NCBI GenBank assembly: GCA_003697105.1
Contig: RFFQ01000166.1
Span: 1-44,692 of the forward strand
DNA length: 44,692 nt
Source: Gemmatimonadota bacterium
GTDB lineage: Bacteria; 4572-55; J002
Reading direction: 5' to 3'
The translations under genes and the position numbers were made by a program. Positions 1 through 44,692 of the stretch are shown here, piece after piece. Within the stretch, counting starts at the first letter, position 1; each line of letters opens with the position of its first letter. The notes below the pieces were generated by a model. It did no database searches and was not told where the DNA came from. It was given only the letters and a program-made list of their open reading frames with translations.

Positions 1-1
1 A

Positions 2-169
2 AAATTGGTCGGGGCAAAATGCATTTTGGTCGGGATTTCCTCGGAAGTGGCGCAAACTCTCGTCCATATCGGTATTGATCTGGAACATCTGGACACCTTT
101 GCCACATTGGAAGATGGCTTGCAAGAAGCCCTTTACCGGATGAAATACGAAATTGCTGAACGGCTCTAA
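2..169 (+). CDS. rsbR: RsbR-type stressosome protein, C-terminal fragment
   Basis: The reading frame is open from the window edge and ends at TAA 167-169, leaving the last 55 residues. They contain GISSEVAQTLVHIGIDL followed by a TLEDGLQEAL helix, which is the typical end of a STAS domain in RsbR proteins. RsbR and RsbS together build the stressosome shell that holds RsbT until stress. The start and the N-terminal sensory domain lie outside the window. The RsbR call rests on this tail plus the two genes that follow, rsbS and rsbT, in the order known from Bacillus and many other phyla. Confidence 0.8.
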   Translation, partial: KLVGAKCILVGISSEVAQTLVHIGIDLEHLDTFATLEDGLQEALYRMKYEIAERL

Positions 170-198
170 TTGGATGAATTACCGAGAGAGGAGAACAT

Positions 199-579
199 AT
201 GGATCGAATTCCACTGATTGAGGTTGATAAGGTCTTGATTGCACCGGTCCAAATCGATTTAAATGATCAGGTAGCTGAACGGTTGCAACAGGAAATTTTG
301 GAACAGGTCATCCAGATCAAAGCACATGGCGTACTGATCGATTTGAGTGTAATCGATATTGTCGATAGTTACATTTTGCGGATTCTGCATGATACCGCAC
401 TGATGGTACGTGCCCTCGGTGCGGAACTGGTGGTTTGTGGTATCTCCGCTGATTTAGCGATAGCCCTGACTGAACTGGGTTTAGAACTCACCGGGGTTGA
501 GACGGCACTGGATTCTCGCATGGGGCTAGAAATTCTCCGGGAACGTGCGATTCAGAAAAGGAGGATGCTACATGGCTGA
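199..579 (+). CDS. rsbS: RsbS, stressosome scaffold STAS protein
   Basis: This is a 126-residue single STAS-domain protein that matches the size and layout of RsbS. The segment VIDIVDSYIL places Ser57 where Bacillus RsbS carries its RsbT-phosphorylated serine (DMIDSF), so the switch residue appears intact. The C-terminal block GISADLAIALTELGLEL followed by ETALD is characteristic of the family. A good ribosome binding site (gagaggag) precedes ATG 199. The gene overlaps rsbT by 8 nt, suggesting translational coupling. The product should form the stressosome core with RsbR and be phosphorylated by RsbT on activation. Confidence 0.9.
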   Translation: MDRIPLIEVDKVLIAPVQIDLNDQVAERLQQEILEQVIQIKAHGVLIDLSVIDIVDSYILRILHDTALMVRALGAELVVCGISADLAIALTELGLELTGVETALDSRMGLEILRERAIQKRRMLHG

Positions 580-961
580 CTCTCTCATACCGATCCGGGT
601 CGAAGCCGATATTGTAATTGCCCGCAATGAGACACGTCGTGTCGCCCGAAAAGTTGGTTTTTCCATGTCGGAACAAATCAAAGTGACCATTGCGGTTTCT
701 GAATTGGCGCGGAATATCATCAAATATGCCGGTAAAGGGGAGATCAAAGTCTCAGAGATGGGAAGTCCGCGTGGCGTTGAAATTATCGCGGAGGATAACG
801 GTCCGGGGATTGCCAATATTGAAGAAGTTCAGCGAAAAGGGTTCACGACCTCCCGGAGCTTGGGGATGGGAATGACCGCCGTTCAAGCCGCGGTGGATTC
901 GTTCCACATTGAGAGCACGGTGGGCGTCGGTACCAAAGTAACCTGCCGGAAATATGTTTGA
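572..961 (+). CDS. rsbT: RsbT, stressosome switch kinase
   Basis: This is a 129-residue GHKL-type Ser/Thr kinase. The N-box ELARNIIKYA (Asn48), the ATP-lid residues EDNGPGI (Asp75 to Ile80) and the glycine motif SLGMGMTAV are all visible. ATG 572 is preferred over an in-frame start at 545 because an aaaggagg Shine-Dalgarno lies 6-12 nt upstream and it gives the normal family length. RsbT phosphorylates RsbS and RsbR, leaves the stressosome and activates a downstream partner, in Bacillus the RsbU phosphatase. No such effector follows: the next 750 bases are gene-free, so the output must be elsewhere or has been lost. Confidence 0.9.
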   Translation: MADSLIPIRVEADIVIARNETRRVARKVGFSMSEQIKVTIAVSELARNIIKYAGKGEIKVSEMGSPRGVEIIAEDNGPGIANIEEVQRKGFTTSRSLGMGMTAVQAAVDSFHIESTVGVGTKVTCRKYV

Positions 962-1712
962 GGGACGTCACCCGGAGAGACATCTTTCCTCAGCCAGGCC
1001 GGAATTCCATTTTCGCTCGGTGGTCACGCTGTGCACTGGCTTTCCGAGGGGGGGGGGTTGAAATACTTAGATAACGTATTCGGTAAATCATTGAGCGGCG
1101 TGTTACTTGGCCGCGATGAAATGAGTATAGAAGGAGTCGATGCTGAAATTTGGACTAGACTCTTGTTATTGATGTCAGACGGAAACGCAGATGTGAGGCT
1201 ACTTCCCGCGGGTCCGTAAAAAATAAGTGTTCTTTGAATACTGTTTCAACATCAAGCGTTTTGACTGGAAAAATCATGATTTTTGCCTCTTTTTGCCCTG
1301 AAAACAGGGCAAACGATCCCCTGAGGGCAAATCTCTGCTTTTTTGAGAAGCGCGCTGTCCGTGATTCCACCCTTCCGGCTTTTCTTTACTTTCATGTCCA
1401 TGTCATCATGTATGGTCTGATTCAGCACTGGTATTTACAGAGACGAGCGTTACCCTGATGGCTTTTTTTTGCTCAATTTCAGCTCTTTTATTGAGGGATA
1501 AAATTCAGTTTACACCTCAAATCAAATCTGATATAGTGGATCGGTCAAGGGTGAACCGGTCACGTCGAACGGCGACATACCGTCAACACAACGGACGGAA
1601 CGGTTCGCCCGTTTTAAGCAATATAGACATCGTTAGCGGTTTCTGCGGCTTCAATAATTAGAAAGGCAGGTGATTTTCTATCCGACATCTCGCACCTTAA
1701 AATCGTAACCTG
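962..1712. other. Gene-poor, probably degraded segment
   Basis: No reading frame here has recognisable protein character. Visible features are a run of ten G at 1048-1057 and a perfect 9-bp hairpin with an AAAA loop (TTTGCCCTG...CAGGGCAAA, 1292-1313). Part of its right arm, AGGGCAAA, recurs a few bases further on. Short open frames at 1031-1219, 1234-1458 and 1458-1661 lack convincing starts and resemble no family I know. The segment joins an intact stressosome operon to a truncated toxin gene and probably marks a rearranged or decaying site. Confidence 0.5.
1668..1696 (+). repeat. Imperfect direct repeat, copy 1
   Basis: This 29-nt segment begins AGGTGATTTTCTATCCGACA and ends CTCGCACC. It matches the segment at 2260-2286 except for a 2-nt gap and three substitutions. 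It lies 17 nt before the truncated start of the broken PIN-toxin gene. The two copies thus bracket the toxin-like and partner genes and may be the recombination boundaries of a small cassette. Confidence 0.55.
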
Positions 1713-2102
1713 TTGATATGGTGGAAAACAGAACGTCATTTGTTCGATATTTTTGTCTTTTTGGAAACCATTGCTGAACTCAATCAAGGTAATTATCCGA
1801 AAAAGCAGGAAATATTGGAGTTTACCGCCCACATCGATCAACTAGAGCCAGTCCCAGAGATACGTGAGATCGTTGCTTTTTATCTGGAACATAGTTTGAT
1901 GCCGAAAGTCGCCAAAGGTGATGCCGTACATTTAGCCTACGCCTCATACTACAAAATCGATTTTTTATTGACGTGGAATTGTAATCATTTAGCAAATGCG
2001 AATAAACGCTAGCATATTCGAATCATCAATAGTCGATTGGGTTTATCTACGCCAGAGATTGTAACCCCTTTAGGATTGTTCCGAGAGGAGTTGGATCAAT
2101 GA
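1713..2102 (+). pseudogene. PIN-domain toxin (VapC-like), truncated and interrupted
   Basis: The translation contains WWKTERHLFDIFVFLETIAE, then KGDAVHLAYASYYK and DFLLTWNCNHLANANK, all characteristic of a common PIN-domain VapC-like family. A TAG stop at 2010-2012 interrupts it. In the same frame the family sequence resumes (HIRIINSRLGLSTPEIVTPL) and ends at TGA 2100-2102, overlapping the next start codon by 4 nt as in an intact toxin operon. The N-terminal part of the family, with the first catalytic Asp, is missing, since an in-frame stop lies at 1698-1700. The gene is therefore broken at its 5' end and by a nonsense codon. A toxic RNase activity is unlikely. Confidence 0.8.
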
Positions 2103-2296
2103 TGCTTATAAATGAAGTCTTAAAAGAAAAATACGAAGCTCAAAAAAAGTTGCTTGAAAAGGCGGAAAATGAATCTCTTGATTATTTTTCCGTTGTTGAA
2201 AAAGATGTAAAAGACCTTTTCAGTAAAAATAATTGGAAATTAACATTTGCTAAGCGAAAAGGTGGTTTTATCCGACATTCCGCACCCCATACTTAA
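2099..2296 (+). CDS. Small charged protein downstream of the broken PIN toxin
   Basis: This is a 65-residue lysine- and glutamate-rich protein that starts in a 4-nt ATGA overlap with the original end of the PIN gene and has a gagaggag ribosome binding site. That position suggests a co-expressed partner, possibly an antitoxin, but I recognise no DNA-binding fold. The last 11 or so residues (GFIRHSAPHT) are encoded by the second copy of the 27-29 nt repeat. The true C-terminus may therefore have been replaced when the repeat was formed. Function unknown. Confidence 0.5.
   Translation: MMLINEVLKEKYEAQKKLLEKAENESLDYFSVVEKDVKDLFSKNNWKLTFAKRKGGFIRHSAPHT
2260..2286 (+). repeat. Imperfect direct repeat, copy 2
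   Basis: This 27-nt segment (AGGTGGTTTTATCCGACATT, then CCGCACC) is the partner of the copy at 1668-1696. It overlaps the end of the small reading frame and directly precedes the decayed group II intron, so both copies lie at junctions between unrelated sequences. Confidence 0.55.
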
Positions 2297-2823
2297 GTAG
2301 CTGATAATATTTAGGATAGTCCCATCTCACCAAAGCCCGTCAGCAGGCGAGTAGTATTCCCCGCAGGCGCTGTCGTGAGGCAAAATAAGTATAGTCGTCG
2401 GTCGCCGACGTTGTGCAAGTGACGGTGATGGTCGGGAGCCGCCGGCAGGGCATGTATCCACAGGGTAGATTCAGGAACTTCGGGAGGTCTGTTTATCTTC
2501 TCGTCGTATGATCCCCGGCCAACAGGGAGAGACCGGTTCATCCGGGTCGTGGGGCACACGATGCCCTCAAATCATTCCGCGAACACTGTCAGTACCAGAA
2601 TACAGCAGATACTCGACGTTGACATTCAGGGATTATTTGACAATATCGACCACAAGAGTTAATTGAATTATTGCATCGTCGGGTCAAAGATGGCGGCATT
2701 GACCGCCTCATCGGCAAATGGCTAAACGCCGGTATCCTTGATGGTCAGAACGTGACCCATCCGACGAAAGGCACACCGCAAGGCGGCGTGATTTCTCCGC
2801 TGCTGGCAAATATTTACCTGTAA
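2297..2823 (+). mobile_element. Decayed group II intron with reverse transcriptase fragment
   Basis: From 2539 the plus strand encodes pieces of a group II intron reverse transcriptase in more than one frame: HPGRGAHDALKSFREH, then [16 protein letters not shown] (RT block with the first conserved Asp), then [14 protein letters not shown] and [17 protein letters not shown] (RT block 4). At least two frameshifts separate these pieces. The last ends at TAA 2821-2823, well before the catalytic YADD block, maturase and endonuclease regions. The GC-rich 2297-2538 segment, including a tcaggaacttcgggaggtct stretch, resembles the RNA part that usually precedes the intron ORF. No domain V or 3' end was found. 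This is a non-functional remnant. Confidence 0.75.
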
Positions 2824-2860
2824 TTGTACTACAAACCGATTCGTGAATGAAGGAACCATC

Positions 2861-3400
2861 ATGAAAAAACATCTTGTTATTACGCTCACTGGAGCAGACC
2901 AAATTGGCATTGTGGAACAGGTTACTAAACGGGTATTGGACAACGGTGGTAATATCGAAGCCAGCCGTATGGCACGTTTGGGTGGTGAGTTCGCCATACT
3001 CATGTTGGTTTCCGTGGAAGAGTCCCAGTTTGATGCCCTAAATGAAACCATCCAGAACTTGACTCAAAGTGGTTTTCAAGTAACGACCTGTTCTACCGGT
3101 GATAACGAAACAACCCGTTACCACGGCTGGGTACCCTATACTATTGAGGTACACGGTGCGGATCATGAAGGTATCATCCACCATATCACCGGTAAACTGG
3201 CGAAACACGGGGTTAATATTGAAACAATGGATACCAACATGGTTAAAGCGCCCATGAGCGGAACACCGCTATTTATGATGAGCGCGACCGTTTTGATTCC
3301 ACCGGAACAGTCTTTTCGCACCTTGGCGGAAGAGCTGGAGCATACCGCTGATGACCTGAATGTAGATGTAGCGGTCATCCCGTTCACCGGTAAAAAATAG
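2861..3400 (+). CDS. Double ACT-domain protein, GcvR-like
   Basis: This 179-residue protein has two ACT domains, roughly residues 4-80 (VITLTGADQIGIVEQVTKRV) and 93-170 (YTIEVHGADHEGIIHHITGK), the layout of GcvR, the glycine cleavage system repressor accessory protein. ACT domains bind amino acids, so a role in sensing glycine or another amino acid is likely. Start 2861 is chosen over 2843 because a gaagga site lies just upstream and MKKHLVITLTG is the family-like beginning. No gcvA or glycine-cleavage gene is nearby, so the regulatory target is unknown. A weak hairpin (CCGTC...GACGG, 3403-3419) separates it from the convergent gene. Confidence 0.8.
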   Translation: MKKHLVITLTGADQIGIVEQVTKRVLDNGGNIEASRMARLGGEFAILMLVSVEESQFDALNETIQNLTQSGFQVTTCSTGDNETTRYHGWVPYTIEVHGADHEGIIHHITGKLAKHGVNIETMDTNMVKAPMSGTPLFMMSATVLIPPEQSFRTLAEELEHTADDLNVDVAVIPFTGKK

Positions 3401-3410
3401 AACCGTCCCG

Positions 3411-4097
3411 CTATGACGGCTCTGTTCCGGTTTCCACAAAGTAGTCAAAAATTTGAGTGGAGACTTTCATAAATTCTACCATATTTTTAGCAGAGGCACG
3501 CTTATTTTTGCGATAGACAATCAACTCGTGGTTCTGCCCCTCGACCCACCAACGCCGCTTTTGGGTATATTCTTGTTCCAAAAAGGTCAGAATTGGGGGG
3601 GTAAATGCTCCCCGGACTCGCGCTTCGGGTTTCCCCACAAGCCGGTAATGTTTGGAAAATGCCGGATAAGCAGGAAAATCAATATCCTTAAATCCAAACG
3701 CTTCGCCAATTTTATGGAAGATGCTCTCTGGATGGAGGATAAATTGGGGTAAATGAAGGTGTTCGGATTGAAAGTAGATAACGGTTTGATTGTAGGTGCT
3801 CGAATTTTTCCCCGAACCGGTTACATAGCGATAATCGAATACCCGCATTAGAATATCGCGACTCTTGATGCGGCGTTCCATGATATTCCGGATCTCCCGA
3901 GAATGACCCTTTGTAAAAAGATCGAACACCTCCAGTTGTTCCAGCAAGCCGCTTTCATCTTTCGGGAAAAACCGGAAATGGAATTGGCGGGCGAGGGTTT
4001 CCATCTCCTGCCGCCGTTTATACTCAAAAAAAATCGCCAAACCCACAATGATGAGAATGATCAATACCATTCCACCGATACCGTAAATCGCGCCCAT
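3411..4097 (-). CDS. Membrane-anchored protein of unknown function
   Basis: This 228-residue protein starts at 4097 behind a perfect taggagg site. An upstream in-frame start at 4163 lacks such a site. Residues 6-27 (IGGMVLIILIIVGLAIFFEY) form one transmembrane helix, followed by basic residues, so the long C-terminal part is probably cytoplasmic. That part contains FDYRYVTGSGKNSSTYNQTV and LPQFILHPESIFHKIGEAFG, a pattern I associate with conserved bacterial membrane proteins annotated only as hypothetical. No catalytic motif is visible. It is convergent with the GcvR-like gene and divergent from the J-domain gene. Confidence 0.75.
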   Translation of the reverse strand: MGAIYGIGGMVLIILIIVGLAIFFEYKRRQEMETLARQFHFRFFPKDESGLLEQLEVFDLFTKGHSREIRNIMERRIKSRDILMRVFDYRYVTGSGKNSSTYNQTVIYFQSEHLHLPQFILHPESIFHKIGEAFGFKDIDFPAYPAFSKHYRLVGKPEARVRGAFTPPILTFLEQEYTQKRRWWVEGQNHELIVYRKNKRASAKNMVEFMKVSTQIFDYFVETGTEPS

Positions 4098-4305
4098 TTT
4101 GCCTCCTAACATATTATTTATCAATAAGTTACTGTTTGATAAATATAGAGAAAACCCGCCCAAAAATCAACAGGATTCGTAACTCCGCTAAATTGAAAAC
4201 CAACACCGGTTTAACGCTGAAAATTTCGTTTGATAAAAACTCGGATCGCAATGCCGGTACACCACTTTACTTAAATAATTAGCACCCAGTTACCTATTTT
4301 TTTAG

Positions 4306-4334
4306 TTGACACGTATCATAATTAATGGTATCCT
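4306..4334 (+). promoter_or_regulatory. Sigma-70 type promoter of the J-domain gene
   Basis: TTGACA at 4306-4311 and TATCCT at 4329-4334 are separated by exactly 17 nt and lie 50 nt upstream of ATG 4384. No strong ribosome binding site is obvious before that ATG. Confidence 0.7.
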
Positions 4335-4383
4335 AACTCCCAATTAAACCGTCTTTTTTAGTATCAAAGATGATGATTGCCAG

Positions 4384-5217
4384 ATGTTCAGTCCTCGCGA
4401 AATTAAATATATCGCTGAGATTTTCGGGATCAAGGATGTTTTCTCACTGACCGCTGATGAATTTAAGATCATGCGCCGTAAAGCGTTTCACCGGTGGCAT
4501 CCTGATAAACGGCGTCATGAAGACCCCAATAAAGCCAATCAGCGCTTTATGATTATCAAAAAGTTAGCGGATAAAGTGGACTTCTTCCTGAAAACCCTAC
4601 CAGAAGAACGTGCGCGGATGTCTGGCCAGTTGATGGTTGCCGAGCCTCTCTTGGATTTTGGTACCGTTTACGTGGGCGATCAGCCGGTACTGAGTGTGGA
4701 GGTCTGGACACCCAGTGGTGATGCCGATATGTGGCAATTTATCCGCCCAAAAGAAAATTGGCTCACGTTGGATAAATCTGGCAATAATCTGGAGGTCAAA
4801 GTCAATGCCCGGCGTGCGGGTCGCTATTCTACTAAAATTTCCATATGGGGCAATGGGGAGTGGGCTGAAGTTCAGGTAAAAGTGGAGGTCATTGATCGTC
4901 ACCCTTTAAAGTTATCTAAATCCCGCCTTGATTTTGGCAAGGCGGAAGAGGGGCAAACCTTTGAGGATACCATCAATATTTTGAGTGATGTGCAGTGGTT
5001 TGTTAGCCGTAAACCAGATTGGATTGAGGTAGAAGCTAATGGAAATATGTTGCAGCTCAAAACAACAAAACTACCGTGTGGGAGTTTTTTAGATAAAGTT
5101 GTAATTGATAGCTATAATTCCAGTTACAAAAGTGCAACGGTGTTCATCAGTGTTGAGGTTTATCCCCAAACCATGGTGGGGAAGTTCAAAAATTTTATGT
5201 CTGGGGGGTTGCCTTAA
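4384..5217 (+). CDS. J-domain protein with two Ig-like (BACON-type) modules
   Basis: This is a 277-residue protein without a signal peptide. Residues 5-70 resemble a J domain: the segment KAFHRWHPDKRRHEDPNKA carries the diagnostic HPD tripeptide at 39-41 between two helices, so it could stimulate DnaK. After a short linker come two similar beta-sandwich modules (about 83-175 and 180-268). Each opens with LDFG and contains a WLTL or WIEV tryptophan, as in BACON or related Ig-like repeats. There is no Gly/Phe or zinc region, so it is not a housekeeping DnaJ. The modules may bind client proteins or carbohydrate. It is single and promoter-driven; the partner DnaK is not in the window. Confidence 0.7.
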   Translation: MFSPREIKYIAEIFGIKDVFSLTADEFKIMRRKAFHRWHPDKRRHEDPNKANQRFMIIKKLADKVDFFLKTLPEERARMSGQLMVAEPLLDFGTVYVGDQPVLSVEVWTPSGDADMWQFIRPKENWLTLDKSGNNLEVKVNARRAGRYSTKISIWGNGEWAEVQVKVEVIDRHPLKLSKSRLDFGKAEEGQTFEDTINILSDVQWFVSRKPDWIEVEANGNMLQLKTTKLPCGSFLDKVVIDSYNSSYKSATVFISVEVYPQTMVGKFKNFMSGGLP

Positions 5218-5254
5218 GCCCTAAAAATTTACCAGCAAAACCCCAAAAAAGGTC

Positions 5255-5283
5255 TTGCATAAATCAATAAAAAACGATACCTT
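5255..5283 (+). promoter_or_regulatory. Possible promoter of the ferredoxin gene
   Basis: TTGCAT (5255-5260) and TACCTT (5278-5283) are 17 nt apart and 47 nt upstream of the ferredoxin start. The -10 match is weak, so this is tentative. Confidence 0.35.
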
Positions 5284-5329
5284 TATGCCAGATTCATGTA
5301 TCTATTAACCTAATTAGGAGGTCTTATTC

Positions 5330-5500
5330 ATGCCACGTAAAATCACAGAAGATTGCCTGGCGTGCGGCGACTGCATGGAAGTTTGTCCAGAAGAAGCCAT
5401 TAGCGAAGGCGATCCCTATTATATTATTGACCCGGATAAATGCAACGATTGCGGTGAATGTGAAGAAGTATGCCCCACGGAGGCTATCATTCCTGTCTGA
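5330..5500 (+). CDS. Small 2[4Fe-4S] ferredoxin
   Basis: This 56-residue protein begins at ATG 5330 behind a strong taggaggt site. Two cluster motifs are complete: CLACGDCMEVCP (residues 9-20) and CNDCGECEEVCP (38-49). Each supplies three cysteines to one cluster and one to the other, as in clostridial-type ferredoxins. It should be a soluble, low-potential electron carrier. The length is normal for the family and a strong terminator follows, so it is probably monocistronic. No oxidoreductase partner is adjacent. Confidence 0.93.
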   Translation: MPRKITEDCLACGDCMEVCPEEAISEGDPYYIIDPDKCNDCGECEEVCPTEAIIPV

Positions 5501-5527
5501 CGTTGCGGGTTCCATCTAATATCATCT

Positions 5528-5561
5528 ACGCCCAAGGCAGACGCTTTGGGCGTTTCTTTTT
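5528..5561 (+). terminator. Intrinsic terminator after the ferredoxin gene
   Basis: An ACGCCCAA stem pairs perfectly with TTGGGCGT (5528-5552), followed by the T-rich tract ttctttttat. Confidence 0.85.
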
Positions 5562-5587
5562 ATCTCATCTCTAACCCAAAGGACTTA

Positions 5588-6139
5588 ATGGTGATTAAAA
5601 ATCCCAAAATAGCTCTCATGGGCATCGGTGGTTCCGGCAAAACCACCCTGGCGGCAGATCTCCACCGGATTCTGGGTGTGCCTTTGATCAGCGAATGTAT
5701 CCGCACCGCGGCGCTGGAACTCGGTTTGGATACTATCAGCGAAATTGATCCCCAAACCCGTCTTGTCCTGCAAACCGTTGCCCTCTCCCGTCAAAAATCC
5801 ATGGAGTGGCTTCATGCCGCCAGTGGATTTGTCAGTGACCGCTCTCGCTATGATTACGAAGCCTATTTTGCCGGATTCTTCGGACAAAACAGCCCCGTTT
5901 GGCAAACGTACTTACGCTTGTCACGGATTGCCGCCACCAAATACGATTTACTGATTTACGTCCCGCCGTTTACCGGCACACCCGAAGATGATGGCTTTCG
6001 ATTGGGGGAAGAATTCCAAATTTTAGAACAAAATGTCGCCCGATATTTAAGAGAATTTTGCGGTGATAGCGCCCTAATTTTGGAGTCGCGTTCTAAAACA
6101 GACCGGTGTCAAGAAGCGCTCGCCTTTATTCGTGGCTGA
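5588..6139 (+). CDS. P-loop ATPase/kinase, NadR-like (AAA_28 type)
   Basis: This is a 183-residue soluble protein. The P-loop GIGGSGKTT is at residues 12-20, and FVSDRSRYDYEAYF (81-94) matches the DR..D..AY element of NadR-type ribosylnicotinamide kinases and AAA_28 proteins. A substrate phosphotransfer role is plausible, but the nucleotidyltransferase domain of NadR is absent and the substrate cannot be read from the sequence. Start 5588 is preferred because aaagga lies just upstream. The alternative start at 5546 lies inside the ferredoxin terminator. Confidence 0.7.
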   Translation: MVIKNPKIALMGIGGSGKTTLAADLHRILGVPLISECIRTAALELGLDTISEIDPQTRLVLQTVALSRQKSMEWLHAASGFVSDRSRYDYEAYFAGFFGQNSPVWQTYLRLSRIAATKYDLLIYVPPFTGTPEDDGFRLGEEFQILEQNVARYLREFCGDSALILESRSKTDRCQEALAFIRG

Positions 6140-6285
6140 GGGAAAAATCACCGGAAAATACACGTGAAAAATCAATGTGTAACGGCTTGTAGTAGAGCGA
6201 AGGTACTACCAAAACGCATGGTAAATTTAGGGCTTTCGGGTATCAAATCTCTAAAACCGATAAAACTCAAGGTACAAAAAAGTGA

Positions 6286-6314
6286 TTGACAAAATAAAGG
6301 CGAAACTGTATATT
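6286..6314 (+). promoter_or_regulatory. Strong sigma-70 type promoter of the small-protein unit
   Basis: TTGACA (6286-6291) and TATATT (6309-6314) are 17 nt apart. They lie 79 nt upstream of the first small reading frame. Confidence 0.75.
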
Positions 6315-6392
6315 TATACAGGTTTTGTTTAGTTTTTAATTGTGAAATTACCCTGGCTTAATTATCACGTTGCCAGAAGGAGAGTGCCCAAA

Positions 6393-6530
6393 ATGAACAC
6401 GCCTACTTCGAAAACCCGGCAGGAAAAAATTCAGCAACGCTTGGCTACGATTACGTTGATGCGCCCCCGGCAGATCATCAATGGCTTGACTTTTATTTTG
6501 TATCGCCATTCTGAATCAGTTCAATGTTGA
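6393..6530 (+). CDS. Small basic protein or leader peptide, 45 aa
   Basis: The frame from ATG 6393 is preceded by an excellent agaaggag site and lies between a consensus promoter and the next gene, so it is probably translated. The product is basic in its first half (TPTSKTRQEKIQQRL) with a short hydrophobic stretch (IINGLTFIL). I recognise no family. It ends 37 nt before the following gene and could be a small protein or a leader peptide controlling it. Confidence 0.5.
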   Translation: MNTPTSKTRQEKIQQRLATITLMRPRQIINGLTFILYRHSESVQC

Positions 6531-6567
6531 ACTTTTCTTTTTAACTTCTCACAGAGGAGTTTTACCC

Positions 6568-6897
6568 ATGCGCACCGCTACGTTCAATCCCCAAAATCCA
6601 GTGGATCGGATCGATTACAACATTGCAAAATTGAAGGCTTTGGAGTATTTGGTTTCCAACACTCTTGGTGAGTATGAAGAGGGTGTCGCGATTCAGGTTT
6701 CCAATTTTTTTGATGACGTGATTGTATCATTGGAAGATACCCGCGAAGAAATGAAAGCGTGGGCAAACCAGCATCCCGCAAAACGAGTAAACCGACAACC
6801 CAAGTCTGCCTATGACGAAGTAACTGCCCATCTTGGCGAAATTTGGAACGCTGTTTCAGCGCCAATTTACCCCCAAAAACAACCGATCTCATCCTAA
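6568..6897 (+). CDS. Unknown helical protein, 109 aa
   Basis: This soluble protein begins behind a cagaggag site. It is mostly amphipathic helix: YNIAKLKALEYLVSNTLGE, then a second helix rich in acidic residues (VSNFFDDVIVSLEDTREEM), and a proline-rich C-terminus. The two-helix pattern recalls small bacterial dimerising proteins, but no family can be named. It shares a promoter with the 45-residue frame and is followed by a near-perfect terminator, so the two form a self-contained transcript. Confidence 0.65.
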   Translation: MRTATFNPQNPVDRIDYNIAKLKALEYLVSNTLGEYEEGVAIQVSNFFDDVIVSLEDTREEMKAWANQHPAKRVNRQPKSAYDEVTAHLGEIWNAVSAPIYPQKQPISS

Positions 6898-6983
6898 GAC
6901 ATCCCTCATACCGGTTTAATTAAAATTAACCATTTAACGGGGGTTTAGGATGGCTTTTCTAGTTTAACCGGTGTAACTACCAC

Positions 6984-7020
6984 AACGCCACAATGATCAA
7001 CATCATTGTGGCGTTTTTTT
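6984..7020 (+). terminator. Strong intrinsic terminator of the small-protein unit
   Basis: A perfect 14-bp stem (AACGCCACAATGAT with its complement) closes a CAAC loop (6984-7015) and is followed by a run of T to 7020. Confidence 0.92.
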
Positions 7021-7187
7021 GGCTTGGAGCAACGAATCGGGAGTGTTTCTTTTTGAAACAATAGCTGTTTTGGCCCAGTTAAGCTATGTGAACGGGTGAT
7101 AGTGGATTGGGACAAGATGTGTTTTATGAGGGTGTTAGGAGTGTTGGATAGGTCAATGATCGATAAGGTATATTATGTAAACTTTAG

Positions 7188-8615
7188 TTAGAGGTGTGGT
7201 GAAAACAACCGGAAGACCCCGTTCCGCAATTTAACCGGCAAAGGGTAGTTTTCAACCTCTCCAAAGGTCAGCGGCCGGGATTGTGATAATTTCTGCTGGA
7301 AGATTGCTATCGCCTCCCGCGCCACACCGGCATCATAACATTCTACGTTGAACTCAAAATTGAGGCGCAGACTCCGCGCATCCCAATTGGACGAACCGAT
7401 CAGTGTCCAATCCTCATCAACAATCATCAACTTGGAATGGTCAAAGGGGGGTGGCACAAGGTAAATCTGGCAACCGCGCTCCAATAACTGCCATAACTGC
7501 GCGGTGGATGCCCACTGCACCAGTTTAAGATTTCCTTTTTCAGGAATTAAAATCTGGACATTAATTCCAGAGAGTGTGGCGATATTCAGTGCCGAAATCA
7601 GCTTGCTATCGGGTATAAAGTAGGGGGTCTGGATTCGGATGGAACGCTGGGCATTGGCAATCGCCCCCAGCAACATCCAATGGATTTTCTCAAAGTCTTC
7701 ATCGGGTCCATCTGGGATGCCGCGAGCCACCACATCCCCAACGGCGCCTAACTCTGGGAACCAAGCGGCACCGGTCAATTGTTCGCGGGTGCAAAAATAC
7801 CAATCTTCCACAAAAACGCGTTGTAAACGATTCACAATGGGACCCTCCAGCCGGAAATGAAGATCATTTACCGCGAGCTTGGCATAATCGCGGATGTTCA
7901 TCCCCCCGGTAAAGCCAATTTGCCCATCGATCACCAAAATTTTACGATGATTACGCAAATTAGCATACGATAAGCGCCAGGGCCACAGGGAGGGTAAGAA
8001 AAAAGCATGGGGAATTCCCAACTTTTTGAGCCGCCACGATACAGAAGGAAAACTGTAATGCAAACCAACACCGTCAATCAGCAGGCGTACCGCCACCCCC
8101 CGTTTGGTGGCACGTTGTAAGGCTTCTAAAAAAGCATCCCCTTGGGCATCATTGCCAAAAATGTAGGTTTCCAAACTGATGGACGTTCGGGCTTGTTCGA
8201 TGGCATCCAGCATAGCGGGGTATGCCTGATCACCGTTGACCAGCATCTGCACCGTATTTCCGGTGGTGATCGGCTCTTTTAAAACAGAATCTCCATATTT
8301 AATCAATTTTAAACGTTGAGGAGCGATATGGAAGCGGTGTAAATCAGGGGCCTCTTGCAAAGTTGGGCGCGGTACCGTTGGGAGGTCTTTAAGCGCCGCC
8401 GCCCGCCGCCGGATACGATTGATCCCGAAAATATAGTACAGGAACGCCCCAACCCCCGGCGAGAAGAGAATTAAGCCGACCCAGATCACTGCCGCCCGCG
8501 AATCCCGTTTGTAAAGCAAGGCATGACATGCCGCCCAGAGGGTCAGGATGAAGAAGGTCAGGGTAAATATGTTGGAAAGTAAATTCTGCCAGAAGGCAAT
8601 CACGTTACCGGACAT
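7188..8615 (-). CDS. cls: Cardiolipin synthase-like phospholipase D family protein
   Basis: This 475-residue inner-membrane protein has two N-terminal transmembrane helices (about 12-32 and 42-62) followed by two phospholipase D domains. Both HKD motifs are intact: HRKILVIDGQIGFTGG (His223, Lys225, Asp230) and HSKLMIVDEDWTLIGSSN (His393, Lys395, Asp400). The length and helices match bacterial Cls enzymes, which transfer a phosphatidyl group to make cardiolipin. It follows the YbhP-like gene by 4 nt with no ribosome binding site of its own, implying coupled translation. E. coli has the same pairing in ybhP-clsB. Confidence 0.88.
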   Translation of the reverse strand: MSGNVIAFWQNLLSNIFTLTFFILTLWAACHALLYKRDSRAAVIWVGLILFSPGVGAFLYYIFGINRIRRRAAALKDLPTVPRPTLQEAPDLHRFHIAPQRLKLIKYGDSVLKEPITTGNTVQMLVNGDQAYPAMLDAIEQARTSISLETYIFGNDAQGDAFLEALQRATKRGVAVRLLIDGVGLHYSFPSVSWRLKKLGIPHAFFLPSLWPWRLSYANLRNHRKILVIDGQIGFTGGMNIRDYAKLAVNDLHFRLEGPIVNRLQRVFVEDWYFCTREQLTGAAWFPELGAVGDVVARGIPDGPDEDFEKIHWMLLGAIANAQRSIRIQTPYFIPDSKLISALNIATLSGINVQILIPEKGNLKLVQWASTAQLWQLLERGCQIYLVPPPFDHSKLMIVDEDWTLIGSSNWDARSLRLNFEFNVECYDAGVAREAIAIFQQKLSQSRPLTFGEVENYPLPVKLRNGVFRLFSPHL

Positions 8616-8619
8616 CAGA

Positions 8620-9360
8620 CTACAGCCTAATCCGGGACGAGAGCGCGGCGTGATCAGACCACCGGTCCTGGCGATGCACCATCAATTCCGTAGCAATTAA
8701 CCCTTTGAGATAAATACGATCCAATTGGAGCGCCGGATAAAATGATGGAAAGGTGCGCGCATGGCGCCCGTGCAAGTCCTTAGAGACTTCCACCAGGTTT
8801 AAGGGTTGGGCGAGGTGATGATCTGCCTCACAATTCCAGTCGTTAAAATCACCAGCGACGATAACCGGCGCTTCCGGTGGTAGATGGGTGCTAATGTAGT
8901 GGCGAATCCATAAATACTGCTTGCGGCGAAAGGGCTTGAGCAGACCCAAATGGACACAAAAGGCATGCACCGGCTGGTCTATGCCGGGTACGGCAATTTC
9001 ACTGTGTAACATTCCTCGTTTTTCGCTGGGATGGGCTGAAATATCGATATTTTCCCACCGCAAGATTGGAAAGCGGGAAAGAATTGCATTGCCATAGTGT
9101 CCGTACCGGTGTACCGCATTTTTGCCGTAAACGGCTTCAACGTCGAGCGCGTCTGCTAAAAAGAGATGTTGCGGTTCTTGCCAATCCGCATGTTGGCTGG
9201 ATTTACGCCGGTTTGAGCCGGTCACTTCTTGCAAAAAGATGATGTCTGCTTGGGTGGTATGCAAGGCGTCGCGTAGGTCACGCAGGACGAAGCGACGATT
9301 AAATGAAGAAAACCCTTTGTGGATATTCAGGGTCAATACGTGGAGCGTTGGTAATGTCAT
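8620..9360 (-). CDS. Endonuclease/exonuclease/phosphatase family protein, YbhP-like
   Basis: This 246-residue protein is an EEP-fold hydrolase. It has LTLNIHKGF (Asn12 region), FLQEVTG with the metal-binding Glu, VIVAGDFNDW (catalytic Asp and Asn) and a terminal WSDHAAL with the catalytic His. No signal peptide is visible. Its position just upstream of the cls gene resembles E. coli ybhP next to clsB, which suggests a phosphodiesterase role linked to phospholipid metabolism; that role is inferred. An agagg site precedes ATG 9360. Confidence 0.8.
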   Translation of the reverse strand: MTLPTLHVLTLNIHKGFSSFNRRFVLRDLRDALHTTQADIIFLQEVTGSNRRKSSQHADWQEPQHLFLADALDVEAVYGKNAVHRYGHYGNAILSRFPILRWENIDISAHPSEKRGMLHSEIAVPGIDQPVHAFCVHLGLLKPFRRKQYLWIRHYISTHLPPEAPVIVAGDFNDWNCEADHHLAQPLNLVEVSKDLHGRHARTFPSFYPALQLDRIYLKGLIATELMVHRQDRWSDHAALSSRIRL

Positions 9361-9567
9361 GAAACCTCTGAATTAAAGTGAATATAATCCGGTGAGCCGG
9401 AAGGAATTAATAAAAAGGGATGGGGTTTGTCAAATGAAAAGTTTTTTTATTAGGTTTGCCGATTTGATTTGTTGTTGATAATTGATAAATTATGTAAATT
9501 TAAGATTATTTCCTTCTTTGATTACCTCTCCCATAACAACAAAATCATTGCATTTTGAATAAAAATA

Positions 9568-9589
9568 TATATATTCGGAGTATATATTC
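9568..9589 (+). promoter_or_regulatory. Direct repeat upstream of vapBC, possible operator
   Basis: TATATATTC occurs at 9568-9576 and again at 9581-9589, 13 nt apart, about 45 nt upstream of vapB. VapB-VapC complexes usually repress their own promoter, so this could be the binding site. The surrounding DNA is very AT-rich, which weakens the case. Confidence 0.35.
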
Positions 9590-9632
9590 ACCCCATCATC
9601 AGACACCTAAATCGCTCAGGAAAGGCTCAACC

Positions 9633-9866
9633 ATGCAAACGGCAAAACTCTTCCAAAATGGAAAAAGTCAAGCGGTACGGCTACCAAAAGCCTTCCGCTT
9701 TGAGGGGGATCATGTTCTCATCAAAAAGTATGGCGATGCTGTCGTGCTCTTACCGGATCGCCCCTCGTGGAACACACTATTCGATAGCCTTAACCAGTTC
9801 TCCGAGGATTTTATGATCGACCGCCAACAACCCCTCCAGCAAGACCGACAGGAACTGTTCGAGTGA
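9633..9866 (+). CDS. vapB: VapB-type antitoxin, AbrB-like
   Basis: This 77-residue protein opens with TAKLFQNGKSQAVRLPKAFR, the classic swapped-hairpin AbrB/SpoVT DNA-binding domain of VapB antitoxins. The acidic, glutamine-rich C-terminus should wrap the toxin. Start 9633 is chosen because an aggaaagg site precedes it and the domain begins at once; an upstream start at 9555 adds 26 residues unlike the family. The gene overlaps vapC by 4 nt. Confidence 0.88.
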   Translation: MQTAKLFQNGKSQAVRLPKAFRFEGDHVLIKKYGDAVVLLPDRPSWNTLFDSLNQFSEDFMIDRQQPLQQDRQELFE

Positions 9867-10264
9867 TCTACCTCCTCGATACCAATATCTGCATCTACGT
9901 GATCCAGCACAAACCACCGGAAGTGCGCCAGCACTTTGAACAACACCATATCCGTGACATTGCGGTCTCGGCGATTACCGTTGCCGAGTTGCAATACGGG
10001 GTGGAAAAAAGCCAACAACGTGCTCGCAACCAGCATGCTCTAGATCAATTTTTACTTCCACTGACGATCATCGATTTTGATCACGCCGCGGCGCAGGCTT
10101 ACGGCAAAATTCGCTCAACGCTGGAACAGTGCGGGACGCCCATTGGCGCCCTTGACCTCCAAATTGCCGCCATCGCCCTCAGCCGGAATTTGATCGTCGT
10201 CACCAACAATACGCGTGAGTTCGCCCGTGTTCCCGGGTTAACAGTCGAAAATTGGGTGAGCTAA
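9863..10264 (+). CDS. vapC: VapC-type PIN-domain toxin RNase
   Basis: This 133-residue protein begins with GTG 9863 inside the end of vapB. PIN acidic residues are present: Asp6 in LLDTNICIY, Glu42 in TVAELQYG and Asp98 in GALDLQIAA. The fourth position lies in VTNNTREFARVPGL, where Asn replaces the usual Asp of some members. It should cut tRNA or rRNA when freed from VapB. Unlike the broken PIN gene at 1713, this pair looks complete and functional. Confidence 0.9.
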   Translation: MIYLLDTNICIYVIQHKPPEVRQHFEQHHIRDIAVSAITVAELQYGVEKSQQRARNQHALDQFLLPLTIIDFDHAAAQAYGKIRSTLEQCGTPIGALDLQIAAIALSRNLIVVTNNTREFARVPGLTVENWVS

Positions 10265-13200
10265 TTAGCGCCGGTAGTCCTGCCAATTAATGCCATATTT
10301 GCTCATCATGGCGTAAAATTGCGTGCGATTAATGCCTGCCGCCTTCGTTGCCTGCCGGATATTCCCGCCAAACTGGGTCAGCAAATACGTAATAAATTGC
10401 TTTTCCAGAGCCGCAATTCGATCCGCTTTTGCCTGTTTCAGTTGATCCAGCGTCTGGGGGATGACCTCCGCCGCGGGTAGTTGAGCCGTTGGAGCAAGCA
10501 AATCTGCCGGCAGATCGGCTTCGGAAAGGACCGAATCTGACGCAAAAATCATCATGCGCTCAATGATATTTTCCAACTGCCGGATGTTCCCCCGCCAGTC
10601 CTGTTGCATCAAGCGGGTTAGTGCGGTATCCGTAATTTTGGTGATGGTTTTACCCAATTTCGGGTTCAACTTCTGGATAAAATGGCGTACCAACAACGGA
10701 ATATCTTCCCGGCGTTCCCGTAGTGGTGGTAATTGAATGGGTACAACCGCAATCCGGTAGTATAAATCTTCTCGAAATTCATTTTTTTCAATCAAGTCGA
10801 TCAAATCCCGGTGAGTAGCGGCGATCAAGCGGATATCGACCGAGATGTCCCGGTTGCTGCCGATGCGTTGAAACGTACGATCTTGAATCACGCGCAAGAC
10901 CTTCGCCTGTGTGGAAAGTGGCATATCGCCAATTTCATCAAGGAAAAGAGTCCCACCATTCGCCACCTCAAACTTCCCCGGTTTTGACTGAATCGCACCC
11001 GTGAATGCCCCTTTTTCATGCCCAAACAGCTCACTTTCCAGCAAATTTTCCGGCAACGCGGCACAATTGATCGCCACAAATGGCGCTGCTTTGCGCGGGC
11101 TGTTGTAGTGAATTGCCCGCGCGACCAACTCTTTACCCGTGCCGGTCTCACCCGTGATAAGCACGGTCACATTTTGCTCACTGATGACCTCCAATTGGCG
11201 ATACAGTTGTTGCATCGGGCGGGATTTGCCGATAATCTGCCCAAATTGAAAGCGCTCTGAAAGCTGTTCACTCAGCAGGTCGATTTTAGAAACCAGTTTT
11301 TCGGTCAACCGCACATTTTCAATGGCAATCGCCGCTTGTTGGGCAAGTGCGGTGAGGACTAGCAGTTGATCTTTGGAAAAGTGCGGATTTTCGACCGTAG
11401 CATCCACATATAACACCCCTAAAGGGGGATCGGTAGGGGTAACAGATGGGGGGCTGAACTTCAACAAGGGTAAACAGATGATCATTCGCAACTCTAAATC
11501 GACAATACTGCGCGTTACCGGCAGGGTCTGGGTGGAGGTGTCATCCACCACCACCGGTTGAGCCGTTTCGTATGCTTGCCGTACAATGGTGCGGCTAATG
11601 GCAAACTCATCTCCATCTAACGCCTCTCGATTTAAGCCGCGTGCGGTTTGGAAGCGGAGGGTACCCTGTTCATCCGCCAGCATAATAAAGCCGCGTTCCG
11701 CACCGGAGAGCGAGATGACGGCATCCACCGTCCGGTCAATCAAGGTGGGTAAATCTCTAGCTTGATTCAGCGCCGCAATCTGATCCAGTAAGCCAACCGG
11801 TACATCCGTAGGGCGGGTGCTGTTCAGGTAGTACCGGGTTTGATGTGCTTTTGTCCGGTTTTTTAAGTGGTCAAATTGCCGTATCGCCTTTGTTAAGTAA
11901 TGCTGCGCCTGTTCGTACTCTCCTTGTTGCCATGCCAGCAGTCCTGTCAACCGGTCAACTTCTGCCACCCAATACACGTGGGGAAAGTCCTGAAGATGTG
12001 CCTGAAGCCGCTCCAACACACCGGTGAGATGTTCCGCGGACCCTTGCACCAAATGGTACTGCATCACCCGCAAGCCACCCAAAATATGCAGTTCTGGATC
12101 GGGAATCGTGATCTCATCCAGGCGGGCAGCGGAAGGAGAAAGCCACAGCCGGATTAGCATTTCTTCCTTTGTTTGTTGGTGATCTGTCGCCAGTGCCAGT
12201 GCCTCCCGCAGGCAGGTGATAAACGGCTCAACGTCATGGCACTCAAAATGGACTAACCCCAACCAAAAGAAGGCATCGATCCGCGGAACCACGACTGCTT
12301 CAGTAGCGATAATAACCTGCTCAAAATAAGAACGGGCGACATCATATTGTCCCTGAAAATAGGCGATTTTACCTAAGCGCAAGATGCTATCAATCCAGTT
12401 TTTTATTTTTTTAGCGGTCTGAAATTGTTCCGCGGCATAAGCAATCACCTGCTGCGCTTCGGTCACCTCTCCCCGTGCCACCCCAACCCAACTGATATTA
12501 CTAGAAGCAAGTAAAATCCAAATATGTTGTTTTTTCTGCTCGGCAATATCGCGTGTAATGCGATATTGTGCCACCGCGGCGGCAAATTGCCCTTTGCTGT
12601 AATAGACCGACCCCAAATTCAGCGCATTAAGCGCAATCAAGCGCTCCTTACCACTTTGCCGGGCATAGACGAGAGCTTGCTCAAACGATTCAATCGCCGG
12701 GTCATACTGGTAGCTGTTAAAATAGGTTGCCCCGATGTTACCCAACGCCACCGCCATCCCCACCGGATTATCTGATTGTTGGTGGTAGGAAAGTGCCTCC
12801 TCAAAATAACGACGCGCCGTCTGCCAATCCCCTTGGTCGAGGTACACCGTGCCCATATCGGAGATCGAATCTGCCACCAGTTTAAGCTCATTCATCTGTT
12901 TTGCTTGCTCATGTACCTGCCGGTAAATATCAATAGCCTCATCAAACTTTGCCGCTAACCGGTAAAGCCGGGCGATTTCTAACTGCAAATAAAATGCGTC
13001 CTGTTGGCGGTCTTCAAGGTGCTGAACCAATGCCAAGCCTTTTTGATTGTATTGAATCGCAAGGCTGTATAACCCCTGCCGGGTCGCCTGTTTAGAGAGT
13101 TTGGTCACATATTCGTAAGCTTTTTCGTAGTGTTGGGCGGCTTCAAAATGGAAAGCCAAATCCTCCCACGAGTCCCCATTTAGCGCTTCCAAAACGGCAG

Positions 13201-14998
13201 CCAGCCGGGCATGCCACGTCGCCACATCTGCCAAGTGGTGATAAAGTGCTTGTTGATATTCTATCCGGGCTAATTGGTAACCAAATTCAGACTCGGTCAC
13301 CCAGTTATCCCGCAACAAATCGGTCAAAATGCCGTAAATTGCCGGTAAAGGACGCCCGGTAACATCCGCAATAACCTGCGCCGAAACCGGTTGGTGGGCT
13401 ACGGCGAGCCAGTTTAGCACCTGCCGGTCATCTGCCGGTCGTTGTTCCAAGCGGGTGATAAATAAGGCTTCGACATCCAAACTACCTTCAAATTGTGCCA
13501 GTTCCGCATGATGTACGTGCCACTGCCCCTGCCGGTAAACCAACAACCGCTGGTCGATCAAGGTGTGAATCCACTCTTCCGCTTGACCGGGGTTACCCTG
13601 ACTTTGCACCAGCACGGATTCCAGCAACCGGTTGGGGTCATCAATCCGTCCTAATACGAAATAGATTAAATCTTGTAAATCGGTACGGGCGAGCGGACGT
13701 AGTCGGATGTCCGCCGCCGTATGATTTTCTTCAGTATAAAAAATGGGGGTTTGGGTCTGTTCACACAGCTGGTCAAAAATCGCCATAGAGAGGGTATCCC
13801 AGCGATCCCGGTCATCTGCCAGCACGATCATTTGCAGTTCGCTAAGGGCATGTGCCAGATATGCCGCTACCTGATCGTAAAAAAGGTCCTCTGGAGTTTC
13901 CGCTGGGGCAATTCCGGCAAAATCCGGGTGGGTGGGCAGAATTTTGACCAATTGGGGGGCAACATCTTCCGCCGGATAGTGTTGCAGTACCGCCTGCACT
14001 AACGGTTGAAGCGTGATACCACCGGATTTGGGACTCACAACAAACACCGGAAATCCTTCCAATTGAAGCCTAAACTTGATCTCGCGCAGGAGACGGCTTT
14101 TACCAATCCCTTTTTTACCACCGATACTCAGCACGCCGGCGCGTTGGTCGCGGGCAAATTGAATCAGGCGGTCTTGTTCGGCACTCCGATTGACAAAATC
14201 ACCTGTCTTGCAAAAAACGGGTGCGGTCATACCGCTTTCCGTGTGGTAAAGCACCGCTCGCACATCTTCTGCGGTTTGGTAGCGTTCGGCTGGATTTTTT
14301 TGAAGAAGCCGTTCAATGATGCGCCACAGGTCGGGGAAGTCCGTCAAGGGTTGGGGCGATTGGTAGAGATGTCCCTGAATACAATCGGAAATCGTCGCTA
14401 TGGAAAATGGAAACTCCCCACTAATCAGTTGGTAGAGCATCACCCCGAGGGCGTACAAATCCGAGCGGGGGTCATTACGCACGCCGCGAATCCGCTCCGG
14501 GGACATATATGCCAAGGTGCCCGCCAATCCGCTTGTGCGCAGCACTTCAAAATCCGTAGATAAGCCAAAATCCATCAATTTAAAGATGCGCTCCCGGCTC
14601 ATCAGTATATTTTCAGGCTTAATATCGCCATGCACAATGCGCCGCAAGTGTACCACCGCCAAACCCTGACAAACCTGATCGCCAAGATTGCGGACAGACG
14701 CTTCCTGCCCCACAAATGCCGCTGGGGTTAATGCTCCTTCTGGCAGCAATTCCATCGTGAAATAAGCAATGCCCTCATCCGTCATACCAAAATCATGCAC
14801 CTTCAGGATGTTGGGATGATCAAGGCGGGTTAAAATGGAAAATTCACGGCGAAAACGTTCGGAAAACTGCCGTTGAGCCAATTGTTTTAATGCTACGTGT
14901 CGCTCGGCTTGAGTATCCCACGCGGCGAAAACAGTCCCGCTACTCCCTTCACCGAGGCGTTGGTCTAAGATATACCGGTGATCAAATAAGCGATCCAT
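10265..14998 (-). CDS. Giant Ser/Thr kinase - NTPase - TPR - GAF - sigma-54 activator fusion
   Basis: This is a 1577-residue single-chain signalling protein. Domains in order: Hanks-type kinase (about 8-258) with Lys38, HGDIKPEN (Asp125) and DFG (143-145); an AAA-type NTPase with Walker [10 protein letters not shown] (293-301); TPR-like helices (about 600-1050); a GAF domain (about 1075-1220); a sigma-54 activator AAA+ domain with GETGTGKE (near 1283) and an intact GAFTGA loop (near 1330); and a Fis-type HTH (about 1533-1577). The intact GAFTGA means it can contact sigma-54. The kinase may control other proteins or its own output. No strong ribosome binding site precedes the start at 14998. 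It is divergent from a gene with a sigma-54-like promoter, its most obvious target. Confidence 0.92.
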
Positions 14999-15319
14999 GT
15001 TATAAACCCATGACTATGTCATAAATAAAAAACATAATGATAACCTCTTTTATTGAAAGTAAGTTACTTAAAATAATATATACAAAAAATGTCAATAAAA
15101 AACAACATAATTGACGTCCGTAAGGAACTACCAAAAAGAAAAAACAACCGTAAGAACTTGATAATAAATAACTTAATACATATAAAACGGAAATGGTACG
15201 TCATCTGCAAATTGGAACGTTTCAGATAACTCATTCTCTAGCGAACATCTGGCTTCAATTATCCCACATGTCGTTGCTAGAGTATCCTGATCCATTCTTT
15301 TTTATAAGGAGGTTGCTTC
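14999..15319. other. AT-rich divergent control region
   Basis: This separates the giant regulator (minus strand) from the 751-residue secreted protein (plus strand). It holds a 13-nt palindrome AAGTAAGTTACTT (15057-15069), a sigma-54-like promoter (15194-15209) and a leader hairpin CTCTAGC...GCTAGAG (15236-15282). The palindrome lies about 125 nt upstream of the -24 element, a usual distance for an activator site. Its role is inferred. Confidence 0.5.
15194..15209 (+). promoter_or_regulatory. Sigma-54-like -24/-12 promoter candidate
   Basis: TGGTACG-TCAT-CTGCA matches the consensus TGGCACG-N4-TTGCW with two substitutions. The invariant GG (15195-15196) and GC (15207-15208) have exact spacing. 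It lies 111 nt upstream of ATG 15320 and next to a sigma-54 activator gene. Confidence 0.55.
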
Positions 15320-17575
15320 ATGAACCGCATGATTTCTTTATCCCTTTTTGTGTTGATTTTCGTTATGGCAACGAGTACGTTTGCCAGTACCGTGACCGGC
15401 ATTGTCACAGATGCCGAATCCGGTGACGCCTTAGCAGGTGTTTTTATGGCACTCCATGCCCGCCATCACCATCCGATGAATACCGTCACCGATGAAAATG
15501 GAGTGTACACCTTTGAGAACGTCGAAGCCGATACCTACATCCTCACGGCAGGGCTGGCGAACTATGAGCGCTTTGAAACCGAAGTTGTCGTGGGTGACGG
15601 CGAAACCGTAGAAGTCAACATCGCACTCGTTCCGTTGGATATACCCGAGGGGGCGGTCATAGGAACGGTCGTAGATAGCGAAAGCGGCGAAGCTATCGCC
15701 GGCGCGATGGTCTCATTACGAGTACACCGCTACTATCATCATGTCCGCACGGATGAAACCGGAGCGTTTCAATTCAATCATGTCCCAGCCGGGGAAGCTG
15801 AATTAGAAGCATATGCCTTTGGATATGAGGAGTACGAAACGGAATTTGAAATAGGAGAAGATGAAACCATCGAAATGACCGTTGAAATGACCGCATTGAA
15901 TATCGAATCCGGTAACGTGATGGGCACGGTGCTGGATGCCGAATCCGGCGAACCAGTGGTGGATGCTCGGGTGGTGCTCCACGGCGAACGGGGACGTCAC
16001 CCGCATAGTTTTTTCGCCCTAACCGATGAAACCGGCGCGTTTGCCTTTGAAAATATTCCGGCGGGCTTGTATGAACTAAGTGTTCGTGTGTTTGGTTACG
16101 AACGATACGATCAAGAGTTGGAGGTTGTCGCTGACGAAACAGTGAATATCACTGTCGAACTCGTACCTTTCCAAGAACCGACCTTCGGGGCACTTACCGT
16201 AACGGTAGTGGACGCGGAAACCCAAGAACCCGTCTCCCGGGCACGGGTGTCGCTCATCCGCACAGAGCGTCCGGGCTTCCACAGCCACCGGTTCACCGAT
16301 GAGGCAGGTTTAGCCGAATTTAACCGCGTCCCAACGGGGGATTACTATCTGCGCGTCCATGCCCGCGGTTATGACACCGCAGAAGCCGAAGTGACCATCA
16401 TGGAAGCAGAAACCACAGAATTAACCCTTGAAATCACACCAACCGCCCCACCGGCATACGGTAGTGTCTCGGGATTCGTCACCGATGAAGAAAGTGGCGA
16501 AGCCATTGCTGGCGCCCGCGTGGTACTCCGCCGGGAAGGGTTCCCCGGACATCACGGGCGGCGAATGTATGTGACGCGCACTGCCGAAGATGGGAGCTTT
16601 ATGTTTGATGAGGTCTTAACCGGTAATTATCGCATCTGGGCTTCCATGTTTGGCTACGAACGGGTGGATTATGTGGAAATCGAAGTCCTTGAAGGTGAAA
16701 ATACCACGGTGGACTTCGCCCTCACCCCCCTTGCCCCACCCGCGTTTGGTACGGTCACCGGTACGGTCTTCGATGCGGAAACCGGTTTACCGCTAGCGGG
16801 TGCACATGTGCGTGCCGTTGCTGCCGGACATCATGGCCGCCCCATTTTCACCCTCACAGATTCACTGGGAATGTACACCTTAGATGTGCCGGTGGGCGTA
16901 CACGATTTCCGCGCCGGACGATTCGGTTATCTCCCCGAAGTTGTTGAAGATGTGGAAATCATGGAAAATGAAACCATTACCCTGGATTTCATCCTGACAC
17001 CGTCCGATTCTGTTGAAATTTTCGGCGGGTTCTCCGTTCATATTCCGGATCAATCGTCACTGGGCGTTCAATTTATCGATCAAACCGACGGGCTGGTGAC
17101 CGATTGGCTCTGGTCATTTGGTGATGGTACCACCAGTCACGAAGCCAACCCGGACCACATCTACACCGAGGAAGGCGTTTACACGGTAACGCTGGAAGTC
17201 TGGAGCAATGATAGCTGGGATTTGGTCATGGAAGAAGACATCGTGGTGGTTCAATTCTCGACCAGTGCCAAACCCGAACAGACGGGTATCGCCGTACCGC
17301 AAGCGACCCGCTTGACGAACTATCCGAATCCGTTCAACCCTAAGACAACAATTGCCTATGAACTCCCACAGACCAGCTCCGTGAATCTATCGATTTATGA
17401 TATTACCGGACGGTTAATTTGGCAAGCCTTAAACGAATCGCAAGAAGCGGGGTCTTATACCATCGAGTGGAACGGAGTCGATCAAAATGGGCATCCGGTA
17501 CAAAGTGGAGTGTATCTATACCGCTTGACAACAGATAGCGGAAGCCTGACGAATAGTATGGTCTTGCTCAAATAA
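15320..17575 (+). CDS. Secreted six-repeat carboxypeptidase-regulatory-like protein with sorting domain
   Basis: This 751-residue exported protein has a signal peptide at residues 1-23 (cut after TFAS or nearby). Six CarboxypepD-regulatory-like beta-sandwich repeats follow (about 24-111, 112-194, 196-287, 289-377, 379-472, 474-562), each with a G-V-DAESGE-AGA-V core. A PKD domain (about 564-646, WLWSFGDGTTSHEANPDHIY) and a type A sorting domain (NYPNPFNPKTTIAYELP to MVLLK) complete it. Every repeat carries a histidine cluster in the same loop (HARHHH, HRYYHH, HPH, HSH, HH, HH). It is probably cell-surface or released through a type IX-like system. A taaggagg site precedes the start and a sigma-54-like promoter lies upstream. 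Confidence 0.85.
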   Translation: MNRMISLSLFVLIFVMATSTFASTVTGIVTDAESGDALAGVFMALHARHHHPMNTVTDENGVYTFENVEADTYILTAGLANYERFETEVVVGDGETVEVNIALVPLDIPEGAVIGTVVDSESGEAIAGAMVSLRVHRYYHHVRTDETGAFQFNHVPAGEAELEAYAFGYEEYETEFEIGEDETIEMTVEMTALNIESGNVMGTVLDAESGEPVVDARVVLHGERGRHPHSFFALTDETGAFAFENIPAGLYELSVRVFGYERYDQELEVVADETVNITVELVPFQEPTFGALTVTVVDAETQEPVSRARVSLIRTERPGFHSHRFTDEAGLAEFNRVPTGDYYLRVHARGYDTAEAEVTIMEAETTELTLEITPTAPPAYGSVSGFVTDEESGEAIAGARVVLRREGFPGHHGRRMYVTRTAEDGSFMFDEVLTGNYRIWASMFGYERVDYVEIEVLEGENTTVDFALTPLAPPAFGTVTGTVFDAETGLPLAGAHVRAVAAGHHGRPIFTLTDSLGMYTLDVPVGVHDFRAGRFGYLPEVVEDVEIMENETITLDFILTPSDSVEIFGGFSVHIPDQSSLGVQFIDQTDGLVTDWLWSFGDGTTSHEANPDHIYTEEGVYTVTLEVWSNDSWDLVMEEDIVVVQFSTSAKPEQTGIAVPQATRLTNYPNPFNPKTTIAYELPQTSSVNLSIYDITGRLIWQALNESQEAGSYTIEWNGVDQNGHPVQSGVYLYRLTTDSGSLTNSMVLLK

Positions 17576-17599
17576 GGACAAATCGACCCCCCCTCCCTA

Positions 17600-17646
17600 A
17601 AACAGACGACCGGCATTACGTTAGCGTAGTGCCGGGCGTCCTGTTT
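17600..17646 (+). terminator. Hairpin between the two secreted-protein genes
   Basis: AAACAG-ACG-a-CCGGCATTACG pairs with CGTAGTGCCGG-g-CGTCCTGTTT around a TTAG loop. The stem is long and has A and T ends, so it could stop transcription on either strand or reduce readthrough into the next gene. Confidence 0.6.
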
Positions 17647-17668
17647 CATTGAAATGAGGTGAGTTGGC

Positions 17669-19336
17669 ATGAAGTGGAATCACATATTGTTGGTTATGAT
17701 GAGCTTTCTGTTGGGTTTGGGGCTAATAAACTCTAGCCGCGCTCAAATGGGGAGTGTTTCCGGGCACGTTATAGATGAAAATAGCGGAGAGCCTATCTCC
17801 CGAGCCCGGGTGTATGTGATTGTGGACCGGCATTTCCGCTGGGCATACACCAATCCGGATGGGTTCTATCAAGTTTACGGACTACCGCCCACCGCCGGTG
17901 CCAAAGCGTATGTCAGTATGGAGGCACGCCACGGATTTGAAATTGTCGAATGGTACGACAATAAACCCTCCTTTGAAACAGCGGATTTCATCACCATTCA
18001 GCCGGGACAGACCACAGAAAATATCGATTTTGAAATTGCGTTGCCCCAATTTGGCGCAATTCGCGGGCGGGTCTTTGATGCGGAAACAGAGGATCCTCTC
18101 CGCGCGGAAATCATTATTTTTCAAGCGGAACACCCGGATCGCCCATTATTCCACATCATGCCAGACCCCCATACCGGCACATACGCGACCTATCTTCCGC
18201 CCGGTAGTTATATCCTATTTGCTCGCAGCCACCACCGGGAGAACCCCTATTTTCCCGAATATTATCAAGATAAACCGACGTTTTTACTGGCGGATGTACT
18301 CGAAGTAACCGCAAATGACACCTTATTTGATATTGATTTTGCGCTCGACCCCGTAACACCCCCCTTGCACACCATCAGCGGGCAGGTGCTAAATGACGAA
18401 GATTCACCGTTCAACCAAGCAATGGTCACAGCGGTTTCAATGGAAGCGATCTCGTCATCCGAAGAATGGGACCGCGTGGTATTACCCGGTAAAAGGGATA
18501 CCCCCGAAATCCATCACTTCCCCCGGGAAGGCTGGAGCACCACCCTCACCGACGAAAATGGAAATTACACCCTCGATATTTATACAGAAGATGAATATTT
18601 CATCATGGCACTTCCCCCAGAAGCGCCGGTACTTCTTGCCGGAAATACCCCCAACTGGCTCCTCTCCGATCCGCTCTATGTCAATCAGGATTTAGAGAAT
18701 ATCGATTTTTCAATTGCGATTTTGGATACGGCTCAGGAAACCACCGGGATTCAAGGACGCGTGGTGCGAAATGACGGCGAACCCCTCCGCGGCGTGCGGG
18801 TGTATGCCCTGAATCCAGAAAACGAGGAAATTGTGACCTTTACCCTAACAAACCCCCTCGGCTATTATCGTTTGCGTGGTTTAGAGCCGGATACAAATTA
18901 CCAAATCATTGCCAACCGCCTCGGTTATGATCATGCCGAGTACCCGGAAATTGTTACGACCGGTGCCGTCTATGAAATGATCACCAACATCGACTTTGAA
19001 CTCACGCGGATCACGGCATCTTCAACACCACCGCCGCGGATCACCCTTAGCATTCCTCAAAATGTCGCGCTGTACCCCAACTACCCGAACCCGTTTAATC
19101 CAGCCACCACCATACCGTATCAAATCCAGACCCCACAAGATGTGACCGTTTCCATCTATGATAGCGCCGGCAGATTGATCCGGTACTGGGAGTATCCCCA
19201 GCATCCAGCCGGATCATTCCACATTGAATGGGATGGAACCAACCAGCAACAGGTGCCGCAAAGCAGTGGAATTTACATCTACCGCTTGACGGCCAACCAG
19301 AAGATTCACGAGCGAACAATGGTCTTACTCAAGTAG
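17669..19336 (+). CDS. Secreted carboxypeptidase-regulatory-like repeat protein with sorting domain
   Basis: This 555-residue protein has a signal peptide (residues 1-25, ending SSRAQ). Several carboxypeptidase-regulatory-like repeats follow, starting with VSGHVIDENSGEPISRARVY, and a later one contains IQGRVVRNDGEPLRGVRVYA. Between them are longer extracellular modules with a YFPEYYQDKPTFLLADVLEV-type segment. The C-terminus is a type A sorting domain (NYPNPFNPATTIPYQIQ to TMVLLK). It is a paralogue of the upstream 751-residue protein and probably shares its export route. It starts 93 nt after it behind a gaggtgag site. No enzymatic domain is visible, so an adhesive or structural surface role is likely. 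Confidence 0.8.
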   Translation: MKWNHILLVMMSFLLGLGLINSSRAQMGSVSGHVIDENSGEPISRARVYVIVDRHFRWAYTNPDGFYQVYGLPPTAGAKAYVSMEARHGFEIVEWYDNKPSFETADFITIQPGQTTENIDFEIALPQFGAIRGRVFDAETEDPLRAEIIIFQAEHPDRPLFHIMPDPHTGTYATYLPPGSYILFARSHHRENPYFPEYYQDKPTFLLADVLEVTANDTLFDIDFALDPVTPPLHTISGQVLNDEDSPFNQAMVTAVSMEAISSSEEWDRVVLPGKRDTPEIHHFPREGWSTTLTDENGNYTLDIYTEDEYFIMALPPEAPVLLAGNTPNWLLSDPLYVNQDLENIDFSIAILDTAQETTGIQGRVVRNDGEPLRGVRVYALNPENEEIVTFTLTNPLGYYRLRGLEPDTNYQIIANRLGYDHAEYPEIVTTGAVYEMITNIDFELTRITASSTPPPRITLSIPQNVALYPNYPNPFNPATTIPYQIQTPQDVTVSIYDSAGRLIRYWEYPQHPAGSFHIEWDGTNQQQVPQSSGIYIYRLTANQKIHERTMVLLK

Positions 19337-19432
19337 CAATATAAATAAATACACACAAATGGATATAAACCTCTTTTCCATGGAGGATATAAGCCAGACA
19401 AAACACAAAAAATGCCGCCTCTAAAAGTAGTT

Positions 19433-19465
19433 AGGTGCGACGCACTTTGAAAGTGCGTCGCACCT
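19433..19465. repeat. Perfect 33-nt palindrome
   Basis: AGGTGCGACGCACTTT (19433-19448), one G, and its exact reverse complement (19450-19465). It lies between convergent genes. No T tract follows on the plus strand, so it is not a standard terminator. It resembles a dispersed palindromic element of REP type, but only one copy is in the window. Confidence 0.75.
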
Positions 19466-19523
19466 GTTCAGCCAAGGGCACAGATTCAAAAAATATGTAT
19501 GAATAATTCAGGTTAGTTTTGCA

Positions 19524-20081
19524 TTAAAGCGACTTCCACCACGCACTGGGGGGCGTTTCCAAACACGCTTGCGCAACTTCCTTAGAAATCGGGTGCTTCA
19601 GTTTTGCCAGACTACTGTTGATAAAATCATCGGTATCGGCATAGCCCACTGCCCGGTATTCAATCGCCTGAATCAAACATTCTAGTACATCGGCATCGGT
19701 CGCCAACTCATGCTCAGGGGAGGTGTCTGCCTCATCAATCCGGTATTCCAACGCCTGCAATTGACCCGCGATAACGGGAGGCAATAACCGCAGTTGATCC
19801 CGGTAGGCATCTTTTTCGGCGGCTTTTTGGTCAACGTAGCGTTTGGTTACGGCATGAGCATCGTTGATTCGTGCCTCGGAGACATCATGAAAGAGACAGA
19901 TAGTCATCGTTTTGTACGGGTCCGCACCGGCAAGTTGCGCCAAAAGATAGCCCAACACTGCCGTCCGATGAGAATGCTCGCTAACACTCTCCGGGTCTTT
20001 GACGCCCACGCACCACCAACCCGACCGTTTGACACGTTTCAATTGACCCACTTCATACAAAAATTTAGCAATATCGTGCAT
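19524..20081 (-). CDS. HD-domain phosphohydrolase (YfbR/HDDC2-like)
   Basis: This 185-residue protein starts at 20081 behind gaaagggtgag. The longer frame from 20222 overlaps the upstream gene by 127 nt and adds residues unlike the family. The segment FLYEVGQLKRVKRSGWWCVG followed by ESVSEHSHRT is the typical beginning of HD-type 5'-nucleotidases. Metal-binding residues are His36, His65-Asp66 (CLFHDVSEA) and Asp131 (ATDADVLE). It should hydrolyse deoxynucleoside monophosphates or related substrates in the cytoplasm. It is 13 nt downstream of the outer-membrane protein gene and probably co-transcribed with it. Confidence 0.85.
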   Translation of the reverse strand: MHDIAKFLYEVGQLKRVKRSGWWCVGVKDPESVSEHSHRTAVLGYLLAQLAGADPYKTMTICLFHDVSEARINDAHAVTKRYVDQKAAEKDAYRDQLRLLPPVIAGQLQALEYRIDEADTSPEHELATDADVLECLIQAIEYRAVGYADTDDFINSSLAKLKHPISKEVAQACLETPPSAWWKSL

Positions 20082-20094
20082 CTCACCCTTTCCA

Positions 20095-21354
20095 TCAAAA
20101 TGTTGAGCCAAAGCCGATGGATTTTTCACTGACATCCTGAAATGCCGGCGCTTTTTCACCTTCCGCGTAGCGGAAAAAGATAAAATTCTTGCCCGCTTCC
20201 ATCTGTTTTTCCAAGTCAACAAAGGGGATCATCGCGCCAAACACCTCTGTGAAAAAGGTCAAATCCTGCGCTACGGAAATCGCATAATACTGCCCATCGG
20301 CAACCCCATCCGGCGCATCCTGAAACATCGTTTGCTGATATTCCCCTTGTAGAATCAGATACGGACCAAATGCCAATTCATACCGCGCACCGAAATCAAA
20401 ACGGGCAAAGGTCGAATTACCTTCTGAATCTTCACCTTCGGGTTGGTAGCCCACATGAACCGTCAGCGGCATCGCTAACCGGGCATACCCCTTTTTTTGG
20501 TGCCATTTGAACATGGGATAATTGGTGAAAGGAATCTCAAATACACCTTGAAACCGAAAACTCTGGTTGACCCCATAGAGCAGATTATCCTCCATCGGAT
20601 TATACCGCGTTTCAAATTGGTAACCCACCGCAACTTCACTGCGATAAATCAACCCTCCCACAAAATAATACGGATGCACCACCAGATTGATGGCGGTTTG
20701 CGAGCCATTCCGCATGGAATCCCGGCTGGCAATTGTCCCTATGGAGTTTCCATCTAGGGAAATGGCATGAAGCCAAAGACCGTTGCGCGGGGTCATCCAG
20801 TTGCGCCGGAGCAGATGGAACCGAATATCATGATCAAAGGCATACTTGACATCATCCTCTACAATGCGGTGTACATTAAAATCAAACGTTTTGTCCTCAC
20901 CCACATTCCACCGGTTTGATGGAGGCGGCGTAACGACCACCGCACCCCGGTGCAAAAAATCAAGTGTTAAATTCTCCGGATCGTCTTGCCAATCCACTTC
21001 CAACTTCACCTGATCCGCATTGCCCGGCACCCAATGGATAGTCAAGATTTCGACCGGTTTACCATCCGCAAGTAACTGCCAATTTTCCCGCCTCCGGATC
21101 GAGTCCGTCACCGCTTTAATTAGCGTTTCATTACCGCTATCTTCCAGATCATATAAAAATTCGTCCCGGTCATAGAGCGTTGCGGTGAGGCTATGCCGTT
21201 TTATGGTTTTGATTTTATGTCCCTGTTCATCAAAAACGGGCGTTACCGTTTCCGCCCATTCCGCGGCTTGCAACCGGAGGAGTTCAGCGTAGCCGGTATT
21301 GACGCATCCCCAGCACAACACCCCGATTAAACTGAAAACCAACATCTTGTACAT
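20095..21354 (-). CDS. Exported protein, probable outer-membrane beta-barrel
   Basis: This 419-residue protein has an N-terminal hydrophobic signal (MYKMLVFSLIGVLCWGC) that could be processed after TGYA or lipidated at Cys17. The lipobox is imperfect. The second half is rich in alternating aromatic strands (GYQFETRYNPMEDNLLYG, ARYELAFGPYLILQGEYQQ) and the protein ends in Phe, a common beta-barrel feature. The first half is a soluble-looking domain with no recognised family. It has a strong taaggaggg site and lies between a 98-residue unknown and the HD hydrolase in a three-gene unit. Confidence 0.65.
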   Translation of the reverse strand: MYKMLVFSLIGVLCWGCVNTGYAELLRLQAAEWAETVTPVFDEQGHKIKTIKRHSLTATLYDRDEFLYDLEDSGNETLIKAVTDSIRRRENWQLLADGKPVEILTIHWVPGNADQVKLEVDWQDDPENLTLDFLHRGAVVVTPPPSNRWNVGEDKTFDFNVHRIVEDDVKYAFDHDIRFHLLRRNWMTPRNGLWLHAISLDGNSIGTIASRDSMRNGSQTAINLVVHPYYFVGGLIYRSEVAVGYQFETRYNPMEDNLLYGVNQSFRFQGVFEIPFTNYPMFKWHQKKGYARLAMPLTVHVGYQPEGEDSEGNSTFARFDFGARYELAFGPYLILQGEYQQTMFQDAPDGVADGQYYAISVAQDLTFFTEVFGAMIPFVDLEKQMEAGKNFIFFRYAEGEKAPAFQDVSEKSIGFGSTF

Positions 21355-21363
21355 GATCCCTCC

Positions 21364-21660
21364 TTATGCAGAAAAAACGATCCGCCGAAACCAGCGTTTA
21401 TCAAGGTCGGTGAACGTCATCTGTTCATCGATTTCCGGCTCTTTTTGATCCACTTGCCAACCGTAAGGGTCACTTGTACAAACTTGCGTAGCTGCCATCA
21501 AAAGCCGCTCTGGAAAAGTTTCCAGCATGGCATCCGGTACCACCTTAACCACCCGCTCCTGTTTTATACCATCCCATGTTACCGCGGCACCAATGCCTGT
21601 CCGTTGTAGTGCATCGCACAACGCTTTTCGCCGGTTTTCAGTGTTATATTCCAGTGGCAT
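21364..21660 (-). CDS. Conserved-looking 98-aa protein of unknown function
   Basis: This soluble, mixed-charge protein begins behind a gggaggg site and ends 9 nt before the outer-membrane protein gene, so the two are probably co-translated. Features include RRKALCDALQRTGIGAAVTW and a tail rich in acidic residues and tryptophan. No signal peptide, membrane segment or family signature is seen. Confidence 0.6.
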   Translation of the reverse strand: MPLEYNTENRRKALCDALQRTGIGAAVTWDGIKQERVVKVVPDAMLETFPERLLMAATQVCTSDPYGWQVDQKEPEIDEQMTFTDLDKRWFRRIVFSA

Positions 21661-21750
21661 ATCATCGCCCTCCCAATTTAAAAGTAGCGTATCAAGCTGA
21701 TTTTATTTAGCATATCAGAAAGAGAAAGACCTGTCAATTAAATTTTAAGC

Positions 21751-21779
21751 TTGACACCAATATAAATAGGTTGTATGTT
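21751..21779 (+). promoter_or_regulatory. Sigma-70 type promoter of the RHH-like gene
   Basis: TTGACA (21751-21756) and TATGTT (21774-21779) with 17-nt spacing. The -10 runs straight into a palindromic operator. Confidence 0.7.
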
Positions 21780-21805
21780 ATTTAGGTAATTTGATACCTA
21801 AATAA
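21778..21805 (+). promoter_or_regulatory. Perfect palindromic operator
   Basis: TTATTTAGGTA (21778-21788) and its exact reverse complement TACCTAAATAA (21795-21805) flank a 6-nt centre. It overlaps the end of the -10 and the start-site region, so a bound protein would block initiation. The downstream RHH-like product is the natural candidate. Confidence 0.7.
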
Positions 21806-21828
21806 CTTTACTTTAAAAGGAGTACAAG

Positions 21829-22110
21829 ATGTTCAATCATCACGGCGAACCGATCCGGGTTCAACGCGTTCAAACCGGAGTGCGGATGGAAAAAACGATG
21901 CTGAAAGTCCTTAAAGGATTGGCGGAATACTTTGAGATCAGCTTAGGCGATTTGCTGGAAGGCATTGTGCTACATGCGTTTGAAGGAAAAGCGCCTTTCG
22001 GGGAAGAAACCCGGCAAAAAATTGAGGAACTCAAGCGAATTTACGGCATGGAGTTTGACGCCTCTGCCAGCCACCGTTTTATTGAAGATGATCCGGAAAC
22101 CGGCGAATAG
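21829..22110 (+). CDS. Ribbon-helix-helix-like small protein
   Basis: This 93-residue protein contains VQTGVRMEKTMLKVLKGLAE then ISLGDLLEGIVLHAFEGKAPF, a strand-helix-helix layout seen in a conserved bacterial family of RHH-like proteins. The strand RVQTGVRM would enter the DNA groove. A strong aaaggag site precedes ATG 21829, and the promoter carries an 11-bp perfect inverted repeat. This suggests autoregulation. It may control other genes as well, but none shares the operator in this window. The RHH assignment is by pattern and needs structural confirmation. Confidence 0.65.
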   Translation: MFNHHGEPIRVQRVQTGVRMEKTMLKVLKGLAEYFEISLGDLLEGIVLHAFEGKAPFGEETRQKIEELKRIYGMEFDASASHRFIEDDPETGE

Positions 22111-22135
22111 TACATTACCCCTCACAAATACACGT

Positions 22136-22171
22136 AAAAAACCCGTCAGACTGGGAAACGTCTGACGGGTT
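22136..22171 (-). terminator. Terminator of the secreted nuclease gene
   Basis: AACCCGTCAGAC (22140-22151) pairs with GTCTGACGGGTT (22160-22171). On the minus strand a run of T follows. It can also act on the convergent RHH-like gene. Confidence 0.85.
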
Positions 22172-22200
22172 GGGGGGAAGAAAGCTAAGAGACGTGCTGT

Positions 22201-25200
22201 TTATTTCACCAGCGTCATCATTCGGGTTTGCGTCTCTTTTTGGGAAGTCATCACATACAGGTAAACACCGCTATTCACGGCTTGACCCCGTGCATCCGTA
22301 CCGTTCCACCGGATGGTATAAGCACCCGCCGGACGGAATTCATCCACCAAGGTGGTGACGAGCCGCCCCTGTAGATCATATATCTGCAAAGAAACATGAC
22401 CCGCCGTAGCCAGATCAAAATCAATCGCGGTGGCGGGGTTGAACGGGTTGGGGTAATTCTGGGAAAGTACCACTGAGCCCGGTACTGCCGGTTCATTGGT
22501 CGGAACTAATTCCGGGTTGGTCATGATTTCCGCGTGGGAACTTCGACCCGCCATTGAAGCCGCTCCGGCAACTGTTGAGGCAATAATGCGCACCTCATCA
22601 ATGTAAATATGATCCGCATTTCCACTGGCATCGCATTGAAACCGGAACTGGGCATTTGACGGAAAGACATAACTCCCCGCATCGATTGTTACGGTAGCCG
22701 TATAGAAGGTATTGTTATTAAAATCCGTGCCTCGGGCATAGCTGGCAACCGTTTGCCAAGCGGAGCCGTCGTAGTAGCGCACCCAAAAATCCTCGTTATT
22801 TTCCATGCTGTAGGCATAAAACGCAAATTCAATATCCAGTTGATCGTAAGCCGAGACATCAACGTAGCCCGAGGTCATTGCGGATGCCGTACCCGAGTTA
22901 TCCCGAAGCCGGATAGAATAGCTACCCCCATAGGAGCGTGAACCCGAATAACGGGCACAATCGCCACCCCCATCACTCCAGCCATCCCAGCCACTTTCAA
23001 AATCGGCATAGAGCAGTTCCACGGATGCCGGCGCCAGCGTATGCGGGTCACCGTTGCCACTCAAAACCGACCAATCGATGTAGGTGTCCGTATCCGTGTT
23101 CGGGTCGGTGCGGACAATCGACGAGCCTTGCGGTGCATTCGGCAGGCTGGTACTGCCCCACCCGGACGGCAGACCTGCCCCAGCACCACCTTCCCAAGCA
23201 ACGGCATCAACCATCGCAGACCCGTTCTGTAAGATTAGAGCTTCGCCGCTATTATTGAGTGCGGGAATCGATCCATATAGATCGGCATCCGCACCGTAAA
23301 GGGCGGTAAATCCTGCGGGATCGGCGGCAATTGTCAAAAAGGATGCGCTGTCAAGATGTGTTCCGGGCGGGATCGTGTACGTTGAACCGGCACCGTTGTT
23401 ATCGGTGATCGTCCAGCCACTCAGATCGACCGTCGATCCGGTGGGATTGTACAACTCGATCCACTCTTCAATTGATTCTGTACCCGGCGTATCGTAAAAA
23501 ATTTCGCTGAAAACCACGCTAGCCACCACGGGGTCACTGATCGTTGCGGTGGTTTGGTCCATGCCGGTAGCGCCGTCATCATCCGTCACGGTCAAGTGGA
23601 TCGCATACGTTCCGGCAGTTTGGTAGGTATGCGAGGGATTCGCCACGGTGCTGGTCGTACCATCGCCAAAATCCCACAAATAGCTGACAATCGAGCCGTC
23701 CGAATCGCTTGAGCCAGCACTGCTGAAGGAGATCGCCTGTCCGGTCAAACCGGAGTAGGTTCCGTTGGCATTAGCAGTGGGAGCGGCATTCGGATTTTCA
23801 ATAGTTGCCGTGGTTTGATCCATGCCGGTAGCGCTGTCATCATCCGTCACGGTCAAGTGGATCGCATACGTTCCGGCAGTTTGGTAGGTATGTGAGGGAT
23901 TCGCCGCAGAGCTGGTCGTACCATCGCCAAAATCCCACAAATAGCTGACAATCGAGCCATCCGAATCGCTTGAGCCGGCACTACTGAAGGAGATCGCCTG
24001 TCCGGTCAAACCGGAATATGTGCCGTTGGCATGGGCGATTGGGGCAACATTGCCCGGTGTGGTGGCTTGGGTTTGCGGATTCCCGTTTCCGGTCGCAACC
24101 GACCAATCCGCGTACGTATCGGTATCGGCATTCACATCCATGCGGAAAATCGTTTCGCCCGTGGCGCAGACCGGTTGGGTGGTACTACCCCAGCCGCTGG
24201 GGACGCCGGCACTGGCACCACCTTCCCACGCCACGGCATCCACAGGTTGTGCCGCTTCATTTTGCAGAATCAGCGCATCACCACCATTATTCAGTGCCGG
24301 AATCGACCCGTACACATCGGCATCGTACCCGTACATCGCGAAAAACCCCGTTTGTACCGCCGCCACCGTTAAATAGCTATTGGGGGCAATCGTCGTTCCG
24401 GCAGAGAAGGTATAGCTCGTTCCTGTACCGTTGTTGTCAATGATCGTCCAGCCCCCCAAATCGATGGTACTGGAGCCGCCGTTGTATAGCTCGATCCACT
24501 CCTCGTCGCTGTCCGTACCCGGTGTATCATACAGAATTTCGCTAAAAATGACGCCGGTGGAACCGCTTCCGCCGCTGGTGATGGTCGCCGTCGTTTGATC
24601 CGTGCCGGTCGCACCCAAATTATCTGTGACCGTCAGGGTGACGGTGTACGTCCCTGTTGAGCTGTAACTATACACTGGATTCATGGTGGTACTGGTCGCA
24701 CCATCACCAAAATCCCAGAGATAACTAACAATCGAGCCATCAGCATCACTGGAGCCGGCACTGCTAAAGCTGATAGTTTGGCTAATTGTTCCGGTATAGG
24801 CGCCGTTGGCATTTGCCACCGGAGGTGTATTGCTGGCGCCGCCGATACTGACAAAATCGGCATAAACCGGCAGGTGATCGGAGGCATAATGTAACGCATC
24901 CGCCACATTTGCCGGTACAGACGAATTATTCCCATCATTCACGGCAAGATTAAAATGATTGCCATCATTACCCACAACCGTATAGGAACCGCTGATGTAA
25001 TCAATCCCCGCACCATCATTTACGCCATAATTGGCAAAGATCATATCAAACCGGTCATCAATACCCCCCGTAGCGCCGCCGCCGAACTGGGTTGTGCGTG
25101 GGCTTTGGGTATGGATGCTGGCAAAAGCGGCATTATCGTGCCAGTTTCCGACCATATTTGCGGGGATCAAGTCTTCGGAACGCCCGTTACCGGTGGCGAT

Positions 25201-25767
25201 AAACCGCTGGTATGCCGGTTCACCGGCATCATAAATGTTCATGTCTCCAACGATAACCCACTCCGTACCAGCCGGCAAACTTGCCAGATGATTCCGCAGT
25301 TCTGTCACTTCCCGGTCTCGTTGGGCTTCATTGGCACTGCCGGTACTGGCTTTGAGATGGCAACTATAAAATCGAACCTCGTTCCCGTTGATGGTGGCGA
25401 CATATTCGGAAATATTACGGAGTTCTGTCGGTATTTGTGCTTGAGAGACAAAGGAAACCGTAGAAGTGCGATAAAAAAACATGTGGTCTGTATCCGGACC
25501 ATCATTGAAGGTCGCCCGGGCATACCCGGGACCTAGGGCATTCAAAATCAGGTCTGCACCGCCAGCATCCACCATTTCCTGCATCAATAAGACATCCGGG
25601 TTGACATGGTTCAACACCGTCTGGAAATAGGTTTGGCGGTCACTATCCGCCGTATCCAGTTTTAGCCCATTGTAGGTCATTACCCGGAACGTGACATCCG
25701 CCAGAACGGCGGAAGAACAGACAAAAAACACCAACACCAACAGCATGACTACACGTGAGAAACGCAT
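22201..25767 (-). CDS. Secreted multidomain nuclease with PKD, lamin-tail and sorting domains
   Basis: This 1188-residue exported protein has a signal peptide (1-23). An endonuclease/exonuclease/phosphatase domain (about 24-300) follows with LLMQEMVDAG (metal Glu), WVIVGDMNIYD and a terminal ASDHLPVYADF (catalytic His). Then come PKD 1 (about 313-400), a lamin-tail-type domain (402-520), PKD 2 and 3 (577-743), a second lamin-tail-type domain (750-893), a jelly-roll-like module (about 923-1070) and a type A sorting domain ending MTLVK. It should degrade extracellular DNA or a phosphodiester substrate at the surface. The gene is monocistronic with a terminator and a structured leader. Confidence 0.88.
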   Translation of the reverse strand: MRFSRVVMLLVLVFFVCSSAVLADVTFRVMTYNGLKLDTADSDRQTYFQTVLNHVNPDVLLMQEMVDAGGADLILNALGPGYARATFNDGPDTDHMFFYRTSTVSFVSQAQIPTELRNISEYVATINGNEVRFYSCHLKASTGSANEAQRDREVTELRNHLASLPAGTEWVIVGDMNIYDAGEPAYQRFIATGNGRSEDLIPANMVGNWHDNAAFASIHTQSPRTTQFGGGATGGIDDRFDMIFANYGVNDGAGIDYISGSYTVVGNDGNHFNLAVNDGNNSSVPANVADALHYASDHLPVYADFVSIGGASNTPPVANANGAYTGTISQTISFSSAGSSDADGSIVSYLWDFGDGATSTTMNPVYSYSSTGTYTVTLTVTDNLGATGTDQTTATITSGGSGSTGVIFSEILYDTPGTDSDEEWIELYNGGSSTIDLGGWTIIDNNGTGTSYTFSAGTTIAPNSYLTVAAVQTGFFAMYGYDADVYGSIPALNNGGDALILQNEAAQPVDAVAWEGGASAGVPSGWGSTTQPVCATGETIFRMDVNADTDTYADWSVATGNGNPQTQATTPGNVAPIAHANGTYSGLTGQAISFSSAGSSDSDGSIVSYLWDFGDGTTSSAANPSHTYQTAGTYAIHLTVTDDDSATGMDQTTATIENPNAAPTANANGTYSGLTGQAISFSSAGSSDSDGSIVSYLWDFGDGTTSTVANPSHTYQTAGTYAIHLTVTDDDGATGMDQTTATISDPVVASVVFSEIFYDTPGTESIEEWIELYNPTGSTVDLSGWTITDNNGAGSTYTIPPGTHLDSASFLTIAADPAGFTALYGADADLYGSIPALNNSGEALILQNGSAMVDAVAWEGGAGAGLPSGWGSTSLPNAPQGSSIVRTDPNTDTDTYIDWSVLSGNGDPHTLAPASVELLYADFESGWDGWSDGGGDCARYSGSRSYGGSYSIRLRDNSGTASAMTSGYVDVSAYDQLDIEFAFYAYSMENNEDFWVRYYDGSAWQTVASYARGTDFNNNTFYTATVTIDAGSYVFPSNAQFRFQCDASGNADHIYIDEVRIIASTVAGAASMAGRSSHAEIMTNPELVPTNEPAVPGSVVLSQNYPNPFNPATAIDFDLATAGHVSLQIYDLQGRLVTTLVDEFRPAGAYTIRWNGTDARGQAVNSGVYLYVMTSQKETQTRMMTLVK
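23547..24036 (-). repeat. Near-identical tandem PKD-coding units
   Basis: Two units of about 230 nt, 261 nt apart (compare 23561 and 23822), encode PKD 2 and 3 and differ at only a few positions. The near identity at DNA level indicates recent duplication or gene conversion within the nuclease gene. Confidence 0.85.
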
Positions 25768-26362
25768 AACAAACTCCTATGAGTTGAGTATGAGAAGAAA
25801 TGGTATTTTGTGTTTGATGATAAATGGCACAAAGCGGGCTGTCCCCGGAAAGTATGCCCCGCAAACGTTATAAACGCTGACTCTCCGTGGTGACAGCAAA
25901 TTTACGGTTTGCCGGTGGAGGCTCCCCCGACCCTATTACGGGGGATTACACAGAGGAAAGAGATAACCCAGAGGGTTAAAAGATCAACTTACGCCGGTAT
26001 TAATACCCGTGAATGTTAGGATTGAATTAAGAAAACCGGCAAAAACAAAAACATAGCGGCTTGATTCTATCCGGGCAATATGCAAAGTTCATGTCAGGGG
26101 TACGATATAAACATAACTAATTGATATTATTTAAGTTAAACTACCATAACTAGAACACCGGTAAACGCAAAACTGATAAAGATACTTACGCTTGCAACGC
26201 CATAAGAACCGGAAAAATGGAAAGAAGCGTGATAGACACACGCCGGAAAGCGCTGTTAAAAATGATTACACTGACACCACCAAAATGTGGATACAAAAAA
26301 ACAGCGGCGAGCCTTTGAAAGACTCGCCGCCAGACACGTTCCCTAACAATTCAACCTGACCC
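25768..26362. other. Intergenic region with possible structured leader
   Basis: No gene is seen. The part next to the nuclease gene (about 25830-25945) contains several hairpins in a row: CCCCCG...CGGGGG (25924-25944), GCAAA...TTTGC (25896-25912) and GCGGG...CCCGC-type pairing nearer the gene. It could be a 5' leader on the minus strand with a regulatory fold. It matches no riboswitch class I can name. The remaining part, 25960-26290, is AT-rich and featureless until the terminator at 26295. Confidence 0.4.
26295..26330 (-). terminator. Terminator at the end of the PHA-linked gene cluster
   Basis: GCGGCGAG (26304-26311) pairs with CTCGCCGC (26323-26330). On the minus strand seven T follow two bases later. 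It lies 33 nt past the stop codon of the alpha/beta hydrolase. Confidence 0.85.
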
Positions 26363-27316
26363 TTACTTCAAAAAGTCTCGCACCGCCTGATTAAACGCAT
26401 CTGCCTGCTCATATTGAGCAAAGTGACCGCAATCCGCCAGCAAAACCAGGGTGCTATTGGGGATTTTTTGCGCCCCGATATTGGCAATATCGGCGGTACG
26501 CCCACCATGCAAGTACGGGTTGGGGATGAGTTGATCATTTTGTCCAAACACGATTAGCGTAGGCGGCTGCAGGGCATCCAACACATCCAACACCGGTTGG
26601 TCAACCATGCCGGTCACACATTTGCGGATGGTGTAGCAGTAGGCATCAAAATCGTGGGCATGACGTAGAGCAATGCGGTCGGTCACCATGAATTCCGCAT
26701 CTGGGGGCATATTGTAAAAATTATGCACCAGATTGGCGCGAATCTGCTGAACCGGAGTTAATTTCACGCCACGGGCGGTAATATTTTCCCGAAACCACTC
26801 TTTTTCCCCTTCAGAAAAGGCTTCAAATCCCGCTGGGGCAACTAAAATGAGCCGTTCCACCTGTTCAGGATATTTAAGTGCCATAATCATGGCAATCTGC
26901 CCCCCCATGGAGTGCCCCGCCAGAATGGCGGAATCAATCTTTAACTCCGCCATAAACTTCACGAGAATATCCGCATACCATTCCATCGTAATTGGATACG
27001 CCCCCTTGCTGGACTTACCATAACCGGGCAAATCCACTGCAATACAGCGATAATCCGAGCGTAAGGCTTGGATATTTTTGTGCCAGGCGGGAAGATAGCT
27101 TCCCAAACCATGAACAAAAAGGATCGTCTCACTGCCGCTACCTTCATCCACATAGGCGATGCGAATATCCGTCTCGATATCCGCATACTGAACCGCAAAA
27201 GGATATTGCAGGTCGGCAAACTCCATCTTCAAGGGAACATTCTTATAAGGGGTACAGCCCGTTAATGCAATGCTAAACCACATTAGCAATCCGATTGGTA
27301 ACATGTTGATTTTCAT
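26363..27316 (-). CDS. Lipoprotein alpha/beta hydrolase
   Basis: This 317-residue protein starts with a signal and lipobox IALTGC (Cys21), so it should be anchored to a membrane. The alpha/beta hydrolase fold is complete: ILFVHGLGS (oxyanion loop), nucleophile Ser136 in GHSMGG, Asp261 in FGQNDQLIP and His298 in DCGHFAQ. It lies 32 nt downstream of the PhaZ7-like gene at the end of the cluster. An esterase acting on the oligomers released by that enzyme is therefore an attractive guess, but substrate cannot be read from the sequence. Other possibilities are a general carboxylesterase or lipase. Confidence 0.85.
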   Translation of the reverse strand: MKINMLPIGLLMWFSIALTGCTPYKNVPLKMEFADLQYPFAVQYADIETDIRIAYVDEGSGSETILFVHGLGSYLPAWHKNIQALRSDYRCIAVDLPGYGKSSKGAYPITMEWYADILVKFMAELKIDSAILAGHSMGGQIAMIMALKYPEQVERLILVAPAGFEAFSEGEKEWFRENITARGVKLTPVQQIRANLVHNFYNMPPDAEFMVTDRIALRHAHDFDAYCYTIRKCVTGMVDQPVLDVLDALQPPTLIVFGQNDQLIPNPYLHGGRTADIANIGAQKIPNSTLVLLADCGHFAQYEQADAFNQAVRDFLK

Positions 27317-27348
27317 GGGATTCGTCCTTTATTATGACGCACGTCATC

Positions 27349-28383
27349 TTAATAGGTCGAATGATATTTGACCATCCGCCATTGATAATATCCGGTTAAA
27401 TCCTTGACATTAAAATGCCCGTATGGGGCACTGTAAAACACCTTTTCACCATCTTGTCCGGGAATTTGGGAGGTATAATCACCGTACACCACGCCGCCAT
27501 ACCCAATAACTTCATCCACAGTTGACCAGATGGTGTACACATAATCACCCTCATAACCACTGGTGGCATTGATATCCTCCAAAATATCAGAAACGCCATA
27601 GGGACCCATCCCCCACCACAAATAGCCCGGATAAAGTCCGTTGGTATTCGCACACGTGGGGGTGGAACCACCGCTGAGATAGCAGGAGACCAATCCTAAA
27701 TTGGCGCCGGCAATACCGACAAACGTATCCACAAAGGTCAGCGGACTTCCCAGATTGTAATATCCACCATCCAATAGGTCATACCCACTGCCCCCTTTAA
27801 TCGCTTTGCGAGCAAGGGTCACCCCCATCGAATGGGTGATCACATCGACATGATCGGCACCGGTGTATTCTTTCACCGCCAGAATAAATGCTCGGACGAA
27901 GGTCAGATATTCCCGCGAGTGGTATTGATATGCAGATAATGCCGCATTCGCCGGTCCCCACGTGGTGCCGTACAGCTCGGCGGAAGTGTACCCTTGGCTC
28001 TGAAAATAGTCCACGGATTCCGTCCAGCCCGTTTGCCCGAAAACATCACCGAGTGCTTTATCGGAGTTCCCGTGAATAAAGATAACCGGTTGGTTGGTCA
28101 CCGGATCGGAGGCAGTCAATTTACCCCCAAAACTCCCCCCGTCCAGATCGGTCCGGGCAAAATCAAACTCGCCATAACCATTTGCACTCAACCAGTTCTG
28201 AAAGTGGGGTGTTAGCCCCTCGGCAATTGCCGTTTGGGGAGAATCTGTTTTGACCGGTGGCAGGTCTGTTATTGCCGGTTCGTTGCCGGCGGGCACATCC
28301 AGAATTCCATCCGAACCACAATTTGCCAGTGCCAAGGATGTGAGGATCACACCGATTAGCATCCAGTAAAACCGAGCCTTCAT
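27349..28383 (-). CDS. PhaZ7-like extracellular PHB depolymerase, predicted lipoprotein
   Basis: This 344-residue protein starts at 28383 behind a gggagg site. An in-frame start at 28431 lies in the preceding gene and lacks such a site. The signal ends in LALANC (Cys22), predicting a lipoprotein. The enzyme part resembles Paucimonas lemoignei PhaZ7: VIFIHGNSDKA, Ser185 in VDVITHSMGVTLA, Asp290 in YTIWSTVDEVIG and His323 in APYGHFNVK match its triad contexts. The GLVSCYLSGGSTPTC segment matches a cysteine pair of PhaZ7. PhaZ7 cuts amorphous polyhydroxybutyrate outside the cell. The lipoprotein anchor and clustering with phaC/phaE are unusual. A class 2 lipase is the main alternative. Confidence 0.75.
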   Translation of the reverse strand: MKARFYWMLIGVILTSLALANCGSDGILDVPAGNEPAITDLPPVKTDSPQTAIAEGLTPHFQNWLSANGYGEFDFARTDLDGGSFGGKLTASDPVTNQPVIFIHGNSDKALGDVFGQTGWTESVDYFQSQGYTSAELYGTTWGPANAALSAYQYHSREYLTFVRAFILAVKEYTGADHVDVITHSMGVTLARKAIKGGSGYDLLDGGYYNLGSPLTFVDTFVGIAGANLGLVSCYLSGGSTPTCANTNGLYPGYLWWGMGPYGVSDILEDINATSGYEGDYVYTIWSTVDEVIGYGGVVYGDYTSQIPGQDGEKVFYSAPYGHFNVKDLTGYYQWRMVKYHSTY

Positions 28384-28415
28384 AATAAACGCCTCCCATA
28401 AATTAAGGTTAAGGT

Positions 28416-29969
28416 TTAGAACATCAACCACTTAAATACCGAAAACAGCGCCCACGCATTGTCCGGCTTTTCCGTTTGATTGCCATTGGTCAGTGCGCTA
28501 TCGTAAAAATCACCGAGCGCAAGATACGCCCCGTACAGTTCCCAATCCATAAAGATTTTGAACTGATAGCCGACGCTACCATTGACTTCCAAACCGATCA
28601 AGCGACCGCCATTTTCCGGCTCCACGGTACTGAGGGCAAGCGCCGTCCCCGCTTTTGCCGAAAATTTGTTGGGAATTATATCTTTACTAAAATTGAGCGT
28701 ACCCGCTATCAAGCCGTAACCCAAATTGGAGAGGTCACTGACTGCCGACACATAGCGGTTGACAACATTTCCGTGTGGAAAAAGGAGATAAGCGCCACTG
28801 CTGATAACCAGTGCGCCGGGAGATGTCCATGTATTGCCGGTGATCACGCCACTATACAGATCATCATCGAGGGCGTCATCATCCCCGGAGGTAAACAGGA
28901 TGTCCAGCGTTACGGCGTCTTTAGCCGTTTGCCCGTACTTGTAGCCAGCTCTTAGGTTTGCCGCCATTCCAAAAATATCGGTTGAAGTACGCCAGCCATC
29001 TTCATCATGTTGTTGAACATACCCCAAGTTGGCGATGGCATAGCCATTTAAGGCAAACCGGCCAAGTGTAAATTCGGGATTCTGGTTGAAAAACGTACCC
29101 AACCAGAAAATATCCGCCCGATAGGGGTCGCTCCCCAACGGGAAACGAAAAACGCCATTATACGCCGTTAAAGCACTGGTTAAACCTTGGTTAAAAATCG
29201 AAACGCCACCCTCGCCATTCGACCGGTCATGAACATACCAGAAGGAGACGCCTTGCCGCCATGTTTTGGTCAGGTCACGCTCATACATTGCTTCCCACAG
29301 GGCGACATCATCCCGTTCTTGGATGTTATTTTCATATAATTGATAGTAACCCAGTTTCAAGCGGGCAAAATCCTGATCATGCCGTACGGAGATGCCCACC
29401 GCATCACTTCCCCAAAAATGGAGACGATAACCGGTGTACGTCATGGTACTAAAAAAGGTACGGTACGGGTTGTAAGGCGTGTCATAGAGCCGCTGCAACC
29501 CTAAATTGATTGCCCAACCGGGACGTGGGATCAGTTCGACCTCAATATTTTGTGTTTGGATGTTGGTCTGGTCACCTCCGAAGCCACCCCCAAAATTACC
29601 CCCAGCGCCATAATTTTGATCGCCCCACGTCCAATCCACTTCAAACGAGGCTCGCAATAACGCTTTGCCATTAAAAATCTTGGGCTGGTAGATGAGGAAA
29701 GGCAGTAAACGTTGTTCAAAATAGCTGGTGGCAGGACCATTGGTGCTGGTGTAATTACCGCCAAACAATCGACCGACCGTCTGCCCTTTGAAGACATCCG
29801 TTGTGGAGGAAATATTATCGGCAACACCTTTGGTGATAAAATAGGCTAAAAATTGGAACTCGCGCGGGGTTTCTTCCGGCAACCGTTCTTTTTCCGCCGT
29901 ATCCCAATCATTTGCCACCAGTGGCGAGGTGAACATCAACAACATCAGTCCGATAATGGTGATTCTCAT
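28416..29969 (-). CDS. Outer-membrane porin-like beta-barrel protein
   Basis: This 517-residue protein has a cleavable signal peptide (about 1-19, ending SPLVA). It is dominated by amphipathic beta strands such as KALLRASFEVDWTWG, GWAINLGLQRLYDTPYNPYR and DAVTLDILFTSGDDD, and ends in Phe, typical of outer-membrane barrels. The pattern resembles alginate-export or long substrate-specific porins. Its position between a lipoprotein gene and the PhaZ7-like depolymerase suggests transport of depolymerisation products across the outer membrane. That role is inferred from context only. Confidence 0.75.
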   Translation of the reverse strand: MRITIIGLMLLMFTSPLVANDWDTAEKERLPEETPREFQFLAYFITKGVADNISSTTDVFKGQTVGRLFGGNYTSTNGPATSYFEQRLLPFLIYQPKIFNGKALLRASFEVDWTWGDQNYGAGGNFGGGFGGDQTNIQTQNIEVELIPRPGWAINLGLQRLYDTPYNPYRTFFSTMTYTGYRLHFWGSDAVGISVRHDQDFARLKLGYYQLYENNIQERDDVALWEAMYERDLTKTWRQGVSFWYVHDRSNGEGGVSIFNQGLTSALTAYNGVFRFPLGSDPYRADIFWLGTFFNQNPEFTLGRFALNGYAIANLGYVQQHDEDGWRTSTDIFGMAANLRAGYKYGQTAKDAVTLDILFTSGDDDALDDDLYSGVITGNTWTSPGALVISSGAYLLFPHGNVVNRYVSAVSDLSNLGYGLIAGTLNFSKDIIPNKFSAKAGTALALSTVEPENGGRLIGLEVNGSVGYQFKIFMDWELYGAYLALGDFYDSALTNGNQTEKPDNAWALFSVFKWLMF

Positions 29970-29993
29970 GGTTTGACCCTTTCATAAAGAAAG

Positions 29994-30028
29994 GGACTTA
30001 CCCTGTGTTTAAGAAACAAGGTAAGTCC
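29994..30028 (-). terminator. Intercistronic hairpin in the PHA-linked cluster
   Basis: GGACTTACC (29994-30002) and GGTAAGTCC (30020-30028) pair perfectly, with further pairing of TGTTT and AAACA inside. On the minus strand a short T-rich stretch follows. It could attenuate transcription or stabilise mRNA between the lipoprotein and porin genes. Confidence 0.6.
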
Positions 30029-30045
30029 GAGTTACCACATCAAAA

Positions 30046-30588
30046 TTAGTCATCTGCCCGCACATAGTGTTGCACATTGGTTGTACCCAAAGCACCGCCG
30101 TTTGTGCTTCCAAAACCAGCTTCCGCCGTAGGAGCCGTGTTGTTGGTGCCAGAGGTTTGAACCACTTCATACGTCATACGGTGCGGGTTAACATTTGTGT
30201 TAATTTCATAGATACCGGAAACATCCGCAGAATACGGGGCAGATTGCACAATGGCGATATTGCGAATACCCTCAACACTGCTTTCGGTGGTCACGTAGGT
30301 TCCATATAGCGCACTTTCCGTCCCATCGCCATTAACTTGACGGACACTGTACGTACCATCTTCATTGAAATAGGCGTAGATGGAATCAACACCGCCCACC
30401 GCCGCGAAGAGCGTATTGAGCAATGGGGCAACATCATCTCCGGCAGAAATCCATGTGCCCACAATCAACTGTGCCGGATCGGTCGTACTACCCCCGTCAC
30501 CATCGTCATCATCACTACACCCGGCAACAAACAGCGAAAACGCAAGCAACAGCGCTGTCATCGCATAAAAAACAGACGTTTTAGACAT
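30046..30588 (-). CDS. Small exported lipoprotein, lipocalin-like
   Basis: This 180-residue protein has a signal and lipobox LFVAGC (Cys24), then an acidic linker (SDDDDGDGG). The mature part begins LIVGTWISAGDD and contains FNEDGTYSVRQ and ALYGTYVTT, a pattern typical of lipocalin-like bacterial lipoproteins. It should sit on the outer membrane. It lies between the acyl-CoA synthetase and porin genes and may help the latter. No catalytic residues are seen. Confidence 0.75.
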   Translation of the reverse strand: MSKTSVFYAMTALLLAFSLFVAGCSDDDDGDGGSTTDPAQLIVGTWISAGDDVAPLLNTLFAAVGGVDSIYAYFNEDGTYSVRQVNGDGTESALYGTYVTTESSVEGIRNIAIVQSAPYSADVSGIYEINTNVNPHRMTYEVVQTSGTNNTAPTAEAGFGSTNGGALGTTNVQHYVRADD

Positions 30589-30644
30589 CTTGAAACTCCT
30601 TTCTTCCCCGCAGGGAACAATCTGTGAAAAAGTGAAATAAATAG

Positions 30645-32147
30645 TTATGCCAAATTCCTCAACGCATTCCGGTTGATTTTACCGGTATCGTTGAGCGGAA
30701 TGGCATCAATAAACCGCACTTGTTTTGGAATTTTATATTTAGCTAAATTGCCCTGACAATAGCGAATAACATCCTCTTCCGTGAGGGTTGCCCCGGCGTT
30801 GAGGACGACATACGCTCGCCCGACTTCACCCCACTTCGCATCCGGAACACCGATAATGGCGACATCGGCAATGGCATCGTGGGTTAACAAAAACTTCTCA
30901 ATTTCCGCCGGATAGACATTTTCCCCTCCGGAGATGTACATATTTTTCTTTCGATCCACGACATAGATGTAACCTTCAGCATCTCGCCGCACCAGATCGC
31001 CGGTCTGGAACCAACCGTCCTTGAGAGCCTCTTGGGTGGCAGTTTCATTTTTCCAATATCCGGGAGTGATGGAGGGACCCGCCAGCACTAACTGCCCCAC
31101 TTCGTCCACATCGACATCATTGCCATAGTCATCGACAATGCGGGCTTCGATGTAAAAATTCGGTTTGCCGATAGAACCCATTTTGCGCACCGCATCATCT
31201 TGGTGCAAACTGGTGACACTGGGACCACATTCCGTCATCCCGTAGCCTTGCCGCACCGGCACCCCTTTCTGGTGCCAAATGTGGATCAGTTCTAGGGGCA
31301 TCGGTTCCCCACCGACCACAAAAAAGCGCAAGGTGGATAAATCTACCGCTGAAAACGAATCCGCCGTTGCCATCATTTGGAGCATCGTTGGTACGGCGAC
31401 AAACATCGTGGCTTTCTCGGTTTCGAGTAAATTCAGCAACATCTCAGGGTCAAACTTCCGGGTGATACTCACATACGCTCCGTGATGAAAAAAGGGAGTC
31501 GGAATCACATTCCACCCGCCGGTATGAAAAAGCGGCATACACGAAACCGAGCGGTCATCCGACGTGATATTAAGCCGCATGGCGGTGTTAATGCTGTTCC
31601 AAAAGAGCATCTTGTGGGTGTACATCGCGCCCTTCGGCAAACCCGTCGTGCCAGAAGTATAAAGAATAAAAATCGGGTCATCCTCTTGGATGTCTTGCGA
31701 TTCCTTAAATTTAGTGGTTTCGTTACGATAAGCATAGCCATATTCGCCCATCTGCGCCATATCCCACACGTGCGCGATATTTTTAGCATACGTACAGTCC
31801 CATAACCTGTTTTTGAAGCTCTCCTGCACCGCTAAAAATGAGGGCTGGCAATCTTGCAACTGGAAGTCCAACTCTCGCGAGGCAAGCCGGAAATTGAGCG
31901 GAACGAGGATCAAGCCGGTTTTCTGCGCCGCAAAAAAAAGGAAAAAATGTTCCAATGAATTTTCGGCAAGAATGGCAATCCGGTCTCCCCGCTTCAATCC
32001 CATCTCGGCGGTGAACAAATTGGCAAATCGATTGGCAACCGTGTTCAATTCCTGATATGTCAGCGTTCGTCCACTTTCTACTTCTTGAACAGCGATTTTT
32101 TTCGGGGAATATTGCACCCACTTGCCCAGCCAATCATAGCGGATCAT
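30645..32147 (-). CDS. Acyl-CoA synthetase (AMP-forming)
   Basis: This 500-residue adenylate-forming enzyme has the P-loop-like motif YTSGTTGLPKG at 163-173, the GYGMTECG motif, the TGDLVRRDAEGYIYVVDRKK hinge and the C-terminal lysine (Lys490 in DTGKINRNALR). The length suits medium- or short-chain acyl-CoA ligases. It converts a free carboxylic acid to its CoA thioester at the cost of ATP. Its ATG overlaps the end of the symporter gene (ATGA), pointing to coupled import and activation. In this locus 3-hydroxybutyrate or related acids are plausible substrates, but the binding pocket cannot be judged by eye. Confidence 0.88.
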   Translation of the reverse strand: MIRYDWLGKWVQYSPKKIAVQEVESGRTLTYQELNTVANRFANLFTAEMGLKRGDRIAILAENSLEHFFLFFAAQKTGLILVPLNFRLASRELDFQLQDCQPSFLAVQESFKNRLWDCTYAKNIAHVWDMAQMGEYGYAYRNETTKFKESQDIQEDDPIFILYTSGTTGLPKGAMYTHKMLFWNSINTAMRLNITSDDRSVSCMPLFHTGGWNVIPTPFFHHGAYVSITRKFDPEMLLNLLETEKATMFVAVPTMLQMMATADSFSAVDLSTLRFFVVGGEPMPLELIHIWHQKGVPVRQGYGMTECGPSVTSLHQDDAVRKMGSIGKPNFYIEARIVDDYGNDVDVDEVGQLVLAGPSITPGYWKNETATQEALKDGWFQTGDLVRRDAEGYIYVVDRKKNMYISGGENVYPAEIEKFLLTHDAIADVAIIGVPDAKWGEVGRAYVVLNAGATLTEEDVIRYCQGNLAKYKIPKQVRFIDAIPLNDTGKINRNALRNLA

Positions 32148-33670
32148 TTTGGTACCTCTGATTTCGATGGAAAAAGAAGAAGCATCAACCCCCCCACCAC
32201 CACGGAGCTTAAAATCGCGATGGCAGCAGCAATCCCAGGATTTCGGACGGCGATCATCTCACCATTCTGCCACATATAACCGGTGATTCCCGGAAATTTA
32301 CCGACATAATAGATGTAAAAATGAACCACCACTGCCGTTACAGAGGCGGAAACCGGCACCCGCGTCGGAATCTGTTTTAGAAAAGTACCAAAAAGCACCG
32401 GTACAAAGGCGGCGGCAAAATAGGCGTACACTCCATTTTGGGCAAAAATACCGACACTGAGTTTTGGATTCACCAACTGATCCCATGAAATAAATGCCGT
32501 TGCCACGGCTAGGATGATAATCACAACACGATTCAGAACCATTTCTGATTTGGTACCGGAGAGCCATTTGCCAAAGATAGGTTTAATAAGGTCTGCCGTG
32601 ATCGTGGTGGAAAGGGATTGGATCAGCGCCTCTAGCGTTGAAAGTCCAGCAGAAATCAGCCCCATCACCACAATCAAACCGATAAAAACCGGAAACTCAC
32701 TCACCACATACGCCGGAATAATTCCATCCATTTTAAGAGGCTCGCCGTTCACCGTGAGATCAGGGAACGTTAATCGGGCATATAACCCGGCAATGACGAC
32801 CAGAAAAAAGAGAAGCTCCGCCAAAACACCCACGGTCAGATAAATATTGACATCTTTATCGGTCTTTAAGAAGAAAGATTTCGTGATGATGTGCGGTTGG
32901 CAGACAATCGCTACCCCCACAATAAGTTGGCAAAAAATAATCTCAAAATAGTCGCGGAAAAGAAGGCTGGTGGGATTGGTGGGAGTTGCCAAGAAGGGGT
33001 CAATAGCGCTGAGTTTTGCCAAAAACCCGTGAACCCCCTCCCGGAAATGCTCATAACCCGAACCGAGTAAAATGACCGCCACAACCAACATGATCCCAGC
33101 TTGAATCGTATTGGTATAAACCAATGAATTGGCACCTCCAAACATCATATAGCCAAAAATAAAGGTGACAATACCGATCAACGCATACAGTTCGGCGATA
33201 TTTAAGGTTTTGGAAAGCACCTTGACCAAACCCACTACAATCAGGACCACAAAGGTCAAAAGTAAGAGCGAAAGCACCGCGAAAAAGAGAGAATACCCCT
33301 CACTTTTATACCGCGAGCCAATCCACTGTGCCATCGTCAGGGCTTTGACCGTCTGCCCGTACTTGCGGAAGCCTTTCGTGAGTATGATCAACGAGATAAC
33401 TGCCGCCACCGGAACAACAATCCCAAAGGAAATCACCCCACTGATACCATAAAGGGCGATAAAACCGGGATTGATGATGAACGTCGCGGCGCTGGTCATG
33501 GAAGCGGCAAGCGACAAGCCTACAAAAATCGGATTAAATGCGATGCTCCCGACGGCATAGTCTGACATACTCTTAATTTTCAGCGCACCCCGAATAACGA
33601 ACACTAGGATGGTCGCCATGTACGCCACTACCAAAATCCAGCCGGCAAATACTAATTGTTGCGATGCCAT
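32144..33670 (-). CDS. Sodium:solute symporter family transporter
   Basis: This 508-residue protein is almost entirely hydrophobic with about 13 transmembrane helices, the layout of the SSS family. Recognisable segments include AASMTSAATFIINPGFIALYG early on and GLISAGLSTLEALIQSLSTT, the conserved helix near the sodium site. It should drive uptake of an organic solute with Na+. Gene order (reductase, symporter, CoA ligase) suggests a monocarboxylate substrate such as 3-hydroxybutyrate; this is inference. The ribosome binding site is gagga. Confidence 0.88.
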   Translation of the reverse strand: MASQQLVFAGWILVVAYMATILVFVIRGALKIKSMSDYAVGSIAFNPIFVGLSLAASMTSAATFIINPGFIALYGISGVISFGIVVPVAAVISLIILTKGFRKYGQTVKALTMAQWIGSRYKSEGYSLFFAVLSLLLLTFVVLIVVGLVKVLSKTLNIAELYALIGIVTFIFGYMMFGGANSLVYTNTIQAGIMLVVAVILLGSGYEHFREGVHGFLAKLSAIDPFLATPTNPTSLLFRDYFEIIFCQLIVGVAIVCQPHIITKSFFLKTDKDVNIYLTVGVLAELLFFLVVIAGLYARLTFPDLTVNGEPLKMDGIIPAYVVSEFPVFIGLIVVMGLISAGLSTLEALIQSLSTTITADLIKPIFGKWLSGTKSEMVLNRVVIIILAVATAFISWDQLVNPKLSVGIFAQNGVYAYFAAAFVPVLFGTFLKQIPTRVPVSASVTAVVVHFYIYYVGKFPGITGYMWQNGEMIAVRNPGIAAAIAILSSVVVGGLMLLLFPSKSEVPK

Positions 33671-33710
33671 ATTTCATCCTCAGTTGATTGATGGAACCCG
33701 CGTCACGGGG

Positions 33711-34454
33711 CTACAGTACCAATCCCCCATCGACACTAAGTACCGCGCCGTTAATAAAACTCGCTTCATCGGAACACAGGAACAAATACGCATTGGCAAT
33801 ATCTTCCGGCTGGCCCAACCGCCCCAAGGGAGTTTTTTCCAATAGCATGGTAATCACCTTTTCCGGAACCGTTTCGATCATCTCGGTGGCAATAAAGCCG
33901 GGAGCTACCGCATTCACATTAATGCCCTTCCGCCCCAATTCCCGCGCCCAAACTTTGGTCATACCGATCACACCCGATTTAGTGGCAACATAATTGGTTT
34001 GCCCAAAATTGCCGTATATTCCGACAACAGACGAGGTATTCACAATTTTACCGGCATTTTGAGCCAGCATATACTCGGCAACCGCCCGAGTACAATTAAA
34101 TACCCCCGTTAAATTGACATCAATTACCTGTTGCCATTGCTCCGGGGTCATTTTTTTAAGTGTGGCATCCCGAGTAATGCCCGCATTATTAACTAGAATA
34201 TCAATCTGCCCATAGGTATCAACCACCGTTTTAGCGGCGGTTTGCACCGCCGTAAAGTCGGTAATATCCACCGACATGAATGTCACCTGCAAGTCCTTTT
34301 GTTGAAGCGCCTCCGCCGTTGCCGGACCCTGAGCCGAGTTGACATCCCAGATCACAACCGTCGCCCCTTCGGTGGCAAATTTTTCAGCGGCGGCACGCCC
34401 TAAGCCTCGCGCACCTCCCGTAATGATTGCGATTTTCCGGTCGAGTCGATTCAT
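33711..34454 (-). CDS. SDR-family 3-oxoacyl reductase (PhaB/FabG type)
   Basis: This 247-residue short-chain dehydrogenase has the cofactor loop TGGARGLG (12-19), NNAG (89-92), and the catalytic set Asn114, Ser142, Tyr155 and Lys159 in QTNYVATKSGV. The spacing equals that of FabG and acetoacetyl-CoA reductase PhaB. Next to phaC/phaE genes, NADPH- or NADH-dependent interconversion of acetoacetyl-CoA and 3-hydroxybutyryl-CoA is the likely reaction. A fatty-acid synthesis role is less likely because no fab genes are nearby. It opens a transcript with its own palindromic operator at 34481. Confidence 0.85.
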   Translation of the reverse strand: MNRLDRKIAIITGGARGLGRAAAEKFATEGATVVIWDVNSAQGPATAEALQQKDLQVTFMSVDITDFTAVQTAAKTVVDTYGQIDILVNNAGITRDATLKKMTPEQWQQVIDVNLTGVFNCTRAVAEYMLAQNAGKIVNTSSVVGIYGNFGQTNYVATKSGVIGMTKVWARELGRKGINVNAVAPGFIATEMIETVPEKVITMLLEKTPLGRLGQPEDIANAYLFLCSDEASFINGAVLSVDGGLVL

Positions 34455-34480
34455 TTCTAGTACCTCAAATATTCTTTATG

Positions 34481-34496
34481 TTTGAAAATTTTCAAA
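34481..34496 (-). promoter_or_regulatory. Perfect 16-nt palindromic operator upstream of the reductase gene
   Basis: TTTGAAAATTTTCAAA lies 27-42 nt upstream of the reductase start. Two 14/16 matches occur upstream of the GbsR-like gene (35068-35083) and phaE (37557-37572). Confidence 0.7.
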
Positions 34497-34505
34497 TTTA
34501 TATTA

Positions 34506-34547
34506 TAAAAAAAGACCAGCGGTCTGCACCTCTTCAGACAGCTGGTC
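34506..34547 (-). terminator. Terminator of the GbsR-like regulator gene
   Basis: GACCAGC and GTCTG pair with CAGAC and GCTGGTC (34514-34547), and a run of T follows on the minus strand. It separates the regulator from the reductase transcript. Confidence 0.9.
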
Positions 34548-35040
34548 AGGAATGTTCATAAAGTTTTTTGCGTTCCACCGCCCATTCCTCCAAAAACAAT
34601 TGGTGATATTTTTCCATCAAGGTATAAAAGCGGTGCATTTCACGCATCCGTTGGGAAAGGGTGGATAAATCCCCATTTTCATTCGCTGCTTCCACAGTGG
34701 ATTGAAGCCGTTCCGCTAAGCGGGTATTATTCTTAATCAATTCAAATTGATTACGAAAGGCATTGGCAAAAATTTCCGGCTGAATTTCGTAATAGTCCTT
34801 ACGGGTATCCGGCACCCACACCTTGCGGATGAGGTTTTTTTCCGCCAACCGTCGCACGATTTGGCTAATGGGACCCTTACTCCGCCCCAGCTCATCCGTG
34901 ATTTCATCCAGCGATAAGGGGCGTGGATAGTACAATAATAGGGCAACAATATGCCCCATCAAGGCACTTAACCCGAACGATTGGTACGCATCCCCGAAGG
35001 ATTGGATCATTTCGTGTTTAATGGCGTCAGGTTCGTTCAT
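34546..35040 (-). CDS. GbsR/MarR-type transcriptional regulator of the PHA locus
   Basis: This 164-residue protein starts at 35040 (MNEPDAIKHEMIQSFG). A longer frame to 35163 is basic and lies over the operator, so it is not used. A winged helix is visible at about 40-95: PLSLDEITDELGRSKGPISQ is the recognition helix region, followed by a wing (IRKVWVPDTRKDYYEI). The C-terminal helices with MEKYHQLFLEEW should dimerise. It resembles GbsR proteins, a branch of the MarR superfamily. A palindrome in its own promoter also appears before phaE and the reductase gene, so it is the best candidate for a PHA regulon repressor. Confidence 0.8.
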   Translation of the reverse strand: MNEPDAIKHEMIQSFGDAYQSFGLSALMGHIVALLLYYPRPLSLDEITDELGRSKGPISQIVRRLAEKNLIRKVWVPDTRKDYYEIQPEIFANAFRNQFELIKNNTRLAERLQSTVEAANENGDLSTLSQRMREMHRFYTLMEKYHQLFLEEWAVERKKLYEHS

Positions 35041-35063
35041 TTGGAAGTTCCCAGTAAATTCAA

Positions 35064-35096
35064 TATATTTGGTAATTTTCAAACGAACCAAATATA
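35064..35096 (-). promoter_or_regulatory. Operator region upstream of the GbsR-like gene
   Basis: Two overlapping symmetries are visible. TATATTTGGT (35064-35073) and ACCAAATATA (35087-35096) form a perfect 10-bp inverted repeat. Within it, TTTGGTAATTTTCAAA (35068-35083) matches the operator upstream of the reductase gene at 14 of 16 positions. Confidence 0.65.
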
Positions 35097-35175
35097 CACA
35101 AATTCTAAAAATGCGCAAGCGTTTTTTTACCCATCTGGCACGCGGCATCTCGCCTTTAAACACGGGGTGATGCCA

Positions 35176-36243
35176 TTAACTTCGTTCCTGCAACCAAGCG
35201 GCAATCGCCGGGGCAAGCTCTTTTTGCGCTTTAGAACTCACAAATACGCCAATATGACCGCTCTCAAAGGCATACAGCGATGTATCCGTACTGCCCACAT
35301 GGTCTGTCAAGGGAGTCACGGCGGCGGCGGGCACAATATGGTCTTTGGTGCCATAAATATTCAGTACGGGCATGGTAATATTTTTCAGAACGACCCGTTG
35401 TTCACCCACCCGCAATTTATCTTGGATTAACTTATTCTGTTGGTATAAATCCTTGACAAACTGGCGGTAGCACTCGCCTGCCTGATCGGGGCTATCAAAA
35501 ATCCACTTTTCCATCCGCAAGAAGTTCAGGACTTTCTCTCGGTCATCCGCAATGGTTAAGAAGTTCAGATACTTTTCAATGCGTCCGAATGGGCGTAGCA
35601 TCATGAACCCGGTGTTCAGGAAATCTGCCGGTACAACCCCATAGGCATCGACCACGGCATCTACGTTGAAATCCTTCGCCCAGCGGAACAGCAAGGCATC
35701 ATCGGTGGAAAAATCAACCGGCGTGACGATTGTGGTTAAGGTGTTGACTTTTTCTGGAAACAGCGCGGCATACATGACCGATAGCGTCCCACCTTGGCAA
35801 ATCCCGATGATATTAACCGCCGGACTGCCCGTTTGCTCCCGAATGGCATCCACGCAATTGTCAATATAGCCGCACACGTAATCTTCTAAGGTCAAGTAGG
35901 CATCTGCCCGGGTGGGATAGCCCCAGTCAATCAGGTACAAATCGATACCGTGTGCCAAAAGATTCCGCACCAAACTGCGATCCGGTTGCAGATCGAGCAT
36001 GTAGGGACGGTTCACCAAGGCATAGACCAGCAAGGTCGGGATGCGTGCAGAGGGAGAATCTCCCTGTTGGTAATGGTAAAGTTGGAGCTTATCCTCCTGA
36101 TATACGAGGTCTTTAGGGGCGGTCCCAACATCCACTTCATCAATACTTAGTAAAGTTTCATAAGCACAAAACCATTGACGAAGTTGTTCCATAAGATGAG
36201 CATTTGCCCCTGCCAGATTCACATTGAATAGTGGCGTCCCCAT
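35176..36243 (-). CDS. phaC: Class III polyhydroxyalkanoate synthase catalytic subunit
   Basis: This 355-residue enzyme has the exact size of class III PhaC. The nucleophile Cys149 lies in the lipase-like box GICQGG, and Asp301 (YGTKDHIVP) and His330 (FESGHIG) complete the triad. These positions agree within one residue with Allochromatium vinosum PhaC (Cys149, Asp302, His331). It polymerises (R)-3-hydroxyacyl-CoA, chiefly 3-hydroxybutyryl-CoA, on granules in complex with PhaE. The gene starts 2 nt after the phaE stop behind aagga, so the subunits are co-translated. Confidence 0.95.
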   Translation of the reverse strand: MGTPLFNVNLAGANAHLMEQLRQWFCAYETLLSIDEVDVGTAPKDLVYQEDKLQLYHYQQGDSPSARIPTLLVYALVNRPYMLDLQPDRSLVRNLLAHGIDLYLIDWGYPTRADAYLTLEDYVCGYIDNCVDAIREQTGSPAVNIIGICQGGTLSVMYAALFPEKVNTLTTIVTPVDFSTDDALLFRWAKDFNVDAVVDAYGVVPADFLNTGFMMLRPFGRIEKYLNFLTIADDREKVLNFLRMEKWIFDSPDQAGECYRQFVKDLYQQNKLIQDKLRVGEQRVVLKNITMPVLNIYGTKDHIVPAAAVTPLTDHVGSTDTSLYAFESGHIGVFVSSKAQKELAPAIAAWLQERS

Positions 36244-36245
36244 GC

Positions 36246-37508
36246 TTAATCCTTCTTTTTGGCTTTGGTTTTGGTTTTCATTTGTTTTTCAAGGGAGTTA
36301 ACCTTACGCTTGAGGTCTTGCACCGTTTTGTACAGCTCATCCATCTCCGACCGGAGCACCACCGGGTAACCGGCAAGGGTTTGTTCCATCCATTTTTGGA
36401 GTTCCGCGCGCAGTGCCAGACCCTCTTCCAGCAGTTGATTTTGTAACGTCGAAAATTCCTGAGTCTCAAATAGATCGAGAAAAACCGTTTCATTGGTATC
36501 CAGCCACAATTTGAAAAAGGCATCATAGGTGGAAATATCGTCCCCCGCCTTGATCATTTCCGCGACGCGGTCTGCCACCTGTTCCAATGCGCGCTGTCCG
36601 TGAGTGTAAATCATCTGCTGAAATTCGGCAAAACGACGGGTATATGCCTGATATTTTTCATAAATCGCTGTCATTTGTTCCGCAGGGAATAGGTGCCCGC
36701 TGGCATCATTCAGCAGGGGAGACATCGCCGCTTTGTACGCTTGATTCAGATGATCCATCACCGCAACCGCCGATGATGGGTCGGTTACCATGAGTGACGG
36801 GATGCTCTTCATGGCATGTGCCATCATTTCCGCCAGACGTGCAACCGTAGCATGCCCGCTCCCCATCACCTGTTGCCACAAATTCAAGGTTTGGGTATAT
36901 ACCTCTTTGGTTGCATCTGGTGAAATAAACTCAAAAATGCGATCCATTACCGGTTGGTAGGCTTCCGGGCGAAACAGCGCTTTGTACCGTTCCGGATCGA
37001 ACGATTTATTAAGAATATCGTGTTGTAATGGCAACCAAAGGGTAAATACTTTGGCGTATGCATCCATACTACTTAGCACATTTTCCACCATCCCCTTTTG
37101 CAGATTTCCGGAAACAGCTTTCGTCATCTGATCCATCGATTTCCATAAGGTATTTAACCATGCTTGAGCGGCAGTGGTGGTATCCTTCGGGACAAAATCA
37201 CCAAATGCCTTCTGGCTTTTTTCTAGCGTATCCTGCCATTGCTTCATTTGCTGGTGCTGCCAATCCGCCCATTGCCAGTATTGCTCTTCCGTGGAGTGCT
37301 GAAACCGTTGGAAAGCCTCCAAATACGTCTTCAACCATTCTGATGCGGCATGGGTCCCGTAAGTTGTGTCATCTGGGGGGGCGTCACCGGCAGATGCGGC
37401 ACGTTCTGTGCCGGTTGATGGGGTCGGATTCACCATATCTTGCCACGTTTTCATCCACTGCGCCTGATGTTCCAGCCAGTTGTTAAAAAAAGGGGTTGAA
37501 TTTGCCAT
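36246..37508 (-). CDS. phaE: Class III PHA synthase subunit PhaE
   Basis: This 420-residue protein starts at 37508 (MANSTPFFNNWLEHQAQWMK) behind a caggaggt site. A start at 37529 would place the site inside the gene. It is helical and rich in Trp, Gln and Met, with the typical EQYWQWADWQHQQMKQWQ segment and the YDAFFKLWLDTNE block conserved in PhaE. The C-terminus is a lysine-rich coiled coil (VQDLKRKVNSLEKQMKTK). It has no catalytic triad and activates PhaC. It is longer than A. vinosum PhaE (about 360 residues). It leads the phaEC operon. Confidence 0.9.
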   Translation of the reverse strand: MANSTPFFNNWLEHQAQWMKTWQDMVNPTPSTGTERAASAGDAPPDDTTYGTHAASEWLKTYLEAFQRFQHSTEEQYWQWADWQHQQMKQWQDTLEKSQKAFGDFVPKDTTTAAQAWLNTLWKSMDQMTKAVSGNLQKGMVENVLSSMDAYAKVFTLWLPLQHDILNKSFDPERYKALFRPEAYQPVMDRIFEFISPDATKEVYTQTLNLWQQVMGSGHATVARLAEMMAHAMKSIPSLMVTDPSSAVAVMDHLNQAYKAAMSPLLNDASGHLFPAEQMTAIYEKYQAYTRRFAEFQQMIYTHGQRALEQVADRVAEMIKAGDDISTYDAFFKLWLDTNETVFLDLFETQEFSTLQNQLLEEGLALRAELQKWMEQTLAGYPVVLRSEMDELYKTVQDLKRKVNSLEKQMKTKTKAKKKD

Positions 37509-37877
37509 CAGTACACCTCCTGTAACCAAACGTAAAAATATTTATTATTTATAACTTTTGATAAATTTCAAACGCTGAAAATATAATCAATTCAGGGAAT
37601 CTGTCAAGATTTTTTTGCGGGCAGATGACCCAGTCCGGTGGTGAGCGTTGCTGTATCTGCACCATTAAAGCCTTCGCACTTGACTTTTCAGGCAAAATTT
37701 GATAGAAACTCCATATCACATCTCTGGCGAGGACAGACCCTTCTCCTTCCTCCACCACCATGGAACAACCATAAGGTAACGTGGGCGGCACACAAGAACA
37801 GTTGGGTGTTTCTGTGTGGCTTTGCGCCTTCGGGGTAACGTTATTTTTCAACCGTCTGCAAAGACTTAGCATACATT
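37509..37877. other. Divergent control region between phaE and the TPR regulator
   Basis: The first 60 bases are AT-rich and hold the operator at 37557-37572. The rest (37580-37877) shows no gene with convincing features. A 107-codon minus-strand frame at 37549-37872 has no ribosome binding site or family resemblance. No clear -35/-10 pair was found for the TPR gene. Confidence 0.5.
37557..37572 (-). promoter_or_regulatory. Operator-like palindrome upstream of phaE
   Basis: TTTGATAAATTTCAAA matches TTTGAAAATTTTCAAA at 14 of 16 positions and lies 49-64 nt upstream of the phaE start. Its right side AAATTTCAAACG also matches the copy at 35074-35085 (AATTTTCAAACG) at 11 of 12. Confidence 0.6.
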
Positions 37878-39536
37878 ATGAATCCGAAAATTCAGACCCT
37901 CCGGCAAAAGTTAGCCCATGCCCGAGGAAAAAAGAGAGTCAATCTCTTGAATGATCTGGCATTTGCTTACTGGTCTATTGATCCGCAACAGACAAAATCA
38001 TACGGGGAAGAAGCTCTTCAATTGGCACATGAATTGGATGATGATCCTTTACGAGCCAACAGCTACAGCAGTTTGGGCTCTGCCGCTTGGCGGTTGGGAC
38101 AGTATGATCAAGCCCTCGAATGGTTTCGGAAAACGATCCCCATTTACGAGGCGACCGGTCATATTGACGGTTTAGCCAAAACATATAACAATCTGGGTAT
38201 GGTTTACCAGTACAAAGGGGCGTATATGCAGGCGATCACCTGGCTAAACCGTGCATTGGAACTTAAACAAACCCTAGACAATCCAGATTCAATCGCACGA
38301 ACGTTGACGAATCTCGCGATTGTGTGCCGCCATCAAGGGGATTTCAAGCAAGCCATAGAGTATCAATTGGAGGCACTTCGGATATTTGAGAGGCAAGAAG
38401 ACTGGCTCACGGTCGCGATGTGCTATGATAATCTGGGCTATTTTTACACCGATCTGAAGGCATACGATACCGCCGAACGTTACCTCCAACACGCCCTTGA
38501 GATTTATCGCCGGTACGATCATCTGCCGCAACAGGCGGTTTGCTACCATAATTTGGGCAATATTTTTCAGGAAAAAGGTGCGTGGGATCAGGCATTAAGG
38601 TATTATCAGCGCATCGAAAAGCTGGCAGATACAATTCAAGACCCGCAGCGGATTGCCGCCACAATACAGACCATCGGTCAGGTGTATTCGGCATTGGGAA
38701 ACACGGAACTGGCAGAAGATTACTTACGCCGGGCACAGGAAATGTTCATTCAGATCGGCGATTTACGGAAAATTGCCACAAGCCACCTGCGGCTCGGTAC
38801 ACATTTGTTGACCGTCAACGCCTTTGATTCCGCGGAGGCACAATTCCGGCAAGCCCTAGAACAGGCAGAGAAAATTGGAGCAAAAGATGTACAATCCAAT
38901 GCCTTGCGGGAACTTGCCCAATTGTACGAAATTCAAAAAGATTTCTCACAGGCGCTTGCTTTTTACAAGGCGCACCACCGGGCAGAACAGGAACTGTTCA
39001 CTCGCCAAAAAACCGAGGCTATTGAACGGTTACGCATCGAGTACGAAAGTGAACGTAAGGAAAAAGAGGCGGAAATTTACCGGTTGAAAAATGCCCGCCT
39101 CGAAGCGGAAATCCGGCATAAAAACCAGGAGTTGCACTTGCTCGCGTTGAATCTGGTGCAAAAAAATCAGTGGATCGAGGACATCAAGGCGCAGATTCAG
39201 GCGGCACAACCCCAAACCGGCTTGGCGAATTGGATCGACCAACTCCGGCAAAGACTTGACAGACTTCAGGAATCCGAAGCGGATTGGGACGCCCTTGAAC
39301 AGCAATTTCAGATGGTTCACCGCGATTTTATCGAACGTCTTTCTCACCATTACCCCAATCTCACCCCTATGGAACTCAAAGTCTGCGCTCTGCTCAAACT
39401 TAACCTCACCACAGCGGACATTGCCACCATATTGTGTCGCTCTAACCGCAGTGTTGAGGATCACCGGCAATCCCTCCGCCGCAAATTTGGCTTGAAGCGC
39501 TCCCAAAACCTCGCCTCGTTCGTTGTTTCCCTTTAA
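37878..39536 (+). CDS. TPR protein with C-terminal LuxR-like HTH
   Basis: This 552-residue cytoplasmic protein has about ten TPR repeats at residues 20-380 (for example AKTYNNLGMVYQYKGAYMQA), a coiled coil at about 385-430 (TEAIERLRIEYESERKEKEA) and a LuxR-like helix-turn-helix at the C-terminus (LTPMELKVCALLKLNLTTAD, residues about 490-552). This architecture is common in Bacteroidota/FCB regulators that respond through TPR-bound partners. No signal peptide or sensor domain is seen. The start has no clear ribosome binding site. It is divergent from phaE with an operator between, so regulation of or by the PHA locus is possible. A strong terminator follows. Confidence 0.85.
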   Translation: MNPKIQTLRQKLAHARGKKRVNLLNDLAFAYWSIDPQQTKSYGEEALQLAHELDDDPLRANSYSSLGSAAWRLGQYDQALEWFRKTIPIYEATGHIDGLAKTYNNLGMVYQYKGAYMQAITWLNRALELKQTLDNPDSIARTLTNLAIVCRHQGDFKQAIEYQLEALRIFERQEDWLTVAMCYDNLGYFYTDLKAYDTAERYLQHALEIYRRYDHLPQQAVCYHNLGNIFQEKGAWDQALRYYQRIEKLADTIQDPQRIAATIQTIGQVYSALGNTELAEDYLRRAQEMFIQIGDLRKIATSHLRLGTHLLTVNAFDSAEAQFRQALEQAEKIGAKDVQSNALRELAQLYEIQKDFSQALAFYKAHHRAEQELFTRQKTEAIERLRIEYESERKEKEAEIYRLKNARLEAEIRHKNQELHLLALNLVQKNQWIEDIKAQIQAAQPQTGLANWIDQLRQRLDRLQESEADWDALEQQFQMVHRDFIERLSHHYPNLTPMELKVCALLKLNLTTADIATILCRSNRSVEDHRQSLRRKFGLKRSQNLASFVVSL

Positions 39537-39609
39537 CCGCATCCCGTATTAATCCCGTAATGGTTTTTCAGTTAAATGAATTATGTTAAGACCGCCCATA
39601 ACAACCTAT

Positions 39610-39658
39610 CCGGCAGAAATATACTCCGAAATACCGTATTTCTGCCGGTGGTTTTTTA
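39610..39658 (+). terminator. Terminator of the TPR regulator gene
   Basis: CCGGCAGAAATA (39610-39621) pairs perfectly with TATTTCTGCCGG (39637-39648). A run of six T follows. Confidence 0.9.
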
Positions 39659-39683
39659 ATTTATCCGATGAGGAGGTCTTTTC

Positions 39684-42422
39684 ATGCGATGGTTGATTTT
39701 TTTGATAATTTTTGGCGTGTTGATTGGCGCTTTGCCCCAGTCCGGTGTAGCGCAGGTGACCTTTGACCGCACAACGCACATTGCGAATAGCGATGGCGAC
39801 GGCAGGGATGTTGATTTGGATCGGCTTTCTTCCGCCGCAATGGTGATGGCATACACCGAGGCAGTCACCCCGGAAAATACGGAATTGAGAGTCCGGATCG
39901 GTGTCGTTCACAGAGATCAGGTGGAACTCGGCACCGCCGTTGCCGTACCGGTCACCCCCGCACCTAGCCTCACGGAATTCACCGTCACGGCGCTGTCTTC
40001 CGAGCAATTTGTTCTGATTTATGGATATACCGATGATGGGGTTGGGGTCAATGCCGCCATTGCCGGACGGGTTTCGGGCACAACCATCACTTGGGGACAA
40101 CCCACGATCTTTTATCAGAATGAAGCCGGATTTTTTTCGACCGATTTTGATGCCGATGCGCTTTCGATGGATCAATTTATCGTTGCGTATCAGAACGTAC
40201 AACCGGATGTTCGGGGTGTCGTGCGAGTGGGATCAGTCAATTCTGCGAACACCATCACCTTTGAAGATGAGGTTATTTTTGAAGAAGTAACCCCTTACGA
40301 TGTCTCTGTCACGGCTCTCACCTCCACCAGCTTTGCACTCGGTTGGCGGACGGAGGGCGGCTGGGTCTGTACGGGTTCGATCTCGCCCGAAGGCATCCAG
40401 TTTTCCCCGATCCTCCCTTATGCCGAAGACGTAGCCCATTTTGGCGGGCTTTTTACCCTTCACTCGACCACGTTCGGACTCGTTTACGCTGGTACAGCTG
40501 ATGAACACGCCCAAATACGGCAAGGGTTCACGGCGGGGGAATTGTCTTTGGGGATGCCATACCCGTTTACCACAGATGAGGTTCAATTTTACACCTCGCG
40601 GGCTTCCGTCGCGCTCTCACCAACTCGATTTGTGACCACCTATTCTACCGGTGGTAACTCGCCGTCGGGGCGGGTGGTACTGGGTTCGGTTGAAGATGGC
40701 ATTCAAACGGGTGACCCCTTGATTTTCGATCCGCGTGGCGCCAACCAATCACATGTTTATACCAGCGTGACCCATTTGGATGTCAACACCTTTGTGGTGA
40801 TGTATGAAGACAATCTGGGTGAAATTGCGATCACCATTGGTACAATCGATGAAAATTCAAATGTACCGACGCCAACCCTGCAATGGGCACGAACAATCGG
40901 GGATGATGACGGCGGTTATTCCGATACGGATGCCGATCAAGGACACGCCATCACCAGTGATGACCATAGGAATATCTATGTCACCGGCGTGTTTACCGAT
41001 CCGGATTCCGGCGTAGATTGCGGCAACGGGCAGATATTATCCGGCAGTTACGAGGACATTTTTCTGGCAAAATATAACCGTACTGGGGTTTGTCAGTGGG
41101 TAATTTCCATCGGAACGGATGACCCTGTCAATATGAAAGATGGCGGTCTGGATGTGCTCTACCGCGCCGGTTATATCTATCTGACGGGTTATTTTACCGG
41201 CACGAATGTAAATTTTGGGAACGGAATTTTGATCAACGGGCATACCAACGGGGATTTGGGCAGCACGGATGCCTTCCTCGCTAAATACCGGGCATCCGAC
41301 GGACATTGTCTTTGGGCGCGGGCTATCGGCGGCACTAGCGTGGACAAAGGGTACAGCCTTGATCTGGATGTAGAGGGCAACATCTACCTCACCGGCACAC
41401 TCAGCCCCTCGGAAATATGGGATTTTGGGAATAATATCCTAATCGACTTTAACGAGAATAGTTCGTACAACGGTTTTTTGGCGAAATATGATCCGGCAGG
41501 CATTTGCGAATGGGCTCGAGTCGTTGGCGGTTCTGGGCAAGCGGTGCGGAATCAAGCTGTGACCGTAAATAGTTTTGGTGTGTACATCACCGGTTCCGCC
41601 GATGGTAATGGCAGTGCGGTTGATTTTGGCAACGGACAAACCCTGATCAACGACTCCGAAGATATTTTTTTGGCACAGTTTGCTCCGAATGGGCAATGCC
41701 TGCGCGTGCGTGGATTTGGCGGCTCACAGCCCGCTGAAATCGACCGGGGATATGGCTTAGGCACGGATTCCGGCGGTAACATTTACCTCACTGGCGCATT
41801 TCGGGGCGAAGAGGTTGATCTGGGAACAGGAGAACGGTTTACCTCATGGCTGGATGATATTTTTCTGAGCCGCTTTTCACCCTCACTTGATGGACAGTGG
41901 ACACGAGTCATCCGTGTTCCGGCAGCAAATGGCGCCGGTCATGATCTGGCAGTACGCGGTAATTATATCTATCTCACCGGAAAATACTACCCCGCCTACC
42001 GTGACATCGATTTTGGCAATGGCTTTATTTTGGACATCCATCACAGCGGTGGAGAAGATACCTTTTTAGCCCGTTACCGTGCCGCTGACGGCGCGTGCCA
42101 GTGGTTACAAACCATACCGGAAGGCTATGCCACCGGAAATGGGGTTACAGTCAACCGGCTTTTTGATGCGACCATCACCGGTTATGTGATCGGGCAAAAT
42201 GTCGATTTTGGCGGTATCCTGCTCAGTAGTATTTACAAGGATGCCTTTGTGGCGCACTATGGCGCTCCCCAGCAGAATCTAGTTGAAGAACTGATCCAAA
42301 CCCTCATTGAAGGATGGGTAGAAGCGGAAGACATCGAAATCTATGACTTGAATGCAGATCATCACTTAGATGTCGGTGATGTGCAGTACTACTTTCAGCA
42401 ATTCTGGCAACCGGAAGAATAA
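39684..42422 (+). CDS. Secreted beta-propeller-like repeat protein with dockerin-like tail
   Basis: This 912-residue protein has a signal peptide (about 1-24, ending SGVAQ). The first 390 residues form repeats with F..TAL(S/T)S..F(V/A)L-type strands. The rest carries SBBP-like repeats with the recurring pattern GNIYLTG.....VDFGNG......DIFLA(K/Q)(Y/F), probably a beta-propeller. The last 23 residues, DLNADHHLDVGDVQYYFQQF, form an EF-hand-like dockerin motif. There is no type A sorting domain, unlike the other secreted proteins here. A gaggaggt site precedes the start. The role is unknown; a surface-held binding protein is likely. Confidence 0.75.
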   Translation: MRWLIFLIIFGVLIGALPQSGVAQVTFDRTTHIANSDGDGRDVDLDRLSSAAMVMAYTEAVTPENTELRVRIGVVHRDQVELGTAVAVPVTPAPSLTEFTVTALSSEQFVLIYGYTDDGVGVNAAIAGRVSGTTITWGQPTIFYQNEAGFFSTDFDADALSMDQFIVAYQNVQPDVRGVVRVGSVNSANTITFEDEVIFEEVTPYDVSVTALTSTSFALGWRTEGGWVCTGSISPEGIQFSPILPYAEDVAHFGGLFTLHSTTFGLVYAGTADEHAQIRQGFTAGELSLGMPYPFTTDEVQFYTSRASVALSPTRFVTTYSTGGNSPSGRVVLGSVEDGIQTGDPLIFDPRGANQSHVYTSVTHLDVNTFVVMYEDNLGEIAITIGTIDENSNVPTPTLQWARTIGDDDGGYSDTDADQGHAITSDDHRNIYVTGVFTDPDSGVDCGNGQILSGSYEDIFLAKYNRTGVCQWVISIGTDDPVNMKDGGLDVLYRAGYIYLTGYFTGTNVNFGNGILINGHTNGDLGSTDAFLAKYRASDGHCLWARAIGGTSVDKGYSLDLDVEGNIYLTGTLSPSEIWDFGNNILIDFNENSSYNGFLAKYDPAGICEWARVVGGSGQAVRNQAVTVNSFGVYITGSADGNGSAVDFGNGQTLINDSEDIFLAQFAPNGQCLRVRGFGGSQPAEIDRGYGLGTDSGGNIYLTGAFRGEEVDLGTGERFTSWLDDIFLSRFSPSLDGQWTRVIRVPAANGAGHDLAVRGNYIYLTGKYYPAYRDIDFGNGFILDIHHSGGEDTFLARYRAADGACQWLQTIPEGYATGNGVTVNRLFDATITGYVIGQNVDFGGILLSSIYKDAFVAHYGAPQQNLVEELIQTLIEGWVEAEDIEIYDLNADHHLDVGDVQYYFQQFWQPEE

Positions 42423-42426
42423 CAGG

Positions 42427-43533
42427 TCACGGAGAAACGGCACGCCGGAGGTAATCCGGGTAAAATTCGCGTTGCCAGTGCCGCAACCGTGTACCCGGAT
42501 TATATTCAATCCCCCCGTAGAGATAGGAGCGCATGCGATATTCGTACACCACGTGGTCTGCGGGACGGATAGGCACAGTGGAACGAGCCGGAGGTAACGG
42601 AATCCGCACGCGAAAACCCGCATTTTGGCTATACCGGCTCCATAAGCCGGTCAGGTCGAGGTCGATCCGGCGGAACTGGCGACGAATCTCCACTTGTACC
42701 CCCCGGTCACCGTACAAAAACTGGTGATAGCCGGCATGGAGTGTGGTGTTGACCGGGGCAACGCGGTATTCCACGTACAACTGGCCGGTCACCACCCCCA
42801 GTTCAAAAAGGTTCGTGTACCGCCAAGTGGCATCCGTATAACTGGAATAGGCGGTGTATCCAGCATACCCGCCCACCGCCCACGGAGAATTGGCAAAATA
42901 TCGCTTAAATTCCAGATCGACACCATAGCGATCCTCAAAAAATTGCCCAATGGTGGCAGAAATAAACAGATTTCGGGGCAAACGCCAGGTCTGGTTGAGC
43001 GTAAGATACCCCAACTTCCACTGACCCGTGTCCGCCAGATAGCCCTCCTCCTTGAGTTCGTTGTACAGCCGAAAGATCGGTGCCACCGAAATTTGATGAC
43101 CTTGCCAAAATGTGAGCCGCAATTCCGGCATTAGATTAATCTGCAATTTCACCGCATCATCATAATTGCCTAAAATATCCTTGAGAACCGGGTGCAAAAT
43201 CAGTTGTGGCGGGGTGGAAAATGGAGGTGCGGCGGGAAGTGACCCCGGAAAATCCCAACCAATGGAACGAAAGGCACCGGTAGAATCCACCTGAATATAG
43301 CTGACCGGTAGTTGATGGTAATACGCGATGAGGGTTACTGGAGGTGATACCTGATCGAGTACATCCTGTAATGCCCGGTATTCCTCCCGAAACACGTGAT
43401 TTTGGTAAAAGAGAGTCTGATCCGAATGATTCACATCTGGGGGAAACCAAAGGTCGATCTCGTGTGCTCCCAGCAACGATGGAATTATGCTCACCCAGAT
43501 GAATAACGCTATACTACGCATGAGGTTTTCCAT
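42427..43533 (-). CDS. Exported outer-membrane beta-barrel candidate
   Basis: This 368-residue protein starts at 43533 behind ctggaag; the longer frame to 43623 lies over a hairpin. The signal peptide covers about MENLMRSIALFIWVSIIPSL with cleavage near LLGA. The mature part has many aromatic beta strands (WAVGGYAGYTAYSSYTDATW, FELGVVTGQLYVEYRVAP) and a segment FRVRIPLPP reminiscent of YjbH-type outer-membrane proteins. It is shorter than YjbH, so I do not assign it. It is convergent with the 912-residue gene with 4 nt between stops. A terminator-like hairpin sits directly before its ribosome binding site. Confidence 0.65.
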   Translation of the reverse strand: MENLMRSIALFIWVSIIPSLLGAHEIDLWFPPDVNHSDQTLFYQNHVFREEYRALQDVLDQVSPPVTLIAYYHQLPVSYIQVDSTGAFRSIGWDFPGSLPAAPPFSTPPQLILHPVLKDILGNYDDAVKLQINLMPELRLTFWQGHQISVAPIFRLYNELKEEGYLADTGQWKLGYLTLNQTWRLPRNLFISATIGQFFEDRYGVDLEFKRYFANSPWAVGGYAGYTAYSSYTDATWRYTNLFELGVVTGQLYVEYRVAPVNTTLHAGYHQFLYGDRGVQVEIRRQFRRIDLDLTGLWSRYSQNAGFRVRIPLPPARSTVPIRPADHVVYEYRMRSYLYGGIEYNPGTRLRHWQREFYPDYLRRAVSP

Positions 43534-43545
43534 AAATAGACTTCC

Positions 43546-43582
43546 AGAAAAAACGGGACAGATCTTTGAGATTTGTCCCGTT
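43546..43582 (-). promoter_or_regulatory. Terminator-like leader hairpin (possible attenuator)
   Basis: AACGGGACA (43552-43560) and TGTCCCGTT (43574-43582) pair perfectly. On the minus strand six T follow, and the ribosome binding site of the next gene begins at once. It lies downstream of a possible promoter, so it is in the leader of the 368-residue protein gene. Confidence 0.6.
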
Positions 43583-43594
43583 AGGCTTTCTCTT

Positions 43595-43623
43595 TTATTA
43601 CCATAATGTTGGGTGCAGGTCAA
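43595..43623 (-). promoter_or_regulatory. Possible promoter of the outer-membrane protein gene
   Basis: TTGACC (43618-43623) and TAATAA (43595-43600) on the minus strand are 17 nt apart. The -10 is a poor match; placement just after the upstream terminator supports it. Confidence 0.35.
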
Positions 43624-43625
43624 AT

Positions 43626-43658
43626 AAAAAAACGACGAGAGGGGGTGTCCTCTCGTCG
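43626..43658 (-). terminator. Terminator of the partial PKD/sorting-domain gene
   Basis: CGACGAGAGG (43633-43642) pairs with CCTCTCGTCG (43649-43658) around a 6-nt loop. On the minus strand a run of seven T follows. Confidence 0.92.
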
Positions 43659-43686
43659 CTGGATAAAACCCGGATTAAAATACCGG

Positions 43687-44692
43687 TTATTTGAGAAGTG
43701 TCATCGTGCGCGTAATACTGTGTTCATTTGTCGTTAAGTGATAGATATAAACACCACTTTCCACGCTTTGACCCTTGTTATCCACACCATTCCAATTAAC
43801 GCTGTACTTACCCGGGGCAAGATATTCATCCACTAAACTCCGCACCAGACGACCACTGAGGTCATAGATGTTCAACGTCACGTGAGTATCAGTACTGATT
43901 TCGTAGGGAATACTGGTGCGCGGGTTGAATGGATTCGGGTAATTTTGACCCAACGTTACATTCTGCGGCACGGCAATTTCATCGATACCGGCCAGGGCAT
44001 CGCTACCGGGAATGCTTCCCAATTCAACCAAGGAATTACCGGCTAAACGGGCTCCGGCAGAGGCGCGGATGGTGACATCATCAATATAGATATGGTCGGC
44101 ATTTGCCGAGGCATCACACCGGAAGCGTACTTTGGCATTGCTACTATTGCCGGTGTTGATGGACACGGTCGCCGTATAGAAGGTATTGTTATTGAAATGG
44201 GTACCGCGTGCCCAGCTCGCAACGGTTGTCCAAGTGGAGCCGCCGTTACTCGAATATTGAAGCCAAAAATCTTCGCCATTTTCCATGCTGTAGCTGTAGA
44301 AGAAGAATTCCACATCGATAGAAGAGACTCCTGAAGCATCAAACGCATCTGTCGTCATGGAAGAAGCAGTGCCGGAGTTATCCCGAATACGGATCGAATA
44401 GCTCCCGCCATAGGAACGGCTACCGCTGTACCGGGCACAGTCAGAACCGCCATCATTCCAGTTACCCCAACCGCTTTCAAAATCATCAAAGAGGGTTGTG
44501 AAGCTACCGCCGCCACCGCCAACGGCATTCACTGTAACCGTCGCTTGATCGGAATCCGTCGCTCCGTCATTATCCGTCACGGTCAAGGTCACTGTGTATG
44601 TCCCAGCACTGCTGTACGTATGGCTCGGATTCGCGCTGCTGGAAGTACCACCATCTCCAAAATCCCAGCTATAGCTTACAATCGAACCATCC
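43687..44692 (-). CDS. Secreted PKD / jelly-roll / sorting-domain protein, C-terminal part
   Basis: The frame is open through the right edge of the window, so the N-terminus is missing. The visible 335 residues are a PKD domain (DGSIVSYSWDFGDGGTSS), a glycine-rich linker, a jelly-roll-like module beginning FESGWGNWNDGGSDCARYSG and ending DHIYIDDVTI, and a type A sorting domain (NYPNPFNPRTSIPYEI to MTLLK). The module and sorting domain are close paralogues of those in the nuclease at 22201-25767. The missing part may carry a catalytic domain. The protein is probably on the cell surface or released. Confidence 0.85.
   Translation of the reverse strand, partial: DGSIVSYSWDFGDGGTSSSANPSHTYSSAGTYTVTLTVTDNDGATDSDQATVTVNAVGGGGGSFTTLFDDFESGWGNWNDGGSDCARYSGSRSYGGSYSIRIRDNSGTASSMTTDAFDASGVSSIDVEFFFYSYSMENGEDFWLQYSSNGGSTWTTVASWARGTHFNNNTFYTATVSINTGNSSNAKVRFRCDASANADHIYIDDVTIRASAGARLAGNSLVELGSIPGSDALAGIDEIAVPQNVTLGQNYPNPFNPRTSIPYEISTDTHVTLNIYDLSGRLVRSLVDEYLAPGKYSVNWNGVDNKGQSVESGVYIYHLTTNEHSITRTMTLLK

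Follow-up and report, generated by a model that had tools for sequence, protein, structure and literature searches.

The window, by which we mean the whole analysed stretch of 44,692 nucleotides, contains a cluster of minus-strand genes related to polyhydroxyalkanoate (PHA) and acyl metabolism, with a small regulator gene in its middle part and three copies of a palindrome considered here as predicted operators. The relevant features, listed from the divergent neighbor of phaE downstream along the cluster, are as follows.

37878-39536, divergent from phaE: 552-aa TPR protein with C-terminal LuxR-type HTH
37557..37572, minus strand: predicted operator copy 3, 48 nt 5′ of the phaE start (37508)
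36246..37508, minus strand: phaE, class III PHA synthase subunit (PF09712, 80.9 bits, above cut-off)
35176..36243, minus strand: phaC, class III PHA synthase (TIGR01836, 474.7 bits, cut-off 365.3; GICQGG box)
35068..35083, minus strand: predicted operator copy 2, 27 nt 5′ of the regulator start (35040)
34549..35040, minus strand: regulator of 164 aa, GbsR family (MarR superfamily), predicted repressor of all three promoters
34514..34547, minus strand: terminator-like hairpin with T run, seen in the sequence, overlapping the regulator stop codon
34481..34496, minus strand: predicted operator copy 1, 26 nt 5′ of the reductase (phaB/fabG) start (34454)
33711..34454, minus strand: FabG/PhaB-type 3-ketoacyl reductase (NF004198, 320 bits, cut-off 296), heading the downstream operon
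32144..33670, minus strand: SSF-family sodium:solute symporter (PF00474), syntenic in most orthologous loci
30645..32147, minus strand: acyl-CoA ligase (PF00501, PF13193), syntenic
30046..30588, minus strand: small lipoprotein-like protein with no assigned function and no Pfam match, syntenic
28416..29969, minus strand: predicted outer-membrane porin-like protein with no family match in Pfam and NCBIfam searches, syntenic
27349..28431, minus strand: secreted lipase or PhaZ7-like depolymerase (PF01674, 195 bits), last gene of the run

Attribution of the locus to class III PHA synthases follows from PhaC scoring above the TIGR01836 cut-off and from the adjoining PhaE, the latter giving 69.2 bits with TIGR01834, which is below the cut-off of that model. 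The reductase likewise remains below the threshold of the acetoacetyl-CoA reductase model TIGR01829 (263 bits, cut-off 302), as does the lipase/PhaZ7-like protein with NF050060 (90 bits, cut-off 450), and since family models gave no match for the porin-like protein, its label is deduced from sequence and context. The hairpin forms a boundary between the phaE-phaC-regulator run and the reductase operon, and its position at the regulator stop together with the T run implies that the reductase operon should own a promoter.

An earlier note on this DNA had described a 16-mer palindrome shared by three adjacent promoter regions, and all copies were found where it placed them and with the match quality it gave: TTTGAAAATTTTCAAA at 34481-34496 (minus strand) is a perfect 16-bp palindrome, while TTTGGTAATTTTCAAA at 35068-35083 and TTTGATAAATTTCAAA at 37557-37572 (both on the minus strand) match at 14 of 16 positions, with two mismatches each. 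At the distances listed above all three are indeed promoter-proximal. Copy 2, the weakest of the three, begins 7 nt past a TATATT element (35091-35096) preceded by TTGCGC (35113-35118) 16 nt further 5′, and copy 3 begins 7 nt past another TATATT (ending at 37580) with TTGACA at 37607. A further inverted repeat, TATATTTGGT-N13-ACCAAATATA, overlaps copy 2. An alternative GTG start of the regulator at 35163 would put this copy inside the reading frame; alignment of orthologues is the reason to accept ATG at 35040 instead.

The regulator found amid the sites was assigned by the earlier note to the MarR superfamily, and this assignment can be narrowed to the GbsR family. The best PDB sequence match of the 164-aa protein is Mj223 (1ku9, E=1.5e-12), its AlphaFold2 model has pLDDT of 95, and Foldseek aligned this model with 4nb5, 1ku9, and 5jbr. 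The PDB match, the model, and Foldseek consistently display the Mj223-type architecture composed of an N-terminal winged helix-turn-helix, a linker, and C-terminal dimerisation helices, so that, as judged from the predicted structure, the regulator is a GbsR-family winged-helix protein of Mj223 type. Its score with the CudC/GbsR choline model NF047500 (52.2 bits) is far under the equivalog cut-off of 218, and the genes adjoining it are PHA/acyl genes, with none for betaine synthesis or Opu transport among them. No PhaR/PHB accumulation regulatory domain occurs among Pfam or NCBIfam hits of the window, in line with the previously proposed lack of relatedness to PhaR, and no match to the PhaQ model was present among NCBIfam hits at E<=1e-3.

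Since the only other genome compared from the window genome's own class lacks the regulator, the phylogenetic footprint was built on relatives from other groups. Close orthologues of the regulator, sharing 58-63% identity, belong to Melioribacteraceae, Ignavibacteriales, Kapabacterium, and related genomes, and a survey of 294 genomes from the class to which one of them belongs gave 32 relatives, three of these only about 35% identical. Orthologous loci keep the order regulator, reductase, FabH-like synthase, SSF symporter, acyl-CoA ligase, lipoprotein, and porin, the FabH-like gene being absent from the corresponding place in the window. Most of them carry the palindrome approximately 25 nt before the regulator and approximately 40 nt before the reductase. 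By strict count over 64 upstream regions of 120 nt each, it is present within two mismatches in 45, and 25 of 29 loci have it before the reductase orthologue. Of the 19 regions in which no site was counted, eight come from loci with altered gene order. In four of these loci (L085, L089, L093, and L102) the regulator is the second gene of the operon and the site precedes the first one, a thiolase; in four Kapabacteria (L103-L106) phaE and phaC come first, the regulator follows as the third gene, and the site occupies the interval between phaE and phaZ7, the lipase orthologue, which is divergent from phaE there. Thus, where the gene order differs, the site appears to relocate to the operon start. 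In a subclade of four genomes (L094, L098, L099, and L101) and in a divergent sister clade with about 35% identity (L150-L153 and L162) the repeats at the corresponding place are degenerate or different, which would fit coevolution of the protein with its site.

Alignment of 62 sites resulted in the consensus AwCGTTTGAAAWWTTTCAAACGwT, and promoters of the regulator genes follow the scheme TTGAC-N17-TAnnTT-N7-operator. Of the 26 promoters scored, 14 have exactly 7 nt between the -10 box and the operator, and large departures from this value mostly belong to weak matches before the reductase. The N16 and N7 spacing at the phaE and regulator promoters of the window matches this geometry, and an operator positioned 7 nt past the -10 box should therefore cover the transcription start deduced from it.

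The region is AT-rich and intergenic palindromes can arise by chance, so that the repeats might be ordinary promoter DNA or RNA/DNA hairpins having no protein ligand. The probability of this explanation is negligible. Dinucleotide shuffling of the three intergenic regions produced a site with two or fewer mismatches in 0.1%, 0.14%, and 0.06% of trials and in none of 5000 shuffles in all three regions together, while 139 permuted palindromes searched over the same 64 upstream regions of relatives gave three matches at best with a median of 0. Both arms are conserved while the flanks vary more freely. Pattern scan of the 4.18-Mb genome of the window, allowing two mismatches, found 16 matches to the 16-mer of the earlier note and 35 to the WW-centred TTTGAAAWWTTTCAAA. 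Within the latter set 32 fall into open reading frames and the three copies of the window are the only promoter-proximal ones in the genome, the rest of its promoter-proximal DNA being devoid of the motif; every match beyond the locus sits within an ORF of 118 aa or longer, called by length and not by homology, so that two or three of these frames could be spurious. The earlier note had seen its weak point in a possible abundance of the motif in AT-rich intergenic DNA, and this objection does not hold, the other sites being within open reading frames. On the shuffled and permuted controls and the genome scan, along with co-occurrence of the motif and the regulator, chance origin can be rejected statistically.

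This co-occurrence was assessed in 294 genomes using the extended 20-mer CGTTTGAAAWWTTTCAAACG with at most one mismatch, because the plain 16-mer has no value in predicting the regulon of AT-rich relatives, where it gives up to 162 sites per genome vs. 51 for the reversed control and where some perfect copies are intracoding (L045 and L034). The 20-mer was detected in 18 genomes, 16 of the 32 possessing the regulator vs. 2 of the 262 devoid of it (Fisher p=8e-16, a value overstating independence because the compared genomes are related), and its reversed control had no matches in the scan. Of the 20 sites in regulator-positive genomes, 19 stand before regulon genes and one is intracoding (G169). 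Both matches in regulator-negative genomes look like chance, one being inside a rho-like gene (G289) and the other close to where a flavoprotein gene starts (G337). Three loci (L159-L161) served as a small negative control of FabH-like clusters having no regulator, and none of them contains the site. In two Kapabacteria (G302 and G344) the FabH-like gene is on a separate contig from the regulator locus, in an operon also encoding an MFS transporter, a TonB-dependent receptor, an acyl-CoA ligase, and, in G344, where the domains were checked, a MaoC-type dehydratase. Two perfect palindromes are located upstream of this unlinked operon, and the only other perfect copy in these genomes is at the reductase promoter; physical linkage is therefore not the cause of the association.

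Conservation of the palindrome together with the regulator in dozens of related genomes is the reason to consider it, almost certainly, as the binding site predicted for the adjoining GbsR-type protein. The motif could instead be recognised by a different co-occurring factor, the GbsR-like gene being only a target, and the TPR protein with LuxR-type HTH encoded divergently from phaE is an available candidate for this role. We regard such an arrangement as quite improbable, since the site tracks the GbsR-like gene wherever it moves, and its occurrence in the regulator's own promoter as well as the contrast in 20-mer frequency between genomes with and without the regulator favor the GbsR-like protein.

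What the regulator controls is another matter. The earlier note proposed a PHA regulon with a shared operator, and the operator common to the targets of the regulator is upheld by footprint, co-occurrence, promoter geometry, and the unlinked operon, whereas PHA as the defining trait is not. The search for phaC covered 36 genomes, including 34 regulator-bearing relatives, one genome without the regulator (G001), and one having only a 39% relative (G059). PHA synthase is present in only four of the 34, all with Kapabacteria-type loci, and was not found at E<=1e-15 in the other 30, which makes the term "PHA regulon" too narrow; relatives lacking phaC retain the regulator, the palindrome, and the reductase, FabH-like, transporter, ligase, and porin genes. 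A second phaC of Kapabacteria (L121-L124) has no site within three mismatches in the DNA compared, so the motif is not tied to PHA genes as such. A strict PHA regulon, in which the regulator would respond to PHB or 3-hydroxybutyryl-CoA and have the control of polymer synthesis as its purpose, would agree with the operator shared by phaE and phaC here and in the four Kapabacteria, and with the affiliation of the PhaZ7-like lipase and, in some relatives, of the thiolase to the regulon. Persistence of the regulator and its cluster in the 30 relatives where no synthase was found, as well as the site-free second phaC, nevertheless make it unlikely. As far as gene content can tell, the constant predicted targets are the reductase, the FabH-like enzyme, the transporter, the acyl-CoA ligase, and the porin, and the putative regulon is better described in terms of 3-ketoacyl/3-hydroxyacyl metabolism along with uptake and activation of acyl chains. 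PHA synthase would be a lineage-specific member of it, added or retained in some lineages including that of the window and Kapabacteria.

Taken as a whole, the model of an autoregulated GbsR-type repressor, with an operator at transcription starts, release by an acyl metabolite, and an ancestral acyl regulon, appears to us highly probable. Points against it are the weakness of copy 2 with its overlapping second repeat and the degenerate or different repeats of the two clades named above. A dimer of the regulator (34549-35040) would bind the above consensus, which is expected to coincide with the transcription starts predicted for phaE, the regulator gene, and the phaB-symporter-ligase-lipoprotein-porin-lipase run, and the bound protein would block RNA polymerase at all three promoters, its own included. 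Release would then be brought about by a small acyl metabolite, with acyl-CoA or (R)-3-hydroxyacyl-CoA as the likeliest candidate, which may be the product of the regulated ligase or reductase. The ancestral regulon presumably took up and activated acyl chains and carried out their condensation/reduction, while PHA synthase genes would have come under the regulator in the lineage of the window and in Kapabacteria. An acyl-CoA or 3-hydroxyacyl-CoA ligand is what we infer from the target genes, with CouR (p-coumaroyl-CoA) and FabT (acyl-ACP) as precedents.

Repressors of the GbsR family are MarR-type proteins exemplified by GbsR, OpcR, OpuAR, and CydE (PMC6207618, PMC7396694), and their characterised classes adjoin genes of betaine synthesis, Opu transporter, or cytochrome bd, while 73 of 179 homologues, mainly from Euryarchaeota and Bacteroidetes, are left without deducible function (PMC6207618). 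The regulator of the window shares the Mj223-like fold with this family and differs from its known classes in residing within an acyl/PHA cluster and in falling far under the CudC cut-off. In Bacillus subtilis, GbsR represses via an inverted repeat that is A/T-rich and lies downstream of the transcription start (PMC7396694), and the operator predicted 7 nt after the -10 box would fit this arrangement, provided that the start is where the promoter elements suggest. PhaQ of Bacillus megaterium, a PHB-responsive autoregulated repressor, targets its own gene and a phasin gene (PMC9049629). Similarly, a predicted autoregulated repressor is found here within a PHA locus, although the targets differ and the PhaQ model gave no match; the PHB-binding regulator PhaR/AniA likewise controls PHA genes, the PhaR domain being absent from the window regulator. 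FabT, a repressor of the MarR family, heads the fatty-acid synthesis operon, and its binding is enhanced by acyl-ACP (PMC9083066, PMC13046290). Its likeness to the window regulator, as a MarR-superfamily repressor of its own operon with fatty-acid synthesis genes, is that of role and operator arms. Operators of FabT are palindromic with TTTGA...TCAAA arms, the spacing of half-sites being shorter than in the palindrome of the window.

Literature search combining GbsR and polyhydroxyalkanoate returned nothing beyond single mentions of GbsR. We tentatively suggest, with slightly less than even confidence, that an undescribed GbsR-type clade of Ignavibacteria, Kapabacteria, and the isolated lineage of the window senses acyl-CoA or (R)-3-hydroxyacyl-CoA and thereby couples scavenging of lipids or polyesters from outside the cell (lipase, porin, symporter, and ligase) to intracellular PHA synthesis via one shared operator. 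If true, this would be the first case of GbsR-family control over acyl metabolism and over PHA synthase. The repressor model itself provides this clade with a probable function, a predicted operator, and a set of targets, and puts PHA synthase under a predicted regulator that acts conservedly on genes of acyl uptake and condensation. The mechanism as such, a local autorepressor, is ordinary, and the predicted operator along with its targets makes the question of the ligand amenable to direct gel shift.

Perfect palindromes of the type predicted to bind the GbsR-type regulator also occur at further genes of the relatives, namely at an unlinked FabH-MFS-TonB receptor-acyl-CoA ligase operon (loci L163 and L164; two perfect copies before the operon, spacing ~110-120 bp) and in an intergenic region of genome G219 (L167, position 1501) adjoining a TonB-dependent receptor-like gene, which may represent an additional target. 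At loci L150-L153 and L162, the regulators form a sister clade (identity ~35%) with unchanged gene neighbours, and the operator position holds an AATGTT...AACATT-type repeat instead; operator specificity has possibly been switched there.

In the window itself, a second inverted repeat, TATATTTGGT-N13-ACCAAATATA (35064-35096), overlaps both the regulator-gene operator and the -10 box of this gene.

Two further genes of the window deserve mention:
27349-28431, minus strand, secreted PhaZ7-like lipase, last gene of the reductase operon
37878-39536, plus strand, TPR protein with C-terminal LuxR-type HTH, divergent from phaE

The lipase resembles PHA depolymerase PhaZ7, although scoring under the family cut-off, and its Kapabacteria orthologue lies divergent from phaE; scavenging of external polyester or lipid is suggested. 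The TPR/LuxR-type protein could be a second regulator of the phaE promoter.
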